Origin: Methanofollis fontis | Lineage (GTDB): Archaea > Halobacteriota > Methanomicrobia > Methanomicrobiales > Methanofollaceae | Length of the DNA stretch: 64,000 bases | NCBI RefSeq assembly: GCF_004297185.1 | Contig: NZ_PGCL01000001.1 | Span: 372,001-436,000 of the forward strand | Direction: 5' to 3' | Shown here: one piece after another, positions 1 to 64,000 of the stretch | How the letters are laid out: every line of letters begins with the position of its first letter | Numbering within the stretch: position 1 is the stretch's first letter | Notes under the pieces: generated by a model | Seen by the model: the letters and a program-made list of their open reading frames with translations, nothing else | Told to the model about the DNA's origin: nothing | Database searches by the model: none | Made by a program: the position numbers and the translations under genes

Positions 1-477
1 TTCACCTACGGCTCAGTCTACACCGCCGTCTTCGGCCAGCCCCCCGAACCGCCGGAGTCCGATATGATGTATTTCAGTGGCCAGGGCACCACCGTTGTGT
101 CGAGGGCGGTCGAGATCGTGGACGGTGAGGGCATGCCCGAACCGGTGGTCGACGAGGCCTGGCAGGAGTACGAGGAGAAGTCCCGCGCCTACTGGGAACG
201 ACGGCAGGCGGTCGGGGAAGCCGTCTCCCTGCTCTCGCCGACGAACAACTACCAGCGGCTGGCCTATGCCGTGACCAACCCGGGCATGGCGCGGATGATG
301 TTGAGCAGTTCCAGTTACTCGGTCGTGGAAATGGAAGACGAGATACCGCAGGAGGGTTTCTCCGCGCTCTTCTCCCTCCTCGGTGAGATGGCGACGAACA
401 TCGCCGCCCTGATCATCACCCCCGCCCTCTTCTTCGGGCTTGCCTGGGTGCGGTTCATGCGGGAGGACGTGCGATGA
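1..477 (+). CDS. ABC-2 type transporter permease, C-terminal part (5'-truncated by window)
   Basis: The reading frame is open from base 1, so the gene begins upstream; about 158 codons are visible. The visible part is a hydrophilic, probably extracytoplasmic stretch ending in one membrane segment (IAALIITPALFFGLAWV) and a short basic tail. Its stop overlaps the start of the NEW3-domain gene by 4 nt (ATGA), so the two are translationally coupled. ABC-2 permeases with a large external loop are often found beside NEW3-domain proteins in methanogens, and that context is the main reason for the call. The family assignment is inferred from the tail and the neighbour; the diagnostic N-terminal half is outside the window. 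Confidence 0.55.
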   Translation, partial: FTYGSVYTAVFGQPPEPPESDMMYFSGQGTTVVSRAVEIVDGEGMPEPVVDEAWQEYEEKSRAYWERRQAVGEAVSLLSPTNNYQRLAYAVTNPGMARMMLSSSSYSVVEMEDEIPQEGFSALFSLLGEMATNIAALIITPALFFGLAWVRFMREDVR

Positions 478-1919
478 CCAGGGTGTTCGCCCTCCTCGCC
501 GCCCTGCTGGTGCTCACCGCCGCCCTGCCCCTGCCGGCGGCGGCCGGGAGCATATCGTCAGGGAGCGTCTCGGTCCACTGCGATTTTCCCGGTCAGGTGG
601 TGGAGGCCGGGGAGACGGCGACCTTCAGCCTCACCGCCACGAACAACGGCGCCCCCGCGGACGGGAGCGCCGACCAGATCCGGATGTGGACCGAGAACTA
701 TGCCGGGAGCAGGAACTGGGAGATGCGGTTTGTCGACGGCGAGACCGAGGTGAACCGGGTCTCCATCCCGGCCGGCGGATCAAAGGTCGTCACCCTCGAG
801 GTGGAGACGGCGGCCGACACCCCGGTCGGCGAGTATCCGCTGAAGGCGCATATCGGCGACGGCACGATCTGGCTCCATGTCACCATCTCGAAGACACATA
901 CCGGCGAACTCGGCACCCTGAACCTGCTGGTGACCGACAAGGACGGGGAGCGGGTGAAGGGAGCGACGGTCGAGGTCTATAGCGGGAGCGAGAGCGAGCC
1001 CTTCGACCGGGTGATGACGACGGCCGACGGGAGGATCAGCACCGGCCTCCCGCAGGACGTCTATCTCCTCCTGATCACCAAACCCGGCTACCGCTCAGCC
1101 GAGAAGAGGGACGTGAAGGTGAAGTGCGGGATCACCACCGACGCCGGGACGGTGATGCTCGAGAAGTCCTCCTATGCGGCCGAGGTGACGGTGAAGTCCT
1201 CCCTGATCACCACACCGGCGGGCAGGAACCCGACCTTCGAGATGACCCTCCAGAACGTCGGGAAGGCCGACGACACCTACCGGCTCTCGACCGGCGACCT
1301 CCCTGCGGGCTGGTACGCCCGTTACAAGGAAAATGCCGGGGACACCAGCGACATCTCGGAGATCTTCGTACCGGCCGGCGGGGAGCGGAGCCTCTATCTC
1401 GAAGCGATCCCGCCCTACGGCACGGAAGTCGGCGACTACTCGTTTACGGCCGCGATCGAGTCCTCCTCCGACGTCTATACCGAGGACCTGACGGCGAAGA
1501 TCAGCGGGAGTTATGAGATGCGGATCTCGGCTGAACGCTACCGCTACGAGGCGGATATGGGCGAGAGCGTCACCTTCGATCTTCAGATCAGGAACATCGG
1601 CAATGCCGGCGCCCTGACCGGGATCCGGTTCGAGGTAAACGCACCGCAGGGCTGGAAGGCGACGGTGACGCCGGCGAACATCACGAGTCTCCAGCCCGGC
1701 GAGTCGGAGCGGGTGAGCGTGACGGTGGTGCCGCCGTCGAGCATCGTCGCCTCCGAGTACAAGATCACCGTGAACACCATATCCGACCAGGGCGAACTGA
1801 GCGACGACTTCCGGATCGTCGTCAGAGAACAGTCATTTGCTGCGATCGCCGGACTCCTGCTGCTCGGTGCGATCGCCGGGGGCGTCTGGTACTATTTCAG
1901 GAAGTACCAGCGCCGCTAA
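474..1919 (+). CDS. NEW3-domain secreted/membrane-anchored protein (COG1470-like)
   Basis: 481 aa. An N-terminal signal peptide (hydrophobic LLAALLVLTAALPLPAAA) is followed by beta-rich Ig-like modules. Around residues 145-215 there is a carboxypeptidase-regulatory-like module (LVTDKDGERVKGATVEV). Two NEW3-type repeats follow at about 235-335 and 345-450, the second containing LQPGESERVSVTVVPP. A C-terminal membrane anchor (IAGLLLLGAIAGGVWYYF) ends in a basic tail. The protein is therefore expected outside the cell, held by its C-terminus. It is coupled by ATGA overlap to an ABC-2 permease, so it may be an accessory or substrate-contact subunit of that exporter. The exact role is unknown. Confidence 0.8.
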   Translation: MTRVFALLAALLVLTAALPLPAAAGSISSGSVSVHCDFPGQVVEAGETATFSLTATNNGAPADGSADQIRMWTENYAGSRNWEMRFVDGETEVNRVSIPAGGSKVVTLEVETAADTPVGEYPLKAHIGDGTIWLHVTISKTHTGELGTLNLLVTDKDGERVKGATVEVYSGSESEPFDRVMTTADGRISTGLPQDVYLLLITKPGYRSAEKRDVKVKCGITTDAGTVMLEKSSYAAEVTVKSSLITTPAGRNPTFEMTLQNVGKADDTYRLSTGDLPAGWYARYKENAGDTSDISEIFVPAGGERSLYLEAIPPYGTEVGDYSFTAAIESSSDVYTEDLTAKISGSYEMRISAERYRYEADMGESVTFDLQIRNIGNAGALTGIRFEVNAPQGWKATVTPANITSLQPGESERVSVTVVPPSSIVASEYKITVNTISDQGELSDDFRIVVREQSFAAIAGLLLLGAIAGGVWYYFRKYQRR

Positions 1920-1929
1920 CCTTTTTTTC
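1920..1929 (+). terminator. T-tract terminator after NEW3 gene
   Basis: A run of T (CTTTTTTTCT) directly follows the stop at 1919. Archaeal RNA polymerase terminates on such tracts without needing a hairpin. Confidence 0.5.
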
Positions 1930-1955
1930 TGGAGGTACTCTCCCTGATCGTCCCG

Positions 1956-1986
1956 TCGTAGATAACGAAACCTTCGTTATCTACGA
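1956..1986. repeat. Perfect 14-bp inverted repeat at convergent gene ends
   Basis: The arms TCGTAGATAACGAA and TTCGTTATCTACGA are separated by 3 nt. The element lies between two convergent genes and covers the stop codon of the REC-PAS gene (stop at 1977-1979). It could fold in either transcript and act as a bidirectional 3' end or stability element. Confidence 0.7.
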
Positions 1987-3608
1987 GAGGGGGAAACGAC
2001 AGGCGCCCCGACCTCACTGTGCCGTTCCACCCCCCGCTCCGGGATCGGGGAGAGCTGCTCGACGACCAGAGAAACCTCACCGTCTGGAGCGAAGATGGGG
2101 ACACTCGTGCACCTCAGGTGCATATCCAGTTCAGGCACATACTTCTCGATCGTCTCGGGTTTCCCGCTTTTCAGGGCCATCTCTGTGGCGCAGATCTCAC
2201 ACGGTCGGGACCTGCCGATGAGGGAGTAGCAGGGATTTCCGGACGCTTCTTCGTGCGTCACCCCGAGGGCCTCATAGCCCGCTCGGTTGTAGCGGATGAT
2301 CCGCCGGTCCGGGCGCATGATCCCGATGATATCGGGCAGGGCATCGAACATCCATTCCAGGAGACCGTTTGCCTCGTGCAGGGTGCGTTCGCTGGCGCGG
2401 AGATCGGTGACGTCGTGGAGTGATTCGATGGCACCAACGATCGTGCCGTCATGACCCCAGAGGGGGGTCGCCAGTCCCCATAACACGCGTTCGCTCCCGT
2501 CACTGGCGGTGACCTCGATCTCCCCCAGGAGACTGTCCCCCTTCCACCGTGTGAAGGTGAAGCGGCCCGTTGCATCCTTCGGCGCCAGACCGATAACGAT
2601 CTCTGCCAGCACCGGGCGGACCGGACCATGCGGATGGATGAAGGCGTCGCATTCGGACTGCCCGATCACCGCTTCGGCCGGAACGCCGGTCAGTCTCTCC
2701 ATCTCCCCGTTCCAGAGCGTCGCCTTTCCTTCGGCATCGATGGCGAACGTGGGATCCGGGAGGAAATCGAGCACGTCCTTCAGGCGCTGCCTGGATGCGA
2801 CAGCCTCAATCTCGGCACGCTTGTGATCGGAGATGTCCCTGCCCACCGACTGGATCCGGACCAGGTTGCCCGCAGCGTCAAAGGAGGCGCGATCGGTCCA
2901 GCCATGCCAGCGCACCTCGCCTGAGGGCATGATCACCCGGTGATCGATATGGGCGACCGGATGATCCGGGGTGAGGGACTCAAAATGGGCATGGAGACGC
3001 TCCCGTTCATTGAGGGGGATCTCCGGGGCGAACCGGCGCCCCACCATCTCCTCCCCCGGCACCCCGAAATGTCTGCAGAAGGCCTCGTTGGCAAACAGGA
3101 TCACCCCATCGGGATCGAACCAGCAGATCATCTCGCTCTGGTCCTCGACGACGGTCCGGTAGCGCTCCTCGCTCTCCTCAAGAGCACGCGCCATCTGGCT
3201 TTTTTCAACGGCGTGCCTGATGATATTCTCCAGTTCGGCAAACTGCGGTTTCGGCGCCCCGCCCTTCTGGAGATAGTAGTCCGCCCCGGAGTTCAGCGCC
3301 TCGATCACCACCTCCTCCCGCCCTTTTCCGGTGAAGATGATGAAGGGAAGGGGCCCATAGAGTTTCCTCACCTCCCTGAGCAGGTCGATGCCGTCCATGC
3401 CCGGCATCTGGTAGTCGGAGACCACACCGTCGAAGGTGCCGGTGTCCAGGATAGAGAGCGCATCCTCCGCGGAGGGGGCAGGGGTAACGGCGATATTTCC
3501 TTTCCGTTCAAGGAATAATTTCCCTATTTCAAGGAGTGATGGCTCATCATCTACATATAAAACAGAAATTTGAGGTTTAATGGGATTAAGAAGCCTTCCC
3601 GAATCCAT
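1977..3608 (-). CDS. REC-PAS-PAS-PAS signalling protein without kinase domain
   Basis: 543 aa. The N-terminal receiver domain (about residues 12-130) has the acidic pair VDDE and the phospho-acceptor in VSDYQMPGMDG. Three PAS modules follow at about 145-260, 270-400 and 410-520; the last contains a Cys pair (CEICATE). No HisKA or HATPase motif is present, so this is a sensory response regulator rather than a kinase. The receiver resembles those of the 1392-aa kinase (10669-14847) and of the stand-alone REC protein at 39487, which suggests recent expansion of one REC family. A TATA box 28 nt upstream of the ATG suggests a leaderless mRNA. Confidence 0.85.
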   Translation of the reverse strand: MDSGRLLNPIKPQISVLYVDDEPSLLEIGKLFLERKGNIAVTPAPSAEDALSILDTGTFDGVVSDYQMPGMDGIDLLREVRKLYGPLPFIIFTGKGREEVVIEALNSGADYYLQKGGAPKPQFAELENIIRHAVEKSQMARALEESEERYRTVVEDQSEMICWFDPDGVILFANEAFCRHFGVPGEEMVGRRFAPEIPLNERERLHAHFESLTPDHPVAHIDHRVIMPSGEVRWHGWTDRASFDAAGNLVRIQSVGRDISDHKRAEIEAVASRQRLKDVLDFLPDPTFAIDAEGKATLWNGEMERLTGVPAEAVIGQSECDAFIHPHGPVRPVLAEIVIGLAPKDATGRFTFTRWKGDSLLGEIEVTASDGSERVLWGLATPLWGHDGTIVGAIESLHDVTDLRASERTLHEANGLLEWMFDALPDIIGIMRPDRRIIRYNRAGYEALGVTHEEASGNPCYSLIGRSRPCEICATEMALKSGKPETIEKYVPELDMHLRCTSVPIFAPDGEVSLVVEQLSPIPERGVERHSEVGAPVVSPSRR

Positions 3609-3631
3609 CAGGAGTCAACAGGTCAGCAAAA

Positions 3632-3639
3632 CATATAAA
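3632..3639 (-). promoter_or_regulatory. TATA box for REC-PAS gene
   Basis: TTTATATG on the minus strand is centred about 28 nt before the ATG at 3608. No Shine-Dalgarno sequence is seen, so transcription probably begins at or next to the start codon. Confidence 0.55.
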
Positions 3640-3727
3640 GATTTTGATATATTCAGATGGAAATATTGATTGCTCTGTATTAATTTTTGGGCCTTCCGCA
3701 CCCGGGAGGTGCCGGATCGAGCGCCTG

Positions 3728-4933
3728 TCAGGCGCCCGGTCCCGGGAGGTGCCGTTCCACCTCCCAAGCTACTTCACGGAGGCTGATCCCGAGTTCTCGG
3801 GCAATCTGACGCATATCCTCGTACTCGGGCTTGACGGCGATCACCCGTCCGCAGGCCCGAGAGGTCTTCACCCGCACCAGAAAGGTCCGCCCGCCGATGG
3901 GGATTTCCAGCGCCTCACGCCGTCGGTCGGCGACCAGGCGGGGCTCCTCACGGACCCGCACACCCAGAGTGCCGGTCTCCTCCATCAGCACACCGAGGAG
4001 GCGGGAAAAGTGTTCGCGGTCGGTGTTCACTGTGAGCACCTGCACAGGGCGGTTCTTCTTCCCGATGGCCGGCGTGATGAAGGCGTCGGTCGCCCCCTCC
4101 TCGAGGAGACGCCCGAGGGCGTGGGCGACCACCTCGCCGCTGATGTCGTCCAGGTTCGTCTCCAGCATGACGATCCGCTCCTCCACGAGGTCGCTCACCT
4201 CCCCCTCCACTACCCGCAGGATGCTGACGCCATTGCCGTTCGGGCGCGTCCCGGCCCCGTAGCCGGTGCGGACCGGGGTCATCGCCGGGAACCGGTCGGC
4301 AACAACGGCTAGATTGGCGAGGAGGGCGGCGCCGGTCGGGGTGGTCAACTCCATGGTGAGCGGACTTTCGGCCACCGGGATGTGGTGGGCCGCACAGATC
4401 TCGAGGGCGGCAGGCGCCGGTCCGCCGACGGTGCCGCCGCCGGTCCGGATCTCCCCTCCCCCGAGTGCCGGGGGGGTGGCGAGCACCGGGCACCGAGAGA
4501 GCCCGGACTCCTCCATCAGCAGGAGAGGGGCGAGGATATCGAAGATCGTATCGGCCGAGGCCACCGCATGCCGTGAAAACCCCGAGGGGTGGAGGCGCCG
4601 TTCGGCGGCGAGCAGGTCGGCGAGCACCCGCCCCGCCCGTTCCCGCCCCCAGGTGGACAGCCCGACCGAAGCGGCCACATCAGCCAGGGCGGCGGCAAGG
4701 TCACCATCCGATCCGGCGGGCTTTTCCCGCAGTCGGATCGCCAGGCGCCTGGCCCTGACCCCGCCGTCAACCTCCTCGAGCCCGACGGAAAACTCCTCAC
4801 ACCCGGGCAGGGCGGCGATCGCCGCACCCAGGTGTTCGAGGGGCGCTGCCGATCCTGTCAGGTCGGCAAGGGCGGCGGCGAGCATGTCGCCCGAAATCCC
4901 GCCGCCCCTCGGATCGATGAGCAGTGCCCTCAT
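3728..4933 (-). CDS. larC: LarC-like nickel-pincer cofactor nickel insertase (former DUF111)
   Basis: 401 aa, one uninterrupted frame. It begins with the family signature DPRGGGISGDMLAAAL and has the conserved ETNLDDISGEVVAHAL segment in the second half. In the family, LarC uses CTP to insert Ni into pyridinium-3,5-bisthiocarboxylic acid mononucleotide, making the cofactor of lactate racemase LarA. No larA, larB or larE is in this window. Its ATG overlaps the stop of the upstream 617-aa gene by 4 nt, implying a joint function. In some lactobacilli larC is split by a programmed frameshift; here it is not. Confidence 0.9.
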   Translation of the reverse strand: MRALLIDPRGGGISGDMLAAALADLTGSAAPLEHLGAAIAALPGCEEFSVGLEEVDGGVRARRLAIRLREKPAGSDGDLAAALADVAASVGLSTWGRERAGRVLADLLAAERRLHPSGFSRHAVASADTIFDILAPLLLMEESGLSRCPVLATPPALGGGEIRTGGGTVGGPAPAALEICAAHHIPVAESPLTMELTTPTGAALLANLAVVADRFPAMTPVRTGYGAGTRPNGNGVSILRVVEGEVSDLVEERIVMLETNLDDISGEVVAHALGRLLEEGATDAFITPAIGKKNRPVQVLTVNTDREHFSRLLGVLMEETGTLGVRVREEPRLVADRRREALEIPIGGRTFLVRVKTSRACGRVIAVKPEYEDMRQIARELGISLREVAWEVERHLPGPGA

Positions 4934-6783
4934 TCTGCAGGCGGGAAGGGTTCGTTGATCTTCGCATACACCCGCTGCGACAGTTTTGCCACCTCAAGGG
5001 CCTTGTCGCCGGCGCCCGGGATCGCCCGCGTCAGGTAGGCACCGTCCTCGGCACCATATGCGGCGTCCTTCGCCTCGTCACCGATGAGGGCCGCCACCGC
5101 CGCCGGAACGGTGATGTTGATGATGGTGTGTCCGATGTACTGGAGCTCCTGTGTCAGCACCGCCCCGCAGAAGAGGGCGATCGGCCAGTCCGGGTTGTCC
5201 CGGTTCTTGCCCTCCAGGACAAAGGCCGGCACCTCCTTCCCGCTCAGGTTGTCCACATGGTAGGTCTTGCCGTCGATGGTGACGTCGTAGGCGACATTGG
5301 AGTCAAAGCCCCAGTAGCGTGCAGTGAATTTGTCGGTCCGGCGACCGTGGGGCTTGATGGAGGTGTATTTGAACTCGATTTTCTTGCCGGTGAACCCCGA
5401 GAGGATCGCCGACCCCCGGCGCTCGACATAGGCCTGCCGCTCCTCGTCGAGGGTGTGCGTCGCCTCGGCCACCGTCCGTCCGGCCTTCATCAGGTCGTAG
5501 GTGTGGGCGGCCCGCCGGTAGATCGCCCGGTCCCGCACCCCTTCGGACGCCAGGATGCAGGCCTTTGTGATGCGGCCGCGGGTCACCTGCTCGGCCTTGC
5601 GCGCAATCGTGTTCAGCCCGCAGAGCGCCATCTCGGGGTCGATGAAGGAGTTCATCTTGTAGTCCCGGATCGCCTCCGCAACGGCGAAGACGTCGCCGCC
5701 GTATTTCACGAGCAGACGCATCGCCGGGACGCAGTCGCCCTCCAGGTGGCCGAGGGGCGGGTTCACCGGCCCACCGGAGAAGCCCGCACCGATCATCGCC
5801 GCCTCCTCGAATCCGGCCATGATCTCGGAGAGCGCCATCGAGCCGATGACCGACGGTCCGCCGATGTCCTTGAGGATCAGCCCGAAGTCGCCGAGCACCT
5901 TGGCGGTGTCGTACTCCTCGTGCGTGCCGCGGATATGGAGTTTTTCCGGCAGACCGGCGGCGTCACGGGCGCCCTTCCCGGCGAGATAGGCCGAGTCCAC
6001 CCGACCGAACTTGCCGAACTCCTCCCCGAGCAGGGCGTCGGGGTGGACGAGCTCCATCGTCACCGCCGCACCGATCATGGCCGGCCATAGGGCGTAGGGG
6101 GTGATCCCCGCACCCTCCATGCTCCGCATCATCGCCTCGGTCCCGGCTTTGGCGGCGTTGTAGGCGAGTTCTGGGATGTTGTAGTCCTCGCCGAGGGCCG
6201 AATGACCGTAGATCGCCCCGCCGGCAATGAAGGGCGGGAGGACGGCGCCGTCCACCTGTGTCAGTTTCTTCCCCAGCAGCCCCTCGTAGATCGCCATATA
6301 GGCCGGGAAGGCCTGGATGCGGTGGGTGAACTTGCCGGTGACGAGAGCAATGGCGCTTGTCCGGGCAGCGCCGGCATGGATCCGGGCGATCGCACCGAGT
6401 TTGCGGTTGCCGAGCGGCACACCGGAACGGGCGCAGGAGCCCGAGAAATAGGCGAGCGATGCCACGATCAGGGCGGCATTCGCCGGTTCGGCCCCGGCGT
6501 TCATCGCCGCCCGCACGGCCTTCTCGATCACCATGTCAAGCGGGAGTTCGGGGGCGGCGGCGTCCACCACGGTCATCCGCCCCATCAGGCTCATCTCCTC
6601 CCCCCCGATGGGACAGAAGATGTCCTCGGCAAGGGAGTTTGCCGCAGCAAACACCGGGATTACCAGAGACCCGTGCCCCTTTGTCGCCGCCTCGAGTTTG
6701 TCATTCGTCATCGAGTCCGGTTCAAACGTCGACGCCATCGTAGCGGCGAAGATGACCTTGTCTTTCTCATGCCCATCAGACAT
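4930..6783 (-). CDS. Conserved protein of unknown function, translationally coupled to larC
   Basis: 617 aa, which I do not recognise. It is rich in Gly and Ala but shows no clear membrane helices or signal peptide. Features are a Cys-containing SGSCARSG near residue 120, HxGAARTSAIALVTGK near 140, a His/Gly-rich GGAIYGHSALGED near 190, and a C-terminal part that looks like a separate beta-rich domain (from about residue 460). A good ribosome binding site (AAGGAGGG at 6791-6798) supports the ATG at 6783. The 4-nt overlap with larC makes it a candidate user, or helper in synthesis, of a nickel-pincer-type cofactor; that is inference only. Confidence 0.75.
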   Translation of the reverse strand: MSDGHEKDKVIFAATMASTFEPDSMTNDKLEAATKGHGSLVIPVFAAANSLAEDIFCPIGGEEMSLMGRMTVVDAAAPELPLDMVIEKAVRAAMNAGAEPANAALIVASLAYFSGSCARSGVPLGNRKLGAIARIHAGAARTSAIALVTGKFTHRIQAFPAYMAIYEGLLGKKLTQVDGAVLPPFIAGGAIYGHSALGEDYNIPELAYNAAKAGTEAMMRSMEGAGITPYALWPAMIGAAVTMELVHPDALLGEEFGKFGRVDSAYLAGKGARDAAGLPEKLHIRGTHEEYDTAKVLGDFGLILKDIGGPSVIGSMALSEIMAGFEEAAMIGAGFSGGPVNPPLGHLEGDCVPAMRLLVKYGGDVFAVAEAIRDYKMNSFIDPEMALCGLNTIARKAEQVTRGRITKACILASEGVRDRAIYRRAAHTYDLMKAGRTVAEATHTLDEERQAYVERRGSAILSGFTGKKIEFKYTSIKPHGRRTDKFTARYWGFDSNVAYDVTIDGKTYHVDNLSGKEVPAFVLEGKNRDNPDWPIALFCGAVLTQELQYIGHTIINITVPAAVAALIGDEAKDAAYGAEDGAYLTRAIPGAGDKALEVAKLSQRVYAKINEPFPPAE

Positions 6784-6831
6784 TTCTTATCCCTCCTTTC
6801 CGATGATCCTGACTGAAGACTTCCCGGTACA

Positions 6832-6840
6832 TATAGGTTG
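6832..6840 (-). promoter_or_regulatory. TATA-like box for the 617-aa gene-larC operon
   Basis: CCTATATGT on the minus strand lies about 53 nt upstream of the ATG at 6783. This leaves a leader of about 25-30 nt that includes the GGAGGG ribosome binding site. Confidence 0.4.
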
Positions 6841-6924
6841 GGATCGGGGAGGGGATTGAGGACACCATCAAGGCGGAGAGAACGCCACCGAAATTTTGCT
6901 GAATATTCTCTTTTTCACGCCGGA

Positions 6925-7100
6925 GATTGGTATCAGGGACGTGCCTCCATCTCAGGACTCCCCCGAAGACCCCACAGGCCCCTATCCTATCGACCGGGGG
7001 GTGCGGGGGGTGGAACCCCCCGTCCCGTGCTGTTCGAGAAGAATCATCTCTTGACCGGGATGGGCGAATCCATCCCGACCCATACGATCCGGTATTGAGC
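6925..7100. repeat. Intergenic repeat family, locus 1 (single unit)
   Basis: This fills most of the 350-bp gap between the 617-aa gene and the small membrane protein. It carries the family blocks CCCTATCCTATCGACCGGGG, a G-run/TGGAA/C-run hairpin near 7007-7023, and CCCGTGCTGTTCG. The same blocks recur at 17.7, 29.7, 40.9, 51.3 and 61.8 kb. I see no coding sequence here. Confidence 0.7.
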
Positions 7101-7117
7101 ACTCCTCAACCCGACCA

Positions 7118-7132
7118 AAAAAAGAGAAAAAA
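7118..7132 (-). terminator. T-tract terminator of small membrane protein
   Basis: On the minus strand two T-runs, separated by a few bases, follow the stop at 7134 directly. Confidence 0.5.
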
Positions 7133-7133
7133 C

Positions 7134-7346
7134 CTACACACTCTCCTTCGCCGCCGTATAGGCGTCGTACATCGAATAGACCCAGACGAGCAGATAGAAC
7201 GGGATGCCGATCAGGATCGTCGAGAACCATCCGAAGATCACCGCCAGCACGAAGAGCACGACGGCCTTGAGGAGCTGCCCGGTATAGAACTGCCCGAGAC
7301 CGGGGATGAAGAACGAGAGAATAACGGCGATAAGTGGGGATGCCAT
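7134..7346 (-). CDS. Small TM2-like membrane protein
   Basis: 70 aa, almost wholly hydrophobic, with two or three membrane segments. It opens with ILSFFIPGLGQFYTGQ, the PGLGQFY(T/N)G pattern typical of TM2-domain and DUF5683-like proteins, and ends in a charged tail. It is transcribed divergently from the ABC exporter across about 100 bp. Function unknown; the family pattern makes it a credible small gene. Confidence 0.75.
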   Translation of the reverse strand: MASPLIAVILSFFIPGLGQFYTGQLLKAVVLFVLAVIFGWFSTILIGIPFYLLVWVYSMYDAYTAAKESV

Positions 7347-7444
7347 ATTCGTCTATCCGCCGGTGTGCGCAAAAAAGATTCTCTTCCGCACCCGCTCCCT
7401 TTCGGATCGCAAACCTGTTCTCCTTGGCCGTGAATCTTCACCCG

Positions 7445-8359
7445 ATGCAGGAGCGCACCGCCATCTGTGCACGGGGGCTGACAAAGCGGTTCGGGACGTT
7501 CGAGGCGGTCAGGGCGATCGATTTCACCGTCCATGAGGGGGAGGCCTTCGGGTTTCTCGGCCCGAACGGCGCCGGAAAGACCACGACGATGCGGATGATC
7601 CAGTGCGCCTCGCCCCGCAGCGGCGGCGACCTCCGGATCTTCGGGATGGACCCGGAGACAGAGCCGCGGGAGATCAAGGCCATCCTCGGGATCGTACCGC
7701 AGGAGAACAACCTGGACCCCGACCTCACCGGCCGCGAAAATCTCCTCTCCTACGCCCGCTACTTCGGGGTCCCGCCTGCGGAAGCAGAAGAACGGGTGGA
7801 GGACCTCCTGGACTTCGTGGAGGTGCGCCAGAAGGCCGACGTGATCATCGAAAGCCTCTCCGGCGGTATGCGGCGGCGGCTGATCCTGGCCCGCGCCCTT
7901 ATCAACGATCCCAGGGTACTGATCCTGGACGAACCCACCACCGGCCTCGACCCGCAGGCCCGCCACCAGATCTGGGAACGATTACGGGCCCTCCAGCGCG
8001 AGGGGCGGACGATCGTGCTCACCACCCACTACATGGAGGAGGCCGAGCGCCTCTGCGACCGGCTGGTGATCATGGACGGTGGCGAGGTCCTGGCCCGCGG
8101 TGCACCGCCCGACCTGATCCGGTCCGGGATCGGGCGGCACGTCATCGAGGCCGAACCCACAGACGCCGTCCGCACCTGCCTGGAGCGGCACGGCATCGAG
8201 TATGAGGAGGGGGGCGAGAGCATCCAGGTGCCGGCCGACGATCCGGCGCCGATCTCGCGGACCCTGCTCGACGAGTGCGGCGCCATCCGCCTCTCGACCC
8301 GTCCCGCCACCCTGGAGGACGTCTTTCTCCGCCTCACCGGCAGGAGGCTGCGGGAATGA
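7445..8359 (+). CDS. ABC exporter ATP-binding protein (DrrA/NodI type)
   Basis: 304 aa from the ATG at 7445; starts further upstream would overlap the divergent gene. Walker A GPNGAGKTTTM, signature SLSGGMRRRL, Walker B LILDEPTTGLD and the switch His in TTHYMEEAE are all present. The C-terminal 70 residues form the regulatory tail common in DrrA/CcmA-like ATPases (PATLEDVFLRLTG). It energises the permease encoded immediately downstream (4-nt overlap). The substrate cannot be told from sequence. Confidence 0.92.
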   Translation: MQERTAICARGLTKRFGTFEAVRAIDFTVHEGEAFGFLGPNGAGKTTTMRMIQCASPRSGGDLRIFGMDPETEPREIKAILGIVPQENNLDPDLTGRENLLSYARYFGVPPAEAEERVEDLLDFVEVRQKADVIIESLSGGMRRRLILARALINDPRVLILDEPTTGLDPQARHQIWERLRALQREGRTIVLTTHYMEEAERLCDRLVIMDGGEVLARGAPPDLIRSGIGRHVIEAEPTDAVRTCLERHGIEYEEGGESIQVPADDPAPISRTLLDECGAIRLSTRPATLEDVFLRLTGRRLRE

Positions 8360-9129
8360 TCGGCCGGAACCTGAGCCGACGGGCCTGGACCGTCTGGCGC
8401 CGCAACCTCGACGTCTTCCTCAAGACCTGGCGGGTGAACCTGATCCCCCCGGCCTTCGAGCCCGTGCTCTATCTCCTCGCCCTCGGCTTCGGGGTCGGGT
8501 CGTATATCACCGATATCGACGGCGTCCCCTACGTCCGCTTTATCGCCCCGGCGCTCGTGGCGATCTCGGTGATGAACGCCTCCTTCTTCGAGTGCACCTA
8601 CGGCAGTTATGTGCGGATGTACTACCAGAAGACCTTCGACGCCATCATCGCAACGCCCGTCTCGATCGAGGAGGTGATCGCCGGCGAGATCCTCTGGGGG
8701 GCGACCCGGAGCCTCATCTCCGCATCGCTGATGCTCCCGGTCCTCGTCCTCTTCGGCGTCGTCGCCCTCCCCTCCTCACTCCTCCTCATCCCCTTCGCCT
8801 TTGCAGCAGGCCTGCTCTTCGCCTCCATCGGGATGTGCTTCACCTCAATCATCCCGAACATCGAGTCGATCAACTATCCTGCCTTCCTCTTCGTCACCCC
8901 GATGTTCCTCTTCTCCGGCACCTTCTTCCCCCTCGACCTCCTGCCCGGTCCCCTGCAGGCCCTCGCCTTGGCGGCGTTGCCCCTGGCACATGTGGTCAAC
9001 GTCTGCCGCGCCCTCACCCTCATGAGCGGGTGGGGCCTCTTCGCCCTCGGTCTGGCCTGGATCGCCGTCGTCACCCCGCCGCTCTTCTTGATTGCCCTGC
9101 GGATGATGCGCCGGCGACTGGTGGTCTGA
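8356..9129 (+). CDS. ABC-2 type permease (NodJ/DrrB type)
   Basis: 257 aa with six predicted membrane segments. The start at 8356 overlaps the ATPase stop by 4 nt (ATGA), which fixes the start. The region after segment 2 (YQKTFDAIIATPVSIEEVI) matches the cytoplasmic coupling loop of NodJ-type permeases, and the closing RMMRRRLVV is a typical basic C-terminus. With the upstream ATPase it forms a two-gene exporter, presumably as a homodimer of each subunit. Confidence 0.9.
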   Translation: MIGRNLSRRAWTVWRRNLDVFLKTWRVNLIPPAFEPVLYLLALGFGVGSYITDIDGVPYVRFIAPALVAISVMNASFFECTYGSYVRMYYQKTFDAIIATPVSIEEVIAGEILWGATRSLISASLMLPVLVLFGVVALPSSLLLIPFAFAAGLLFASIGMCFTSIIPNIESINYPAFLFVTPMFLFSGTFFPLDLLPGPLQALALAALPLAHVVNVCRALTLMSGWGLFALGLAWIAVVTPPLFLIALRMMRRRLVV

Positions 9130-9196
9130 GGGGGAGGCGGTACCAGAACAATTCAGAGCCATTATAAACGACTCCGAAAAAAATTGATGGAGAACG

Positions 9197-9844
9197 ATGG
9201 ACGGAAATCTTCACCCGGACAGCATCGGGTTTTCAAAATCACGGTTTGAAGCACTGACAGACGGTATATTCGCCATTGCCATGACCCTTCTTGTTCTGGG
9301 GATCGCCGTTCCTGCCCATGAGACGATCCGTTCATCCACGGCCCTCGTCGATGTCCTCACCGGACTCCTCCCCGACCTGATCCACTACGTGATCGCATTC
9401 TTCATCCTTCACGGCATGTGGATCTCCCACCATCTCCTCTCCCGCCGGATGACCTATATCAACCGCCCCTTCCTGAACATGAACCTCTTTCTGCTGATGG
9501 CCATCTGCGTGATCCCCTTCACCACATCGTTCTCCGGAGATTTCACCGATATCCCGCTCGCCGCCATCGTGCTGGAGGCGAACCTCCTGGTCGTCGGTTT
9601 GCTCCTCCTCCTCCAGTGGTGGTATGTCGCCCGCACCCCGCACCTCCTCGCCCCGGAGTTCACCCCTGCCGACCTTCATAAGGGGGCTGTCAGGGCCCGC
9701 GTCATACCCGCCATCTCGGCACTCGGCATCATGCTGGCGCTGCTGGGGATCACCTGGAGCACAGGCGTCTACCTCCTCCTTCCGGTGATCTTCTGGGGCA
9801 TGTCGATCGCCGGACGGCGGGAAAAGCCGGAACACCAGGGTTGA
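9197..9844 (+). CDS. TMEM175-family (DUF1211) putative potassium channel
   Basis: 215 aa with about six membrane segments. The first carries the family signature RFEALTDGIFAIAMTLL, in which the FAIAMTLL helix lines the pore in characterised prokaryotic TMEM175 channels. It is a single-repeat protein, so a tetramer would form the pore. It stands alone, 67 nt after the ABC operon, and converges on the cupin gene with a 31-nt gap. Confidence 0.85.
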   Translation: MDGNLHPDSIGFSKSRFEALTDGIFAIAMTLLVLGIAVPAHETIRSSTALVDVLTGLLPDLIHYVIAFFILHGMWISHHLLSRRMTYINRPFLNMNLFLLMAICVIPFTTSFSGDFTDIPLAAIVLEANLLVVGLLLLLQWWYVARTPHLLAPEFTPADLHKGAVRARVIPAISALGIMLALLGITWSTGVYLLLPVIFWGMSIAGRREKPEHQG

Positions 9845-9875
9845 GTTCTGTTTTCCGGGAGAGAGAGGAGATCCC

Positions 9876-10241
9876 TCAGCAGATCTCCTCGTCTGACTCG
9901 CTCCACATCGGGTCCACAATGGCCAGGAAGAGGAGGTCGCCCTCCCCGGTGTTCTCGATCCACTGCACCGCCCCGGGCGGGATATATACCGCCTGCCCCT
10001 CCCGGAGGGGGGCGTTCTCCTCCCCGATATGCATCCGCCCCTCGCCCGCGAGGACATAATAGGTTTCTGACGCCGTCTTCAGCAGATGCGGCAGGGTCTT
10101 CTCCCCCGCCGGGACAACGGCATGGGAGAGGCTGTAGCGGTTGGCACATCCCTCTTCGTGCGCCGGGTGTAGGAGTTCGCAGAGGACCGAGCGGTCCCCG
10201 ACGCGGGCATGGGGCCCGTCCCTGATGTCCCGGATCAGCAT
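9876..10241 (-). CDS. Cupin-domain protein
   Basis: 121 aa, a single cupin fold. The first cupin motif is around LPHLLKTASETYYVLAGEG, giving metal ligands His and Glu; the second is YIPPGAVQWIENTG, where Gln replaces the usual His. This change suggests altered or weakened metal binding. The end is acidic (SESDEEIC). Small single-domain cupins often bind or isomerise sugars or sense metals; no substrate is assigned. Confidence 0.85.
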   Translation of the reverse strand: MLIRDIRDGPHARVGDRSVLCELLHPAHEEGCANRYSLSHAVVPAGEKTLPHLLKTASETYYVLAGEGRMHIGEENAPLREGQAVYIPPGAVQWIENTGEGDLLFLAIVDPMWSESDEEIC

Positions 10242-10668
10242 CGCCCCACCTCGCCTCCCTCTGGCACCGGTTGACTCAACATACTGGTGTGTTCCCGAAT
10301 CATGGATGGATCGCTTGACCCGCCGGATACATAATCTTCCCGCTGCCGTGCCGATAGCCGGCCGGATCCGGTGGCATCAGGGAATGATCACCAGAAAAAT
10401 GCAACGACAGGCACCTATCCAGAATAGAATTTATCAGAGGCAATTTTTTTAAAATACTATTGATATTTTCAAATGATATATGAATATATTTAATTATTAT
10501 GAGTTGTATGTTTCTGTGTGACTGCAGGTGCTGATTCCGCCGTCGGCCGGTTATCCATAATCCAGCACGGCGAGATCTCACACGCATCCCAGGAAACCGG
10601 CAGGACACCATATCCGTAACAGCTGCGGGAATCACCCTCCACCAACAAGCTCCAGGGGTTGAACCGGT
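10242..10668. promoter_or_regulatory. AT-rich divergent intergenic region with long leader of the kinase gene
   Basis: The gap holds no convincing gene. The stretch 10438-10505 is far more AT-rich than its surroundings and has several TATA-like sequences (for example ATATATTTAATTATTA near 10483). If it promotes the 1392-aa kinase gene, the 5' leader would be about 140-160 nt, unusual here because many neighbours look leaderless. Confidence 0.4.
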
Positions 10669-13600
10669 ATGACACACGTGCTCTACGTCGATGACGAACC
10701 CTACCTGCTCGAGATATTCAGAGAATTCCTTGAGATGAAGGGGGACATGGACGTCGAAGTAGCCGGGAGCGTTCCCGAAGCACTCGACCTCCTGAAAGAC
10801 CACCACGTCGATGTGATCGTTTCCGATTATCAGATGCCGGGGATCGACGGCATCGAATTTCTCCGGATGATCCGTGAGCGCGATGCCTCCCTCCCATTTA
10901 TCCTGTTCACCGGAAAGAGCAGAGAGGACGTCGTGATCAGGGCCCTGAACTCAGGGGCAGACTACTATCTCCAGAAGGGAGGAGATGCCTCTGCCCAGTT
11001 TGCCGAGATGCGAAACCTGATCCTTCATGCGGTGGGGCGGCGCCTCGCTGAGGCGGCACAACGTGAGAGCGAACTGCGCTACCGGCACGTCGTCGAAGAC
11101 CAGACCGAACTGATCCGCCGGTTCCTCCCGGACGGGACGACGGTCTTTGCCAACGGTGCGTTCTGCAGGTATTACGGGGTTGACGAGCAGGAGGTCATCG
11201 GCAGCACCGCCCCGCCGTTCCTGTTGCGGGGGGAGGAAGAGCGGATCGCCCGGCACCTGGCATCTCTCTCCCCCGAAGAACCGGTGAAACCAATAACCAC
11301 GCGCCTCATTCTATCCGACGGAAGGATCCGCTGGCACCACCAATATGACCGCGCACTCTTCGACCAGAACGGGGCGGTCACCGAGTACCAGTCCGTCGGC
11401 AGGGACGTCACCGACATGACAATCTCCGAGGCGAACCTTGCACTGAAAAACAATGTGTTCGGGATTCTGGCATCAGGGGAAGATATTTTATCGGACGGGC
11501 CGGCAAAATGGGCACTTTCAGAGGCACTTTCAGGGATTGCCTGGGCATTGCACCTGGACCAGGTCACCATCCAGACCGTCGGCCCCGGACCTGAGGGCGG
11601 ACCGTCCATAGCCGCCCCCCTGATCGCATGGAGACGCGATGCGGCGCTCTCCGGGGTGGAGGTCACCCCGATCCCCGACCTCAGATACCGCCCCTGCCCC
11701 AGGAGGTGGCTCGAGATACTGGAACGCGGGGATCCAGTCGAGGGCGATCTCCAGGATTTTTCCGAAGAAGAGCGGGCATGGGCTGCATCACCGGAGATGG
11801 AGACATTCGTTGCCTTCCCGGTCTTTTTCCGCGGCACATTCTGGGGGTTTATCGCTGCCTTCGGAAAGGACGGCGGACGTTCCTGGGCGGAAGAGGAGCG
11901 CCTGGCCTTCGGGAACGCCTCGGACCTGATCAGATATGCGATTGAGTGGTACAGGAAGGGATGGGACCTCGCAGAGAGCGAAGCGAAGTTCAAGGCCATC
12001 GCAGATCTGGCACAGGACGCCATCGTGCTCATCGATTCTGATGATCGTGTTGCCTACTGGAACAATGCCGCCAGGCAGATGTTCGGCTATAGCAACGAGG
12101 ATTTTGCCAGCAGAACACTCCACGAATGCATTACCGGCAAGAGTTTCGACCACACCTATTACAGGGAACAGTTTGCCGAACTGAAGAGAACCGGCAGGAC
12201 ATTTCTGTCAGGCAAAGTCCTGGAGCTCACGGCACGGCGGAAGGACGGAACCCGGTTTGCGATGGAGCTCTCATCGTCATCCATAAACCTGAAAGGCGAG
12301 TGGCACCTGCTTGCGATCTGCCGCGACATCTCAGAGCGGAAACTGATGGAGGACAGACTCAGGGAAAACGAGGAAAAGTTCAGGACGATTGCCGAACTGG
12401 CACAGGACGCCATCGTGCTGGTTGACGGTCACGACCGGGTGCGCTTCTGGAACCGGGCGGCAGAGGAGATGTTCGGCTATCCTGCCGATGAAATCCTGGA
12501 CCGGTCGATCTATCAGTGTCTGAAGAGGGAGGGCACACCGCCCCACTATACGGCGGCACTGGAAGAGTTCAGGGAAACAGGAGATGGTTTCCTTGACCAG
12601 AAGATCTTCGAAATCACCCTGAAGTGCAGGGACGGGCGTTCCCTGCCGGTGGAGGTGTCGGTCTCGCCGGTCAGGATCGACGGCGAATGGCTGGGTGTCG
12701 GGATCATCAGGGACCTCTCCGGGCGCAGGGCGGCAGAAGCTGCGCTGCGGGAGAGCGAGGAGAGCTACCGGACGATATTCGAGACGACCCTCGACGGCAT
12801 GGCGGTGATCGACGCCGAAACACTGGAGGTCCTGATGGCAAACCGGGCCTTCCTCAATATTCTTGGATACGGGTCCAGTGATCCCGACGCGGCCCCGGTG
12901 CGGATCTTCGACCTGATTCATCCTGCCTGGAAGGACTGGGTAACCTCCCTTATCAATGGCGATCTCCTCGGGGGTGAACAGATCGATGAACTCCCCCTCG
13001 TCCTCCAGGACGGCAGTCAGAGGTGGATTCGGGTTCTGGGCAGGATGACGCTGTTTGGCGGAAGGCCCGCCGGCCTCATCTCATGCATCGACATCACCGA
13101 GAAGAGGAGGGTGGAGGTGATGCTGAGGCGCCGCAACGAACTGGAGGCGCTGATCCGCGCCATCTCCACCCGCTTCCTCACCCTGGAACGGGCAGACCTG
13201 GACAGGGAGTTCAGGGCGGTGCTCGGCGAGGTGGGCGGCGCTCTCGAGGCCGACAGCGCGACGATCTTACTCTTCAATGATGAACATGCCCGGGTAGATT
13301 CATGCTACTGGTGGAGTGCCAACGGTCTCGATTCAAGGCCGCAGGAACTCGAAAACAGTACGACACACAGATTTTCGTGGTGGATGGACCGTCTGCGAGA
13401 CCTCAAGCCCATCCATATCCCCTCTGTCGATGCCATGCCCGAAGAGTCAGCAACGGAGAAAGAGTTTTTCCAGATGTTTGGTGTCGGATCAATCCTCGCC
13501 TTTCCGATCGCCTCAAAAGCAGGTCTTTTCGGCCATATCAGTTTTCAGACAGTGGGGCGTGAGTGCTCATGGTCAGAAGAGGATATCGCCATTCTCAGCA

Positions 13601-14847
13601 TGCTCGGCGACATCGTTGCTGATGTGCATGCCAGAACGCGGGCAGAACAGCGTCTCCGGGAGAGCGAGAAAAAATTCAGGTCATTCGTGGAGGGTTCAAA
13701 CGACGTCTTCATGAGGATGACCATCGGGCCCTCGGGGCCCGTGCTGGAATACATCAGCCCGTCATTTGAACAGATGTCCGGGTATAGCCGCGAGTGTATG
13801 TTCACGCATCGCGATATGGGATTCCGCTTCCTCCACCCGGACGACCGGGCGCGATTCCTGCAATGGCAGCGCAGTTCCTATAAGTCGTTCTACAGACCGG
13901 AGACGTTCAGGTGGATGAACAGGGATGGCCGATACATCTGGACGGAGAACTGCATGATCCCGGTCTTTGACGAAGAAGGGGCGGTGGTCGCCATCGAGAT
14001 CGTCATCCATGACATCGACCATATCAAACGGACCGAAGAGGCGTTCAAACAGACAAACAAAAAGCTGGCGCTTCTGGGCAGCATCACCCGGCATGACATC
14101 CTCAACCAGCTGACGGCGGCATTCGGCTACCTGGACCTCATCAGGGACCGGATCGACGACCCCCTGGTCACGAAGTTTTTTGAACGGCAGGAAGGGGCAC
14201 TCAGGCAGATCCAGTCCCAGATCGAGTTCACGAAGAGTTATCAGGAACTCGGGGTGCGCATGCCGGAATGGCAGAAGGTCACCGAAGTGATCGCCCGGGT
14301 CTCCAGACCCTTCATTGAGGAGGGGATCAGGGTCATGGCAGATATCGACGGGCTGGAGGTGTATGCCGATCCCATGCTGGAGAAGGTCTTCTACAACCTC
14401 CTGGACAACTCGTTGAGGCATGGGGGCGCGGTCTCCAGGGTAACGGTCTCCTCGATGCGGGTTGAGAATGTCACCCAGATCATCTGGCAGGACGACGGTG
14501 TCGGCGTGCCGGAGGAGGAGAAGGAACGGATATTTGATCGGGGGGTCGGAAAAAATACCGGGTTCGGGTTGTTCCTTGTCAGGGAGGTGCTCTCCATCAC
14601 GGATATGAGCATCAACGAGTGCGGCATTCCGGGCAAAGGAGCGAAATTTGTGATTACCGTGCCGCCAGGGATGTTCCGTGTCCGGGGGGAGGCATGGATC
14701 GCCCCCGACCCGATCAATATCAGGATCACCGCACCTGGTGAGGGGGATACCCCGAAAAACCAGCCATACGACACCATTCCTGACGGACACACCGACAGAG
14801 GGGCATGCAGTCCGACGAGTATAGACCAGCGCCGGCGATCACAATAA
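10669..14847 (+). CDS. Multi-PAS/GAF sensor histidine kinase with N-terminal receiver
   Basis: 1392 aa, predicted soluble. Domain order: receiver (1-125; VDDE and VSDYQMPGIDG), PAS (about 135-255), GAF-like (265-425), PAS (435-560), PAS (565-690), PAS (700-805), GAF (815-985), PAS (995-1115), phospho-acceptor helix with RHDILNQL near residue 1140, and HATPase with N-box NLLDNSLRHGG near 1243, DDGVGVP near 1275 and GFGLFL near 1298. A polar tail of about 50 residues follows. The receiver at the N-terminus rather than C-terminus is common in Methanomicrobiales kinases. No cognate output regulator is adjacent. Confidence 0.9.
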   Translation: MTHVLYVDDEPYLLEIFREFLEMKGDMDVEVAGSVPEALDLLKDHHVDVIVSDYQMPGIDGIEFLRMIRERDASLPFILFTGKSREDVVIRALNSGADYYLQKGGDASAQFAEMRNLILHAVGRRLAEAAQRESELRYRHVVEDQTELIRRFLPDGTTVFANGAFCRYYGVDEQEVIGSTAPPFLLRGEEERIARHLASLSPEEPVKPITTRLILSDGRIRWHHQYDRALFDQNGAVTEYQSVGRDVTDMTISEANLALKNNVFGILASGEDILSDGPAKWALSEALSGIAWALHLDQVTIQTVGPGPEGGPSIAAPLIAWRRDAALSGVEVTPIPDLRYRPCPRRWLEILERGDPVEGDLQDFSEEERAWAASPEMETFVAFPVFFRGTFWGFIAAFGKDGGRSWAEEERLAFGNASDLIRYAIEWYRKGWDLAESEAKFKAIADLAQDAIVLIDSDDRVAYWNNAARQMFGYSNEDFASRTLHECITGKSFDHTYYREQFAELKRTGRTFLSGKVLELTARRKDGTRFAMELSSSSINLKGEWHLLAICRDISERKLMEDRLRENEEKFRTIAELAQDAIVLVDGHDRVRFWNRAAEEMFGYPADEILDRSIYQCLKREGTPPHYTAALEEFRETGDGFLDQKIFEITLKCRDGRSLPVEVSVSPVRIDGEWLGVGIIRDLSGRRAAEAALRESEESYRTIFETTLDGMAVIDAETLEVLMANRAFLNILGYGSSDPDAAPVRIFDLIHPAWKDWVTSLINGDLLGGEQIDELPLVLQDGSQRWIRVLGRMTLFGGRPAGLISCIDITEKRRVEVMLRRRNELEALIRAISTRFLTLERADLDREFRAVLGEVGGALEADSATILLFNDEHARVDSCYWWSANGLDSRPQELENSTTHRFSWWMDRLRDLKPIHIPSVDAMPEESATEKEFFQMFGVGSILAFPIASKAGLFGHISFQTVGRECSWSEEDIAILSMLGDIVADVHARTRAEQRLRESEKKFRSFVEGSNDVFMRMTIGPSGPVLEYISPSFEQMSGYSRECMFTHRDMGFRFLHPDDRARFLQWQRSSYKSFYRPETFRWMNRDGRYIWTENCMIPVFDEEGAVVAIEIVIHDIDHIKRTEEAFKQTNKKLALLGSITRHDILNQLTAAFGYLDLIRDRIDDPLVTKFFERQEGALRQIQSQIEFTKSYQELGVRMPEWQKVTEVIARVSRPFIEEGIRVMADIDGLEVYADPMLEKVFYNLLDNSLRHGGAVSRVTVSSMRVENVTQIIWQDDGVGVPEEEKERIFDRGVGKNTGFGLFLVREVLSITDMSINECGIPGKGAKFVITVPPGMFRVRGEAWIAPDPINIRITAPGEGDTPKNQPYDTIPDGHTDRGACSPTSIDQRRRSQ

Positions 14848-14867
14848 CCCCTCCATTTCCACTGGAG
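14846..14867 (-). promoter_or_regulatory. ORB-like element
   Basis: AACCCCTCC followed by ATTTCCACTGGAG. The reverse complement matches the core CTCCAGTGGAAA with a G-run on the correct side. It overlaps the end of the kinase gene and begins a small ORB+GATC cluster that ends at 15031. Confidence 0.5.
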
Positions 14868-15011
14868 CCGATCGGACCGATGTTCTGCGGGTGATCCCGG
14901 GTTATACCCTGATATTTTTGCCGCGATCCGGGAGGGAGGGGAGGGATCATGACCCGATAGATCTATTGAACACTATGGCGATCTATCGATTCCGGCGGCA
15001 AGGCACAATAA
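14868..15011. other. GATC-rich gap between two ORB-like boxes
   Basis: Seven GATC sites occur from about 14837 to 14980. The sequence TTATACCCTGAT (14902-14913) recurs exactly at 31178-31189 inside the probable main origin. No gene is seen. Confidence 0.45.
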
Positions 15012-15031
15012 ACCCATTATTTCCACTGGAG
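15012..15031 (-). promoter_or_regulatory. ORB-like element (weaker)
   Basis: ACCCATTATTTCCACTGGAG. The 12-bp core TTTCCACTGGAG is intact but the G-run is degenerate. It has the same orientation as the box at 14846. Confidence 0.4.
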
Positions 15032-15060
15032 ATGCCGGGAAAAAAGAGCCTTAAATCCAT

Positions 15061-16926
15061 TCAGCGCTCCTTATCCCCATCTTTCTCTATCCAGGTGCCG
15101 TTCAAACCCTCGATGCCCCGTTCCCGCACCACATACTGGAAAAGGATGAGGCCGCAGGCATTGCTCAGGATCATCGTGAGCAGCGTGGTGCGGGCAGTGG
15201 CGATGACGAGGTCGAGCGGCGCACCGGTGAGGAGCGGCACCAGCACCAGGATATGGATCACCTCCACCAGCACCGAGAGGCCGAAGAGCCGGAAATAGGT
15301 GAACCGCCCGTGCCAGCGGCGGGAGAGCATGCCGGCGATGATCCCGGCGACCACCGGTGACAACGAGCAGGGCAGCACCGTCCAGCCCCCGAGGCCGTAG
15401 CGATAGGCCCCGCCGATGAGTCCGGCACAGGCGCCGACGATGGGGCCGCCGATGATCCCGGCGATCAGGGGACCGAGGTCACGGAAGTTGACGATCAGCC
15501 CCCCGACTTCGATCCCCCGGAAGGTGCCGTAGACCGAGAGCATCCCGAAGATCAGCACCAGCCAGACCTGATCGGTGAGGGTGAGACGGCGGACAACCAT
15601 GCCGCGGAGCACCCCGGATCCCGAAATCAGATAGATGACCAGTACGACGACGGCGATCCGCTCCAGGAGGGGGACACCGAACTGGAGGATCGTCGCCTCC
15701 TTCAGGAGGGCCATCAGCAGGAAGAGCAGACTGCCCGCCGCCATGACGACGGTCCAGAGGGGGGAGCCGCGGGCATAGGAGGGGAGGTGCGTATCCAGGT
15801 AGAGGAGGATGAAGCCGGTGACGGCAAAGGCGATCGAGGCCAGCGCCGAGATCGAGCGGATCAGCAGGGTGGGTTCATCGAAGAAGACGGCGATGACGAT
15901 GATGAAGGCGAAGACGAGCAGGCCCCCGCGGTAGAGGTGCTTCTCGGAATGGCGGGTGTCGGTGGTGGAACGGAGGATGGAGGCGATCGCCGAGGCTCGA
16001 CCGTCGACACCGCCGATGATCCCGCCCATCAGGGTGAAGTAGCCGGTGATCAGGAAGATTTCGGTTGCCAGGGGGATGTCGTCGAGCACCGTCCAGACGG
16101 CGGTCAGGATATTCTCCTCGTGCGCCGCCGCCCCGGTCGTCGTCGCCCACCCGAGCGCCAGGAAGCCGATGGCTGCGACACCGATCAGCAGGAAGGCGAG
16201 CACGAGGTCGAGATTGACGCCGGCCATGAACCTCCTGAAGTTTGCCTCCCCGTGGCGGTCGCCGATCTTCCGGTGAAGCCACCCCGAATAGAGCAGGATG
16301 TTCAGCCCGCCGCCGACCGCCCCCATCAGGGCCATGATCTCCACGAGCATGTGGTCGTGCACCGCGGGCACGAGCCCGGAGGCCACCTCATGGACGGGAA
16401 GGGAGATGGAGAAGAGGGAGATGAGGGTACCGGCCACAAGCCCGATCGCCATCGCCACGGTCACCCGCTCCACGAGGGAATAATTGTCCATCCAGAGGAG
16501 GGCGAAGACCAGGACCAGGGTGAGGAGGGCGAAGACGTCCGAGGACACCGCAAGCCCGGTCAGGGCGCAGAGGAATATGCCGGATATCGCTGCAATACCG
16601 CCATAGGCCACCATCTCCATCGTATAGATGAGCATGATGAAGGCCACCTCCCAGTTGCGGGGTCCGGGGATCCGCCGGAGTCCCTGGAAGATGTCCTCGC
16701 CGGTGGCCACGGTGTAGCGGGCGATGCCGGTTGTAAAAGCAAATTTGAAGATGAGAGCCGCCAGAACGACCCAGAGAAGGGAAAACCCGTGTTCCGCTCC
16801 GCCGAGCAGGATCTCGGCGAGACCGCTCTCCCCGCTGACGGTGATGGCCAGGAGGAGACCGGGGCCGATGAAGGGGAGGCGGTCCCTGAGGGAGGGAGGG
16901 AGACGGCGGCAGAATCGTTGAATCAT
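15061..16926 (-). CDS. Nramp-family transporter fused to a LytS-type 5TM receptor domain
   Basis: 621 aa. Residues about 1-410 form an Nramp/SLC11-like transporter: the first helix has GPGLLLAITVSGESG and a later one has the conserved inverted-repeat helix EMVAYGGIAAISG. The classic metal-binding DPGN of TM1 reads SGES here and the MPH of TM6 is not evident, so manganese/iron transport is doubtful. Residues about 440-590 match the 5TMR-LYT sensor module of LytS kinases (FRDLGPLIAGIIGGPIVGA, then GGAYRYGLGGWTVLPC). The two modules are in one frame without a break. A membrane transporter-sensor is the likely role. Confidence 0.8.
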   Translation of the reverse strand: MIQRFCRRLPPSLRDRLPFIGPGLLLAITVSGESGLAEILLGGAEHGFSLLWVVLAALIFKFAFTTGIARYTVATGEDIFQGLRRIPGPRNWEVAFIMLIYTMEMVAYGGIAAISGIFLCALTGLAVSSDVFALLTLVLVFALLWMDNYSLVERVTVAMAIGLVAGTLISLFSISLPVHEVASGLVPAVHDHMLVEIMALMGAVGGGLNILLYSGWLHRKIGDRHGEANFRRFMAGVNLDLVLAFLLIGVAAIGFLALGWATTTGAAAHEENILTAVWTVLDDIPLATEIFLITGYFTLMGGIIGGVDGRASAIASILRSTTDTRHSEKHLYRGGLLVFAFIIVIAVFFDEPTLLIRSISALASIAFAVTGFILLYLDTHLPSYARGSPLWTVVMAAGSLLFLLMALLKEATILQFGVPLLERIAVVVLVIYLISGSGVLRGMVVRRLTLTDQVWLVLIFGMLSVYGTFRGIEVGGLIVNFRDLGPLIAGIIGGPIVGACAGLIGGAYRYGLGGWTVLPCSLSPVVAGIIAGMLSRRWHGRFTYFRLFGLSVLVEVIHILVLVPLLTGAPLDLVIATARTTLLTMILSNACGLILFQYVVRERGIEGLNGTWIEKDGDKER

Positions 16927-17096
16927 GAATTATCCTGAGCATACAAGTCTGGAGAGCAGAAGAAAAAAGGTGCCGATCTGTTCTGTTATCCGGGTGAGGG
17001 GAGGGCGGCATGGAGCATCCGGGCAAGGTTGGTTGAGGTCGCATTGAGAGGGCAGTAAATGGCGGACCAGCGCCTCTGGAATGAATATTCGGCAGG

Positions 17097-17104
17097 TATA
17101 TATA
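17097..17104 (+). promoter_or_regulatory. TATA box for VOC gene
   Basis: TATATATA is centred 25-26 nt before the ATG at 17126. This spacing puts transcription start at the start codon and rejects the in-frame ATG at 17081, which lies upstream of the box. Confidence 0.65.
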
Positions 17105-17125
17105 CCCCAGGCAGAATTCCAGGGC

Positions 17126-17626
17126 ATGGCAGAAAATACGACGTTCTCCTACCATTCGACCGTCCTGTTCGTGGAGGACGTGGAGCGATCGAAGGAGTTC
17201 TACACGCAGGTGATGGGGGAGGAGATCGACCTGGACCTGGGGAGGAACATCATATTCAGGAGCGGAGTCGGCATATGGGAGGGGGGCTTTGCCCGCGGGG
17301 TGATATTCGGCGATGCCGGGAGCGAGAGCGAAAACAACAATTTTTCATCGAAACGGATGCTCGAACTGTATTATGAGACCGACGACATGGACCGGAGCGT
17401 GGAGGCCATCGAGGCGGTCGGAGTCGAATGGGTGCACCGGGTGGTCGAGCAGCCCTGGTGCCAGCGGACGATCCGTTTCCTGGACCCCGACGGCCACATG
17501 ATCGAGATCGGCGAGAGGATGGACGTCTGCGCCAGACGCCTCGCCGGGACCGGGAAGACGCCGGAGGAGATCGCCGCCGCAACCACCCTGCCCCTCGAGG
17601 TCGTCCGCCAGATGCTCCGGGGTTGA
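17126..17626 (+). CDS. VOC (glyoxalase/bleomycin-resistance fold) protein with C-terminal helix extension
   Basis: 166 aa from the ATG chosen by the TATA box 26 nt upstream. Two beta-alpha-beta-beta-beta modules are visible: FVEDVERSKEFYTQVMGEEI near the N-terminus and a second ending in FLDPDGHMIEIGE, the typical VOC metal-ligand strand. The last 35 residues (KTPEEIAAATTLPLEVVRQM) look like a small helix-turn-helix-like extension not found in minimal VOC proteins. Substrate unknown. It converges on the CHAD gene across a repeat array. Confidence 0.85.
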   Translation: MAENTTFSYHSTVLFVEDVERSKEFYTQVMGEEIDLDLGRNIIFRSGVGIWEGGFARGVIFGDAGSESENNNFSSKRMLELYYETDDMDRSVEAIEAVGVEWVHRVVEQPWCQRTIRFLDPDGHMIEIGERMDVCARRLAGTGKTPEEIAAATTLPLEVVRQMLRG

Positions 17627-17730
17627 GAAGAGGCAAATTGCTCTTCCCGAAATAGCACCGTAGGGCGGTTTTGAGCGAAGGTTCGGAGGGGAAATTCCGC
17701 CCCGGACAAAACGCCTCCACCTCCTTCCAC
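17627..17730. other. Gap leading into tandem repeat array
   Basis: A non-coding stretch after the VOC stop. From about 17685 it reads as a partial copy of the downstream repeat unit (CGCCCCGGACAAAACGCC). Confidence 0.5.
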
Positions 17731-18205
17731 CGATATCCTCTATCCCCCCCATCCCACTGAGGGGGGTGGGTCCGGGAGGGGGTGTCCCCTCCCGGTCGGG
17801 AGCGATAAGCGGTGACGGGGGGTTCCACCCCCCGTTCCCCCCGGTCGATGCGATAGGGGCGGGGCGGGCCAGATTGAACACCGGAGGAGAACATCCGCCC
17901 CCGAAAAACGCCACCGCCCCCTTCCACCGATATCCCCAATCCCCCCCTATCCCACTGAGGGGGGTGGGTCCGGGGGGGTTCTCCCCTCCCGGTCGGGGGC
18001 GATAAGCGGTGACGGGGGGTTCCACCCCCCGTTCCCCCCGGTCAATGCGATAGGGGCGGGCCAGATTGAACACCGGAGGAGAACATCCGCCCCGGACAAA
18101 ACGCCACCGCCCCCTTCCACCGATATCCTCTATCCCCCCCTATCCCATCGACGGGTGAGGGTCCGGGAGGGGGTGTCCCCCTCCCGGTCAGGGGTGGATC
18201 GCCCT
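17731..18205. repeat. Intergenic repeat family, locus 2: tandem array of ~195-bp units
   Basis: Units begin with CGATATCC at 17731, 17928 and 18121, giving periods of 197 and 193 bp; the third is partial. Each holds a CCGGGAGGGG/CCCCTCCCGG-type stem, the segment GATAAGCGGTGACGGGG, a GGGGGGTTCCACCCCCC hairpin, CCCCGGTCRATGCGATAGGG and CACCGGAGGAGAACATCCG. It fills the gap between convergent genes and runs up to the stop of the CHAD gene at 18206. No open frame with coding character is present. Confidence 0.85.
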
Positions 18206-20212
18206 TCAGTCACCCCCGCTATGATCCCCCACCGAGCACGTGACCGAAAGCCCCTCTGGAGCGGGTTCCGCGGTCCCTTCCCCACCCAGGCGGACGGAGT
18301 CCAGGGACCGGCCCTCCCGGAACATCCGGGCGAACCCGGTCGGCAGACCGGCCTCGAAGACGGCGGCCACCGTGCGGTCGACGTTATAAGGGATGCGGAG
18401 ATGGCAGATGGAGAAGGGATCGGTCTGGAGGAGGGCATAACAGGCCCTCGGGTCGCCGTCGTCCTGCCGCCCGACGCTGCCGGTGTTCACGAACCAGACA
18501 CCGCCGACCTCTCGCACCGAGGGGCGGTGGGCGTGCCCGGAGACCACGATATCGGCGTCTGCCAGGGCAGCGATCTCCTGGAGACGGAACACCGGGGTTT
18601 CGGCGTCGAGATATTCGTCCGGGCTCTCCGGGCTGCCGTGGCAGAGCAGGATCCGCCGCTCCCCGACGGAGAAGCGCCGCTGGGCGGGCAGGGACCCGAG
18701 ATAGAGCCGAGACTCCTTTGAAATGTTGTCGTAGGCCCACTGCATCGCAACCCGTTTCTGCCGGTCCTTCGGGAGGCGTTTCTTCTTCCCCTTCCCGGCG
18801 AGCACCTGCAGGTCATAGTTCCCGGCCACCGAACGGACGGCGTTCTGCCTGAGCGCCCCAACGCTCGCCTCGGGGAAGGGTCCGTAGCCCACGGCATCGC
18901 CGGCGTCCAGCACCGCCACCGCCCCGCGGGAGCGGGCGTCCTCCAGCACCGCCTGCAGGGCAGGGAGGTTGGCATGCACATCGCCGATCAGGGCGATCGT
19001 CACACCGCCGCCCCCTTCAGGCACCGGCAGGGCCTCGGTTGCCGCCTGCCGCAGGGCAGCGTCGAGGGCCTCGTCCAGCCCCTCCCGGTAACCCGAGCCC
19101 CGCAATTCCTGCCAGTAGGCCGAGAACTCGTCGAAGAGCTCCCGGCGCCGCTTCATCCGCTCCTCCCTGAGGTGGAGAACGCCGGGCTCCACCAGACGCA
19201 TCATGCCGTCGTGCCCGAAATAGGCGACGCAGCGTTCCCGCTCCTCCTCCAGGAAGCGGAGGACGTAGTCGGCCCAGACGTCGCAGTCATGGATGTCGCC
19301 GAGATAGTCCTGCATCCGCTTGACCGATTTTATTGCGTCCTTCAGCCCGTCCGGATAGAGGGGGCCGAAGATCTCCATCGTGTACCTGAGCCGTTTGGCG
19401 GCTATCCGCATCGCATGATGCTCAAGAATCGCATCCGGATCAGAGACGCAGCCCTCATGGGAGAAGAGTTCGTCCTGCCTGAGCGAGATATGGATGTAGC
19501 CCTGCTCGAAGGCATAACGGGAGTGGACGTCCGTCGCCGCCATCCGTCCCCGCACCTCCACCTCGCGGCAGACGTCGGCGATCTCCGCCGCCACCCCGCT
19601 CCCCTCCAGGGCGTCCATCGCCGCCGCCACATCGGGCTGGATCGCCTGGCGGTGCTGGGCGAGTCTGAGCAGGAGGCACTCGAGCCCGGGTCTGAGGGGC
19701 GCCGTCCCGGGCGCCGGATCGGCCGGCACCGGCAGTGGGGCCTCGGGGGACGCCGGGGAGGCAGGACGGCCGAGAACCCGGTCGAAGAGACGGGCGATCC
19801 GACCGCGCGGACGCAGCTGTTCGGGGGCGGGCGCGGGTTCAGGTGTGCCCCCCTCGATCGAGAAGAGGGGGCGGGCGGCGGGAGGGGCCGGATCGCCCGG
19901 GAGATCGGCGATATAGGAGCGGAGAAAATCGATCTGCACGTCCGCATCCCGCGCCTCCCCCAGGGAGCGGGTCACCCCCTTGATCTGGCGACGCCAGCGT
20001 TTGTAGACCGGCGCACCGAAACATTCCGAAAACAGGGGCATCGCCGCCCGCAACCGCCGCGAGGCCACCCGCATCCGGTGGATGTACTCGATGTCCTCTG
20101 CCGCCCTCACCCCCTCGATCTCGACGGCCATATTCTCGGCCTGTTTTTTGAGGATGCCGGCGCCGAAGAGACAGTAACCGGCGTCCGCGGTCTCAGGAGT
20201 CCGGGCGGCCAT
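18206..20212 (-). CDS. CHAD-domain / calcineurin-like phosphoesterase fusion
   Basis: 668 aa. Residues about 15-390 form a CHAD domain with the characteristic His/Arg-rich helices (YIHRMRVASRRLRAAM and HAMRIAAKRLRYTMEIF), interrupted by a Pro/Ala-rich linker at about 108-175. Residues about 400-640 form a metallophosphoesterase with IGDVHANLPALQ, DAGDAVGYG, GNYD, CHGSP and SGHAHRPS, covering the usual metal ligands. CHAD domains bind polyphosphate, and the gene overlaps ppk1 by 20 nt. A polyphosphate-linked or nucleotide-phosphate hydrolase is therefore the best guess; the substrate is inferred. Confidence 0.88.
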   Translation of the reverse strand: MAARTPETADAGYCLFGAGILKKQAENMAVEIEGVRAAEDIEYIHRMRVASRRLRAAMPLFSECFGAPVYKRWRRQIKGVTRSLGEARDADVQIDFLRSYIADLPGDPAPPAARPLFSIEGGTPEPAPAPEQLRPRGRIARLFDRVLGRPASPASPEAPLPVPADPAPGTAPLRPGLECLLLRLAQHRQAIQPDVAAAMDALEGSGVAAEIADVCREVEVRGRMAATDVHSRYAFEQGYIHISLRQDELFSHEGCVSDPDAILEHHAMRIAAKRLRYTMEIFGPLYPDGLKDAIKSVKRMQDYLGDIHDCDVWADYVLRFLEEERERCVAYFGHDGMMRLVEPGVLHLREERMKRRRELFDEFSAYWQELRGSGYREGLDEALDAALRQAATEALPVPEGGGGVTIALIGDVHANLPALQAVLEDARSRGAVAVLDAGDAVGYGPFPEASVGALRQNAVRSVAGNYDLQVLAGKGKKKRLPKDRQKRVAMQWAYDNISKESRLYLGSLPAQRRFSVGERRILLCHGSPESPDEYLDAETPVFRLQEIAALADADIVVSGHAHRPSVREVGGVWFVNTGSVGRQDDGDPRACYALLQTDPFSICHLRIPYNVDRTVAAVFEAGLPTGFARMFREGRSLDSVRLGGEGTAEPAPEGLSVTCSVGDHSGGD

Positions 20213-22310
20213 GCCAGATTCCCCTGTTCGCGATCAGCCAGTCCTGCGACGAGAGGGGGTCTGCACCCGCCTCGGGCACCGCCCGCTCATACCCCCCGTC
20301 CGGACGGAGCCAGCGCCCCTTCACCGTGTCCCCGAAGTGGACGTCGAAGATCTCTTTGAGCTCGGCGGCAATCCGCGGATCCGGCACCGGGAAGAGCACC
20401 TCCACCCTCCGTTTGACGTTTCTTGGCATCATGTCCGAGGAGCCGAGCAGCACCTCGGGAGTGCCGCCGTTCCCGAAATAGTAGATCCGGGCATGCTCCA
20501 GGAACCGCCCCACGATCGAGAGCACCCGGATATTCTCCGATACCCCGGGTATGCCCGGGCGCAGGGCGCAGAGGCCCCGCACGTTCAGGTCCACCCGCAC
20601 CCCGGCCTGCGAGGCGCGGTAGAGCGCCGCAATGATCTCCCGGTCCAGCAGGCCATTGAGCTTCCATGCGATATGACCGTCGCCATGTTCACGCTGCCGC
20701 CCGATCTCCCGCTCGATCCGCTCCAGGATCCCGGACTTGAGCCCCTCCGGGGCGACCAGCAGACAGCGGTAGTCCGGCAAACGGCTATAGCCGGTGAGGG
20801 AGTTGAAGAGGAGGCTCACATCGTCCCCGATCGCCCGGTCGGTCGTGACATAGGAGAGGTCGCCATAGATCCGGGTCGTCACGGCATTGTAGTTGCCGGA
20901 GCTGATGTGCACCACGCGCTGGATCCCGTCCCGGTGTTTCCTGACCACCATGCAGACCTTTGCATGCACCTTCAGGGAGGGGTGGCCGAGCACCACGTGC
21001 ACGCCGGCCCGCTCCAGGGTCCGCGCCCAGGAAATATTGTCCCGTTCATCGAACTTCGCCTTCAGTTCGACGAGCACCGTCACCTGTTTGCCGTTCTGCC
21101 GCGCCTCCAGGATCGCCTCAATGATCGGCGAACCGGGATCGATCCGGTAGAGGGTGATCTTGATCGCCAGCACCGAGGGGTCGGCGGCCGCCCATTCCAG
21201 GAATCGGACGACACTCCCGAAGCTGTCGTAGGGGTGATAGAGGAGGAGGTCGCTCTTCGCAAGCCGTTCGGCGGCGTCCTCCGGCGGGTCGAGCAGGAGC
21301 GGGACGGCCGGCAGGAAGGGGACATCCTTGCGCTCCGGACGGTTGAGGGCATGGAGGCACCAGAGGTCGGAAAGGGCGAGCGGGGCCGCCGAGACATACA
21401 CATCGCTCTCCGAGAGGGCCAGGCGGGCTGTGAGCAGGGAAACGATATCGGGCGGCATCGAGGCGGCGACCTCCAGGCGGACGGCGGCGGCCATCGTCCT
21501 GGACGCCACCCCCTCCTCCACGGCGGTGAGCAGGTCGGCCCCCTCCTCGATCCGCACATCGATCTCGGCGTCCCGAGTCACCCGGAATGGCCATGCCCCC
21601 TCCACCCGCACACCCGGAAATAGGAGGTCGAGGTTCTCGGCGACCACGTCCTCCAGGAAGATGAGATGCTGCTCCCCGCTCCCCCGCCGCACCGGATAGA
21701 GGCGCGGGAAGAGGCCGGCCGGCACCTTCACCCGGGCAAACCGGCGCTGTTCATCGCCGTCCCGGACCGCCACCGCCAGCGAAAGGCAGAGGCTCGAAAT
21801 AAAGGGGAAAGGGCGGGCGGCGTCGAAGGCCATCGGGGTCAGGGCGGGCAGCACCCGTTCGGCAAAGGTCCTTCGCAGGTCGGCGCACTCCTCCACCGTC
21901 AGGTCGTCCATCGCCCGGACCACGATGCCGGCGTCACCGAGCGCCGGCCGGATCTCCTCCTCCCAGCAGCGGGCATAGGCCGGATAGAGACCGCAGACCT
22001 CCTCCCGGATCGCCGCCAGCTGTTCGCCCGGGGTCATGCCGTCGGCCGGACGTTCGAGTACCCCCCCGGCGACCTGGTGGAGGAGACCGGCCACCCGCAC
22101 CATGAAGAACTCGTCCAGGTTGCTCCCGCAGATCGCCAGGAACTTCACCCGCTCCAGCAGGGGATGGGCGACATCCTCCGCCTCCTCGAGCACGCGGCGG
22201 TTGAAGGCAAGCCACGAGACCTCCCTGTTGATATACAGGGAGGGATCGTCGAGATCCCTGACGCATTCCACGCACCCATCAGGCTCCTGATCGGTCTCCG
22301 GCCCTATCAT
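20193..22310 (-). CDS. ppk1: Polyphosphate kinase 1
   Basis: 705 aa, normal length for PPK1. It has the N-terminal INREVSWLAFNRRVLEEA and GSNLDEFFMVRVAG motifs, the catalytic-His segment KVHAKVCMVV, then HISSGNYNAVT and SSDMMPRNVKRRVEVL. The enzyme reversibly transfers the gamma phosphate of ATP to polyphosphate through a phosphohistidine. The ATG lies about 29 nt after a TATA-like box (22335-22342), so the transcript may be leaderless. The 3' end overlaps the CHAD-phosphoesterase start by 20 nt, making a polyP synthesis/binding operon. Confidence 0.95.
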   Translation of the reverse strand: MIGPETDQEPDGCVECVRDLDDPSLYINREVSWLAFNRRVLEEAEDVAHPLLERVKFLAICGSNLDEFFMVRVAGLLHQVAGGVLERPADGMTPGEQLAAIREEVCGLYPAYARCWEEEIRPALGDAGIVVRAMDDLTVEECADLRRTFAERVLPALTPMAFDAARPFPFISSLCLSLAVAVRDGDEQRRFARVKVPAGLFPRLYPVRRGSGEQHLIFLEDVVAENLDLLFPGVRVEGAWPFRVTRDAEIDVRIEEGADLLTAVEEGVASRTMAAAVRLEVAASMPPDIVSLLTARLALSESDVYVSAAPLALSDLWCLHALNRPERKDVPFLPAVPLLLDPPEDAAERLAKSDLLLYHPYDSFGSVVRFLEWAAADPSVLAIKITLYRIDPGSPIIEAILEARQNGKQVTVLVELKAKFDERDNISWARTLERAGVHVVLGHPSLKVHAKVCMVVRKHRDGIQRVVHISSGNYNAVTTRIYGDLSYVTTDRAIGDDVSLLFNSLTGYSRLPDYRCLLVAPEGLKSGILERIEREIGRQREHGDGHIAWKLNGLLDREIIAALYRASQAGVRVDLNVRGLCALRPGIPGVSENIRVLSIVGRFLEHARIYYFGNGGTPEVLLGSSDMMPRNVKRRVEVLFPVPDPRIAAELKEIFDVHFGDTVKGRWLRPDGGYERAVPEAGADPLSSQDWLIANRGIWHGRPDS

Positions 22311-22334
22311 CGGTTCACACTATAGGCACACGGG

Positions 22335-22342
22335 AAAATAAG
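22335..22342 (-). promoter_or_regulatory. TATA box for ppk1 operon
   Basis: CTTATTTT on the minus strand is centred about 29 nt before the ppk1 ATG. The gap between ppk1 and the acyltransferase gene is only about 83 bp. Confidence 0.45.
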
Positions 22343-22393
22343 GTTTGGTCCTCATAAACTCTACGAAACCTATAGACAGTGCCGCCCACACCG

Positions 22394-23449
22394 TCACTCC
22401 CGCACCGAGCGGGAGAGGCGCACCGGCGCCAGCGCAACCTGCTTGAGGGCAAGGGCGCGCCGCTCGATGAACACCCAGGAGCAGACGGCAAAAGGAGCCG
22501 TCAGGATGATGGAGAGCGCTGCAAACACCGGCAGGGAGAGGGACGTGCCCAGGAAGAGCACGATCGTCTGCTGGATCGGGTAGGCATAGATGTACATCCC
22601 GTACGAGAAATCGCCGTGCCGCCCGAAGGCGTTCAGGGCCGGCACCGGCAGGTGGGCGAACCAGAGCACGGCATAGGGGACGGCGATGAGGGCGACGAAG
22701 GAGAACAGCGGTGTCGCCGCCGACGCCACCAGGGCGAGCAGGAGCAGGAAGACCGCCCCGCCGTCGTACCTGAGGTTCGGGTGGTGGAGGGAGAGGTATG
22801 CCCCGATCAGGAAATAGAGGGTGAAGCGTATCTTTGAAAGGGAGGGATCGGCATACCAGATCCCCCAGAGCAGGAGGTTGGCGGCGATCAGCCCGAAAAG
22901 AACGCTTTTTTTCCTGAGCAGACCCGCCATCCCGAAAACGGCGACGATCACGTACATCGAGAACTCCACCGGGATCGTCCAGAGGGAGGCGTTCACATAG
23001 GTGATCGGGTTGGCCGTAAACAGCCCGAGCGACGACCCGTCCTCAAAGAACGGCGCCTCCGAGAGATTTCCGGGGGAGAGGAGGGCATGGAGATACTCCG
23101 CCGGGGAGAGGGAGGTGGCGATCGGGCCGACCACGAGCAGGGTGAAGAGCACAGCGGCGATCAGACCCGGAAACACTCTCAGGGAGCGTTTCCAGAAAAA
23201 GCGGACCGGGTCGGGCTGAGCGCACCAGCTCTGCGGTATCAGGTAGCCGCTGACCGTGAACAGCGCCGCCAGGGCGGCATACCCCACGAGCACCAGGGGG
23301 CAGAACGCCGGCATCGCCAGATACCCGACCTGCAGGGCATAGGCATGGGAGACGATGATGATCAGGGCGGCAACGAGACGCAGGAGGTCGAAATTGTTCT
23401 CGTGCCGGATGGCGGTCCGCATCTCATCAGGGATGGGCGTGTGGGACAT
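22394..23449 (-). CDS. Acyltransferase 3 family membrane protein (OafA/YrhL-like)
   Basis: 351 aa from the ATG at 23449; a start at 23485 is also possible. It has about ten membrane segments. The first region has NNFDLLRLVAALIIIVSHAY, in which the RxxAxxxVxxxH pattern holds the active-site His of acyltransferase-3 proteins. Later FSYGMYIYAYPIQQ matches the family's (F)SYxxYLxHxP region. Such proteins O-acylate surface glycans. No glycan genes are adjacent. It is divergent from the GAPDH gene. Confidence 0.88.
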   Translation of the reverse strand: MSHTPIPDEMRTAIRHENNFDLLRLVAALIIIVSHAYALQVGYLAMPAFCPLVLVGYAALAALFTVSGYLIPQSWCAQPDPVRFFWKRSLRVFPGLIAAVLFTLLVVGPIATSLSPAEYLHALLSPGNLSEAPFFEDGSSLGLFTANPITYVNASLWTIPVEFSMYVIVAVFGMAGLLRKKSVLFGLIAANLLLWGIWYADPSLSKIRFTLYFLIGAYLSLHHPNLRYDGGAVFLLLLALVASAATPLFSFVALIAVPYAVLWFAHLPVPALNAFGRHGDFSYGMYIYAYPIQQTIVLFLGTSLSLPVFAALSIILTAPFAVCSWVFIERRALALKQVALAPVRLSRSVRE

Positions 23450-23487
23450 AAAGAGATGCCCGTGAATGGGACGGCGGGGCAGCAACC

Positions 23488-23495
23488 TTTATCTG
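23488..23495 (+). promoter_or_regulatory. TATA box for GAPDH gene
   Basis: TTTATCTG is centred about 28-29 nt before the ATG at 23520, with no ribosome binding site between. This favours that ATG over the in-frame start at 23466, which lies upstream of the box. Confidence 0.55.
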
Positions 23496-23519
23496 CTTGT
23501 GTTCTTACTGAAGCTTTAC

Positions 23520-24539
23520 ATGATAAAGGTCGCAATCAACGGATACGGCACCATCGGAAAGCGCGTTGCCGATGCGGTCGCCGCACAGCCCGACATGGAG
23601 GTCATCGGGGTCTCCAAGACAAAACCGAGCGCCGAGGCCTATGTAGCGAACCGCCGCGGCTACCCCCTCTACATCGCCGAGATGAGCAAGCGGCAGGCCT
23701 TCGATGACGCCGGCATCGAGGTCGCCGGCGACATCGCCGACATGATCAAGCACGCCGACGTGGTGGTGGACGCCACCCCCGGCGGCATCGGGGCGAAGAA
23801 CAAGAAACTCTATGAGCTCTACGGGGTCAAGGCGATCTGGCAGGGCGGCGAGGACCATGAGGTGGCGGGCTTCTCCTTCTGCTCCTCCTGCAACTTCACC
23901 GAGGCAAAGAACCGCCAGTTCGTCCGGGTGGTCTCCTGCAACACCACCGGCCTCTGCCGGATCATCCATGCCCTGGACGAGCGCTTCGGGGTCGGACGGG
24001 TGCGTGCCACGATGGTCCGCCGGGGATCCGACCCCGGCGAAGTGAAGAAGGGACCGGTGGACGCCATCGTCCTCAACCCGGTGAAGGTGCCGAGTCACCA
24101 CGGCCCTGACGTCCAGACCGTTCTGCCGGAGATCGACATCACCACCATGGCGATGATCGTCCCGACCACCTTCATGCACATGCACGCCCTCCAGATGGAC
24201 CTGAAGAGCGACGCCACCCGCGAGGAGGTGCTCGAGATCGTGGAGCGCCACCCGCGGATGGGTCTGGTGCGGGGCGGCACCGGCATCACCAGCACCGCCG
24301 AACTCAAGGAGTACGCCCAGGACCTCGGGCGCCACCGCGCCGACCTCTACGAGAACTGCATCTTCGCCGACTCCATCGGACTCGTGGGCAGGGAAATCTT
24401 CCTCTTCCAGGCGATCCACCAGGAGGCCGACGTGGTGGTGGAGAACATCGACGCCATCAGGGCGATGATGAACGGCGCCGACGAGGCGGCGATCTCCATC
24501 GAAATGACCAACAGAGCACTCGGTTTCTCCGCCATCTGA
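23520..24539 (+). CDS. gap: Archaeal type II glyceraldehyde-3-phosphate dehydrogenase
   Basis: 339 aa. The N-terminal Rossmann motif is INGYGTIGKRVADAV and the catalytic Cys lies in VVSCNTTGLCR. It belongs to the archaeal class, distinct from the bacterial enzyme. It interconverts glyceraldehyde-3-phosphate and 1,3-bisphosphoglycerate and in methanogens runs mainly in gluconeogenesis. It is 37 nt ahead of tyrS on the same strand. The start follows a TATA box at leaderless spacing. Confidence 0.95.
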   Translation: MIKVAINGYGTIGKRVADAVAAQPDMEVIGVSKTKPSAEAYVANRRGYPLYIAEMSKRQAFDDAGIEVAGDIADMIKHADVVVDATPGGIGAKNKKLYELYGVKAIWQGGEDHEVAGFSFCSSCNFTEAKNRQFVRVVSCNTTGLCRIIHALDERFGVGRVRATMVRRGSDPGEVKKGPVDAIVLNPVKVPSHHGPDVQTVLPEIDITTMAMIVPTTFMHMHALQMDLKSDATREEVLEIVERHPRMGLVRGGTGITSTAELKEYAQDLGRHRADLYENCIFADSIGLVGREIFLFQAIHQEADVVVENIDAIRAMMNGADEAAISIEMTNRALGFSAI

Positions 24540-24576
24540 AGAAGGATTAATCCTCTTCACCACCCCATTCCTGAGT

Positions 24577-25518
24577 ATGGATCCATACTCCCTTGCCACG
24601 CGCAATACCGTCGAGATTGTCACCGACGAGGAGCTGCGGGCCCTCCTCCAGCGGCCCGTCCGGCGGGTCTACGCCGGCTACGAGCCCTCCGGGGAGATCC
24701 ATCTCGGCCACATGGTGACGGTAAACAAGCTGATCGACCTCCAGCAGGCCGGTTTCGAGGTGACCGTCCTCCTCGCCGACCTCCACGCCTTCTTAAACCA
24801 CAAGGGCACCCTGGAGGAGGTGCGGGAGACCGCCGAATACAACCGCCGCTGCTTCGAGGCCCTCGGGCTGAAGCAGGCGCGCTATGTGATGGGCACTGAC
24901 CTGCAGCTCCACCCCGACTACGAGCTCCTGGTGCTCCAGCTCTCCCAGGAGGTGACCGTGAACCGGGCGCGGCGTTCGATGGACGAGGTCGGGCGGAACA
25001 TGGACCACCCTGCGGTCTCGCAGCTCGTCTACCCGATCATGCAGATGGCCGATATCGCCATGCTCGGCGTGGACGCCGCTGTCGGCGGGATCGACCAGCG
25101 CAAGATCCATATGCTCGCCAGGGAGCACCTCCCCGGCATGGGATACCCCTCGCCGGTCTGCATCCACACCCCCATCCTGAACGGCCTGGACGGCAAGAAG
25201 ATGTCCTCCTCGGCCGGCAACCTCATCTCGGTCGCCGACAGCGAGGACGATATCAGGCGGAAGATGAAGAAGGCATTCTGCCCACCGGAGATCGAGGAGA
25301 ACCCCGTGCTCCAGGTGCTCCAGTACCATATCGTCCCCCGCTTCGAGCGCCTGGTCATGCACCGGCCCGCAAAGTTCGGCGGCGACCTGGAGTTCGCCTC
25401 CTATGCCGAACTGGAGGCTGCCTATGCCGCCGGTGCGGTCCACCCCCTCGACCTGAAGGGAATGACCGCCGACTACCTGGTGGAGATGCTTGCCGGCGTC
25501 CACGACGCGGTGGCGTGA
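24577..25518 (+). CDS. tyrS: Tyrosyl-tRNA synthetase (archaeal)
   Basis: 313 aa, the short archaeal/eukaryotic-type TyrRS lacking the bacterial S4-like tail. The class I HIGH equivalent is HLGHM in PSGEIHLGHMVTV and the KMSKS equivalent is KKMSSS. Tyrosine-pocket residues include YAGYEPSG and QMADIAMLGVDAAVGGIDQRK. It charges tRNA-Tyr. The gene is 4 nt ahead of the RIO1 gene, and the run tyrS-rio1-KH forms a translation/ribosome-assembly cluster. Confidence 0.95.
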   Translation: MDPYSLATRNTVEIVTDEELRALLQRPVRRVYAGYEPSGEIHLGHMVTVNKLIDLQQAGFEVTVLLADLHAFLNHKGTLEEVRETAEYNRRCFEALGLKQARYVMGTDLQLHPDYELLVLQLSQEVTVNRARRSMDEVGRNMDHPAVSQLVYPIMQMADIAMLGVDAAVGGIDQRKIHMLAREHLPGMGYPSPVCIHTPILNGLDGKKMSSSAGNLISVADSEDDIRRKMKKAFCPPEIEENPVLQVLQYHIVPRFERLVMHRPAKFGGDLEFASYAELEAAYAAGAVHPLDLKGMTADYLVEMLAGVHDAVA

Positions 25519-25522
25519 TCCG

Positions 25523-26314
25523 ATGGCCGGGGCGCGGGACGGAAGGGAGTTCGACCGGCGCCTGGAGGAGATGGGGGTCCGCATCAAGGACGCCGACTCC
25601 AGGAAGGTGCGCGGTGAGGTCTTCGACGAGGTGACCCTGCTCGCCCTCTACCGCCTCGTCCATAAGAAGAAACTCTCTGCAATCGGGGGCTCGATCTCCA
25701 CCGGCAAGGAGGCGAACGTCTTCATCGCCGAACGGGACGGTCAACCCGCCGCCGTGAAGATCTACCGGATCAGGACGGCGAATTTCAAGGCGATGGCCGA
25801 ATACATCCTGGGCGATCCCAGGTTTGCGTCGGTGCGGCGGACCAGGAAGGACATCGTCTTCACCTGGACCAAAAAGGAGTTTTCAAACCTGAAACGGGCG
25901 CACGACGCCGGCGTGCCGGTGCCTGAGCCCTATGCCTTCGACCGCAACATCCTGATCATGGAGTTCATCGGCGAGGGCGAGGCGCCGGCGCCGCAGCTCC
26001 GCACCGCCGATATCCCGGACCCACAGGCCACATACCGGGAGATCATCGACCATATCGCCCGTCTCTACCAGGAGGCGCGGCTGGTCCACGGCGACCTGAG
26101 TGAATTCAATATACTCTGGCAGGACAAACCCTATATCATCGATATGGGCCAGGCGGTCACCCGCGACCACCCCAATGCCGGCACCTTTCTGATCAGGGAT
26201 ATCAGGAATATCAACCGGTTTTTCTCAAACCTCTGCGATATCGAGGACGAGGACGGGATCATGCGGAGCGTGACCGGCGGAACAGTCCGAAAACTCTCAG
26301 ATAGGGAGGAATGA
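25523..26314 (+). CDS. rio1: RIO1-type serine protein kinase
   Basis: 263 aa from the ATG at 25523. It shows the ATP-binding STGKEANVF loop, catalytic HGDLSEFNIL and the metal-binding IDMGQAV with downstream HP, the RIO1 pattern rather than RIO2 (IDFPQ). RIO1 acts as an ATPase/kinase in final maturation of the small ribosomal subunit. The next gene encodes the KH protein that is the Pno1/Dim2 counterpart, another 40S assembly factor, and the pairing is common in archaea. Confidence 0.95.
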   Translation: MAGARDGREFDRRLEEMGVRIKDADSRKVRGEVFDEVTLLALYRLVHKKKLSAIGGSISTGKEANVFIAERDGQPAAVKIYRIRTANFKAMAEYILGDPRFASVRRTRKDIVFTWTKKEFSNLKRAHDAGVPVPEPYAFDRNILIMEFIGEGEAPAPQLRTADIPDPQATYREIIDHIARLYQEARLVHGDLSEFNILWQDKPYIIDMGQAVTRDHPNAGTFLIRDIRNINRFFSNLCDIEDEDGIMRSVTGGTVRKLSDREE

Positions 26315-26318
26315 TACC

Positions 26319-26861
26319 ATGACACAACAGGAGATCAGGATCGGTGCACAGCGGATTGGCGCCCTCATCGGAAAGGCTGGCGCCACAAAACGGAAACTGG
26401 AGGAGGAGACCGGGGCAACGATCACCATCGACAGCGAGGAGGGCGAGGTGCGGATCGAGGGCGAGGACCCGGTGGGCGTGCTCCGCGCCACCGACGTGGT
26501 CACCGCCATCAGCCGCGGCTTCTCACCAGAACGGGCCTTCCGCCTCCTCGAGGACGAGGACATGGTCCTCGACATCATCGACCTCACCGATGTCGACCCC
26601 TCCCCGAAGCAGCAGGAGCGCCTGCGCGGCCGGATCATCGGGAAGGGCGGAAAGGCCAGAGAGCAGATCGAGAACATGACCGGCGTCGAAATCTCGGTGG
26701 CCGGAAAGACGGTGGCGATCATCGCCAGCCCCGATCACCTGAAGAACGCCCGCACCGCCATCGAGATGCTGATCAACGGCGTCCCGCACGAGGCGGTCTT
26801 CTCGTTCCTGGAGAAGAAGCGGCGGGAGGAGCGGGAGAACATCCTGGACTACTATTATTAG
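26319..26861 (+). CDS. Two-KH RNA-binding protein (Pno1/Dim2-like)
   Basis: 180 aa with two KH domains. The first has IGALIGKAGATKRKLEEETG and the second GRIIGKGGKAREQIENMTG, each carrying the GxxG loop that contacts RNA. The C-terminus ends in a charged helix and acidic/Tyr tail. A GGGAGG ribosome binding site at 26304-26309 supports the ATG at 26319, 4 nt after the rio1 stop. Archaeal relatives act in 16S rRNA 3'-end processing. Confidence 0.92.
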   Translation: MTQQEIRIGAQRIGALIGKAGATKRKLEEETGATITIDSEEGEVRIEGEDPVGVLRATDVVTAISRGFSPERAFRLLEDEDMVLDIIDLTDVDPSPKQQERLRGRIIGKGGKAREQIENMTGVEISVAGKTVAIIASPDHLKNARTAIEMLINGVPHEAVFSFLEKKRREERENILDYYY

Positions 26862-26906
26862 TCCGGCCCCCGTGATTTCCCATGGAGTCCGACATACACA
26901 ATCCAC

Positions 26907-26914
26907 AATATATC
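26907..26914 (+). promoter_or_regulatory. TATA box for hel308
   Basis: AATATATC places transcription start near 26938, giving a leader of about 29 nt. The ORB-like element at 26944-26964 lies within that leader. Confidence 0.5.
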
Positions 26915-26943
26915 GCGCAAAATACCGTACCAATCCCATTTTT

Positions 26944-26964
26944 CGACTGGAAACAAAGGGGTCC
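26944..26964 (+). promoter_or_regulatory. ORB-like element in the hel308 leader
   Basis: CGACTGGAAACAAAGGGGTCC matches the origin boxes near 31.6 kb over ACTGGAAACAAAGGGG, with the left end degenerate. It sits 2 nt before the hel308 ATG, downstream of the predicted TATA box, where a bound Orc1 could block transcription. Confidence 0.5.
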
Positions 26965-26966
26965 AT

Positions 26967-29135
26967 ATGAAGGTAGCTGACCTCCCCATCCCCGAATCCC
27001 TCAAATCCGCATATGCCGACCGCGGGATCGCAGAACTCTACCCCCCCCAGGCGGCGTGTGTGGAGAGCGGGATCTTCGAGGGGAAGAACCTGCTCTGCGC
27101 CATCCCCACGGCGAGCGGCAAGACGATCATCGCCGAGATGGTGATGCACCGCCATGTGGCCGACGGCGGGAAGTGCCTGTATATTGTCCCCCTCAAGGCC
27201 CTCGCCACCGAGAAGTACGACGATTTTTCCGGGCGGGGGGTGCGCGTCGGGGTGGCGACCGGCGACCTCGACCGCCGGGATGCCTACCTGGGGCGAAACG
27301 ACATTATCGTCGCCACCTCGGAGAAGGTGGACTCCCTCCTGCGGAATGCCGCCCCCTGGCTCGGCGAGGTCAGCCTGCTCGTGGTGGACGAGTGCCACCT
27401 CATCGGTTCGCCGGACCGGGGTGCGACCCTGGAGATGGTGATCGCCAAACTCCTCTCAAAGAACCCGGGGATGCAGGTGATCGCCCTCTCGGCCACGGTC
27501 GGCAACCCCGGCGCCCTTGCCGGATGGCTGGACGCCGAACTGGTCACGAGCGAGTGGCGCCCGGTGGACCTCAGGGAGGGCGTCTTCTTCGACGGCACGA
27601 TCCATTTCACGGACAGCGAACGCGAGGTGCGCCGCTCCTCCCGCTACGACGACCTGAACCTGGTGCTCGACACCGTGGGGGAGGGGGGGCAGTGCCTGGT
27701 CTTCGTGAATTCCCGGCGCAACGCCGAGGCGTTTGCAAAGCGGGCGGCTGGAGGGCTGAAACTCTCCGAAGAGGCCCTTGACACCGCCGCCGACGCCATA
27801 GAGCGGGCGGCCACCACCGACCTCGGGCGCACCCTGGCCCTCTGCGTGCGAAAAGGGGCGGCCTTCCACCATGCGGGGCTCTCGGCCGCCGAACGCCGTA
27901 TCGTCGAGGACGGGTTCAGGAAGGGCTCGATCCGGGTGATCTCCTCCACCCCGACGCTTGCCGCCGGCCTGAACCTCCCGGCCCGCCGGGTGGTGATCCG
28001 CGACTATCTCCGTTTCGGGAACGGCGGCATGGCGCCGATACCGGTGGGGGAGTACAAGCAGATGGCCGGTCGGGCGGGCCGCCCCCACCTCGACCCCTAC
28101 GGCGAGGCGGTGCTCATCGCCAAGGGGGCGACCGCCTGCCAGGACCTCTACGAGAACTATATCGATGCACCGCCCGAGGAGATCACCTCGCAGTGCAACT
28201 CCGAGAACGCCCTGCGCTCACATGTGCTCTCCCTGGTCGCCACCGGTTTTGCCCGCACCCCCGCCGGAGTGATCGAGTTCATGGAGCGGACCTTCTATGC
28301 CTGGGAGCACCGCGGCCGCCGCTCCACGATCCACGAGACGATCGGGCGGGTGATCGACTGGCTCGCCGAGCGCGAGATGATCACCGCCCTCGGCGATCGG
28401 CTTGAGGCGACCGAGTACGGCGACCTGGTCTCCAGGCTCTATATCGACCCCAGGAGTGCGGAGGGGATCGTCGACGCCCTCGAGCGGGCCCCCGAGTTCT
28501 CGGGGTTCGGACTCCTGCAGGCGATCTGCGAGACCCCGGACATGCTCACCCTCTACCTGCGCAAAGGGGACGAGGAGATGATCTACCGCTTCCTCTCGGA
28601 GCATGAGGACGAACTCTGGACCGGCGCGCCCTACGGCACCGACGAACTCGAGCGCTTCTACTCAAGCGTGAAGACGGCGATGCTCCTCCAGAACTGGTCG
28701 GAGGAGGTGACCGAGGAGATGATCTGCGAGCGCTTCAATGTCGGGCCCGGCGACATCCATAACAAGGTCGAGACGGCGGTCTGGCTGGTCCACGCCGCCT
28801 CGCGTCTGGCCTCCCTGTTCAAGGGGGAGTTCAAACGCCCGATCGAGGAGGACGGGATCCGGATCCGCCACGGCATCAAGAAGGAGCTCCTCCCCCTCAT
28901 CAGGCTGAAGGGGATCGGACGGGTGCGGGCCCGCCGCCTCTTCAACGCCGGGATCGCCACCCCGGCGGCGATCCGGGAGGCGGGAACCGCCCGCCTCGCC
29001 CCGATCCTGGGCGAAAAAACGGCGGCATCGGTGCTCGCCCAGATCGGGGAGGGTGCGGACGAACGCACCGTCGAAGAGGAGACATCCAGCCGTCAGTTCT
29101 CTCTTTCCGCCTTCGGGGGTGAGGGGGATGAGTGA
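26967..29135 (+). CDS. hel308: ATP-dependent DNA helicase Hel308
   Basis: 722 aa, superfamily 2. Motif I is IPTASGKT, motif II DECH, motif III LSATVGNP and motif VI QMAGRAGRP; the N-terminal Q-motif region is LYPPQAACVESG. A winged-helix/ratchet region and a C-terminal helix-hairpin-helix part (LIRLKGIGRVRARRLFNAG) complete the Hel308 layout. The enzyme unwinds stalled replication forks 3'-5' in archaeal repair. It is coupled by overlap with the KEOPS gene cgi121 and lies about 4.7 kb from the orc1 gene. Confidence 0.95.
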   Translation: MKVADLPIPESLKSAYADRGIAELYPPQAACVESGIFEGKNLLCAIPTASGKTIIAEMVMHRHVADGGKCLYIVPLKALATEKYDDFSGRGVRVGVATGDLDRRDAYLGRNDIIVATSEKVDSLLRNAAPWLGEVSLLVVDECHLIGSPDRGATLEMVIAKLLSKNPGMQVIALSATVGNPGALAGWLDAELVTSEWRPVDLREGVFFDGTIHFTDSEREVRRSSRYDDLNLVLDTVGEGGQCLVFVNSRRNAEAFAKRAAGGLKLSEEALDTAADAIERAATTDLGRTLALCVRKGAAFHHAGLSAAERRIVEDGFRKGSIRVISSTPTLAAGLNLPARRVVIRDYLRFGNGGMAPIPVGEYKQMAGRAGRPHLDPYGEAVLIAKGATACQDLYENYIDAPPEEITSQCNSENALRSHVLSLVATGFARTPAGVIEFMERTFYAWEHRGRRSTIHETIGRVIDWLAEREMITALGDRLEATEYGDLVSRLYIDPRSAEGIVDALERAPEFSGFGLLQAICETPDMLTLYLRKGDEEMIYRFLSEHEDELWTGAPYGTDELERFYSSVKTAMLLQNWSEEVTEEMICERFNVGPGDIHNKVETAVWLVHAASRLASLFKGEFKRPIEEDGIRIRHGIKKELLPLIRLKGIGRVRARRLFNAGIATPAAIREAGTARLAPILGEKTAASVLAQIGEGADERTVEEETSSRQFSLSAFGGEGDE

Positions 29136-29634
29136 GTGCCGGGTCCTCCAGGCGGTTATCGAGATCCCCTCCCTCCCCGCCTTCCTCTCCTATGTCCGGC
29201 GGATCGGGGAGCGAAACAGGACGCACATCATCTTCCTCGACGCAGGAGCGCTGGCAGGACGGCGCCATGCCGAAAAAGCCGTCCGCCAAGCCGTCCGCTC
29301 CTGGCAGGAGGGGCGGGCGATCGCCAACTCCCTCGAGATGGAGGCCCTCCTCTATGCCGCCGGCACCCGCCAGTGCCGGGTGGCCGCCGAAATCGGGCTC
29401 CACGAGGGCGAGAACCATTGTTATGTCTGCCTCCACCCCCCCTCTGAGGAGGCGGAAGAAGCGCTCGGTCCCCTCCTCCGCTGGAGCACCGGGGACTGGG
29501 AGGAGATTGACGACGCCCGACGGCAGCGCCTGATGGAGCGCTACGGCATCACCGCCGAAGAGCTGGACGCCGCAGGCGGGCGAATCCTCCCCCTGGTCCT
29601 CGAACGCGTGGCCATGCTCGACGTGAACCGTTAG
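29128..29634 (+). CDS. cgi121: KEOPS complex subunit Cgi121
   Basis: 168 aa. The start at 29128 lies inside the hel308 end (8-nt overlap). The Cgi121 signature is NSLEMEALLYAAGTRQCRVA, followed by the GEN and C-terminal YGITAEELDAA regions. In KEOPS, which makes N6-threonylcarbamoyladenosine at tRNA position 37, Cgi121 binds the tRNA 3' end and the Bud32 kinase. Other KEOPS genes are not in the window. Coupling to hel308 occurs in several methanogens (from memory). Confidence 0.9.
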   Translation: MSECRVLQAVIEIPSLPAFLSYVRRIGERNRTHIIFLDAGALAGRRHAEKAVRQAVRSWQEGRAIANSLEMEALLYAAGTRQCRVAAEIGLHEGENHCYVCLHPPSEEAEEALGPLLRWSTGDWEEIDDARRQRLMERYGITAEELDAAGGRILPLVLERVAMLDVNR

Positions 29635-29642
29635 AGGGGCAG

Positions 29643-29650
29643 TTCTTTTT
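29643..29650 (+). terminator. T-tract terminator after cgi121
   Basis: A TTCTTTTTT run begins about 9 nt after the stop and precedes the repeat locus. Confidence 0.45.
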
Positions 29651-29689
29651 TGCGACGGCACGGCGGGATGCCGGTCGATATGATTGGAG

Positions 29690-30295
29690 AGGGGGGGGAG
29701 GACCCCTCCCGGTCAGGGGCGGATCGCCTTTCAACGAACAGCACGGGACGGGGGGTTCCACCCCCCGATACCCCCCGGTCAATGCGATAGGGGTGGGGGC
29801 GGTTATTGAGGGCGTTCTGAGATGAGCGTCCCCCAACTAACTCCGCGGTGCATGAGACATTCGGGAATACATGCCAAAATCCCCATCTGCACGATTCCCT
29901 CCTTCCCCCCTATCCCATTGACGGGGGTGGGTCCGGGAGGGGTCTCCCCTCGCGGTCAGGAGCAGACAGCGGTGACGGGGTGTTTCACCCCATGAATCCT
30001 CCGCACAATAGGGGCGGGGGCGGTACAGGAGGAACACCGGAAGGGAAAAACCGCCCCGGACAAAACCCTCCACCTCCTTCCACTGACGTCCTCTATCCCG
30101 CCCCCGTCGCAGGAGGGGGTCAGGGGGGAAATCGTGAAATTCTGAGAGGTGAACCGCCCCTGCAACAATATCCGGAACAAAAAAATTCAGCACAATTCTG
30201 CCTGCACCCCCTTCTTCACGATACCCTCAATCCCCCCTATCCCATCGAAGGGGGAAAGACCGGGAAGGGGCCGCCCCTCCCGGATCAAAAAACGC
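29690..30295. repeat. Intergenic repeat family, locus 3
   Basis: This fills the 661-bp gap between convergent cgi121 and moaB. Family blocks include GACCCCTCCCGGTCAGGGGC (from about 29700), AACAGCACGGGACGG, a GGGGGGTTCCACCCCCC hairpin near 29753, CCCCGGTCAATGCGATAGGG (29777) and CCCATTGACGGGGGTGGGTC (29913). Near 30040 AACACCGGAAGGGAAAAACC follows, and a last half-unit lies at 30225-30290. Units are more diverged than at locus 2. No gene is seen. Confidence 0.8.
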
Positions 30296-30799
30296 TCACC
30301 CCCGGGCATGGGAGAGGATATGTCGGAGTTCGGGGATGATGATATCTGCCATGGCCAGGCGGACCGCTCCGGTCGAACCCGGTATGCAGAAGATCGCCCG
30401 TCCGCCCGCCACACCTGCCGAGGCGCGGGAGAGGAGGGCCGAGGTCCCGATCTCCTCGTACGAGAGTCTCCTGAAGATCTCCCCGAAGCCGTCGATCCTT
30501 TTTTCATAGAAGGGTTCCACCGCCTCGATGGTGCAGTCGTCGGAGGTGAGACCGGTGCCGCCGTTCAGGATCACCGCGTCCGCGTCGGAGAGGGAGCAGA
30601 TCAGGGCAGCGCGGATCGCCACCTGATCATCCTTCACGATCCTGTAGAAACGCACCGGATATCCGGCACCCTCCAGGTGCTCCCGGATCGTTCGACCGCT
30701 CGTATCGGTCTCCTCGGTCCGCGTCGTGGAGACGGTGATCACCGCCACCCCGATGCTGATATCCCTGATGTGCTCTGTTTTCATGATTGCTTCACCCAT
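30296..30799 (-). CDS. moaB: MoaB/MogA-family molybdopterin-binding protein
   Basis: 167 aa (162 if the ATG at 30784 is used). It has the MoCF-binding fold motifs ITVSTTRTEETDTSG, LNGGTGLTSDDCTIEAVEP and CIPGSTGAVRLAM. MogA-type proteins adenylylate molybdopterin during molybdenum or tungsten cofactor synthesis, which methanogens need for formylmethanofuran and formate dehydrogenases. No other moa/mod gene is near. Whether it is an active adenylyltransferase or MoaB-like cannot be decided here. Confidence 0.9.
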   Translation of the reverse strand: MGEAIMKTEHIRDISIGVAVITVSTTRTEETDTSGRTIREHLEGAGYPVRFYRIVKDDQVAIRAALICSLSDADAVILNGGTGLTSDDCTIEAVEPFYEKRIDGFGEIFRRLSYEEIGTSALLSRASAGVAGGRAIFCIPGSTGAVRLAMADIIIPELRHILSHARG

Positions 30800-30936
30800 T
30801 TTCGATGGTCATACTGGATGATACCTCTTGTGGAGGTCGATCCCCGGAGGGAAAGGGGGCGTACCGGGAAACTGAAGAGGGGGAGGAAAGAGGTTCCTGA
30901 GGGGATGAGTGAAAGGGAGGTGAAACGCGATCCCCT

Positions 30937-30957
30937 ACCCCTTTGTTTCCACTGGAG
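30937..30957 (-). promoter_or_regulatory. Origin recognition box (ORB), inverted
   Basis: The reverse complement reads CTCCAGTGGAAACAAAGGGG plus T. This is the best match in the window to the archaeal ORB form (TTCCAGTGGAAAC followed by a G-run), and it points opposite to the two boxes near orc1. Confidence 0.75.
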
Positions 30958-31113
30958 CATATGGAGAAGGAGGGGTGGGGAGGAGGAGGGAGAAATGGCG
31001 GTGGATCAGGGAGGAAAAGATGGTGGTGGTTGGGAGGGTAGAAATCTGAATTTCTTTGTATTTGCTGTTTTTTTGTGATTGAGCCGTTTTTTGTCATGTT
31101 TCATGGATGGTGG

Positions 31114-31456
31114 GATCCCGGTGACGATCCCTGGATCTCCATACCCTGAGTGATCAGGACAGGGGTGGTGTTCCCTCTTATACCCTGATCATCCACCCCG
31201 ACAGGTCTCGAGATCGGTCAGGATCGATCGCGATCGGTCGGGATCTCACCAATGTGATCCTGATCTCCCGTGACTGGACAGGATCTCCGGGGTTTCTCGC
31301 GATCCACTGATCCGGATCCTGCCTGATCCCCCTTCCTCCGCGCTCCTGATCGATCCCGTGATCTCGATCCCCTCCAGATCCCATCGATCTGTCCCGCGAT
31401 CCGGATCGATCGGGATCACCTCCTCTCGCGATCTAGAAGATCTCTCTTTTGAGATC
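31114..31456. repeat. GATC-dense block in the origin
   Basis: Thirty GATC tetramers by eye in 343 bp, against about 1.3 expected by chance. Many occur in extended forms such as GGATCGATCGCGATCGG (31221-31237) and CCGGATCGATCGGGATC (31401-31417). The sites stop where the AT-rich stretch begins. Confidence 0.85.
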
Positions 31457-31515
31457 AGAGAAGATTTATAGTACAACAAGATAACCCTACAACAAGCTGT
31501 TTTACCAGTGTTATA

Positions 31516-31538
31516 GGAAAACAGGTCACCTGTTTTCC
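31516..31538. promoter_or_regulatory. Perfect palindrome in the origin
   Basis: The arms GGAAAACAGGT and ACCTGTTTTCC are separated by one base. It lies 4 nt before the ORB at 31543. It could bind a dimeric protein or extrude as a cruciform. Confidence 0.75.
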
Positions 31539-31542
31539 ACAG

Positions 31543-31566
31543 GTTCCACTCGAAATAAGGGGGTCC
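31543..31566 (+). promoter_or_regulatory. Origin recognition box (ORB), variant
   Basis: GTTCCACTCGAAATAAGGGG followed by GTCC. Its spacing between core and G-run matches the box at 31634, with two or three core substitutions. Confidence 0.6.
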
Positions 31567-31633
31567 GGGATCCGGTTCCAGATCTCGCCGTATCTGCCCT
31601 CTTTCCCACCCCTCATGATCACCTTTATAAGCA

Positions 31634-31657
31634 GTTTCCAATGGAAACAAAGGGGTT
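31634..31657 (+). promoter_or_regulatory. Origin recognition box (ORB) near orc1
   Basis: GTTTCCAATGGAAACAAAGG followed by GGTT. The core is a perfect TTTCCA/TGGAAA palindrome. It sits between TATA-like sequences CTTTATAA (31623) and GTTATATC (31655) upstream of orc1, so Orc1 may repress its own gene. Confidence 0.7.
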
Positions 31658-31713
31658 ATATCTCCAGACCCCCCACAGTGCATATCTTTCCCCTCCCGCG
31701 CGCGGCTGATACC

Positions 31714-32997
31714 ATGTCTGACAACGAAAATTCATCCCTCGGACTCTTCCAGAAGTACCTCTCGAACACCAGGATCTTCAAGAACCGGGAGGTCCTCCGT
31801 CACTCCTACCGTCCCCAGATCCTCCCCCATCGTCGTCCCCAGATTGACTCGATCGCATCGATCCTGGCACCGGCCCTCAAGAGCGAGACCCCGTCGAACA
31901 TTCTCATCTACGGCAAGACCGGCACCGGCAAGACCGCATGTGTCCGCTATGTCGGATCAGAGCTCGAGAAGGTCGGTGCCGGGATGGGGACCGGGTGCCG
32001 GGTGGTCCACCTCAACTGTGAGGTGATCGACACCCAGTACCGGGTGCTCGCCCAGATCGCCAAGGGTCTCGAAGATCTCGATGCCACCCCCTCCGACAAG
32101 GCCCGCGCCCATATCCCGATGACCGGGTGGCCCACCGATCAGGTGTATACCGAACTCAAAAACCAGCTCGACGCCACCGGGGGAGTGCTTGTCATCGTGC
32201 TCGACGAGATCGACAAACTCGTCAAGAAGAGCGGGGACGAGACCCTCTACAACCTCACCAGGATCAACTCCGACCTCAAGGCCTCCAAGGTCTCGATGAT
32301 CGGGATCTCAAACGACCTCCGGTTCACCGATTTTCTCGACCCCCGCGTGCTCTCCTCCCTCTCTGAAGAGGAGATCGTCTTCCCGCCCTACAACGCCCCG
32401 CAGCTCTGCGATATCCTGACCCAGCGCGCCCAGATGGCGTTCGTGGAGGGGAGTCTGGAGGAGGGGGTGATCCCGCTCTGCGCCGCCTTCGCCGCCCAGG
32501 AGCACGGCGACGCCCGCCGCGCCCTGGACCTGCTGCGGGTCTCCGGCGAACTCGCCGACCGCGAGAACGCCGAGCGCGTCGGGGAGAAGCACGTCAGGAT
32601 GGCCCTCGACAAGATCGAGGCCGACTCGATGATCGAGTGCATCTCCACCCTGCCGACCCAGAGCAAGGTGGTGCTCTACTCGATGCTGCTCCTCGAGGAG
32701 ATGGACAAGAAGATCTTCACCTCCGGTGAGGTGACCCGGGTCTACCGCGAAGTCTCCAAGATCGTGGACATCGACCCCCTCACGCACCGGCGGATCACCG
32801 ACCTCATCTCCGAACTGAACATGCTCGGGGTGATCAACACCCGCGTCGTCTCCAAGGGGCGTTACGGAAGGACAAAAGAGATGTGGTTTGACACCAACAC
32901 GAAGAAGATACAGGACGTACTCGCAAAGGACCCGCGGCTCTCCGAGGACCGGCTTGCCCATGTCGACCTCAACCGCCTGCGGGCCTCGTTCCGGTGA
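31714..32997 (+). CDS. cdc6: Orc1/Cdc6 replication initiator
   Basis: 427 aa from the ATG at 31714; the longer frame would read through an ORB. An AAA+ domain has Walker A GKTGTGKT, Walker B VLDEIDKL and sensor 1 IGISND; an arginine-rich region (EHGDARRALDLL) precedes the C-terminal winged helix. It binds ORBs and loads MCM helicase at the origin. It heads a probable operon with an Lrp-type regulator and an aminotransferase, whose genes follow with gaps of only a few bases. Confidence 0.96.
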   Translation: MSDNENSSLGLFQKYLSNTRIFKNREVLRHSYRPQILPHRRPQIDSIASILAPALKSETPSNILIYGKTGTGKTACVRYVGSELEKVGAGMGTGCRVVHLNCEVIDTQYRVLAQIAKGLEDLDATPSDKARAHIPMTGWPTDQVYTELKNQLDATGGVLVIVLDEIDKLVKKSGDETLYNLTRINSDLKASKVSMIGISNDLRFTDFLDPRVLSSLSEEEIVFPPYNAPQLCDILTQRAQMAFVEGSLEEGVIPLCAAFAAQEHGDARRALDLLRVSGELADRENAERVGEKHVRMALDKIEADSMIECISTLPTQSKVVLYSMLLLEEMDKKIFTSGEVTRVYREVSKIVDIDPLTHRRITDLISELNMLGVINTRVVSKGRYGRTKEMWFDTNTKKIQDVLAKDPRLSEDRLAHVDLNRLRASFR

Positions 32998-33002
32998 TCA
33001 GC

Positions 33003-33494
33003 ATGGATGAAAAGGACCACTTGATCCTCCACCTCCTGGAGGAAAACAGCCGCATACCCCTCGAAGACCTCGCCACGATGGTCGAGATCGACCTCGACGA
33101 GGCGAAGGCGCGGATCAAAACCCTGGAAGAATCGAAGATCATCAGAAAATACGGCGCCGTCGTCGACTGGGAGCGCGCCGGGGACGGCGACGTCACCTCG
33201 ATCATCGCCCTGAAGGTTTCCCCCGAGCGTGACGCCGGCTACGACAAGATCGCCGAGAGGATCGCCCGCTTCGCCGAGGTGAAGACTCTCCGACTGGTCT
33301 CTGGCCGCTACGACTTCATCCTGCTGGTGAAGGGAAGGACGATGCAGGAGATCGCCCGCTTCGTCTCCGAGCACATCGCGCCGATGGACGGGATCCGGGA
33401 GACCACCACCCAGTTCGTGCTGAAGACCTACAAGGAGAACGGCACGCCCTACGACGAGCGCGAGGCCTCTGAACGTCTCCCCTACTCATTCTGA
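33003..33494 (+). CDS. Lrp/AsnC-family transcriptional regulator
   Basis: 163 aa from the ATG at 33003; a GTG at 32994 overlaps the cdc6 stop (GTGA) and is an alternative. The N-terminal helix-turn-helix (ILHLLEENSRIPLEDLATMV) is followed by the RAM ligand-binding domain (KTLRLVSGRYDFILLVKG). Such proteins sense amino acids and form octamers. The aminotransferase gene begins 8 nt after its stop, and the pair is frequent in euryarchaea, so it probably regulates or senses that enzyme's product. Confidence 0.93.
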   Translation: MDEKDHLILHLLEENSRIPLEDLATMVEIDLDEAKARIKTLEESKIIRKYGAVVDWERAGDGDVTSIIALKVSPERDAGYDKIAERIARFAEVKTLRLVSGRYDFILLVKGRTMQEIARFVSEHIAPMDGIRETTTQFVLKTYKENGTPYDEREASERLPYSF

Positions 33495-33502
33495 GGTGAC
33501 CG

Positions 33503-34669
33503 ATGAGGAATATTGTCTCAGAACGGGCGCGGCTGATCCCCCCCTCCGGGATCAGGAAATATTTCGACCTCTGCATCGGCATGCAGGACGTCATCTCCCT
33601 GGGCGTCGGCGAACCCGACTATGCCACCCCCTGGAAGATCTGCGAGGCCGGGATCTACTCGATCGAGCAGGGGATCACCTCCTATACCTCGAACCGGGGC
33701 TACGCCCCGCTCTGCGAGGCGCTCTCCGCCGATCTTGCACACCGCTATGGGCTGCGCTATTCCCCGGACGCCGAGATTATCATCACCTCCGGCGTCTCCG
33801 AGGCCGCAGACATCGCCATCCGGGCGGTCGTTGACCCCGGCGATGAGGTGCTGGTCATCGACCCCGGCTACGTGAGCTACGCCCCCTGTGTCACGCTTGC
33901 CGGCGGTGTGCCGGTCCCCCTCCCCTGCCGCGCCGACGATCGATTCAAGATCACCGCCGAGGGGCTTGCCGAACGGGTGACCGAACGGACAAAGGCGGTG
34001 ATCCTGAACTTCCCCAACAACCCCACCGGCGGGGTGATGGGGCGGGACGACTACCGGGAGATCGCCGACATCATCGTGGACAACGACCTGGTGCTCATCT
34101 CCGACGAGGTGTATTCGGAGCTTACCTATGGGGGAACGCACTGCTCCCCCGGGACAATGGACGACCTGCGCGAACGCACGATCGTGCTGAACGGTTTTTC
34201 CAAGGCCTACGCGATGACCGGGTGGCGTATCGGCTATCTCTGCGCCCCGAAAGAGATCTGCGACGCCGCACTGAAGATCCACCAGTACGTGATGCTCTGC
34301 GCCCCGGTGATGGGGCAGCTTGCCGCTCTCGCCGCCCTGCGCGAGGGCGAAGAGGACAAGGACGCCATGGTGCGGGAGTACCGCCTCCGCCGCAACCTCT
34401 TCGTCGAGGGGCTCAACCGCATCGGGCTCACCTGCCACCTGCCCGAGGGGGCGTTCTACGCCTTCCCCTCAGTCGAGTCCACCGGGCTCTCTGACGGCGA
34501 GTTCGCCGAGCGCCTCCTGGTGGAGCAGAAGGTCGCCGTCGTGCCGGGCAGCGTCTTCGGCGAGGGCGGAACGGGCCACCTCCGCTGCGCATATGCAGTC
34601 GGACGGGAGGATCTCTCGGTTGCGATCGAGCGTATGGGCGCCTTCATCGAGGGCCTGGACCGCCGATAA
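33503..34669 (+). CDS. PLP-dependent aminotransferase, class I/II
   Basis: 388 aa, fold-type I. LNFPNNPTGG binds substrate/PLP, SDEVYSEL holds the cofactor-binding Asp/Tyr, and LNGFSKAYAMTGWRIGY carries the Schiff-base lysine (SK) and the phosphate-binding Arg. It resembles archaeal aspartate or aromatic aminotransferases; the specificity is not readable. A GAGGTGA ribosome binding site precedes the ATG. Last gene of the cdc6-lrp-aminotransferase group, followed by a T-tract. Confidence 0.92.
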   Translation: MRNIVSERARLIPPSGIRKYFDLCIGMQDVISLGVGEPDYATPWKICEAGIYSIEQGITSYTSNRGYAPLCEALSADLAHRYGLRYSPDAEIIITSGVSEAADIAIRAVVDPGDEVLVIDPGYVSYAPCVTLAGGVPVPLPCRADDRFKITAEGLAERVTERTKAVILNFPNNPTGGVMGRDDYREIADIIVDNDLVLISDEVYSELTYGGTHCSPGTMDDLRERTIVLNGFSKAYAMTGWRIGYLCAPKEICDAALKIHQYVMLCAPVMGQLAALAALREGEEDKDAMVREYRLRRNLFVEGLNRIGLTCHLPEGAFYAFPSVESTGLSDGEFAERLLVEQKVAVVPGSVFGEGGTGHLRCAYAVGREDLSVAIERMGAFIEGLDRR

Positions 34670-34677
34670 TTTTTTTG
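34670..34677 (+). terminator. T-tract terminator of cdc6 operon
   Basis: A run of seven or more T directly follows the aminotransferase stop. Confidence 0.55.
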
Positions 34678-34726
34678 ATCGTGTTCCATCAGGGTATGCC
34701 CCCTGTCTGACAAACGGCAGTGGAAT

Positions 34727-34747
34727 AACCCCTTGATTTCCACTGGA
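34727..34747 (-). promoter_or_regulatory. ORB-like element downstream of the cdc6 operon
   Basis: AACCCCTTGATTTCCACTGG then AG. The reverse complement has CTCCAGTGGAAAT and an intact GGGG. An AT-rich palindrome (CATAATATTATG, 34760-34771) follows within 15 bp. Confidence 0.6.
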
Positions 34748-34917
34748 GATCTGCATAAACATAATATTATGCAATTGGTCATATTGTTCTATTCTAACTC
34801 AGATTCCCCCTCCGATGCACCGGCACACCCCCGGAAAGGGCGTGGCTGGCCGCGGCAGATTTCTGCGGATCTGGATCTGCAGGCCCCCCCTCGCGGAGCG
34901 CCGGTCTCCTCCACGAA

Positions 34918-34925
34918 CTATAAAT
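34918..34925 (+). promoter_or_regulatory. TATA box for DUF4405-like gene
   Basis: CTATAAAT is centred 27 nt before the ATG at 34949, so the transcript is probably leaderless. Confidence 0.6.
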
Positions 34926-34948
34926 TCCGGAGTCTCCTTTCACCACCC

Positions 34949-35266
34949 ATGCAGAAACGGCAGATAAACGCCGTCGTCGACCTGGCGATGCTTGTCCTCT
35001 TCATTATCGCTGCCATCTCCTCGGCGGTCCTCCTCTGGCTCCTCCCCTCCGGTGGCGGATGGGGGGGCGGGCGAGCGGCAACGGCCCTCGTCGATCTCGA
35101 CAGCGTGCTCGGCCTCACCCGGTCGGTCTGGGTAGACATCCACACCATCGCCGGCATCATCTTCATCGTGTTGATGCTCCTTCACATCCTGCTTCATATC
35201 CCCTATTTCCGGAGCATCAGGCGCTGTCTCTTCCCTGAGAGGAACGAACGGTGCGAGGTGAGGTGA
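34949..35266 (+). CDS. Small membrane protein, DUF4405-like
   Basis: 105 aa from the ATG at 34949, chosen by the TATA box 27 nt upstream. Three membrane stretches are visible: LAMLVLFIIAAISSAVLLWL, a WVDIHTIAGIIFIVLMLLHI segment, and a short amphipathic end (LLHIPYFRSI). His residues at both ends of the second segment (DIHT and LLHILLH) fit the DUF4405/cytochrome-b-like pattern that can hold haem. Haem binding is inference. It is 62 nt ahead of purA. Confidence 0.7.
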   Translation: MQKRQINAVVDLAMLVLFIIAAISSAVLLWLLPSGGGWGGGRAATALVDLDSVLGLTRSVWVDIHTIAGIIFIVLMLLHILLHIPYFRSIRRCLFPERNERCEVR

Positions 35267-35328
35267 GAGGGACAACCCGATGATAAACTTTTATCATCGA
35301 GTATCGCCCCAAATTACATGATATAGCA

Positions 35329-36339
35329 ATGGCGTGTACGATAATAGTCGGCGGATTTTTTGGGGATGAAGGAAAGGGCAAGATTGTGGCGCATATCGCC
35401 CACCTGGACCACCCCTCGATCATCTCGCGTGGCGGCGTCGGCCCGAATGCCGGTCACACCGTCACGGTCGGGGATAAAAACTACGGCGTCCGGATGATCC
35501 CGTCCGGGTTTGTGTATCCTGATGCGAAACTCTGCATCGGCAGCGGGGTGCTCGTCGACCCGCGGGTGTTCCTCAGGGAAATCGAACTCCTGGACTGCGG
35601 TGACCGGACGTTTGTGGACGGGCGCTGCGGGATCATCGAGGAGGAGCACATCGCACGGGACCGGGGGAGCGACCACCTCGCCAAGAAGATCGGGTCCACC
35701 GGCACCGGGTGCGGTCCGGCGAACTCTGACCGCGTGCTGCGCACCTCACGCCAGGCACAGGACGTCCCGGAACTCGCCCCCTACATCATGGACGTCGCCC
35801 TGGAAGTGAACAACGCAATCGATGCGGGCGATAACGTGATCCTGGAAGGCACGCAGGGTTTCGGCATCTCCCTCTACTATGGCACCTACCCCTTCGTGAC
35901 AAGCAAGGACACCTCGGCCTCGCAGATCGCCGCAGACAACGGCGTCGGTCCGACCCGCGTCGACGACGTGGTCGTGGTCTTCAAGGCCTATCCGACACGG
36001 GTCGGGGAGGGCCCCTTCCAGACCGAGATGAACGCCGAGGCCTCCGAGGCACTGGGCTTCAAGGAGTTCGGCACCGTCACCCACCGGGAGAGGCGGATCG
36101 GGGGCTGGGACGGAAAGATGGCGCGCTACTCTGCGATGATCAACGGCTGCACCATCGCGGCGATCACCGGCATCGACCATGTGGACCCCGCCTGCTATGG
36201 GGCGACCTCGTACGACGCCCTGAGCGAAAAGGCCATTGCCTTCCTCGAAACCGCAGAAAAGGACATCGGCGCTCCCATCGGGCTGATCTCCACCGGCCCG
36301 GACATCACCCATATCATCGACCTGAGGGACGACCTGTGA
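35329..36339 (+). CDS. purA: Adenylosuccinate synthetase (short archaeal form)
   Basis: 336 aa against about 430 in bacteria; the shorter length is usual for archaea. The GTP-binding start is GGFFGDEGKGKIV, followed by GGVGPNAGHTV with the catalytic His, IGSTGTGCGPA and EGTQGFGISLYYG. It makes adenylosuccinate from IMP and aspartate using GTP in AMP synthesis. A TATA-like TTTTATCA near 35289 suggests a short leader. The stop overlaps the next gene's GTG start (GTGA). Confidence 0.96.
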   Translation: MACTIIVGGFFGDEGKGKIVAHIAHLDHPSIISRGGVGPNAGHTVTVGDKNYGVRMIPSGFVYPDAKLCIGSGVLVDPRVFLREIELLDCGDRTFVDGRCGIIEEEHIARDRGSDHLAKKIGSTGTGCGPANSDRVLRTSRQAQDVPELAPYIMDVALEVNNAIDAGDNVILEGTQGFGISLYYGTYPFVTSKDTSASQIAADNGVGPTRVDDVVVVFKAYPTRVGEGPFQTEMNAEASEALGFKEFGTVTHRERRIGGWDGKMARYSAMINGCTIAAITGIDHVDPACYGATSYDALSEKAIAFLETAEKDIGAPIGLISTGPDITHIIDLRDDL

Positions 36340-36518
36340 AGCGGAGCCTCCTCCCCATCCTCTGCTGTCCGGTCTGCAAGGGCGACCTCGAGCTGCGGGT
36401 CGATGCGGAGGATGGCGACGAGATCCTTGAGGGCACCCTCTGGTGCGGGGCCTGTGCGGTCGCCTATCCCATCCGGGACGGCATCCCTGATCTCCTTCCC
36501 CGTGACGAACAGGAATAA
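36336..36518 (+). CDS. Trm112-like zinc-binding protein
   Basis: 60 aa with a GTG start overlapping the purA stop by 4 nt. The two zinc knuckles CCPVC and CGAC and the ending AYPIRDGIPDLLP are the Trm112 pattern. Trm112 activates and stabilises SAM-dependent methyltransferases that act on tRNA, rRNA and translation factors. No methyltransferase gene is adjacent, so its partner is encoded elsewhere. Confidence 0.88.
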   Translation: MKRSLLPILCCPVCKGDLELRVDAEDGDEILEGTLWCGACAVAYPIRDGIPDLLPRDEQE

Positions 36519-36521
36519 GAT

Positions 36522-37037
36522 ATGGACATCCCCTGCGAGATCCGGTTGAACGCACGCTCGATTCACTCGATCGACCTGCCCGGATCGATCGAGGCCGCCG
36601 CCGGGGACACCCTGCTCATCCGGCTGATCAATCAGGGCTCTCCCCTCCACCTCACCCTCACGACCAGCAATGCGGTGCGTTTCACCGACTTTTCTCACGA
36701 AAACCTCTTTCTGGACCGCTTCGACGAGATCCCGGTCCCCATAAAACCAGGTGTGTTCCCGGGCACCTTCGATATCACGGCGATCACCGGCTACGGGGCG
36801 AACCGCGCCACGGTGCAGGTGTTCGTCAGGGAGCCCCCGGCCGCGGAGACGCCCGAACCCGAGATGCCGGCGCCCCCAGAGCCGCGTCTCCCCGTCTCCG
36901 TCATCCCGTTTGCGGTCATCGCCGTTGCCGCCCTGCTCTTCATCATCTACGCGGCCACCGGCATCATCGCCTTTGAGGCAGCCGCCTTCGTCGTTCTCGT
37001 GGTCGGAGTGCTCAGCGCATGGTATTTCCGGCGCTGA
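36522..37037 (+). CDS. Membrane-anchored beta-sandwich protein (DUF7524-like)
   Basis: 171 aa. Residues about 5-105 look like an all-beta domain (LINQGSPLHLTLTTS and KPGVFPGTFDITAITG). A Pro/Glu-rich linker (about 105-122) follows, then two hydrophobic segments (VIPFAVIAVAALLFIIYAAT and AAAFVVLVVGVLSAWYF). There is no N-terminal signal. The architecture resembles the DUF7524 family of haloarchaea and methanogens, assigned from memory with modest certainty. The 3' end overlaps the cbiB start by 19 nt. Function unknown. Confidence 0.65.
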   Translation: MDIPCEIRLNARSIHSIDLPGSIEAAAGDTLLIRLINQGSPLHLTLTTSNAVRFTDFSHENLFLDRFDEIPVPIKPGVFPGTFDITAITGYGANRATVQVFVREPPAAETPEPEMPAPPEPRLPVSVIPFAVIAVAALLFIIYAATGIIAFEAAAFVVLVVGVLSAWYFRR

Positions 37038-37939
37038 TCCTCCTCCTGGCGCTGGTGGTGGACCGTCTGCTCGGCGATCCGCATACTCCCCTCCACCCGG
37101 TCGCCCTCCTCGGGCGGTTCGTGGGCTGGTGGGGGCGCCCGGCCCGCTATCCGCCCCGCCTCCAGCGGGCCGCCGGGGTGGCGCTCTGGACGATCTCGGT
37201 CCTCCTCTTCGCCCTCCCCTTCGCCCTGGCCGAACGATTTCTGCCCCCCCTCCTGCTGCTGCTCGTCGCCCCCTTCCTGCTGAAGGCGACATTTGCCTGG
37301 CGCTCCCTGGAGGAGCATGCCACCGCCGTCGAGGAGGCGCTGGCTGCGGGGTCCCTGGGGAACGGACGCCGGGCGGCAGGCATGCTCGTCTCGCGGGACA
37401 CCGCCCCCCTCTCCACCGAGGAGATCCGCTCGGCGGCATATGAATCGGTGGCCGAGAACCTCTCCGACTCGATCGTCGCCCCGCTCTTCTGGTACTGCGT
37501 CTTCGCCCCCCTGGGCCTCGGTCTGGCGGCGGCGGCGGTCTATCGTGCGATCAACTGCATGGACGCCATGCTCGGCTATCCCGACGACCGCCTCCGCCTG
37601 GGCTGGTGGTCTGCCCGGGCCGACGACGCCGCCAACCTGTTGCCGGCGCGGATATCCGCTCTCTTCGGCCTCCTCTGGTTTGCCCTCCACGGCCGGTTCG
37701 CCCCGGCCCGGCAGGCCCTCCGTGCCGACCGGAAAAAGCGGCCCGGCCTCAACGGGGGCTGGCCGATGAGTGTCATCGCCGGGGGTACCGGGGTCTGCTT
37801 CACCAAGCCCGGGGTGTATGCCATCGGTCCGGGGGAGCGGAGCCTGGCGGTCGGAGGGCCGGCGATAATCCGGGCGGTTCGGGGAATAACCCTGATATTT
37901 TCGATATTTGCCGTGCTCGCACTATTTTTATTGGCATGA
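37019..37939 (+). CDS. cbiB: Adenosylcobinamide-phosphate synthase CbiB/CobD
   Basis: 306 aa membrane protein. The opening LVVDRLLGDPHTPLHPVALLGR and the later FWYCVFAPLGLGLAAAAVYRAINCMDAMLGYP are family landmarks. It joins the aminopropanol (phosphate) arm to adenosylcobyric acid in cobamide synthesis, needed in methanogens for the Mtr methyltransferase. The start lies inside the preceding gene. Other cobalamin genes are not in the window. Confidence 0.93.
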   Translation: MVFPALILLLALVVDRLLGDPHTPLHPVALLGRFVGWWGRPARYPPRLQRAAGVALWTISVLLFALPFALAERFLPPLLLLLVAPFLLKATFAWRSLEEHATAVEEALAAGSLGNGRRAAGMLVSRDTAPLSTEEIRSAAYESVAENLSDSIVAPLFWYCVFAPLGLGLAAAAVYRAINCMDAMLGYPDDRLRLGWWSARADDAANLLPARISALFGLLWFALHGRFAPARQALRADRKKRPGLNGGWPMSVIAGGTGVCFTKPGVYAIGPGERSLAVGGPAIIRAVRGITLIFSIFAVLALFLLA

Positions 37940-37959
37940 CCCCCCTATAGATAGGAGTA

Positions 37960-38856
37960 ATGAAGTTAGAGGAACTGAGGTATGGCACCGAGCTCCTGAA
38001 GCGCGGCTTTGCCTCCATGCAGAAGGGCGGGGTGATCATGGACGTGGTCGATGCGGAGCAGGCCCGGATCGCCGAGGATGCGGGCGCCGTTGCGGTGATG
38101 GCCCTCGAACGCGTCCCGGCCGACATCAGGAAGGCGGGCGGCGTGGCCCGGATGGCCGACCCGGAGAAGATCGCCGAGATCATCGACGCCGTCTCCATCC
38201 CGGTGATGGGGAAGGTGCGGATCGGCCATTTCGTCGAGGCCCAGGTGCTTGAAGTGCTCGGCGTCGACATGATCGACGAGAGCGAGGTGCTCACGCCGGC
38301 CGATGAGGAGTACCACGTGGACAAGATGCAGTTCACCGTCCCGTTCGTCTGCGGCGCCCGCAACCTTGGGGAGGCGCTCCGCCGCATCAACGAGGGAGCG
38401 GCGATGATCCGCACCAAGGGCGAGGCCGGCACCGGCAACGTGGTCGAGGCCGTCCGGCACATGCGGGCGATCCAGGGCGAGATCCGGGAGATCCGCGGGA
38501 TGGACGAGCAGGAGCTCCGCGCCCGCGCCCGCCAGATCGAGGCACCGTACGAGGTCCTGGCCGAGACGGCGCGGATGGGCCGCCTGCCGGTCGTGAACTT
38601 CTCTGCCGGCGGGATCGCCACCCCTGCCGACGCCGCCCTGATGATGCAGATGGGCGCCGACGGCGTCTTCGTGGGCTCCGGGATCTTCAAGTCGCAAAAC
38701 CCGCAGAAGATGGCGAAGGCGGTCGTCGAGGCCGTCCACCACTATACCGACGCAAAGGTGATCGCCGGGGTAAGCCGCGGCATCGGCGATCCCATGAAGG
38801 GCCTGGACATCCACGAGCTCAAAGAGGAAGAGAGGCTCCAGGAACGTGGCTGGTAG
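37960..38856 (+). CDS. pdxS: Pyridoxal 5'-phosphate synthase lyase subunit PdxS
   Basis: 298 aa. Highly conserved (beta/alpha)8 enzyme with the Schiff-base lysines in [13 protein letters not shown] and [14 protein letters not shown] and the phosphate-binding [19 protein letters not shown]. It makes PLP from ribose-5-phosphate, glyceraldehyde-3-phosphate and ammonia supplied by PdxT. The next gene, pdxT, overlaps it by 11 nt. An ATTTTTATT box near 37924 and a GGAG sequence just before the ATG give it its own promoter after cbiB. Confidence 0.97.
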
Positions 38857-39418
38857 GACCGTCGTCGGCGTTCTGGCCCTCCAGGGAGACGTCTCCGAGC
38901 ATATGCGGGCGTTTGCCGACGCCCTCGGCGGGGAGGGTGAGGTGGTGGAGGTCCGCTCCCCCGCCGACCTGGAGCGCTGCGACGCCTGCGCCATACCCGG
39001 CGGCGAGTCGACGACTATCGCCCGCCTGATCGCAGAAAACGGCCTTGACGATGCCTTCAGGGTGTTCGAGGGCGGGATCTTCGCCACCTGCGCCGGCATG
39101 GTCATCGTCGCCGTCTCGATCAATGACACCCGTTTCAGACCCCTGGGGATCGTCGATATCGACGTGGAGAGAAACGCCTTCGGGAGGCAGCGGGACTCTT
39201 TCGAGGCCGATCTCGATGTGACGGGGCTGGACGAACCCTTCCACGCCGTGTTCATCCGGGCGCCCCTGGCCTCTGCCGCCGGTCCTGGCGTCGAGGTGCT
39301 CGCCTCCCTGCCGTCCGGGATCGTGGCGGTGCGGCAGGGGCGGCATATGGCCCTCTCTTTCCACCCCGAACTCTCCGGCGACCTGCGGCTGCACCGGATG
39401 TTCCTCGCTGGGCTGTAG
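38846..39418 (+). CDS. pdxT: Pyridoxal 5'-phosphate synthase glutaminase subunit PdxT
   Basis: 190 aa with a GTG start inside pdxS. The class I glutaminase triad is visible: Cys in [10 protein letters not shown] and His/Glu in SFHPEL; PGGESTT forms the oxyanion-side loop. It hydrolyses glutamine and channels ammonia to PdxS. A T-tract follows at 39424. Confidence 0.96.
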
Positions 39419-39423
39419 GGGAT

Positions 39424-39432
39424 CCTTTTTTT
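39424..39432 (+). terminator. T-tract terminator after pdxT
   Basis: A run of seven T a few bases after the pdxT stop and before the response-regulator gene. Confidence 0.5.
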
Positions 39433-39486
39433 CAACGCTCCCCCGCCCGGATCTTTTTCCCCTCTCCCGCTCCATACTCCGGGTAC

Positions 39487-39906
39487 GTGACCACAGAACT
39501 CCCTGACGACCTGCAGGTCCTCCTGGTCGATGACGACCCCCGCGTCCTCGAGACGGTCGCCGCCTATCTCGGGACCTGCCGGGGATGGTGCTGCACCACG
39601 GCAGCGAGAGCCGAGGCGGCGGCGCCCCTCCTCCCCGGCGATTTCGACGCTGTCGTCTCCGACTTCCAGATGCCGGGCATGGACGGGATCGCCTTTCTCC
39701 GCTGGATGCGCTCGAACGGCTACGACCATCCCTTCGTCCTCTACACCGGCATGAGCCGCGACTCGGTGCTGGAGGAGGCCCTTGCCGCCGGTGCATCGTT
39801 TTACGTCAGAAAAGGGGTCGGCACCCCGGCCGAACTCCTGGAGCTTGCCAATGCCGTCCGCTCGGCCGTCGCCCTGCGGGCGATCAGAGCATCCCCTTCT
39901 TCCTGA
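39487..39906 (+). CDS. Stand-alone response regulator receiver
   Basis: 139 aa, GTG start. A receiver only: acidic pair VDDDP, phospho-acceptor VSDFQMPGMDG, Thr in LYTGMS and Lys in VRKG. No output domain is present, so it may shuttle phosphate or bind a partner. It resembles the receivers at 1977-3608 and 10669-14847. Its last 23 nt overlap the 3' end of convergent corA. Confidence 0.88.
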   Translation: MTTELPDDLQVLLVDDDPRVLETVAAYLGTCRGWCCTTAARAEAAAPLLPGDFDAVVSDFQMPGMDGIAFLRWMRSNGYDHPFVLYTGMSRDSVLEEALAAGASFYVRKGVGTPAELLELANAVRSAVALRAIRASPSS

Positions 39907-40828
39907 GCAGCAGGGCGATCCCGGTGGAGATGACGAATGAAATACCGACGATCATCACGAAAGCCAGCGGATCGCCCCCCATCGGGACGCTCACGTTCAT
40001 GCCGTAGAAGCTCGCCACCATCGTCGGGATGGCGAGCACGATGGTGATCGAGGCCAGGAACTTCATCACCATATTCAGGTTGTTCGAGATGATCGAGGCG
40101 AAGGCGTCCATCATGCCGGTCAGGATGTTGGAGTAGATGTTTGCCATATCGATCGCCTGCCGGTTCTCGATGATGACGTCCTCGAGGAGGTCTTCGTCCT
40201 CAGGGAACATTCGGAGGGGCTTGAACCGCAGGATCTTCTCGAGCACCATCTCGTTGCTCTTCAGGGAGGTCGAGAAGAAGACCAGCGACTTCTCGAGCTG
40301 GAGGAGCTGGATCAGCTCCTCGTTTCTGGTGGACTTATGGAGGGCCCGCTCGATTTCGTCCGAACGCCTGTCGATCTGCCGCAGATAGGAGAGATAGAGC
40401 GAGGCGTTGCGGTAGAGGATCTGGAAGAGGAACCGCGTCTTTTTGAAGGTGAAAAAGGTCTTCACCCGACCGGCGACGAAGTCGCTGGTGAGGGTGAGGT
40501 CGCGCAGGCAGATGGTCAGGATATAGTCGTCGTTGATGGCGATGCCGAGCGGGACGGTGGTATAAGTGCCCGGCGGTTCGCCCTGGATCGGGATCGGGAC
40601 GTCGATCAGGATCAGGGTCCGCCCCTCCTCGCTCTCCAGGCGCGGCCGCTCTTCCTCGTCCAGGGCCGCCCTGATATCCTCGGCCGGCATCTCCATGATC
40701 CCTGCCGCCCGGGCGATCTCGGCCTCGTCGGGTGCGGTGCAGATGATCCATGCCCCCGGTTCGACGGTGTCGAGTTCCTCGATGAACGCACCCCCGCCGT
40801 TCTGCCTGGTCTTGAATATCTGAAGCAT
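39884..40828 (-). CDS. corA: CorA-family Mg2+/Co2+ transporter
   Basis: 314 aa from the ATG at 40828, preceded by GGAGG; the longer frame to 41014 reads into a repeat element. A long acidic/helical cytoplasmic funnel is followed by two C-terminal membrane helices with the signature YGMN between them (FYGMNVSVP). Pentameric CorA channels import divalent cations under control of intracellular Mg2+. It converges on the response-regulator gene with a 23-nt overlap of the coding ends. Confidence 0.95.
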   Translation of the reverse strand: MLQIFKTRQNGGGAFIEELDTVEPGAWIICTAPDEAEIARAAGIMEMPAEDIRAALDEEERPRLESEEGRTLILIDVPIPIQGEPPGTYTTVPLGIAINDDYILTICLRDLTLTSDFVAGRVKTFFTFKKTRFLFQILYRNASLYLSYLRQIDRRSDEIERALHKSTRNEELIQLLQLEKSLVFFSTSLKSNEMVLEKILRFKPLRMFPEDEDLLEDVIIENRQAIDMANIYSNILTGMMDAFASIISNNLNMVMKFLASITIVLAIPTMVASFYGMNVSVPMGGDPLAFVMIVGISFVISTGIALLLRKKGML

Positions 40829-40934
40829 GGTCCCATTCCTCCGCAGGTTTTTGTGCTGCCGGGGATAGATCGGCGCTGATCCCAGATGAACGTACTCCAG
40901 CGGAAAATATGGAGAATATAGAGTCTCAGGCCCC
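40829..40934. promoter_or_regulatory. corA upstream region
   Basis: Non-coding. It carries the corA ribosome binding site (CCTCC on the plus strand near 40838), and minus-strand TATA-like sequence may lie in the GAAAATATGGAGAATATAG region near 40902-40920. Confidence 0.35.
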
Positions 40935-41198
40935 TGTAGATTCGCACAGGGGTCTCCCCTCCCGGTCAGAGGCGGATCGCCTTTCACCGAACAGCACCGG
41001 ACGGGGGGTTTCACTCCCCGCTCCCCCCGCTCATTGCGATTGGGGGCGGGGCAAATCAGGGCGGATGTTCGAAGATGGAAAACCCGTCCCCGACAAACTC
41101 ATCCGCCCCCTTCTGGACGGTTATTCCAATCCTGGTCCAATCGCATTGACGGGGGTGGGTCCGGGCGGGTTTCCTCCCCTCCCGGTCTCAGGGGTCCC
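40935..41198. repeat. Intergenic repeat family, locus 4
   Basis: The unit lies between corA and cofH, both on the minus strand. Blocks are GGGGTCTCCCCTCCCGGTCA, AACAGCACCGGACGG, a GGGGGGTTTCACTCCCC hairpin near 41002, CCCGCTCATTGCGATTGGGG (41027) and GCATTGACGGGGGTGGGTCC (41143). It abuts the cofH stop. Confidence 0.75.
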
Positions 41199-42290
41199 TC
41201 AGGCCCGCCCGTAGGTCGTGGTCCGCTGGACCAGGGGGCGCCCGATGTCCTCGGCAATCCGGCGCATCTCGGCAGGGTCGCAGTAGTCCGCCTCGTCGGC
41301 GCCGGCGCAGACCGTGACGGCATCAGCAAACATCGTCCCGCCGAGGTCGTTCGCACCGGCCATCAGGCAGGCCTGCGCCATCTTCATGCCGACCTTGCCC
41401 CAGGAGACCTGGATGTTCGGAATATTGTCCAGGAAGAGGCGGGCGACGGCGATGAGCAGGATGTCCTCCCGCCCGGTCGGGCCCGGACGGGCGATCCCGG
41501 CCTGGTAGAGGGGGGTGCTCTGGTGGATGAAGGGGAGGGTGACCAGTTCGGTGAAGCCGCCGGTGTCCTCCTGGACCTCCCTGAGGACCGAGAGGTGGCG
41601 GGCGCGGTCGGCGTCGGTCTCATAGGAGCCGTACATGATCGTGGCCGAGGAGCGGATGCCCATGCGGTGGGCCTCGGTGATGATCCGCACCCAGTCGTCG
41701 GTGCTCACCTTCCGCGGGCAGATCACCTCACGCACCTCGTCCACCAGGATCTCGGCCGCCGTCCCCTGCATCGTGCCCATGCCCGCCGCCCGCAGGCGTT
41801 CCAGGGCCTCGACCGTCGAGACTCCACTCCGTTCGGCGGCGAAGAGCACCTCCTCCGGGCTGCATGTGTGGATGTCCACACGGGGGAGCTCCTGCCGCAC
41901 CCAACCGATCATCTCCTCATAGGAGGAGAGGGTGAACGCCGGGTGCACCCCTGAGAGGAAACAGACCTCCGTGACCCCCCGCTCGCCGGCGTTGCGGGCC
42001 TGCCGGCGCACCTCCTCCTCGTTCAGGAGGTATGCGTCCGGGTCCGTCGCCTTCCGCCCGAAACCGCAGAAACCGCAGAGGTTCTTGCAGATATTGGTGA
42101 CATGGAGGTTCTGGTTGAGCACATAGGTGACCGCCTCGCCCGCCCGTTCGGAACGCACCTCGTCGGCGGCGGCGGCAATCGCCCAGATCCGCCGGTCCCG
42201 CACCCCCAGGAGGGCGGCGGCCTCGTCGGTGTTCATGCGGTGCCCTCCCCGCAGATCGGAGAGGAGCGTTGAAATTTCGTCCTTTGCCAT
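41199..42290 (-). CDS. cofH: FO synthase subunit 2 (CofH), radical SAM
   Basis: 363 aa. The radical SAM cluster motif is CKNLCGFCGF (CX3CX2C) and the family tail GGTMFADAVTVCAGA is present. CofH joins 5-amino-6-ribitylaminouracil to a tyrosine-derived radical; with CofG it makes FO, the chromophore of coenzyme F420. The start is 1 nt from the stop of the signal peptidase gene. A second cofH-like gene is at 52939. A fragment of this gene's 5' end survives at 43010-43135. Confidence 0.93.
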   Translation of the reverse strand: MAKDEISTLLSDLRGGHRMNTDEAAALLGVRDRRIWAIAAAADEVRSERAGEAVTYVLNQNLHVTNICKNLCGFCGFGRKATDPDAYLLNEEEVRRQARNAGERGVTEVCFLSGVHPAFTLSSYEEMIGWVRQELPRVDIHTCSPEEVLFAAERSGVSTVEALERLRAAGMGTMQGTAAEILVDEVREVICPRKVSTDDWVRIITEAHRMGIRSSATIMYGSYETDADRARHLSVLREVQEDTGGFTELVTLPFIHQSTPLYQAGIARPGPTGREDILLIAVARLFLDNIPNIQVSWGKVGMKMAQACLMAGANDLGGTMFADAVTVCAGADEADYCDPAEMRRIAEDIGRPLVQRTTTYGRA

Positions 42291-42998
42291 CTATTTCCTC
42301 TTTTTACCGGTTTTCTGATCGGATTTCCGGCGCTCGACCACGATGTCCCAGAGGATCATCAGCACCACGATCACCACCGCCACCTCGATCAGGTGGAGGG
42401 GCAGGTAACCAAGGAGGGGAACGGCGAAGAGCGCCTTGCCGACGACCCATTCCTCCCGTACCGGTTCGATCTGGCCGAGGCCCGGATACGAAACCACCTG
42501 GTCGGGGACCGGGTTGTTGTCGCCCTTTGTGATATACCCCTCATGCGGGGCGGTGTAGGTGGTGGAGAAACCGTTCTCGAAGGACATCGGGACGGTCTCG
42601 TTGGCTTCCACCCACATCAGGGCGCGGTGGATGATCGGGTGCACGGAATCGGCCCCATTCGGCCGGTAGATGACCACATCGCCGTAGTCGTTGTATTTCA
42701 GATACCCCGAGGCCTGCCCGTCCTCCCATGTCTGGAGGGGGCCGAATCGGTCCGGGGCCACCACGAAGACCAGGTCGCCGACGTTCATATTCGGGACCAT
42801 GCTCTCCGACTCGATCGCCACCACCGCGGGCCATGTCCCTGAAACCAGAAAGAGCACCAGGGCGATGACCGCCACGACCGCCACCGCCCAGAGCACGTCG
42901 CGGGCGATGGAGACCATGGGATGATCGCTCTCCCTGAACGAATCGATCAGGCTGCGTCCGGCCTCCCCCCCGGAAGACCGGGTCTTTTTCTCCGACAT
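42291..42998 (-). CDS. Archaeal signal peptidase I (S26B), copy 1
   Basis: 235 aa. An N-terminal membrane segment (VAVVAVIALVLFLVSG) precedes the catalytic Ser in ESESMVPNMNVGDLV; a His in HPIIHRAL and an Asp near GYITKGDN match the Ser/His/Asp type of archaeal and eukaryotic enzymes. A C-terminal membrane segment (LIEVAVVIVVLMILWDIVV) and basic tail follow. It removes signal peptides outside the membrane. It is about 80% identical by eye to copy 2 at 43136-43840 and is adjacent to cofH. Confidence 0.93.
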   Translation of the reverse strand: MSEKKTRSSGGEAGRSLIDSFRESDHPMVSIARDVLWAVAVVAVIALVLFLVSGTWPAVVAIESESMVPNMNVGDLVFVVAPDRFGPLQTWEDGQASGYLKYNDYGDVVIYRPNGADSVHPIIHRALMWVEANETVPMSFENGFSTTYTAPHEGYITKGDNNPVPDQVVSYPGLGQIEPVREEWVVGKALFAVPLLGYLPLHLIEVAVVIVVLMILWDIVVERRKSDQKTGKKRK

Positions 42999-43009
42999 CT
43001 ATTACGTGA

Positions 43010-43135
43010 TCATGGGCGGGATGAGATATAATGCATATCCATGGGGGCGAGGGGCGGCGAATCACGCCGACCCCCGGGAAGGCGGTGGCCGCCCCGCACG
43101 TCGGAGAGCAGTGTGGTTATCTCATCGTTTTCCAT
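43010..43135 (-). pseudogene. cofH: 5' fragment of cofH left by tandem duplication
   Basis: The frame opens MENDEITTLLSDVRGGHR, matching the first 18 codons of intact cofH (MAKDEISTLLSDLRGGHR), then becomes unrelated and stops after 41 codons. It begins 1 nt after the stop of signal peptidase copy 2, the same junction as copy 1-cofH. A TATA-like box for copy 1 (ATTATATC, minus strand, 43024-43031) lies within it. Confidence 0.85.
43024..43031 (-). promoter_or_regulatory. TATA box for signal peptidase copy 1
   Basis: ATTATATC is centred about 30 nt before the ATG at 42998, a leaderless spacing. It falls inside the cofH fragment. Confidence 0.5.
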
Positions 43136-43840
43136 CTATTTGCTCTTTTTACCGGATTTCTGCCCGGACTTACGGCGCTCGACCACGATGTCCCAGAGGA
43201 TCATCAGCACCACGATCACCACCGCCACCTCGATCAGGTGGAGGGGGAGGTAGCCGACGAGGGGGATCGCAAACAGGGCCTTGCCGACGACCCACTTCTC
43301 CCTGACCGGTTCGATCCGCCCGAGGCCCGGTATGCCCGCAATACTGAACTGGTCCGGATAGGGATTTGTGATCCTGTTGTCGCCCCAGGTGATATACCCC
43401 TCATGCGGGGCAGTATAGCCGGGCGTGAGGCCGTCTGGGTTCCGGACCGTTTCACCCTCCCAGACCCACATCATGGCGCGGTGGATGATCGGGTGCACGG
43501 CGTCGACACCGTTCGGGCGGTAGATGACCACGTCCCCGTAGTCGTTGTATTTCAGATACCCCGAGGCCTGCCCGTCCTCCCGGGTCTGGAGGGGGCCGAA
43601 GCGGTCCGGGGCCGCCACGAAGACCAGGTCGCCCACATTCATATTCGGGACCATGCTCTCCGACTCGATCGCCACCACCGCAGGCCATGTCCCGGAGACC
43701 AGGAAGAGCACCAGGGCGATCACCGCCACGACCGCCACCGCCCAGAGCACGTCGCGGGCGATGGAGACCAGGGGATGACCGCTCTCCCTGAACGAATCGA
43801 TCAGGCCGGGTTCTGGTGGGGGGGACGGTTTATCCGACAT
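43136..43840 (-). CDS. Archaeal signal peptidase I (S26B), copy 2
   Basis: 234 aa from the ATG at 43840; the longer frame to 43903 starts upstream of the TATA box. Catalytic Ser (ESESMVPNMNVGDLV), His (HPIIHRAM) and Asp (WGDN) regions are kept, so the enzyme should be active. It differs from copy 1 in the N-terminal tail (SDKPSPPPEPG) and in an exposed loop around NPDGLTPGYT and TNPYPDQFS, where substrate choice might differ. It arose by tandem duplication that included the start of cofH. Confidence 0.93.
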   Translation of the reverse strand: MSDKPSPPPEPGLIDSFRESGHPLVSIARDVLWAVAVVAVIALVLFLVSGTWPAVVAIESESMVPNMNVGDLVFVAAPDRFGPLQTREDGQASGYLKYNDYGDVVIYRPNGVDAVHPIIHRAMMWVWEGETVRNPDGLTPGYTAPHEGYITWGDNRITNPYPDQFSIAGIPGLGRIEPVREKWVVGKALFAIPLVGYLPLHLIEVAVVIVVLMILWDIVVERRKSGQKSGKKSK

Positions 43841-43870
43841 CCGTATGGTGATGGTGGGAACCTGGATCTG

Positions 43871-43878
43871 ATATAAAT
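43871..43878 (-). promoter_or_regulatory. TATA box for signal peptidase copy 2
   Basis: ATTTATAT on the minus strand is centred about 34 nt before the ATG at 43840, giving at most a very short leader. Confidence 0.55.
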
Positions 43879-43932
43879 ATAGGAACGACCCGACCGGCGC
43901 CATGATATGAAAACAAAGATTACAGAAGTAGT

Positions 43933-44505
43933 ATGGATCTGCCGGACCGCCATATCATCCGGGTCGTCACGCTCTCAGGAGATCGTCCGCTGCTCCTCAC
44001 GGTCTGGTCGTTCATCCTCTTCTTCGTCTTTCTCGCCATCGGCATCGTCGTCTATGCCTCTGCCACCGGCGACGCCTCGTTCACCTTCACGGTGAGAAGT
44101 CTTCCGGACCTCCTGCCCCTCTTCGCCCTGGTCATCCTGATCCTCCTGGTCGGCGCCATCCACGAAGGTCTCCACGCCCTCGCCTACCTTCTGCTGCACC
44201 GGCGTCCGCTCTTCGGGTGGGGGAGGACATCTCTGCTCTTCTACTGCTCCTGCTCGGCCGACGGGGAGTACACACGAAGCGAGAGCATATTCGTGCTCGT
44301 CGCGCCTTTCGTCCTGATCACGGCCCTCGGCATCGGGGCGATCGCCGTCGCTCCGGCCTGGGGGATCGCCGCCCTCATCGCCGTCCCCCTCAATGCCGCC
44401 GGATCGGCCGCCGACCTCAGGGCGGCAGGGCTGATCCTTCGCACCCCTCAAAAAAGCCTCGTCCTCGAGGAGGGAGGCACCCTCACGGTCTTTGTGCGTG
44501 AATGA
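43933..44505 (+). CDS. DUF3267-like putative membrane zincin
   Basis: 190 aa with about four membrane segments. HEGLHALAY (from about residue 77) is an HExxH zinc-peptidase signature at the end of a hydrophobic helix, as in DUF3267 and site-2-like membrane proteases. The conserved loop after it (FGWGRTSLLFYCSC) contains two Cys. No substrate is known. It is divergent from the signal peptidase genes and converges on the metal-permease gene. Confidence 0.75.
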   Translation: MDLPDRHIIRVVTLSGDRPLLLTVWSFILFFVFLAIGIVVYASATGDASFTFTVRSLPDLLPLFALVILILLVGAIHEGLHALAYLLLHRRPLFGWGRTSLLFYCSCSADGEYTRSESIFVLVAPFVLITALGIGAIAVAPAWGIAALIAVPLNAAGSAADLRAAGLILRTPQKSLVLEEGGTLTVFVRE

Positions 44506-44517
44506 GAAGAGCGGGTT

Positions 44518-45327
44518 TCACCGCCCGGGGAGGATGGTCCGCACCCCCATTACCGCCCCGTAGGCGGCGACGGCGATCAGGATGATCGTGGCGCCCGAAG
44601 GGACGTCCAGGAAATACGAGCAGAAAATGCCGCCGACCGTGAACACCGCCCCGAGTGCCACCGCCCGCACCATCATGCCGGCGAGGTCAGTTGCGTATTC
44701 CCGGGCGATCGCCGCCGGTATCGTCAGCAGGGCGATGACCAGGATGATCCCCACCACCTGGATCAGCATCACCACCGTCAGGGCGACGAGCACCAGCAGC
44801 AGCAGGAAGATCCCCTCCACGTGCAGGTTCATCACGCGGGCGTACTCCTCATCGAAGGTGACCGCCATCAGGTCGCGGGCGAACAGCGCCGTCACTGCCA
44901 GGATCACCCCGACCAGAACGGCCATCCAGAGGATCGCATCGGCCGGGACGAGCAGGATGTTCCCGAAGAGGTAGCCGAAGAGGTCGGGGGCGAAACCGGG
45001 CGAGAGATAGACAAAGAGGATGCCGAGCGCCATCCCCCCGGCCCAGACCGCCCCGACCAGGGTGTCCAGGTTCTGCCGCCGCCGCAGGGAGAGGTCTCCC
45101 ATGCCCAGGGCCACGGCCACGGTGAAGGCGGTTGCCGAGAGGATCGGGTCCAGCCCGAGATAGTAGCCGAGCCCGATCCCGCCGAAGGCGGCATGCGAGA
45201 TCCCGCCGGCCAGGGAGACCATCCGCTTCACCACCACATAGGTGCCGATGACGCCGCAGGCCACGCTCGCCAGCAGTCCGGCGAGGAGGGCGTTCCTGAA
45301 GAATTCAAAGGCGAGGACGCCGATCAC
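44518..45327 (-). CDS. Zn/Mn-type ABC importer permease
   Basis: 269 aa from a GTG start that overlaps the ATPase stop by 4 nt (GTGA). It has eight or nine membrane segments and the ABC-3 family start FFRNALLAGLLASVACGVIGTYVV plus GGISHAAFGGIGLGYYLGLDP. The ABC-3 family transports Zn2+, Mn2+ or Fe2+. It is the last gene of the operon with its solute-binding lipoprotein and ATPase; the metal cannot be decided from the permease. Confidence 0.93.
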   Translation of the reverse strand: MIGVLAFEFFRNALLAGLLASVACGVIGTYVVVKRMVSLAGGISHAAFGGIGLGYYLGLDPILSATAFTVAVALGMGDLSLRRRQNLDTLVGAVWAGGMALGILFVYLSPGFAPDLFGYLFGNILLVPADAILWMAVLVGVILAVTALFARDLMAVTFDEEYARVMNLHVEGIFLLLLVLVALTVVMLIQVVGIILVIALLTIPAAIAREYATDLAGMMVRAVALGAVFTVGGIFCSYFLDVPSGATIILIAVAAYGAVMGVRTILPGR

Positions 45328-46097
45328 GGCCCCTCCTCCCCGTGCTCGGCGAAGACGCGGTGCGGCAGCCCGTGGGCGATCAGGTCCACCGGGCAGCCGT
45401 AGGCGCCCTGGATCATGTCCCCGGTGATCTCGGGGGTGTCGTGGGTGTAGATCCGCCGGTTCAGGCATGCCACCTTCGTCACATGGCGGGAGAGCACCCC
45501 GATGTCGTGGGTGACGAAGACCACGGTCATCTGCCGGCGGAGGACGTCCAGGACGTCCATGAAGTGCTCGCCGGTCGGCGAGTCCACGTAGACGGTGGGT
45601 TCGTCCAGGATCAGCACCTCCGGGTTGCCGGCCAGGGCGCGGGCGATGATCGCCCGCTGCTGCTGCCCGCCGGAGAGGGCGCTGATCGGGCGGTCGGCCA
45701 GGTCGGCGATGCCCATCGTTTCCATCGCACCGTCCGCCGCCTCCCGGTCCTCCTCACCGTAGCGGCGCGGGAAACGGGCGATGTGCCCCAGGCGGCCGGA
45801 GAGCACCATCCCCCGGACCGTGAGGGGGTACGAGAAGTCGAAGGTGCGGTACTGCGGCACATACCCGAGGAGATGGCGCTGCTCATCAGGCGGACCGCCG
45901 AGCACCCGCACCTCGCCCGTATCCGGGTGGATCAGCCCCAGGATCACCCGCAGGAGGGTGCTCTTCCCCCCGCCGTTCGGGCCGATGATCGCATAAAAGT
46001 CGCCCCGGCAGATCCGCAGGCTCACGTCCTCGAGCACCGTCCGCCCGCCCAGGTCCACCCCGACGTGTTCGACCTCGATCACCGCACCGTCCGTCAT
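45324..46097 (-). CDS. Zn/Mn-type ABC importer ATP-binding protein
   Basis: 257 aa from the ATG at 46097, which overlaps the lipoprotein stop (ATGA); the much longer open frame upstream is a shadow of the lipoprotein gene. Walker A GPNGGGKSTLL, Q-loop YVPQYRTF, signature LSGGQQQRAIIARAL, Walker B LILDEPTVYVD and switch His VTHDIG are all present. It drives uptake with the permease encoded next. Confidence 0.95.
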   Translation of the reverse strand: MTDGAVIEVEHVGVDLGGRTVLEDVSLRICRGDFYAIIGPNGGGKSTLLRVILGLIHPDTGEVRVLGGPPDEQRHLLGYVPQYRTFDFSYPLTVRGMVLSGRLGHIARFPRRYGEEDREAADGAMETMGIADLADRPISALSGGQQQRAIIARALAGNPEVLILDEPTVYVDSPTGEHFMDVLDVLRRQMTVVFVTHDIGVLSRHVTKVACLNRRIYTHDTPEITGDMIQGAYGCPVDLIAHGLPHRVFAEHGEEGP

Positions 46098-46957
46098 CTG
46101 GCCGCCTCCGCAAACGCATCGGCCACCGTCTCCATATTCGCCGTATAGTCCCGGGCAAGCGGACTGACCGTCACCACCCGCCCCCCGATGGCGTCGGCGA
46201 TCACCTCGGCGCTCCGGGTGGAGGACTCGGGGGAGGCGAAGACCACCGTGATCCCCTCCTCCTCGGCCTGCCGGATCAGGCGCTCGATCGCAGCCGGCGT
46301 CGGTTCCTTGCCGTCCGCCTCGATCGGCACCTGCGTAAGGCCGTAGTCCCGCATGAAATACCCCCAGGAGGGGTGATACACCATCACGGCCTCCCCCTCC
46401 CGTCCGGCGAGGTCGGCGGCGATCCGCCGGTCGAGGTCGTCCAGGTCGGTCAGGTAATCCTCCAGGTTGGCGCGGTAATAGGCCTCGCCGTCGGGATCGA
46501 TGGCGATCAAACCGTCGCAGATGCGTTCGGCCATTTCCTGTGCGTTCCGCACCGAGAGCCAGACATGGGGGTCGCCGTCGATGAGGGCGATCCCCTCCGA
46601 GCAGTTGACCATGAGCATATCCGGGTTCACGCCGGAGATCCGGTCCAGCCAGGCCCTCTCCGCCTCGATCCCCGATCCGACGGCTGCATACATCCGCGCA
46701 TCCGAGAGGGCGGTGATCTGGGCCGGCGTGGGCTCGTAGGTGTGTGGACTCGCCCCGGGCGGCACGAGCACCAGCACCGACACCCGCTCCCCGCCGACCC
46801 GCTCCACAAACTCGGCCTGCGGCGGGATGGTCACCGCCACCAGCATCCGCCCCTCCTCCCCCTGCCCGCCGGGGGAGGCGTCGCCGAGGCACCCGCTCCC
46901 CAGGGCGGCGGCCACCAGGCAGAAGACCATCACCACACCCCCATATGATCTCATCAT
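46094..46957 (-). CDS. Zn/Mn-type ABC importer solute-binding lipoprotein (ZnuA-like)
   Basis: 287 aa from the ATG at 46957, preceded by a GGGGGTG sequence. A signal peptide ending in the lipobox LGSGC is followed by the cluster A-I binding fold. Candidate metal ligands are His in SPHTYEPT, His in GDPHVWLS, His in VYHPSWGYF and the acidic FASPESS. The His-rich loop of Zn-specific ZnuA is absent, so Mn or Fe is equally possible. First gene of the importer operon, downstream of a DtxR-type regulator on the same strand. Confidence 0.93.
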   Translation of the reverse strand: MMRSYGGVVMVFCLVAAALGSGCLGDASPGGQGEEGRMLVAVTIPPQAEFVERVGGERVSVLVLVPPGASPHTYEPTPAQITALSDARMYAAVGSGIEAERAWLDRISGVNPDMLMVNCSEGIALIDGDPHVWLSVRNAQEMAERICDGLIAIDPDGEAYYRANLEDYLTDLDDLDRRIAADLAGREGEAVMVYHPSWGYFMRDYGLTQVPIEADGKEPTPAAIERLIRQAEEEGITVVFASPESSTRSAEVIADAIGGRVVTVSPLARDYTANMETVADAFAEAAR

Positions 46958-47018
46958 GCACCCCCGGAGATTTTTGGTACGAATCAAATTTTTATCTGAC
47001 GTGGTTCATCGCCTCGAT

Positions 47019-47450
47019 TCAGGACCGCAGCGGACAGCATAAACAGTCGTGCTCTATCGGGCCGCATACGCTCTGCATCGGGTGCCCGAGCGATGCGCAG
47101 ATGCGGTCGACGAGTTCCCGGGAGACGTGGGACTCCAGGTTTTTCGCCTCCCGGCACGCCTCCTCGGGAGAGAGACCGAAGCGGGAGAGGGCGAGCGAGA
47201 GCACCCGGTGACGCCGCACGAGAAAACGCGCGTAGCGCTCCCCCATCGGGGTGAGGCGGACGCCGCGGTAGGGGATCTGCTCGATATATCCTCCATCGGC
47301 CAGCACCGAGAGGGTCTTTGTGGCTGTCGAGGGCGTCACCCCCGCCTCCCGGGCGATGGCGCCCGTCGTCCCCTCTCCGCCCATGCCGGCGATGATGCCG
47401 AGAAATTCGGCCCGTCTCGCCGGCAGTTCGCTGCCGTCGAACTCCTCCAT
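47019..47450 (-). CDS. DtxR/MntR-family metal-dependent regulator
   Basis: 143 aa. The winged helix (TTGAIAREAGVTPSTATKTL, then GYIEQIPYRGVRLTPMGE) is followed by a dimerisation/metal-binding domain (HRVLSLALSRFGLSPEEACREAKNLESHVS). The His/Glu/Cys positions fit a MntR/IdeR-type sensor, and the Cys-rich end (DCLCCPL) is unusual. It lies immediately upstream of the importer operon, so it probably represses it when metal is plentiful. Confidence 0.92.
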   Translation of the reverse strand: MEEFDGSELPARRAEFLGIIAGMGGEGTTGAIAREAGVTPSTATKTLSVLADGGYIEQIPYRGVRLTPMGERYARFLVRRHRVLSLALSRFGLSPEEACREAKNLESHVSRELVDRICASLGHPMQSVCGPIEHDCLCCPLRS

Positions 47451-47554
47451 ACGGGGATGTGTGGCGAGCGGACCGGAAAAAAGTTTTCACCCCGTCCAAA
47501 ATCCGTCGGCCGACATCACAACACCCATGAGGACAGAGCGCCAACCCCTGATCC

Positions 47555-48967
47555 ATGCTCTGCGAGGAGGAGATCGTCTCACGCTTTCTGGCCACCCGGC
47601 TCAACGTATCGCCCGAGGTGGTGGCCTATATCAGGGAGCAGGACGACCCCTCGCTGATCGATCGGATCATCGCCGCCGCTCCCGAAGGAACGGTCGTGGT
47701 CTCCGCAGACGCCATCCCGGCCGTCAAAAAGGTCAGGGACGGCACACGCTTTCTGCCCGACCCCGCCTACGAGGTGCTGAAGGGCAAGGAAAACTCGGCA
47801 GAGAGCATCCGGGACTTCGAGGAGTATGTCTCCTACTTCCGCCACCGCTACACAAAACTCTCCTCCTTCATGCGCGGGCGGGTGCAGCCGGTGCCGATCG
47901 AGGCGCTGGCGCGCACCGGGCGCTACCGGGAGGAGGAGGCGTCGTTCGTTGGCATGATCTCCGAGGTGCGCTCCACGGCCAAAGGGAACAAGATTGTGAT
48001 GATGGAGGACACCACCGGCACCATCCGGGTGCTCTTCAACAAGTCCAGGGACGGCTTTGCTGAGGCCGAGAAGATCCTCCCGGACGAGGTGATCGGGGTG
48101 AAGGGCAAACTCTCCTCGGACGGCAACATCTTCTTTGCCGACACCCTGATCCGCCCGGACATCCCGCTCACGAACGCCCCCTTCATGTCGGAGAGCCCAG
48201 GCAAGGCGGTGCTGATCTCCGATGTGCACGTGGGCTCCGACACCTTCCTGGAGGAGGAATGGCATCGTTTCGCCGACTGGATCGCCGGCCGGGAGGACGT
48301 CTCCTACCTGCTCGTCGCCGGGGATCTCGTGGACGGCATCGGCATCTATCCGGGGCAGGACAAGGAACTGGTGATCAAGAACATCTACGGGCAGTACGCC
48401 CGTCTCGGCGAGATGCTCTCCGCCATTCCCTCCAGGATCCGGATCATCCTGGCGCCGGGCAACCACGACGTGGTGCGGGGCGCCGAACCGCAGCCCGCCA
48501 TCCCCCCAAAGTTCAGGGAGGACTACCCGGAGAACTGCGAGTTCGTGGAGAACCCGGCCCTGGTCTCCCTGCAGGGCGTGCGCATCCTGATGTACCACGG
48601 GCGCTCCTTCGACGACATGATCGGGATGATCCCGGGCGCCTCCTACCGCCACCCCGAGGAGATCATGGAGGAGATGCTGAAGCGCCGCCACCTCGCCCCG
48701 ACCTACGGGATGCGCACACCCATCGCCCCGGCGAAGGAGGATGTGCTCATCATCGACCCGGTCCCGGAGGTGCTCTTCACCGGGCACGTGCATATCTGCG
48801 GGATCAAGCGCTACCGCGGGGTGCTGATGATCAATGCCGGCACCTGGCAGTCCCAGACCGCCTTCCAGAAACAGATGAACGTGGAGCCCACGCCTGCCCG
48901 CGCGGTCGTGCTGGATCTGGCGACTCTTGAATACGAGATGGTCGATTTCCTGAAAAACCAGGCATGA
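47555..48967 (+). CDS. polB: DNA polymerase D small subunit DP1
   Basis: 470 aa. An OB-fold region (about 130-200) precedes a calcineurin-like phosphoesterase domain with SDVHVGSDTF, GDLVDG, GNHD and TGHVHICG, the 3'-5' proofreading exonuclease of archaeal PolD. DP1 pairs with the large catalytic subunit DP2, not in the window, in chromosome replication. The N-terminal 80 residues are the protein-interaction region. The ATG at 47555 has no obvious ribosome binding site. Confidence 0.96.
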   Translation: MLCEEEIVSRFLATRLNVSPEVVAYIREQDDPSLIDRIIAAAPEGTVVVSADAIPAVKKVRDGTRFLPDPAYEVLKGKENSAESIRDFEEYVSYFRHRYTKLSSFMRGRVQPVPIEALARTGRYREEEASFVGMISEVRSTAKGNKIVMMEDTTGTIRVLFNKSRDGFAEAEKILPDEVIGVKGKLSSDGNIFFADTLIRPDIPLTNAPFMSESPGKAVLISDVHVGSDTFLEEEWHRFADWIAGREDVSYLLVAGDLVDGIGIYPGQDKELVIKNIYGQYARLGEMLSAIPSRIRIILAPGNHDVVRGAEPQPAIPPKFREDYPENCEFVENPALVSLQGVRILMYHGRSFDDMIGMIPGASYRHPEEIMEEMLKRRHLAPTYGMRTPIAPAKEDVLIIDPVPEVLFTGHVHICGIKRYRGVLMINAGTWQSQTAFQKQMNVEPTPARAVVLDLATLEYEMVDFLKNQA

Positions 48968-48995
48968 GGCGGGAGGGGTCCGGCCGCACGCCTGA

Positions 48996-49018
48996 AAATA
49001 TATCGCTCTCTTTTTATG
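48996..49018 (+). promoter_or_regulatory. Promoter of pyrophosphatase gene
   Basis: Two TATA-like boxes, AAAATATATC and TTTTTATG, lie 80-100 nt before the ATG at 49097. This gene therefore has a real leader (about 50-70 nt), with GGAGG at 49081-49085 as ribosome binding site. Confidence 0.45.
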
Positions 49019-49096
49019 ATTGGAACGGCACATAGATAGAAGATTAGACAACCGAGTCCTGACGTTGTCAATCGGTTCTCGGAGGAAAGAACAAAC

Positions 49097-51139
<2,043 letters not shown>

Positions 51140-51156
51140 TTTTTTCTTTTTTTCGC
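51140..51156 (+). terminator. T-tract terminator of hppA
   Basis: AATTTTTTCTTTTTTTCG directly follows the stop. Confidence 0.6.
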
Positions 51157-51229
51157 CGACTCCGCCCTGGTGCATGGGAGGGTTCGGTTTTTAGGGGGCT
51201 CCTGTTTGCTCATGCTCATGGCCGCATGG

Positions 51230-51925
51230 TAGCGGCGCGGTCCGCTCCCGACCGGGAGGGGAGGACCCCTCCCTGACCCTCCCCCGTCAATGAGATAGGG
51301 GCGGGATTGAGGGTCTCGGCAGAAGAAGGCTGGGGGTGTCTGTCAGGGGCGATCCTTCCCCTACGTTGTTCACCCTGCACCGCCCCGGTCCCTATCGTAT
51401 TGACCGGGGGGGTATCGGGGGTGGAACCCCCCGTCACCGCTGATCGCGATTGTGGTACCTCCCGTCCCATGTTTATCGAGAAGAGGGGATCCGCTCCTGA
51501 CCGGGAGGGGTGGTCCCCTCCCGGACCCTCCCCCTCAATGAGATAGAGGCGGGATCGGGGGAGTCGTGCAGAAAGAGTGTGGGGTGTCTGTCGGGGGCAG
51601 TCCTTCCCCTCAGAACGTCCTCAATCTCCGTCCCGACCCCTATCATATCGATCGGGGGAGCGGGAGGTGAAAACCCCCCGTCCCATGCTGTTCGAAAAAA
51701 GCGATTTTCCTCTGCCGGGAGGGGAGTGCCCCTCCCGGACCCACCCCCTCAATTAGATAGAGGCGGGATTGGAGGAATCGGTAGAAGGGGGGGTGAGGGT
51801 GTTTGTCCTGAATGGTTCATACACCCCGGCATCTGTCGGGGACTGATGTTTCCCTCCGACCTCCGTCCTGAATCGCCCCCGCCCCAATCATATCGACCGG
51901 GGTGCTGCCGTGCAGCCCTGCCGGA
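51230..51925. repeat. Intergenic repeat family, locus 5 (three units, inverted orientation)
   Basis: Units begin with GACCGGGAGGGG-type sequence at about 51250, 51499 and 51712 (the third with a diverged start), giving periods near 250 and 214 bp. Each carries a GTCAATGAGATAGGGGCGGG-like block, a CCCCTATCRTATYGAYCGGG block, and GTGGAACCCCCCGTC in the first two. The order is opposite to locus 2, so the array is inverted. It fills the 789-bp gap between convergent hppA and the MscS gene; no gene is seen. Confidence 0.82.
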
Positions 51926-51928
51926 CGT

Positions 51929-52756
51929 TCAGTCCTCCTTCATATGCACGTCCACCTGCGGGAAGGGGATCTGGATGCCCGCCTCGTTGAGCTCCTCGAA
52001 GAGCATCGTCATCAGTTCGGACTTGACCGGATAGTAGTCTTCGGTATCGGTCCAGCCCCGCAGCTGCAGGATAACAGCTGAATCAGCCATATCCTTGAAG
52101 CGGACGAGCGGCGCCGGGGAGGAGTGGATCTTCGGGTGCTTCCGCGCCGCCCTGAGCGCCACGTTCACCGCCTCGCTGATGACCGTATTGTAGGAGACCG
52201 AGTACTCGACCACGATCATGCGGGTGGGCATCCTGGAGACATTGACGATCGGGTTGTTCCAGACCTTGCCGTTCGGTATGATCACGCGGGTGTTGTCGAT
52301 CAGCTTCACCTCGGTGGCCATGATGTTCATGTCCTTCACAAAGCCGCGGTGCCCGGCGATCGTCACCTCGTCCTCGATATCATATGCCCGCGAGGAGGCG
52401 ATCCAGATGCCTGAGGCGAAATTGTTGATGGTGTCCTGCAGACCGAAGCCGAAGATGAACATCACCACCGCTGATACGCTGAGAATGATTGCATCGATGT
52501 CCTCGTCGAGGAAGGCGAGGGCGATGAGCACGACCACGAGATAGAGGAAGAGCTTGATGGCGGTGACGATATGGATCGCCATGATCTGCGGGATCTTCAT
52601 GTTGTCCCGGGCATACCCCATGATCCGCTTGCTGAGCAGGTGTATGGCGACAAACCCGATGATCAGGCTGAGAAGGGCGAGAGCGATATCTTCGGGCGAG
52701 AGTTCCAGGTACCGCATGACGTTGATCGCTGGAAGGGGTATATCCGGGGCGGCCAT
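51929..52756 (-). CDS. mscS: MscS-family mechanosensitive channel
   Basis: 275 aa from the ATG at 52756; a TTG at 52762 is also in frame. Three membrane helices end with the pore helix region LSVSAVVMFIFGFGLQDTINNFASGIWI, then the beta domain (YDIEDEVTIAGHRGFVKDMN and IIPNGKVWNNPIVN) and the alpha/beta C-terminus. It opens under membrane tension to release solutes in hypo-osmotic shock. A TATA box at 52799-52806 precedes it by a short leader. Confidence 0.93.
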   Translation of the reverse strand: MAAPDIPLPAINVMRYLELSPEDIALALLSLIIGFVAIHLLSKRIMGYARDNMKIPQIMAIHIVTAIKLFLYLVVVLIALAFLDEDIDAIILSVSAVVMFIFGFGLQDTINNFASGIWIASSRAYDIEDEVTIAGHRGFVKDMNIMATEVKLIDNTRVIIPNGKVWNNPIVNVSRMPTRMIVVEYSVSYNTVISEAVNVALRAARKHPKIHSSPAPLVRFKDMADSAVILQLRGWTDTEDYYPVKSELMTMLFEELNEAGIQIPFPQVDVHMKED

Positions 52757-52798
52757 GTGCAAATCCTCACTGAGTAATGGGTAGATCTTGAATCGAGA

Positions 52799-52806
52799 TT
52801 ATAAAT
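52799..52806 (-). promoter_or_regulatory. TATA box for mscS
   Basis: TTTATAAT on the minus strand is about 46 nt before the ATG, leaving a leader of about 20 nt with a GAGG sequence. Confidence 0.5.
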
Positions 52807-52909
52807 CAGTTATTAATTGGCTTTTTGAGTAATGAGCTTGTTTTCAACCCCCGTTCGGCCGTTATCCGATATTGTGGGGGGCGATGCAGACCCTCCAGTC
52901 ACCGCTGGG

Positions 52910-52917
52910 TTTATATC
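52910..52917 (+). promoter_or_regulatory. TATA box for second cofH-like gene
   Basis: TTTATATC is centred about 26 nt before the ATG at 52939, which favours that start as leaderless over the ATG at 52933 or the longer frame from 52825. Confidence 0.6.
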
Positions 52918-52938
52918 CCACCCCCCGCAGGGATGGGC

Positions 52939-54018
52939 ATGCTGCAGGCACTGCTGACCGATATCCCGGACGGGCGACGGATGACCGAAGACGAGGCGGC
53001 ACGTCTCCTCTCCGTGCGGGGGCGGGATGTGTGGGCGATCGCCGCCGCCGCCGATAGGGTGAGGGCGGAGGGCGTGGGCGAGGCGGTCACCTGGGTGTGC
53101 AACCAGAACCTGAACGTCACGAACATCTGTGTCAACGCCTGTGAATTTTGCGGATTTTCAAGAAAAAACGGTGATCCGGAAGCATATTTCCATTCCGTGG
53201 ACGAGGTCGTCTCCCGACTGCGGGCCGCCCGAGGCCGGGGAGTCACCGAGATCTGCACGGTGAGCGGTCTGCACCCCGGTTTCACCGCCGACGACTACAT
53301 CGATCTCATCCGCCTGATCCGGCAGGAGGCACCCGACGTGCATGTCCATGCCTCCAACCCGCAGGAGGTCGCCTATGCTGCCGCCAGAAGCGGCATGACG
53401 ACGGCGGAGGTGCTCTCCGCCCTGAAGCAGGCGGGCCTCGGGTCCCTCTGCGGCACCGCCGCCGAGGTGCTGGTGGACCGTGTGCGGGAGGAGATCTGTC
53501 CGGGCAAGATCGATACGGCCGAATGGGTGCGGATCATCACCGAGGCCCACCGCATGGGCATCCCCTCCACGGCCACGCTTCTCTACGGGCATATCGAGAC
53601 GGCGGCCGATATCGCCCGCCACCTCTCGATCATCCGGGAGATCCAGGACGACACCGGGGGCTTCACCGAGTTCGTCCCCCTCTCCTTCATCCCCTGGACG
53701 ACACCGCTCTACCTCTCCGGGCGCGCCCCGGCAGGCGCCACCGGTCGCCTGGACGTACTCGTGTATGCGGTCGCCCGCCTCTTCCTGGACACCGTACCGC
53801 ACCTCCAGGCCTCCTGGGTGAAGCTCGGGACGAAGATGGCGCAGGTCGCCCTCATGAGCGGGGCGGACGACCTGGGGGGGACGATGTATGAGGAGTCCAT
53901 CTCAAAGGGCGCCGGGGCTGCCGGCACCGATTACCTCGACCCGACCGAGATGCGACGGATCGCAGAGGACATCGGGCGCCCGCTCCTCCAGCGGACGACC
54001 CTGTACGCTGTTCCGTGA
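52939..54018 (+). CDS. cofH: CofH paralog (radical SAM FO synthase subunit 2-like)
   Basis: 359 aa. The radical SAM motif is CVNACEFCGFSR (CX3CX2C). It is co-linear with the cofH at 41199 along its whole length, sharing TDDW/TAEWVRIITEAHRMGI and the tail EMRRIAEDIGRPL, but with only moderate identity, so this is an old paralog rather than a recent copy. Both keep the cluster Cys residues. It may be the same activity (CofH1/CofH2 pairs occur in methanogens) or a different aromatic-radical reaction. Confidence 0.88.
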   Translation: MLQALLTDIPDGRRMTEDEAARLLSVRGRDVWAIAAAADRVRAEGVGEAVTWVCNQNLNVTNICVNACEFCGFSRKNGDPEAYFHSVDEVVSRLRAARGRGVTEICTVSGLHPGFTADDYIDLIRLIRQEAPDVHVHASNPQEVAYAAARSGMTTAEVLSALKQAGLGSLCGTAAEVLVDRVREEICPGKIDTAEWVRIITEAHRMGIPSTATLLYGHIETAADIARHLSIIREIQDDTGGFTEFVPLSFIPWTTPLYLSGRAPAGATGRLDVLVYAVARLFLDTVPHLQASWVKLGTKMAQVALMSGADDLGGTMYEESISKGAGAAGTDYLDPTEMRRIAEDIGRPLLQRTTLYAVP

Positions 54019-54025
54019 CGTTCCT

Positions 54026-55063
54026 CTACTCCAGCGGCCCTGCACCTTCCAGGCAGTGCCCGTAGACCTGCTCCCCCCACTGCCGGGCTGGCTCCCCCAC
54101 CGAAAAAAGGCCCTGGAATGCGGTTGCGCCGTCGGTGAAGCCGAGATCGGCGCCTGGCGGCAGATCCGCCACATGCACGCTGAGGTTCCTCGGGAGACTG
54201 CCCTCGCTGGCGAGCACACCTGCCGCCTGCCGGGAGAGGATCATCCTCACGTCGGCGCCGCCCTCCTCCACCGTCTGCAGGATCCTGCCGACGGTGTTCC
54301 CGGGGATCGAATCGGTGATGTACCGGATGCACGAGGGGGAGGCGAGTGGGTGGTCGGCCTCCAGTTCCAGCCATGCCTGAAGCGCCGGGATGCCGGGACG
54401 ATAGGCGCCGTCGGAAAAATGCCTGATGCCCAGGAGTGCCCCTTCAGGAAGACCGTCCAGCCGGTTCTCCCGAAAAAATGCCGGCCTGCGCACACAGAAC
54501 TCCAGGGTGCCCGCCAGGTCGTTAGCGGCGGCGAGGGCCTCCATCCCCTTCCCGGTTATCCTGAGGGTCCTGTTCTGGTGTTCCAGCAGTCCCATCGCTG
54601 AGAGCGCCCGGATACGGGGTCTGAGGGTGGAATGTGAGGTGCCGGTGAGGTGTGCAAGCCCGTCCGGTGTCTGATCGCCGCCGACCAGAAAATGGAGGAT
54701 CTGGATCGGGATCCCCGAACGCCCGAGGCTGCGGATCGTGTTCCATGCCTCGATCATCTCATCGGTCACCCCTTCAACCCCTGCGAAATCTGCCATCCTC
54801 CTTACAATGGCCGACCCGATCGGCCTGAGGGCGTAGACATCCCGGTCCTTCGCAGCAATCCCGGTGAGGCAGAGGTGTTTCAGGTCGGGGAGCACCGCAT
54901 GGGGTCTTGTCCGCAGGGCCCTGCACAGGTCGCCCATGCTCATCTTACCGTCATGCAGGTGAAAAAGAACGCCTGACAATGTCCTGGATGTGAAGAGGGT
55001 GGGAAATGAGAGGGCTGATGGGTCTATGGGAGGCTCAAAGGGTGATTCTGAATTGTATCTCAT
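54026..55063 (-). CDS. Transcriptional regulator with two winged helices and FilR1-like domain
   Basis: 345 aa. Two helix-turn-helix units are seen, about residues 25-105 (MSMGDLCRALRTRPHAVLPD) and 115-190 (TPDGLAHLTGTSHSTLRPRI). A C-terminal ligand domain of the FilR1/DUF1724 type follows, with the linker ENRLDGLPEGALLGIRHF and ending near residue 335. FilR1-type regulators usually carry one winged helix, so the doubling is notable. It converges on the cofH paralog with a 7-nt gap. Targets unknown. Confidence 0.8.
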   Translation of the reverse strand: MRYNSESPFEPPIDPSALSFPTLFTSRTLSGVLFHLHDGKMSMGDLCRALRTRPHAVLPDLKHLCLTGIAAKDRDVYALRPIGSAIVRRMADFAGVEGVTDEMIEAWNTIRSLGRSGIPIQILHFLVGGDQTPDGLAHLTGTSHSTLRPRIRALSAMGLLEHQNRTLRITGKGMEALAAANDLAGTLEFCVRRPAFFRENRLDGLPEGALLGIRHFSDGAYRPGIPALQAWLELEADHPLASPSCIRYITDSIPGNTVGRILQTVEEGGADVRMILSRQAAGVLASEGSLPRNLSVHVADLPPGADLGFTDGATAFQGLFSVGEPARQWGEQVYGHCLEGAGPLE

Positions 55064-55155
55064 TTTCCTATATATCTATTATCACTCTTCGAGATGCTAA
55101 TAATACTTTTTATTGAAAAATGTAGAAATAAAAATTTCTTAAATGAGAAAAAATT

Positions 55156-58100
55156 TCATTTTTGCCCGTTTTGTGCCAGGCGGTCCAGGGTGGCGACCAG
55201 GTCACTCATCCTGAAGGGTTTCTGGATGGCGGCGGCAAACCCGAATGCCTCGTACTCCGCCATCACCGGGTCCTGGGAATACCCGCTCGATACGATCGCC
55301 CGCACCGACGGATCCAGCTCCTTCAGGCGGAAGATCGCCTCGCGGCCGCCCATCCCGCCCGGCACCGTCAGGTCCAGGATTACGGAGTTGTATGGCTTCC
55401 CTTCGGCTATCGCCCGCTGATATGCCGTGATTGCAGTCTCCCCATCCGGCACGGCGTCGACCGAGAAGCCGCGTTTTTCGAGCATGACGGTGATCACGTC
55501 CCTGATATGGTGCTCGTCGTCCATGACCAGCACCCGCCCGCGCTCCGTCATCGCCAGATCGTCGATCTCGCTCTCCTCGATGATGGGTGGTTTCTCTGTT
55601 GCAGGGAGATAGACCGTGAAGGTCGTGCCCTCTCCCGGTGTTGAGGAGACCTCGATGGTGCCGTCATGTTTTCTGACGATGGAGAGGCAGCTGGAGAGTC
55701 CCAGACCGCGGCCGTCCGGTCTGGTGGTGAAGTAGGGATCGAAGATCCGCTGCAGGTTCTGGGAAGCGATCCCGACGCCGGTATCGATCACCTCAACGGC
55801 CACATAGCGCCCTGCCGGCAGGTCGGGCACCTCATCGGTCAGATCCCGGTTGCGTGCCCTGATGGTGACCGTCCCGCCGTCCGGCATCGCCTGGGAGGCG
55901 TTGAGCACCAGGTTCTGGACCACCTGCGAGATCTGCCCGATGTCCACGTCCACCGGCCAGAGGTTCTCGTCGATCTCACAGGAGGCGCGTGTGTGCGAGC
56001 CACGGAGCGTGAAGGTGGCCGTCTCCCGGATCATCTCTTCGAGCCTCCTGGACTGGCGCACCGGCGCCCCGCCACGGGCAAAGGTGAGGAGCTGGGTCGT
56101 CAGGTCCCGCGCCCTGAAGAGTGCCGACTCGGCCTCCCTGAGGTATCCGAACCGTTCCTCCTCCGGGTCCACGCCGTCCATGGCGATCTGGAGGTTCCCG
56201 AGCACGGCCATCAGGAAGTTGTTGAAGTCGTGGGCGATTCCGCCGGCAAGCAGCCCGACCGACTCGAGTTTCTGGTTCCGGATCCGCTCCTCCTCGGCAT
56301 GGCGGGCACCGGTGACGTCCCTGAACACGATCACCACCCCCAGGATCCGGCTGTCGCTGCCCCGCACCGGCGCTGCCGAGTCGGCAATCAGCCGTTCGGT
56401 GCCGTCCCGCCTGATGAGCACGGTGTCGTCCGGGATCTCGACGATCGCATTCTCCAGCATCACTTTGCGCACCGGGTCGGCGACCGGCGTCCGGCTTTTC
56501 TCATCGAAGATCCGCAGCACCTCTGAGAGGGCCTTCCCGCGGGCCTCCGCATCGCTCCATCCGGTGATCACCTCGGCGGCACGGTTGATGAGCAGGATAT
56601 TGCCGGCGGTGTCGGTGGTGATCACGCCGTCGCCGATCGAGCGCAGGGTGACGCTGAGGCGCTCTGTCTCAGCGGCAAGCCGTTCCTCTGCCGCCGTCCG
56701 CTCCCGCACCTCGGTCTGCAGGTCGGCGATCGTCCGGTCCAGTTCGGCCGTCCGATCGCCCACCAGGTCCTCGAGGTGCTGGCGGTAGATATCCAGCTCC
56801 AGTTCGGTCCTCTTCCGCTCGGTGATATCGACGTGGGTACCGACCATGCGGAGGGGGGTGCCGTCCTGCCACTCCATGACCTGTCCCCGTCCGAGCACCC
56901 ATCGCCAGCCCCCTTCTTTGGTATGCAGTCTGAACTCGGTCTTGTAGGGGGGGCCCTCGGGCTCCAGGGCGGACCGCAGTCTGGATATGGTCTGGTCCAG
57001 GTCGTCGGGGTGGATCATGGCCTCCCATGTGGTGAAGGAGGAGGGAAATTCACCGGGTTCGTAGCCGAGCATGCGGTAATAGGTCGGGCTGAAATAGGTG
57101 GTGTTGTCCTGGAGGTTCCATTCCCAGATGCCGTCTTTCGAGGCTTCGAGTGCCATGGTGAGGCGTTCCTCATTGACCCGAGCCCGTTGTTCGGCCCCCT
57201 TCAATTGCCGGTTTGTCAGCACCAGCGTGGCGAGCAGACCGATCAGCACGAGCCCCATGAACCCGCCCACCGCAAGCGTCTGGACCGGCACCTCGATGGT
57301 GGTGTCGGGGCGATACAGCACGGTGCTCTCCGGTGGCAGGGCCGATTCCGGGATATCGAAGCGCAGGAGCTGGCGGTAGTCGAAGATCGCCTGCTGCGGG
57401 GTCGCCACCACCGCCGGGATCTCCTCCACCGGGGTGCCGTCCAGGATCGCCCGGGCCATCTCCCCGCCGGTCATCCCCTGGTCGCACCCCCGTGTCATCC
57501 ATCCGCCGACGATGCCGTCGCCGACATAGAAGTCCCAGACGCCATAGACCGGGGCGTCGGTCATGGCGGTGACCAGGGCGGCGGTCTCGTCATAGGTGAA
57601 CACCCGTCCGTCGGCGTCGGTGTTGTAGGTGAGGAGGAGGACGACGCTGTTCTCCGGTATCTTTTCCAGGGCGGTGCCGAGGTCCTGGAGACTGCGCTCT
57701 TTGATCTCGGTGATCCCGATCCAGTTCTGGTAGTGGGGGATGATATCCTTCAGGAGGAGGTCGTTTTCTTTTCCGGCCATGGAGATGTTGTCGTTGACGA
57801 TGACCAGGTGCTCGGTCCCCGGGTGGAGGTCGAGGGCCAGGTCGATGGTCCGCATGATCTCGTAGTCCTCCATGACGCCGGTGAAGCCCGGATACCCAGG
57901 CTCCGTACGGTCAGGGCGCCAGTTCAGCCCGGTGACCACGACCGGCGCCCCCGGGAAGAGGTCGTCCCGGTGCTCGACCAGGAACCGGTAGGCGTCCTCC
58001 TCGTCGGCGATGATCACGTCCGGCGGGTCGCTGCGGTACTTGATCCGGTAGACCTCCAGGAGATGATCGAAGTAGTCCTCGCCGGAGGCGCGTTTGGTGT

Positions 58101-58296
58101 CCATGTACTCGATATGGACGTCGGTATCGGCGTCGGGGGGGAGCACCGAGAGCGCCCCGTCGATCACGTCGTCGGTCCACTCAAATCCCTGGTTGTATGA
58201 GGAGAGGATGAGCACGGAGTCTGCTGCGGCGACCGGAGAGAGAATGGAAAGAAACAGAAGGATGCAGATGAGGGGTGTGATCCTGGTCGGGGATAT
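55156..58296 (-). CDS. Transmembrane hybrid histidine kinase with ABC-substrate-binding-like sensor
   Basis: Up to 1046 aa. From the GTG at 58215 (1019 aa): external ABC_sub_bind-like sensor (about 1-305), membrane helix (GGFMGLVLIGLLATLVL, near 312-332), PAS (350-470), coiled coil, PAS (518-635), HisKA with GGIAHDFNNFL near 658, HATPase (NLVLNASQAMPDGG; DTGVGIASQN; GRGLGLSS) and C-terminal receiver (VILDLTVPGGMGG). A typical signal peptide (PLICILLFLSILSPVAAA) is encoded just upstream of that GTG in frame, but no ATG, GTG or TTG precedes it. GGAGGT at 58303-58308 sits 6 nt before an ATA at 58296, so I extend to there. Confidence 0.8.
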   Translation of the reverse strand: MSPTRITPLICILLFLSILSPVAAADSVLILSSYNQGFEWTDDVIDGALSVLPPDADTDVHIEYMDTKRASGEDYFDHLLEVYRIKYRSDPPDVIIADEEDAYRFLVEHRDDLFPGAPVVVTGLNWRPDRTEPGYPGFTGVMEDYEIMRTIDLALDLHPGTEHLVIVNDNISMAGKENDLLLKDIIPHYQNWIGITEIKERSLQDLGTALEKIPENSVVLLLTYNTDADGRVFTYDETAALVTAMTDAPVYGVWDFYVGDGIVGGWMTRGCDQGMTGGEMARAILDGTPVEEIPAVVATPQQAIFDYRQLLRFDIPESALPPESTVLYRPDTTIEVPVQTLAVGGFMGLVLIGLLATLVLTNRQLKGAEQRARVNEERLTMALEASKDGIWEWNLQDNTTYFSPTYYRMLGYEPGEFPSSFTTWEAMIHPDDLDQTISRLRSALEPEGPPYKTEFRLHTKEGGWRWVLGRGQVMEWQDGTPLRMVGTHVDITERKRTELELDIYRQHLEDLVGDRTAELDRTIADLQTEVRERTAAEERLAAETERLSVTLRSIGDGVITTDTAGNILLINRAAEVITGWSDAEARGKALSEVLRIFDEKSRTPVADPVRKVMLENAIVEIPDDTVLIRRDGTERLIADSAAPVRGSDSRILGVVIVFRDVTGARHAEEERIRNQKLESVGLLAGGIAHDFNNFLMAVLGNLQIAMDGVDPEEERFGYLREAESALFRARDLTTQLLTFARGGAPVRQSRRLEEMIRETATFTLRGSHTRASCEIDENLWPVDVDIGQISQVVQNLVLNASQAMPDGGTVTIRARNRDLTDEVPDLPAGRYVAVEVIDTGVGIASQNLQRIFDPYFTTRPDGRGLGLSSCLSIVRKHDGTIEVSSTPGEGTTFTVYLPATEKPPIIEESEIDDLAMTERGRVLVMDDEHHIRDVITVMLEKRGFSVDAVPDGETAITAYQRAIAEGKPYNSVILDLTVPGGMGGREAIFRLKELDPSVRAIVSSGYSQDPVMAEYEAFGFAAAIQKPFRMSDLVATLDRLAQNGQK

Positions 58297-58484
58297 GGAC
58301 AGACCTCCGGGGGTGGTTGGTTGAATAAAGTCTGATTGCCATCAGATAAGTATTTTATTTAATGATTGTGGGATTTTTTCGTTCCGGCTAATGGCTTTAC
58401 ATTGTTTTTTTGCACTTATCGTACAGATTATGGAGGATAGGGAGGTATTGACGCCAACTAACAGAAAGGGCGGGGAGGGGAGGT
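58297..58484. promoter_or_regulatory. Promoter region of the hybrid kinase
   Basis: Minus-strand TATA-like sequences lie at about 58350-58362 (TTAAATAAAATAC) and 58322-58329. The GGAGGT ribosome binding site is at 58303-58308. No gene is seen. Confidence 0.4.
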
Positions 58485-58790
58485 TCAGAGGCGCTCCAGG
58501 GCCTCTGCCCCGCTCATGCCTGGGGTGATGCCGCGCGCTCTGGCCGGGGCATTGGCCGCTGCCACCGTGCCGTTGAGGAGGTCGTCGATGTCCCGGACGG
58601 ATTCACCACTCGGGCGGATCCGGGCCGCCGGATAGCCGAAACGTTCGAGTGCGTCCACATCAAACGCCCCGCAGCCGAGCAGACCGTTCTCGGTCTTTGC
58701 AAACACCAGGTTGGCCGGGCCGAGGGGGATGACATAGCCCGCCGCCTCCCGCTCCCGGAGAGGGATGGGGATCTCTTCTGTACCCGACAC
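58485..58790 (-). CDS. DUF1805 (YunC-like) protein
   Basis: 101 aa with a GTG start. The DUF1805 core is visible as YVIPLGPANLVFAKTENGLLGCGAFDVDALERFG. The fold is a small beta-alpha sandwich of unknown function found in Bacillus YunC and many methanogens. It is 15 nt downstream of the Isf-like gene and closes a four-gene cluster in which the other junctions are ATGA overlaps. Confidence 0.85.
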   Translation of the reverse strand: MSGTEEIPIPLREREAAGYVIPLGPANLVFAKTENGLLGCGAFDVDALERFGYPAARIRPSGESVRDIDDLLNGTVAAANAPARARGITPGMSGAEALERL

Positions 58791-58805
58791 CTGCAGAACC
58801 CCCCC

Positions 58806-59357
58806 TCAGTCGTGGGGCTGGAGGAGGTTGATGATCTTTGCGGCGACGGCGTTGGCCTTTTTCACCGCCCGTTCGTCGGTCATGATCTCGCCGGGCATGT
58901 AGGCCTTGCCGCAGACATGGCCGAGATAGGAGTACTGGTGGGTGTTGAGGAAGCCCTCGATCGTCTCGAGCGAACGCTCGCAGCCGCGGTCGGCACAGAC
59001 GGTGACGGCGACGGCGTTCCTGCCGGCGAGTTTGCGGTCGTGGTAGAAGGAGTAGGTGCGGTCGATGAGGTTCTTCAGCTGGCCGTTGATGTCATAATAG
59101 TAGGTCGGCGATCCGATGACGACGACTTCTGCCTCGAGCATCCGGTTGGCGATGTCGCCCCAGTCGTCACCCTCGATCACGCACCATTTTGTTTCTTTGC
59201 AGCGTTCACACCCGGTGCATGGCTTGATATCCTTATCGGCAAGCGAGACGAACTCGGTCTCGATGCCCTCCACCTGCACCTTCGCCAGGATGTATCGGAT
59301 CAGCTGTGCGGTGTTGCCGTCCTTTCGCATGCTCCCTGATATGCCGAGGACCTTCAT
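58806..59357 (-). CDS. Iron-sulfur flavoprotein (Isf family)
   Basis: 183 aa. A flavodoxin-like FMN fold begins with LGISGSMRKDGNT, and a compact Cys motif CTGCERCKETKWC (CX2CX2CX5C) fits the 4Fe-4S site of Isf. GSPTYYYDINGQLKNLIDRT is the flavin-contacting loop. Isf enzymes of methanogens take electrons from ferredoxin and may reduce O2 or peroxide. It overlaps the GIY-YIG gene stop by 4 nt. Confidence 0.93.
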   Translation of the reverse strand: MKVLGISGSMRKDGNTAQLIRYILAKVQVEGIETEFVSLADKDIKPCTGCERCKETKWCVIEGDDWGDIANRMLEAEVVVIGSPTYYYDINGQLKNLIDRTYSFYHDRKLAGRNAVAVTVCADRGCERSLETIEGFLNTHQYSYLGHVCGKAYMPGEIMTDERAVKKANAVAAKIINLLQPHD

Positions 59358-59809
59358 ACATTGAGATTACTCTCCCCCTTATTGGTCTTTCTGGTGAGGG
59401 CAATGATGCCGATTTTCCTGAAAGCAGCCTCCACTTCCTCAAAAGGCTCTTTGGTGCGATAGAACAGGTGCGATCCGCAGGTGCAGTCCGTGCACCCGAA
59501 GCCGGGGACGGCGTCCCCCCCGATGGTGCGGGCAAGCCGGCACTCCAGCCGTTCTTCGGTCTGACCACAGACGGCGCCGCAAAGCCGGAATGCGGGGGAG
59601 AGGAGGAGTCTGTCGATGTGCCATCGCGGCGGGCGGTCCCGTGCGGCGGCGCAACGGGCGTGCCTCCCGACGCGGGCGGGGAGGCCGCCGGGGCCCAGGG
59701 CGGAGCCCACATAGAGGTGCCAGCCCTCCCTGAAGGCGACGGTGCCCAGGCGCCCGACCTCCAGGTCGCAGGCCCGGTTCTGGAGGATCAGGCAGTAGAT
59801 CCCTTTCAT
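59354..59809 (-). CDS. GIY-YIG nuclease-like DUF123 protein
   Basis: 151 aa from the ATG at 59809, which overlaps the MBL gene stop by 4 nt. It opens GIYCLILQNRACD and continues HLYVGSALGPGGLPARVGRH, the split GIY...YVG signature; the C-terminal half has GFGCTDCTCGSHLFY, the Cys/His cluster of DUF123 proteins. Family members are linked to endonuclease III genes in some archaea, and a DNA-repair nuclease role is inferred. The long open frame upstream on this strand is an antisense shadow of thiC. Confidence 0.88.
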   Translation of the reverse strand: MKGIYCLILQNRACDLEVGRLGTVAFREGWHLYVGSALGPGGLPARVGRHARCAAARDRPPRWHIDRLLLSPAFRLCGAVCGQTEERLECRLARTIGGDAVPGFGCTDCTCGSHLFYRTKEPFEEVEAAFRKIGIIALTRKTNKGESNLNV

Positions 59810-60405
59810 CGCATGCCCCGAAGGGCGTATGCCGCCGCCGCGATGTGGCGGGTGCCGCCCGATCGCACCGGTTCGCCGTGGCCCGGGTAGAGCGCCTCCA
59901 CCTCGAGTTCGCTCAGGCGCCCGATCGAGGCGGCGAGCGCCGCCGCATCGCCGCCGGGGAAGTCGCAGCGCCCGAAGGAGCCCCCGGTGAAGACGGTGTC
60001 GCCGGAGAAGAGCGCTCGTTCGTCGGCGTCCCAGAGCGAGATCCCGCCCGGCGTGTGGCCCGGGGTGTGGATCACCGTCATGCCGTTGATCTCCTCCCCC
60101 CCGTCCAGGAGGCGGCCAGGCGGGACCATCGGCGCCCTGCCCCCGAAGACCCGGGCCAGGCTGACGGCGTCGCCGGAGAGCCCCCCGGCATCGAGGGCGT
60201 GGACACAGATCTCCGCCCCGGTGAGATCGGCGATCTCCCGCAGGAAGGCGATGTGGTCGTAGTGCGTATGGGTGAGCACGATCCGCTCGATCCGGTCGGC
60301 ATGGGGGGCGAGGGCCATCGGCGTCACCCCGGCGTCGATGAGCACCCCGTTGTGGATGTAACTGTTCGCATAATACCCCTCTCCCGGCAACCACACGACT
60401 GGCAT
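59806..60405 (-). CDS. Metallo-beta-lactamase-fold hydrolase
   Basis: 199 aa from the ATG at 60405. The MBL metal motif is THTHYDHIAFL, followed by TPGHTPGGISLW, FSGDTVFTGGSFGRCDF and YPGHGEP, matching the glyoxalase II-like group. It probably hydrolyses a thioester or lactone. It is first in a cluster with the DUF123, Isf and DUF1805 genes and is divergent from thiC with only 34 bp between starts. Confidence 0.93.
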   Translation of the reverse strand: MPVVWLPGEGYYANSYIHNGVLIDAGVTPMALAPHADRIERIVLTHTHYDHIAFLREIADLTGAEICVHALDAGGLSGDAVSLARVFGGRAPMVPPGRLLDGGEEINGMTVIHTPGHTPGGISLWDADERALFSGDTVFTGGSFGRCDFPGGDAAALAASIGRLSELEVEALYPGHGEPVRSGGTRHIAAAAYALRGMR

Positions 60406-60410
60406 GCAGA

Positions 60411-60418
60411 GATATAAG
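60411..60418 (+). promoter_or_regulatory. TATA box for thiC
   Basis: GATATAAG is centred about 26 nt before the ATG at 60440, which favours that start and leaderless transcription. No THI-box riboswitch is seen and there is no room for one. Confidence 0.6.
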
Positions 60419-60439
60419 GACTCCCGACAGATGTGTGTT

Positions 60440-61711
60440 ATGCAGACCCTGATCAAGGAGTCCCTCAGCGGCGTCCCTCCCGAGGTGGAGGCGGTGGCGA
60501 GGGACGAGGGGTTGTCGCCACGGCAGGCGGCCAGAGCCGTGACGAGGGGGCGGATCACCATCGCCGCCAATCCCCGCCGCCCGCATCGCCTCTCCGCCAT
60601 CGGGGAGGGGTGCCGGATCAAGGTGAACGTGAACGTCGGCACCTCGGGGGAGCGGTGCGACCCGGCGCTGGAGATGAGGAAGGCGGCGGCGGCCCTGGCG
60701 AACGGCGCCGACGCCCTGATGGACCTCTCGACCGGGGGCGATCTTGTGGCGATCAGGAAGGCGATCCTGAGCCTGGACACCACGGTGGGGACGGTGCCGA
60801 TCTACGAGGCGGTGCGGCGGGCCGGAAACGCCGCCGATGTGGACGCCGACCTGCTCTTCCGGGTGATCCGGGAGCACTGCCGGCAGGGCGTGGACTTCCT
60901 CACCCTCCATTGCGGGGTGAACCAGGAGGCGCTGGCATCGCTCAGGCTCGACCCCAGGATCATGGGGGTGGTCTCCCGGGGCGGTGCGTTCCATGTGGCA
61001 ATGATGGCCGCCACCGGCGAGGAGAACCCGCTGTATGCGGAGTACGATTATCTCCTCGAGATCCTGAGTGAGAACGACGTGGTCATCTCCCTGGGCGACG
61101 GCATGCGGCCCGGCTGCATCTATGACGCCGAGCGCCTGGCGAAGGCGACCGAATACGTCACCCTGGGGGTGCTGGCGAGACGGGCGCTCTCGGCCGGGGT
61201 TCAGCGCCTCATCGAGGGGCCGGGCCATATGCCCCTCGACCAGGTCGGCTATAATGTGCAGATGATGAAGGAGATCTGCGACGGGGCGCCCCTCTACCTC
61301 CTTGGCCCCCTGGTGACCGATATCGCAGCGGGCTACGACCATGTGGCGGCGGCGATCGGCGGGGCGGTGGCGGCGATGAACGGCGCCGATTTCCTCTGCA
61401 TGGTCTCGCCGGCCGAGCACCTGGCCCTCCCGGACGAGGACGACATCGTCGAGGGCACCAGGGTGGCCCGCGTCGCCGCCCATGCCGCTGATATCGTCCG
61501 TCTGGGCGAGGGCGCCCATACCGGTGCCGACCTGAAAATGGCGCAGGCCCGCCGCCGCCTGAACTGGGACGAGCAGTTCACGGCGGCGATGTTCGGGGAG
61601 CACGCCCGCCGGATCCACGAGCGGGACGGCGATCTGGAGACCTGCTCGATGTGCGGCGATCTCTGCGCCGTCAAGATGGTCCGGGATATCCTGGACGAAC
61701 AGAAGGAATAG
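60440..61711 (+). CDS. thiC: Phosphomethylpyrimidine synthase ThiC
   Basis: 423 aa, archaeal length. Substrate-binding motifs include NVNVGTSGERCD, DLSTGGDL, GDGMRPGCIYDA, EGPGHMPLDQV and TDIAAGYDHV. The C-terminal CSMCGDLCAVK (CX2CX4C) binds the 4Fe-4S cluster of this non-classical radical SAM enzyme. It converts aminoimidazole ribotide into the pyrimidine unit of thiamin. The start follows a TATA box at leaderless spacing. Confidence 0.97.
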   Translation: MQTLIKESLSGVPPEVEAVARDEGLSPRQAARAVTRGRITIAANPRRPHRLSAIGEGCRIKVNVNVGTSGERCDPALEMRKAAAALANGADALMDLSTGGDLVAIRKAILSLDTTVGTVPIYEAVRRAGNAADVDADLLFRVIREHCRQGVDFLTLHCGVNQEALASLRLDPRIMGVVSRGGAFHVAMMAATGEENPLYAEYDYLLEILSENDVVISLGDGMRPGCIYDAERLAKATEYVTLGVLARRALSAGVQRLIEGPGHMPLDQVGYNVQMMKEICDGAPLYLLGPLVTDIAAGYDHVAAAIGGAVAAMNGADFLCMVSPAEHLALPDEDDIVEGTRVARVAAHAADIVRLGEGAHTGADLKMAQARRRLNWDEQFTAAMFGEHARRIHERDGDLETCSMCGDLCAVKMVRDILDEQKE

Positions 61712-61732
61712 GAGGGGGGATTCCCCCAATTT

Positions 61733-61742
61733 CTGGTTTTTT
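61733..61742 (+). terminator. T-tract terminator after thiC
   Basis: TGGTTTTTTTG lies about 20 nt after the thiC stop. Confidence 0.5.
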
Positions 61743-61784
61743 TGTGGGTTGAATGGCGGGAGCGAGTGCTGATCTCTCCTGAGC

Positions 61785-62176
61785 GCTTCGGCCGGGAGGG
61801 GAGACCCTTCTTGAATCCCCCACTGTCAATACGATTGGGAGTGGGATCGGTGCACTGGACGAGTTCCTCATCTCAGGACCACTTCGATAGCCATCTCCGT
61901 CCCTATCGTATTGATCGGGGGGAGTGGGGGGTGGAACCCCCCGTCCAGTGCAGTTCGGGAAAAATAATCCACCCCTGACCGGGAGGAGCGGACCCCTCCC
62001 TGACCCACCCCCGTCAATGGGATAGGGCCGGAATTGAGGGTATCGATGGAAGGGGAGGTGGCGTGTATTCTCGAATGACTCCTTTATCCCGGTGTTTGTC
62101 CGGGGCGGTCCTCCCCCTCCGGTGTTCTTCCTGCACCCCCCCGTCACCGCTGATCCGGGAGGAGAACACCCCCCCT
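61785..62176. repeat. Intergenic repeat family, locus 6
   Basis: This fills the gap between convergent thiC and purE. Blocks include GGCCGGGAGGGGAGACC (61788), CCCTATCGTATTGATCGGGG (61901), a GTGGAACCCCCCGTCC hairpin (61931), CTGACCGGGAGGAGCGGACC (61976), CCGTCAATGGGATAGGG (62012) and GTCACCGCTGATCCGGGAGG (62144). The orientation matches locus 5. It ends at the purE stop. Confidence 0.8.
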
Positions 62177-62566
62177 TCAGACAACCCCAAGAATCCTTGC
62201 GGCGAGATGGGCGGCGTTCTCCCCGCCGTCCACGGCCACGCAGGCGACCGGCACGCCTCTTGGCATCTGGACGATGGAGAGGAGGGCGTCGAGGCCCCCC
62301 ATGAGTGTGCCGGAGACCGGCACCCCGATCACGGGTCGTTTCGTCTTCGAGGCTACGACCCCCGGCAGGGCGGCAGCCATCCCGGCGATGCAGATGAAGA
62401 TGCGGGCGTCTGAGGAGGCGATGTAGTCGTCGAGGCGGTCAGGATCGCGGTGGGCCGAGATCACCTGCATATCATGGGATATCCCGTATTCTTCGAGCAC
62501 TTTTACGGCTTTTTCGGCGATGACGGCATCCGAGGCCGAGCCTGTGATGATGGCAACATCGGGCAT
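62177..62566 (-). CDS. purE: PurE-type 5-(carboxyamino)imidazole ribonucleotide mutase
   Basis: 129 aa, a single PurE domain. [18 protein letters not shown] is the nucleotide-binding start (usually GSxSD), followed by [11 protein letters not shown] with the catalytic His and [19 protein letters not shown]. It is shorter than bacterial PurE (about 160 aa) but keeps the core. It acts in AIR carboxylation in purine synthesis. No purK is seen. The longer frame to 62860 overlaps the divergent aminotransferase gene and is rejected. Confidence 0.92.
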
Positions 62567-62774
62567 GGCGAATCGTATGTGATTGTGCGGTCCCGGCGGA
62601 TTAGATCTTCTGTCCGGGGGAGGGTGCTGATCATCCATGTGGTCGAGGTCGGGCTCCGGAGCGGGGTGTATCTGGGGTATTGAGGGGAAATATCGCCCCC
62701 GTTGTCTCCGCACCGTGTGTCCCCCATGAAAACCTACATTGCCCCGGACGGTAAACCAGTACACGCTGATCTGT

Positions 62775-63908
62775 ATGGAAAACGAACGACTCCTGATGCT
62801 GCCGGGTCCGGTGCCGGTGCCCGAACGGGTGCGGCAGGCGATGATGCGGCAGGCGATCAACCATCGCGGCCCTGAGTTCGGCGCCGCCTATGAAGCGAGT
62901 GTGGACGTGCTGAAGGACTGCTTCGGCACAGAAAACGAGGTCTATATCATCTCGGGCTCGGGTACGGCCGGGATGGAGGCGGCGGTCGCCAATTTCGGCC
63001 GGGGCAAAAAGATCGCCTCCCCCGTCAACGGTAAGTTCGGCGACCGACTCCTCAAAATTGCTCAGCGTTACGGCGATGCGACGGCGATCGAGTCCGAATG
63101 GGGCACGCCGATCGACCTGGATGCCGTCGCTGAATCCCTGGAGAACGGTGCGGAGATGGTGACGATGGTCCACAACGAGACTTCGGCCGGCATACTCAAC
63201 CCGGCGAAGGAGGTCGGGGCCCTCGCCCGCAAGCACGACGCCCTCTTCGTCATGGACGGCGTCACCTCGGTCGGCGGCGATGAGGTGCTCGCCGATGACT
63301 GGGGCGTGGACGTGGCGATCGTGGGATCGCAGAAGTGCCTGGCCGCCCCCTCGGGATTGGCGGCCGTCGCCGTCTCTGAGCGGGCCTGGGAGCGGATCGT
63401 TGAGGATCGCCCCTTCTACCTCGACCTCGCCGCCTACCGGAAGAGCGGCTCGAAGAGCCCGATGGAGACCCCCTACACCCCGGCGGTCCCCCTCTTCCTT
63501 GGCCTGGCCGAATCGCTCGCCATTATCCGTGAGGAGGGCATGGCCGCCAGGATCGCCCGCCACCGCCGCATGTCATCAGCGGTCCGCGCCGCTGTATCGG
63601 CATGGGGGCTCGACCTCTTCCCGACGCTCGACGCCGTCCACGCCTACTCCAACACCGTCACGGCGGTGCGGATGCCTGAGGGCGTCACCGACAGCGCCCT
63701 CCGGGGCACGGTGAAGCGGATGGGGATCGAGATCGCCGGCGGTCAGGACCACCTCAAGGGCAATATCTTCCGGATCGGCTCGATGGGTGCGGTCTCCGCC
63801 CCGGAGATTCTGGCCACACTGGCCGCCGTCCAGCACGCCCTCCGCACGGCCGGCGCAAAAGACGTTGGCGACGGCGTGGAGGCCGCTGCCGGGGTGCTCG
63901 ACGCATGA
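62775..63908 (+). CDS. Class V aminotransferase (alanine-glyoxylate / serine-pyruvate type)
   Basis: 377 aa from the ATG at 62775. It opens [14 protein letters not shown], typical of the family, then NHRGPEF; the PLP-lysine is in [11 protein letters not shown]. Candidate substrates are alanine, serine or aspartate with glyoxylate or a 2-oxoacid. The stop overlaps the start of the riboflavin synthase gene by 4 nt (ATGA), an unexpected partner for an amino-acid enzyme. Confidence 0.92.
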
Positions 63909-64000
63909 AGGTCGGGGTGGCCGACACCACCTTCGCCCGCGTGAACATGGGGGCGATCGCCATCGACGAACTGAAGCGTCAGGCGAGCGTGGCGATCGAG
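63905..64000 (+). CDS. ribC: Archaeal riboflavin synthase, N-terminal part (truncated by window end)
   Basis: Thirty-two codons are visible, opening [20 protein letters not shown], which matches the start of the archaeal pentameric riboflavin synthase related to lumazine synthase. That enzyme dismutates 6,7-dimethyl-8-ribityllumazine to riboflavin. Its ATG overlaps the aminotransferase stop. The rest lies beyond the window. Confidence 0.85.
   Translation, partial: MKVGVADTTFARVNMGAIAIDELKRQASVAIE

Follow-up and report, generated by a model that had tools for sequence, protein, structure and literature searches.

A 617-residue archaeal protein encoded with a dedicated LarC-type partner as a candidate user of the nickel-pincer cofactor

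In the methanogen Methanofollis fontis, a gene for a LarC-like protein overlaps the gene for a 617-residue protein of no recognized family, which raises the question of what a component of the machinery for the nickel-pincer (NPN) cofactor is doing beside it. The initial annotation of the locus regarded larC as unexpected in a methanogen and proposed that the large protein either is a new user of the cofactor or contributes to its synthesis. The NPN enzymes described in the literature consulted here all belong to the LarA family. One source reports that about 15% of genomes, many of them cyanobacterial, carry larB, larC and larE without larA, and predicts that NPN-binding proteins unlike LarA occur in such genomes (PMC11796402). 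According to the parts consulted of two further sources, LarA homologues are found in 29.5% of archaeal species (PMC11770544), and Haloferax has possible LarB, LarC and LarE proteins, such that a nickel-pincer enzyme may exist there (PMC8305020). Our searches of the literature, which was mostly open access, returned no description of the 617 family.

The gene pair and the lar genes of the source genome

Both genes lie on the minus strand of the window (the whole stretch of 64,000 nucleotides that was analysed), in which the following features were located.

4930-6783, minus strand: gene for the 617-residue protein (open reading frame; no Pfam, NCBIfam or PDB relatives)
3728-4933, minus strand: gene for a LarC-family paralogue of 401 residues, dedicated to the 617 gene (open reading frame; PF01969, TIGR00299 and NF052512)
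3809-4174, minus strand: LarC2 (CTP-dependent cyclometallase) domain of the paralogue, residues 254-375 (NF052512, 115 bits, cut-off 50)
4208-4681, minus strand: diverged LarC1-like region of the paralogue, residues 85-242 (TIGR00299, 100 bits, cut-off 90)
4930-4933, minus strand: ATGA start/stop overlap of 4 nt between the 617 gene and the LarC-like gene (read from the sequence)
6792-6796, minus strand: GGAGG, Shine-Dalgarno-like, 8 nt upstream of the ATG of the 617 gene (read from the sequence)

The two reading frames and their 4 nt overlap are thus placed as the initial annotation had them. Inspection of the sequence immediately 5' of the LarC-like start revealed no GGAGG-like stretch. With overlapping start and stop codons, and with such a stretch ahead of the 617 start, the arrangement is consistent with translational coupling of the two genes. 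The 617 protein aligns over nearly its full length with homologues that are 70-92% identical (29 sequences, including that from the window), and its gene has a dN/dS of 0.044/0.352 relative to L004, the closest homologue tested, which indicates that the protein is under constraint. Judged by this alignment and the substitution ratio, the open reading frame is a real gene.

The source genome is archaeal (2.36 Mb in 22 contigs, 98.5% complete). The search of it for larA, larB and larE that had been proposed with the annotation located larB (C3:533106, 244 bits) and larE (C3:552310, 207 bits), together with a second, canonical larC (C1:636036, 387 bits). No larA was found above the cut-off anywhere in the genome, in agreement with the earlier statement that none is present, and the LarC of the pair is therefore not explained by a larA elsewhere. 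The best PF09861 match scored 19 bits, short of the cut-off, and belongs to a DUF362-ferredoxin protein 397 residues long (L094:3470-4663). With larB, larE and a canonical larC but no larA above the cut-off, the genome can be expected from its gene content to make NPN, yet it lacks a known user. In this it resembles the larBCE-only genomes for which NPN-binding proteins were predicted; the 617 family is proposed here as a concrete candidate, whereas none is named in the part of that prediction consulted (PMC11796402).

The presence of larC in a methanogen turned out not to be odd, since nearly all of the Methanomicrobiales sampled have LarB, LarC and LarE, including genomes in which the 617 gene is absent. 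PF01969 is matched in 143 of the 150 genomes of the order, compared with 41 of 150 for the 617 gene (a count that includes fragments). Most of the sampled Methanomicrobiales carry larBCE but no 617 gene, so that a different user of NPN, or a different function of LarBCE, must be present in them, and the 617 family would not explain most of the orphan larBCE sets in this order. One rival candidate for the NPN user in the source genome is the DUF362 protein itself (PF04015), which shares a Pfam clan with LarA according to the part of PMC11770544 consulted; it has no sequence relation to the 617 family in Pfam.

Distribution of the 617 family and its linkage to LarC

Within Methanomicrobiales, genomes with at least two PF01969 matches make up 38 of the 41 carriers of the 617 gene and 10 of the 109 non-carriers (Fisher p about 1e-22), although a second match may in some genomes come from a gene that is split, as is probably the case for some of the 10. 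A profile search of the phylum sample identified the family in 46 of 392 genomes. Of these, 26 are Methanomicrobiales, and the others belong to four families: f8 and f14, which we take to be Methanosarcinaceae and an ANME-2d-like family, and f9 and f22, presumably the family that includes Archaeoglobus fulgidus and Methanothrix, respectively. Every one of the 46 carriers has strong matches to LarB (E <= 1e-67) and LarE (E <= 1e-53), and the family was therefore not found to be widespread in genomes without the lar genes. Taken alone, the co-occurrence with LarB is modest evidence (Fisher p 0.005), because LarB is above the cut-off in 347 of the 392 genomes anyway.

Of 60 distinct full-length 617 homologues (five shorter rows were excluded), 57 are followed immediately, in the same orientation, by an open reading frame for LarC or LarC2, which bears out the co-occurrence of the 617 family with larC that the annotation had suggested should be examined. 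This linkage extends across Methanomicrobiales, Archaeoglobus, Methanothrix, Methanosarcinaceae, the ANME-2d-like family and plasmids of Rhizobiaceae. The three homologues without an adjacent LarC are L013 (G072), L022 (G100) and L035, for which only 569 nt of downstream sequence is available. Fragmentary matches to the 617 protein occur in some relatives (G042, G112, G063 and G032); these may reflect a gene that some lineages can do without or have lost recently, or contig ends. The three exceptions and the fragments could be taken as signs that an unrelated gene lies by accident next to a redundant copy of larC. A count of 57 of 60 excludes chance linkage, however, and as the linkage recurs in two domains of life and with separate clades of partner, we consider an accident to be extremely improbable.

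The form of the partner differs between lineages. It is a full-length LarC-like protein in Methanomicrobiales, Archaeoglobus and Methanothrix, and LarC2 only in the ANME-2d-like genomes. In Methanosarcinaceae a gene for a protein of 590 residues is followed by larC2 and then, in most loci, by larB and a full larC. Apart from the lar genes, the archaeal neighbours are not conserved between families. The archaeal 617 genes are hence paired with a LarC2-type biosynthetic domain and not with metabolic genes, which favours an alternative in which the 617 family acts as a partner in maturation or biosynthesis: together with the LarC2-type protein, it would modify or store NPN (or P2TMN) or hand it on to LarA, DUF362 or another enzyme. 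Strong LarA matches (E <= 1e-46) in 16 of the 46 carriers point in the same direction, and it follows from them that the 617 family does not always replace LarA. The 30 carriers without strong LarA comprise all 26 Methanomicrobiales (best partial match E 4.7e-5) and G240, G352, G356 and G433; for the source genome, the DUF362-ferredoxin protein, with its clan relationship to LarA (PMC11770544, in the part consulted), would be an available recipient.

The rhizobial homologues argue against this alternative. A search of plasmids with the 617 protein returned five Rhizobiaceae records (45-46% identity, with 93-96% of the query aligned), namely CCGE531 and the four described here. The gene order shared by Rhizobium tropici CIAT 899 and Rhizobium sp. 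CCGE532 is that of a hypothetical protein of 594 residues, larC2, larC, the larE position, larB and a transporter of the HoxN/HupN/NixA type; the same order was read from the open reading frames of CB3090. For Ciceribacter, the part of the order that was read consists of the homologue, then LarC2, then LarC. Matches above the NCBIfam cut-offs were obtained for LarE, LarB, full LarC and LarC2-only in CCGE532 and CB3090, and for the nickel transporter in CB3090. The search with PF09861 covered four whole rhizobial plasmids, as distinct from the chromosomes, and gave no match on any of them. The cassette is thus otherwise complete, with the 617 homologue as its first gene and neither larA nor another obvious enzyme within it. 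Genes for NPN synthesis and nickel import with no other visible user form the strongest argument that the 617 protein is the user. In addition, canonical LarB, LarC and LarE are sufficient for NPN in published systems, as described in the part of PMC11796402 consulted, which leaves less need for a further biosynthetic partner. We therefore regard a role in maturation or biosynthesis as possible but rather unlikely.

The larE position of CIAT 899 is annotated as two short open reading frames, and the gene may be broken in this strain.

The LarC paralogue of the operon

The LarC encoded in the window matches PF01969 with 283 bits over profile positions 1-374 of 375, and it resembles the LarC nickel insertase (TIGR00299 and NF052512; PDB entries 12bi and 6bwo) over nearly its whole length, with the signature residues of LarC2 retained. 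It differs in the LarC1 half, where the window protein has H-A at the position expected for the HE motif. This motif is present in 30 of 31 canonical LarC proteins and in 13 of 13 full LarC proteins that are co-operonic with the pair, compared with 10 of 42 operon LarC proteins. In the remaining 32 it was not found, and for 15 of these the motif pattern was not matched at all. The KKxR motif of LarC2, on the other hand, is present in all 104 rows examined, including the window LarC, and seven columns are invariant across 23 aligned proteins of all LarC kinds, the LarC2-only partners among them.

A tree of the LarC2 region was calculated from the 104 rows after six LarC1-type rows had been excluded. 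The 42 operon LarC proteins form one clade (support 96/95), separate from the clade of 31 canonical LarC proteins (94/84), and the 18 LarC2-only proteins form a third (99/98). The program issued a long-branch warning, and we make no claims for the deeper joins. On the evidence of sequence, the operon LarC is a specialized paralogue, with a clade of its own, a LarC1 motif that is mostly lost and a LarC2 half that is kept. The LarC of this operon is accordingly distinct from the canonical protein that would be expected to complete the cofactor, whose gene lies elsewhere, at C1:636036. The loss of the HE motif could mean that the ability to insert nickel has gone from most of these paralogues. 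In Methanosarcinaceae, the ANME-2d-like family and the rhizobia the partner consists of LarC2 alone; with LarC1 degenerate or absent and LarC2 retained, the LarC2 half appears to be the common need of the 617 protein across lineages.

These observations also bear on a different interpretation, in which the 617-LarC pair belongs to another nucleotide or metal pathway that has recruited LarC2 for a different CTP-dependent reaction, with the lar genes supplying only a precursor. The degenerate LarC1 motif of the operon proteins and the missing LarC1 half of the LarC2-only partners would fit such a pathway, as would the existence of a stand-alone LarC2-like protein, MK0293 (PDB entry 3c19), which was identified by a sequence match to the PDB. 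The rhizobial operon, however, holds larB, larE and larC together with the nickel transporter, and larB and a full larC adjoin the pair in most Methanosarcinaceae loci. Both arrangements speak against this interpretation, and we consider an independent pathway to be very unlikely.

The 617-residue protein and its proposed function

A profile search of the PDB with the 617 protein gave a best E of 0.07, and no relative was found in the viral contigs searched. Across 20 aligned archaeal and rhizobial homologues, with 42-87% identity to the window protein, the invariant positions include H37, K88, N126-R127-K128, K151, H194, E199-D200, H247, H283, K305-D306, H346 and R481-R482, that is, five His residues, several Lys residues and an NRKLG stretch, among others. 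The size of the protein and its many invariant polar residues are in keeping with an enzyme, which speaks against an accessory role in biosynthesis. A membrane protein was considered and rejected, as the mean Kyte-Doolittle value of a 19-residue stretch is nowhere above 1.66.

The AlphaFold model obtained from 33 archaeal sequences has a mean pLDDT of 80.5 and a pTM of 0.85 and is mostly helical; an earlier model from close relatives only (pLDDT 58) was set aside. A Foldseek comparison of the model with the PDB yielded nothing at E <= 0.001 (best E 0.2), with no LarA chain among the matches listed in the top 50 rows. VIA, which was limited to Foldseek's own list, gave a best Z of 6.4 over 81 residues, within the noise stated for the tool, and nothing in the BFVD set of viral models matched. 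The lack of a PDB match to a predicted model does not prove a new fold.

A divergent LarA hidden within the 617 family was also considered. Searches with 33 members of the family gave matches to nine Pfam families in total at E <= 1, PF09861 (Lar_N) not being one of them, and an hhalign comparison of the family profile with 12 LarA sequences of the phylum was not significant (Prob 0.9%, E 0.06, 79 columns). An AGFSGG stretch that this comparison places opposite AGYSGG of LarA is not conserved in the rhizobia and was treated as chance. A hidden LarA was therefore rejected at the level of sequence: by this measure the 617 protein is not a LarA, and with the profile comparison not significant the lysine-histidine NPN site of LarA could not be mapped onto it. 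The residues characteristic of NPN enzymes are a Lys that forms the thioamide tether, a His that binds nickel and a catalytic His; in the 617 family the invariant residues of these two kinds are the five His and several Lys noted above.

Taken together, the linkage, the rhizobial cassette and the paralogous LarC suggest, with a probability of roughly 0.6, that the proteins of the 617 family are the apo-enzymes in a LarA-independent NPN system and are served by a dedicated LarC2-type partner. The core of the initial proposal, that the pair concerns NPN, is strengthened by the lar linkage in two domains of life and the absence of larA; the choice that it left between user and biosynthetic partner is one that sequence does not decide. 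For a family acting as user, we infer that it binds NPN, and we infer what the LarC2 partner does and which reaction and substrate are involved, as follows. The cofactor would be made by LarB, LarE and LarC. The dedicated LarC-type protein, of which seemingly no more than the CTP-dependent LarC2 half is required, would then finish it, modify it or load it onto the 617 protein. The cofactor-bearing protein would probably catalyse hydride transfer, as a racemase or epimerase does, with a 2-hydroxy acid or a similar small molecule as its substrate.

Such a system would share with larABCE of lactate racemase (LarA superfamily, DUF2088/PF09861) the genes larB, larC and larE, their operonic arrangement and, in rhizobia, the nickel transporter. 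It would differ in the presence of an extra LarC or LarC2 and in the cofactor-user position, which is filled by a protein of about 600 residues that does not match LarA in sequence and whose model, mostly helical, is without a significant Foldseek match in the PDB. The 617 family is thus a concrete candidate for the predicted NPN protein unlike LarA. If this is correct, it would represent a second fold for the organometallic nickel cofactor and would provide a role for the recurrent LarC2-only protein.

A more specific version, which we put forward tentatively and regard as unlikely, is that the LarC2 partner, whose LarC1 half is missing or no longer functional in many lineages, makes a stable cytidinylylated NPN dinucleotide for the 617 family, which would then be a second, structurally unrelated class of NPN enzyme. 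Molybdopterin cytosine dinucleotide is an analogue of such a cofactor. NPN has a mass of about 449 Da (PMC12611868), to which one CMP would add about 305 Da in the dinucleotide. In the part of PMC11796402 consulted, LarC from Moorella is described as cytidinylylating the phosphate of P2TMN and hydrolysing the bond once nickel has been inserted; a specialized LarC2 could halt before that hydrolysis step.

In lineages that are too few for a substrate to be named, the neighbours of the rhizobial cassette include genes for an amino-acid ABC transporter, MalY/PatB and RidA.

Lar genes and a candidate cofactor user in the Methanomicrobiales

Strong matches to larB and larE were found in nearly all of the Methanomicrobiales in the phylum sample, and most of these genomes have neither a strong larA match nor the gene for the 617-aa protein. 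The single weak Lar_N match in the Methanofollis fontis genome is the following protein, a possible alternative NPN user for the many methanogens with only larB, larC and larE.

L094:3470-4663 (G000:C2), DUF362 protein into which a ferredoxin domain is inserted

In two Methanomicrobiales (G043 and G112; loci L169 and L170), a third, unusually strong LarB adjoins a LarC1-type ORF of 253-254 aa, which suggests an additional, separately acquired lar set.

Fragmentary and split genes

Fragments of the 617-aa protein gene were found in four genomes.

G042:C1:1136989-1137655
G112:C1:452653-452993
G063:C31
G032:C29

The G042 copy looks like a pseudogene with an internal deletion; the remaining three are possibly relics of the gene or copies cut off by the end of a contig. 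The operon LarC at L136:10849-12050, in what we take to be Archaeoglobus fulgidus, is in two pieces (ORFs of 102 and 302 aa), which may reflect a frameshift or a sequencing error.

In the rhizobial cassette, larE is a single intact ORF in CCGE532 and CB3090, whereas in Rhizobium tropici CIAT 899 it is probably broken.

L185:13607-14413, CIAT 899 larE slot, annotated as two short ORFs

Follow-up and report, generated by a model that had tools for sequence, protein, structure and literature searches.

The orc1/cdc6 locus and its ORB elements

The window, a 64,000-bp stretch of the 2.36-Mb genome of Methanofollis fontis (G000:C1:372001-436000), carries an orc1/cdc6 initiator gene at positions 31714-32997 (+). 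The gene encodes a 427-aa protein with Pfam AAA+, Cdc6_lid and Cdc6_C domains and is complete as judged by NF001625 (604.7 bits; cut-off 501), as an earlier, sequence-only reading of this DNA had proposed. It is followed by genes for an Lrp/AsnC-type regulator and then an aminotransferase. On its upstream side lie an archaeal helicase gene with helicase domain 4 (26967-29135, +), a small ORF ending at position 29634, and a MoaB/Mog-like gene (30296-30799, -). An imperfect 78-nt direct repeat (29872-29949 and 30199-30276; 76%) is located between the small ORF and the MoaB/Mog-like gene, and had no match in Rfam. The 914 bp between the end of the MoaB/Mog-like gene (30799) and orc1 (31714) contain no recognisable gene, which agrees with the large gene-free region described earlier. 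The mechanical ORFs in this gap matched no Pfam family, and the possibility that it contains protein genes or known RNAs was rejected, as none were found.

Three ORB-type elements are found in the gap. ORB1 (CTCCAGTGGAAACAAAGGGG; 30938-30957, -) is the far, inverted box and matches the consensus used at 19 of 20 positions, while the direct boxes ORB2 (TTCCACTCGAAATAAGGGGG; 31544-31563, +) and ORB3 (TTCCAATGGAAACAAAGGGG; 31636-31655, +) match at 16 and 19 of 20 positions, respectively. ORB2 and ORB3 are conserved, and ORB1 is kept across the genus and most of the order Methanomicrobiales. The same layout, with one inverted far box and two direct boxes at approximately -215 and -99 of orc1, was seen in dozens of Methanomicrobiales genomes. 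When the ORB pattern was searched with up to three mismatches, it gave six matches in the whole genome, five of which fall inside 26942-34748 of the window, a span within 8 kb. A reversed control pattern gave none, and the ORBs therefore exceed chance. In the complete chromosome of a relative (G011), the four best ORB matches (19/20) are likewise all found inside 14 kb around orc1.

Two of the elements near orc1 had been missed in the sequence-only reading. An outer ORB-like element (TTCGACTGGAAACAAAGGGG; 26942-26961, +), with one mismatch to the searched pattern, lies 4.8 kb upstream of orc1, and a comparable box occurs approximately 10.8 kb upstream of orc1 in G011. A second outer ORB (pattern match; 34729-34748, -) lies 3.0 kb downstream of the orc1 start. 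In most Methanomicrobiaceae checked, an outer ORB lies 3.0 to 3.3 kb downstream of where orc1 starts, and Methanoculleus often has another in the opposite orientation, approximately 215 bp beyond the first. The conserved downstream element recalls the downstream ORB cluster of Haloarcula hispanica that has been proposed to restrain oriC2, and it occupies the position expected for a restraining cluster of this kind.

The AT-rich core that had been reported is present, albeit modest. It consists of two short blocks (approximately 31026-31090 and 31426-31525) of 58-70% AT, of which only the second is conserved in Methanofollis. Within the latter, the segment at 31460-31520 (GATTTATAGTAC...ACAACAAGCTGTTTT) has near-invariant columns in 11 genomes, and an AT-rich block is found at the matching position in other genera. 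This segment is likely to be the duplex-unwinding element, a role that is inferred. A palindrome conserved in the genus (GGAAAACAGGT-C-ACCTGTTTTCC; 31517-31539) directly precedes ORB2. Each genus seems to have its own version of an inverted repeat just upstream of ORB2 (31493-31541 in the window): AAGCTGTTTT/AAAACAG in Methanofollis, TGATACA/TGTATCA in Methanoculleus, and a AAAACAGTT-like repeat in a Methanolinea. Further downstream, a TATA-like element (TTTATAAG; 31624-31631, +) belongs to the presumed orc1 promoter, a role again inferred, and TTTATA or TATA is conserved here in the genus alignment. ORB3 overlaps this presumed core promoter. Autoregulation of orc1 through ORB3 is plausible because the box starts only 5 bp after the TATA-like element; it has not been demonstrated, and there are no binding data.

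We are highly confident that the locus is an Orc1-type replication origin, because the ORB layout is conserved across the order, the ORBs of the genome are concentrated here, and the AT-rich block beside the direct ORBs is conserved. The earlier claim that the origin is active goes beyond these data, since there are no marker-frequency or binding measurements. GC skew in the complete chromosome of G011 is weak: its trend-corrected minimum is located 47 kb from the orc1 locus and its raw minimum elsewhere, and the skew is thus only mild support.

A GATC array between the ORB elements

The sequence-only reading was also incomplete in a second respect, as it overlooked an array of GATC tetramers that fills the space between the inverted and the direct ORBs. 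The array (31114-31456) comprises 30 GATC sites in 343 bp. Its best 300-bp stretch contains 26 sites, against a maximum of 10 per 300 bp elsewhere in the window. Among the triple-GATC matches listed for M. fontis, which cover the first 0.71 Mb of contig 1, 14 fall in the 0.3-kb array, and never more than a few occur together elsewhere. In the complete chromosome of G011, the array is the unique GATC maximum, with 30 sites per 300 bp compared to 13 for the next-highest stretch and a mean of 3.5. As a yardstick, E. coli oriC has 11 GATC sites in 232 bp, and the surrounding 10 kb reach at most 14 per 300 bp.

A cluster is present at the equivalent place in all 11 Methanofollis genomes with readable DNA upstream of orc1 (M. 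fontis and ten others), without exception in the interval bounded by the inverted ORB on one side and the direct ones on the other. Only 456 bp could be read upstream of orc1 in G010, and the corresponding region of G008 includes a run of N. The clusters contain from 13 to more than 60 GATC sites over approximately 190 to 620 bp, and the densest 300 bp in each of the ten further genomes contain 13 to 39. Wherever the scored cluster reaches the AT-rich block, it ends at -250 to -271 of the orc1 start. GATC counts exceeded those of dinucleotide-preserving shuffles in all 11 genomes (z 3.8-10.2), whereas at 30 loci from other genera z remained below 3.1 in 27, and the highest value (4.5) belonged to a locus with only 12 sites. 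No GATC cluster was found at the orthologous origins of any other genus examined, nor at 20 loci of orc paralogues. A search for a different word enriched in the inter-ORB regions of other genera likewise returned nothing comparable. Clusters of words recognised by orphan methyltransferases have been described at the origins of other organisms, namely GATC in Gammaproteobacteria, CTCGAG in Nocardia and TTAA in Arthrobacter, together with clusters of CTAG that precede orc1/cdc6 in Haloarchaea (Blow et al., 2016; PMC4752239, Fig. 6D). Among open-licence papers, none was found that describes GATC clusters at the origin of a methanogen.

The 522 clustered GATC sites of the genus use all 16 NGATCN contexts and are mostly spaced 6-8 bp apart, which indicates that the unit being kept is the tetramer itself. 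The presence of all 16 contexts rules out a longer recognition motif around GATC. Even or helical spacing was also rejected, as an excess of even spacings was seen in the window only, and the genus-wide counts were 250 even and 244 odd. Tandem units are recognisable in the arrays of G001, G010 and G011; repeat units differ among species, and GATC is kept in all. In the closely related pair G002/G005 (90% identity, unambiguous alignment), GATC retention was 0.93, compared to 0.71 for other tetramers of 50% GC. The corresponding values were 0.74 and 0.63 for G004/G011, and 0.83 and 0.23 for G001/G003. Gapped alignment of GATC-rich DNA may flatter retention in distant pairs by matching GATC to GATC, and the weight of this comparison therefore rests on the close pairs. 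Maintenance of the array by selection on the GATC tetramer, as inferred from these alignments, forms part of the best explanation set out below and is graded jointly with it.

Two alternating methyltransferases with probable GATC specificity

M. fontis encodes a Dam-family enzyme (G000:C1:269396-270316) 134 kb from orc1, which scores 260.8 bits against TIGR00571 (cut-off 114.85). Its nearest solved structure is DpnM (2dpm; E 1.6e-49). Orthologues are found in G011 and G004, approximately 23-25 kb from orc1. Eight other Methanofollis genomes lack this enzyme and have an orphan DpnA/CcrM-type enzyme, encoded between a SIS-domain gene and a ferredoxin-thioredoxin-reductase-like gene (gene names by our reading). 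One or other enzyme is thus present in 11 of 12 Methanofollis genomes, the exception being G009, where the gene is broken. G002 has an additional divergent, non-orthologous D12 enzyme. No endonuclease gene was recognised beside the Dam copies or the DpnA-like loci that were read.

The DpnA-like enzyme shares 48% identity with the second methyltransferase encoded by a cassette on pSRQ700 of Lactococcus lactis, as well as the signature GKQM...W...K-SEK..GKHPTQKP. In the cassette, this second methyltransferase is flanked by a Dam-like enzyme on one side and a type II endonuclease on the other. The Dam-type enzyme shares 37% identity with its own pSRQ700 homologue. This DpnII-type cassette, which we take to be the GATC-specific LlaDCHI (LlaII) system, thus encodes homologues of both Methanofollis methyltransferase types side by side with an endonuclease, an arrangement that points to one shared target. 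Unlike pSRQ700, the archaeal loci that were read have no recognised endonuclease gene, and a given genome carries just one of the two types. Homology makes GATC specificity probable for the DpnA-like enzyme. It remains unproven because the best solved relative is CcrM, which recognises GANTC, although in sequence the enzyme is nearer to that of pSRQ700.

Both enzymes were sought in 55 Methanomicrobiales genomes: 33 have the Dam type, 17 the DpnA-like type, none has both and five have neither (Fisher p 4e-10, uncorrected for shared ancestry). They look like two non-orthologous enzymes with one job, and their mutual exclusivity across the order suggests that GATC methylation is a maintained housekeeping function in Methanomicrobiales. 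A Dam-like orphan group (HG3) has previously been assigned GATC m6A activity by homology in 15 of 19 Methanomicrobiales (PMC10609329). Among relatives, the presence of the cluster does not track that of the enzymes, which also occur in genera without it; the enzyme thus does not require the array. A strict correlation between Dam and the cluster was rejected, as most Methanofollis have the DpnA-like enzyme instead of Dam, and Methanoculleus has Dam but no cluster.

G009 is the only possible case in the genus of an array without an enzyme, and it is an uncertain one. Its DpnA-like gene (G009:C13, locus L295, approximately 3239-3624, -) carries an internal deletion that removes residues ~106-231 and leaves the neighbouring genes unchanged; in G011, the gene has been lost altogether from the equivalent context. 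No Dam gene was found in G009, a MAG that is 88% complete. Its array has kept 13 GATC sites despite the broken gene. Of 20 sites common to G004 and G011, nine are kept in G009, seven are substituted and four are gapped. Loss at these shared sites is similar in M. fontis, which nevertheless has 30 sites in total. Erosion of the G009 array after loss of the enzyme is therefore suggestive only, resting on a single case, an incomplete assembly and a comparable loss in M. fontis.

A possible methylation control of re-initiation

The explanation that we favour, with moderate confidence, is that of an Orc1 origin at which GATC methylation controls re-initiation. The ORBs, the array with its conservation and its uniqueness, and the methyltransferase genes are observed; origin activity, methylation of the array, a delay due to hemimethylation and a reader of that state are all inferred. 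Orc1 would bind all three ORBs of the gap, the inverted one at 30938 as well as the direct ones at 31544 and 31636, and open the AT-rich block at 31460-31520. Through ORB3 in the orc1 promoter, it would probably also repress its own gene. The array would be methylated by the orphan GATC adenine methyltransferase, which is of the Dam type in M. fontis and DpnA-like in most other species of the genus. Before firing, the array would be fully methylated, and passage of the fork would leave approximately 30 sites hemimethylated at once. With so many adjacent sites, the hemimethylated state would be strong and slow to erase. It could mark a freshly fired origin and delay re-initiation until remethylation, whether through an unidentified reader, through altered Orc1/MCM loading, or through an effect on DNA melting. 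A search with E. coli SeqA (171 residues) found no credible homologue in the complete relative G011.

Alternatively, the array could be a platform for a protein that binds GATC regardless of methylation, with a role in anchoring, segregation or nucleoid organisation, while the methyltransferases serve another purpose. Such a division would suit an order-wide distribution of the enzymes and a genus-specific array, as well as the position of the array beside, not inside, the ORBs and the AT-rich block. However, sites that lie only 4-8 bp apart, in every flanking context, are more easily understood as copies of a short methylation word than as the footprint of a protein, and GATC is precisely what the orphan enzyme retained in nearly all genomes is expected to methylate. 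We know of no protein that binds GATC regardless of methylation in a platform role of this kind, and consider this reading unlikely. It is improbable that the array has no function and merely reflects slippage and tandem duplication in DNA free of genes. The tandem units of G001, G010 and G011 and the variable array length (approximately 190 to 620 bp) are what slippage would leave behind, but the units differ between species and all keep GATC, which also outlasts other tetramers and exceeds its shuffled expectation in 11 of 11 genomes, and the array is always found at one locus.

We give equally little credence to an action of the array on orc1 transcription, as a methylation-sensitive promoter or upstream control region, instead of on the initiation of replication itself. 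Bacterial Dam sites can work through promoters, and the array lies on the promoter side, 258-600 bp upstream of orc1. Nonetheless, approximately 170 bp separate its end from the TATA-like element further downstream, ORBs enclose it, and the promoter-proximal segment has only three GATC sites. It is very improbable that the ORBs and orc1 belong to an origin that is inactive or minor, and that replication starts elsewhere, despite the several orc1 paralogues (five matches in M. fontis) and the weak GC skew of G011. In Thermococcus kodakarensis, Cdc6 and the presumed origin are reportedly dispensable for replication (PMC5663688), and this counts in favour of a minor origin. Against it, none of the 20 paralogue loci checked has an ORB match or a GATC cluster, this arrangement of ORBs is shared throughout the order, and in G011 the corrected skew minimum, for all the weakness of the skew and a raw minimum elsewhere, is 47 kb away.

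GATC-methylation control at an Orc1 origin would most likely be convergent with the oriC/Dam system of E. coli, methylation and its effect on initiation being inferred. In both cases GATC is clustered at the origin, and M. fontis and two relatives share with E. coli an orphan Dam-family enzyme. The Methanofollis origin, however, is of the Orc1/ORB and not the DnaA type, contains 26 GATC sites per 300 bp in M. fontis and up to 39 in the genus compared to 14 in E. coli, and has a DpnA-like methyltransferase in most species; no SeqA homologue was found in G011. Like other archaeal Orc1/Cdc6-ORB origins (PMC4010727), it lies directly upstream of the initiator gene and has an AT-rich block flanked by ORBs, but its inter-ORB space is filled by the GATC array. 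The closest likeness is to the haloarchaeal CTAG clusters (PMC4752239), in which a short palindromic methyltransferase word is also densely repeated in non-coding DNA directly upstream of orc1/cdc6, in the presence of a conserved orphan methyltransferase. The word is GATC (expected m6A) in Methanofollis and CTAG (m4C) in haloarchaea, and the enzyme families differ. In addition, the Methanofollis array is limited to one genus even though the enzymes are found across the order, there is alternation between two unrelated types of enzyme, and only one orc locus per genome bears the array. In contrast to the pattern of Blow et al. (2016), enzyme presence outside Methanofollis does not predict a cluster. 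Clusters of such words at origins are themselves known; what sets Methanofollis apart is the E. coli word at an Orc1 origin, its far higher density, its restriction to a single genus and the two alternating enzyme types.

A more far-reaching proposal is that a licensing switch gated by methylation evolved independently in Methanofollis, at an origin of the Orc1 type. Saturation of the inter-ORB DNA with GATC would allow the hemimethylation that accompanies replication to mark an origin that has just fired, and the switch would have been kept across a swap of two non-orthologous GATC methyltransferases and be read by a factor other than SeqA. We put this forward tentatively, as somewhat less than an even prospect. 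Little is understood of how archaea keep an origin from firing again in the same cell cycle. To our knowledge, bacteria are the only organisms in which control of origins by methylation has been shown; for haloarchaea it has been suggested. At the Methanofollis origin, GATC is two to three times as dense as at oriC of E. coli, and the species concerned have an orphan methyltransferase of the GATC type; the combination of a dense array with such an enzyme makes the question of archaeal re-initiation directly testable.

Follow-up and report, generated by a model that had tools for sequence, protein, structure and literature searches.

Why should the predicted replication origin of a methanogen carry a dense block of the four-letter site GATC, and does the block amount to an archaeal counterpart of the methylation-timed origin control of E. 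coli? How archaea avoid firing an origin twice is poorly understood, and a role of DNA methylation in archaeal replication has so far been suggested mainly from CTAG clusters in haloarchaea. The block was found in a 64-kb stretch of Methanofollis fontis DNA (hereafter the window), positions 372001-436000 of contig 1 of a 2.36-Mb, 22-contig genome. The initial annotation counted 30 GATC sites in about 340 bp, ending where an AT-rich core begins, and proposed either an arrangement similar to the Dam/SeqA control of enterobacterial oriC or a binding array for an unknown protein.

The GATC array and its surroundings

The observation proved correct, as exactly 30 GATC sites (8.7 per 100 bp) lie in the non-coding DNA from 31114 to 31456. 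The chance expectation of 1.3 sites given by the initial annotation was too low, since the window holds 755 GATC (11.8/kb), corresponding to 4.0 +/- 2.5 per 343 bp, and Markov models trained on the window give 3.4-4.0 with a maximum of 11-13 in 2000 simulations. The block is still enriched 7.4-fold, with a Poisson P(>=30) of about 1e-16 per placement. Its overlapping GATCGATC forms, described as many, are few (3).

Similar GATC density at other loci had been named as a ground for refutation, and it was not found in the stretches sampled. The next-best 343-bp stretch in the window has 10 sites, the maximum in 20 stretches of 20 kb from the same genome (400 kb, 4115 GATC, 10.3/kb) is 11, and the maximum in 140 kb of four congeners is 11. 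A pattern of three GATC searched over the genome gave 746 hits and does not discriminate, because GATC is common. The block is not one expanded repeat, as the longest tandem repeat detected in it by Tandem Repeats Finder is 38 bp, a 20-bp unit with 1.9 copies.

The place shows the usual anatomy of an archaeal origin. The orc1/cdc6 initiator gene (427 aa) lies at 31714-32997 (+), and three sites resembling the origin recognition box (ORB) surround the array. The distal ORB at 30937-30957 (-) is inverted and matches exactly the consensus used, CTCCAGTGGAAACAAAGGGGT, while the proximal ORB-like site at 31544-31564 (+) has 5 mismatches and the second proximal ORB at 31636-31656 (+), directly upstream of orc1, has 2. 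The same inverted/direct layout occurs in the congeners, with the distal ORB on the far side of the array. The array ends at 31456, where AT-richer DNA begins (64% AT at 31450-31499), and the conserved AT-richer core at 31457-31543, with TACAACAAGCTGTTTT, is a candidate unwinding region.

Next to the array, the palindrome GGAAAACAGGTCACCTGTTTTCC at 31516-31538 is conserved in all 11 Methanofollis genomes with this region. In three of them, designated G003, G005 and G006, its centre is itself GATC, and the motif occurs in only two (L208, L212) of 78 named loci of other genera. It may be a further binding site or a hairpin. The gene on the far side of the origin at 30296-30799 (-), MoaB/MogA-like as judged by eye, also flanks the origin in several congeners. 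GC skew of the window was uninformative as support for the origin. Further ORB-like sites with 2-3 mismatches lie away from the origin at 14847-14867 (-), 15011-15031 (-), 26942-26962 (+) and 34728-34748 (-), one of them just upstream of a helicase-like gene starting at 26967.

Conservation and turnover of the array

In total, 61 related genomes were covered by the search with orc1. All 11 Methanofollis genomes with upstream sequence have a GATC array at the orthologous orc1, with 23-41 sites per 343 bp except for the congener G007 with 13. The array of the congener G010 (locus L025) contains a run of N and 96 GATC in 1.5 kb; short-read assemblies may under-represent array length.

No comparable array was found outside the genus. 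Upstream of orc1, the relatives fetched have at most 9 sites per 343 bp, save locus L031 of genome G049 with 17, and the maximum is 12 in the 78 other named loci of the order, a few of which have under 400 bp upstream. In 50 loci drawn across the phylum it is 11, save locus L353 of genome G098 with 16. Both exceptions are tandem repeats. L031, in family f4, holds a 44/88-bp repeat with paired GATC at 739-997, between ORBs upstream of orc1, which could be an independent small array or chance, whereas L353 holds exact 36-bp repeats with two GATC each at about 1713-2055 of the reverse complement, inside the N-terminal part of an orc1-like reading frame. The four other orc/cdc6 paralogues of the window's genome (maximum 8) and 13 paralogue loci of seven congeners (maximum 10) have no array.

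Within the genus, the spacers between GATC sites do not align between species groups. Their identity is hardly higher than after permutation (0.49-0.50 against 0.46 for the window's species versus the congeners G002 and G004), whereas the adjacent core is 79-80% identical and the GATC density is kept at 7-12 per 100 bp. No longer motif around GATC is conserved, as the flanks are nearly random in composition, and one-mismatch relics of GATC are not in excess. Repeat expansions differ between species, for example an 82-bp unit of 3.2 copies in L021 and a 19-bp unit in L026, both congener loci. Site-by-site conservation of GATC was higher than that of other 4-mers in some close pairs of loci (29/32 against 28/62 for L027 versus L026) but not in another (27/31 against 51/61 for L027 versus L025), and since these alignments are anchored on GATC, density with spacer turnover was relied on instead. 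The simplest reading is selection for many exact GATC, whatever lies between them.

The METHYLTRANSFERASES of Methanofollis

The window's genome (G000) encodes an alpha-class adenine methyltransferase of the Dam/DpnM family at C1:269402-270313, which scores 260.8 bits against TIGR00571 (cut-off 114.85) and has DpnM as its best solved match. It lies near UbiA-, TetR- and HD-domain genes, with no recognised restriction gene among the neighbours inspected. G002 and G004 also have it (70% identical), while eight congeners (G001, G003, G005, G006 and G008-G011) lack it and carry a beta-class, DpnA-like enzyme. The best solved match of the beta enzyme is CcrM, a GANTC enzyme, but this identity was rejected, as the beta enzyme lacks the CcrM C-terminal domain, is split from CcrM in the tree with 100/100 support, and groups with the second methylases (M2.DpnII/DpnA) of GATC-specific DpnII-like systems. 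It is 49% identical to the closest match, on pSRQ700, which lies next to a Dam-type methylase and a restriction enzyme gene. The pSRQ700 system is LlaDCHI. LlaDCHI is listed among the GATC-specific lactococcal systems (PMC4190342).

The beta gene of Methanofollis sits beside a SIS-domain gene and an aminotransferase gene, again with no restriction gene among the neighbours inspected. Similar neighbours occur in a genome of another family (G052), and at that locus G000, G002 and G004 show no trace of the gene. Over the 61 genomes, alpha and beta coincide once only (Fisher p 6e-7, a test that ignores kinship), so most genomes of the order keep a GATC-type methyltransferase by one class or the other. 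The GATC specificity of the beta enzyme is inferred from this near-exclusion and from homology. G009 has an additional, more distant D12-class methyltransferase (locus L178, G009:C1:1762000-1775000) next to large genes that look like a different modification system.

An alpha or beta gene is intact in 11 of 12 Methanofollis genomes. The twelfth, G007, keeps only a beta gene that lacks about residues 107-236 and is then out of frame (locus L165, G007:C13:12000-16500, contig positions about 13741-14129), no alpha gene was found in this 88% complete genome, and its array is the weakest, with 11 sites in 153 bp. This is a single case, although in the direction that the methylation model predicts. 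Alpha genomes have about 27-31 sites and beta genomes up to 63, a difference confounded by kinship. Other genera of the order carry the same enzymes without an array, hence methylation does not require the array.

Known readers of GATC methylation were also searched for. The SeqA profile PF03925 was found in 0 of 21 genomes with a positive E. coli control, and no DpnI-type reader was found; three DpnI_C hits below cut-off (E 0.02-0.08) were treated as chance.

Interpretation and comparison with known systems

The interpretation of the initial annotation is therefore partly supported. Origin anatomy, a density unique in the sampled genome, recurrence at the orthologous origin of the 11 Methanofollis genomes and a Dam-family methyltransferase all agree with it, but the block is absent from orthologous origins of the other Methanomicrobiales genera examined, which makes it a Methanofollis trait, and since SeqA was not found it is not literally the enterobacterial Dam/SeqA system. 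The best explanation, with a probability of roughly 0.57, is a selected array of methylatable GATC sites inside the predicted orc1-linked origin, which would be methylated by a GATC adenine methyltransferase without a restriction partner, of the Dam/DpnM class here and of the DpnA class in most congeners. Fork passage would then leave dozens of hemimethylated sites packed between the ORBs, and this state, read by a protein not yet known or directly through altered DNA/Orc1 interaction, would delay or license re-initiation until remethylation. The analysis itself establishes the array, its exclusive place, its presence across the genus with spacer turnover and a GATC-type methyltransferase in 11 of 12 genomes, whereas origin activity, methylation of GATC by these enzymes in vivo, the reading of the hemimethylated state and the control of initiation are inferred from sequence. 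The exchange of enzyme class makes it likely that the methylated site matters rather than the enzyme as a binding protein. It is possible, though only tentatively proposed, that this represents an archaeal once-per-cycle control which arose independently of SeqA, with selection on the bare tetranucleotide, an unrelated unknown reader or Orc1 itself, and enough robustness for the methyltransferase to be exchanged for another class within one genus.

A methylation-blind array, coated by a GATC-binding initiator accessory, nucleoid or partition protein that shapes the origin while methylation is incidental, remains possible but is considered unlikely. GATC is the only conserved element, spacings of 6-8 bp dominate as a protein array could require, and other genera have the enzymes without an array. 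However, the absence of flank preference beyond four bases is unusually short for a dedicated binding site, GATC is common genome-wide, and such a protein would explain neither the retention of a GATC-type methyltransferase by exchange of classes nor the weak array beside the broken enzyme in G007.

A direct physical effect is more doubtful still, in which dense m6A would lower duplex stability beside the AT-rich core or alter Orc1/MCM loading with no dedicated reader and no cell-cycle signal. m6A destabilises duplex DNA, the array abuts the AT-richer core and no known reader was found, but the array itself is about 58% GC and extends up to about 1 kb in congeners, far more than unwinding would need. 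A functionless by-product of tandem expansions that happened to contain GATC is very unlikely. Although several congeners hold tandem repeats in the array and the lesser clusters of L031 and L353 are just that, the window's array has almost no tandem repeat, species groups share the tetranucleotide with unrelated spacers, and one-mismatch copies are not in excess.

Four conserved origin clusters of orphan-methyltransferase motifs have been reported, including CTAG clusters upstream of haloarchaeal orc1/cdc6 (Blow et al. 2016, PMC4752239). The array likewise is a conserved non-coding cluster of the putative target motif of a restriction-free methyltransferase upstream of orc1, but it involves GATC and inferred m6A instead of CTAG and m4C, occurs in a methanogen at one orc locus only with up to 41 sites per 343 bp, and is confined to a genus in which the cognate enzyme, assigned by homology, is exchanged between two classes, while related genera have the enzyme but no cluster. 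Dam/SeqA control of oriC in enterobacteria likewise combines a GATC cluster within the origin with a Dam-family methyltransferase, whereas here the predicted origin is of the Orc1/ORB instead of the DnaA/oriC type, the array is much larger and denser with unconserved spacers, and some congeners use a beta-class enzyme. A literature search for Methanofollis together with GATC found nothing, which does not exclude papers outside the library searched. Methanofollis offers a compact array, two interchangeable enzyme classes, related genera with the enzyme but no array, and one genome with a broken enzyme and a shrunken array, which makes a methylation-timed archaeal origin directly testable.

A REBASE survey lists the Dam-like orphan group HG3 as persistent in Methanomicrobiales, in 15 of 19 genomes (PMC10609329). 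The window's alpha enzyme fits this group by family and taxon, and the origin array and the alternative beta enzyme for GATC in this order, neither of which was found described there, are added here. In Haloferax volcanii, GATC and CTAG are enriched near oriC2 (PMC5867850), but as a cumulative-frequency trend that its authors say may reflect gene acquisition, with no compact array found described. Among palindromic tetramers, CTNAG, GANTC and CCWGG, no comparable motif cluster was detected at the origins of other genera. Mild GTAC enrichment (6 in 343 bp, 8-11 fold) was seen near orc1 in three loci of other genera (L198, L194 and L200), GTAC being a target of a persistent m4C enzyme in parts of this order (PMC10609329). 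In the 400-kb sample of the window's genome, CTAG is strongly avoided (observed/expected 0.16) and CGCG is low (0.42), while GATC is slightly over-represented (1.12).
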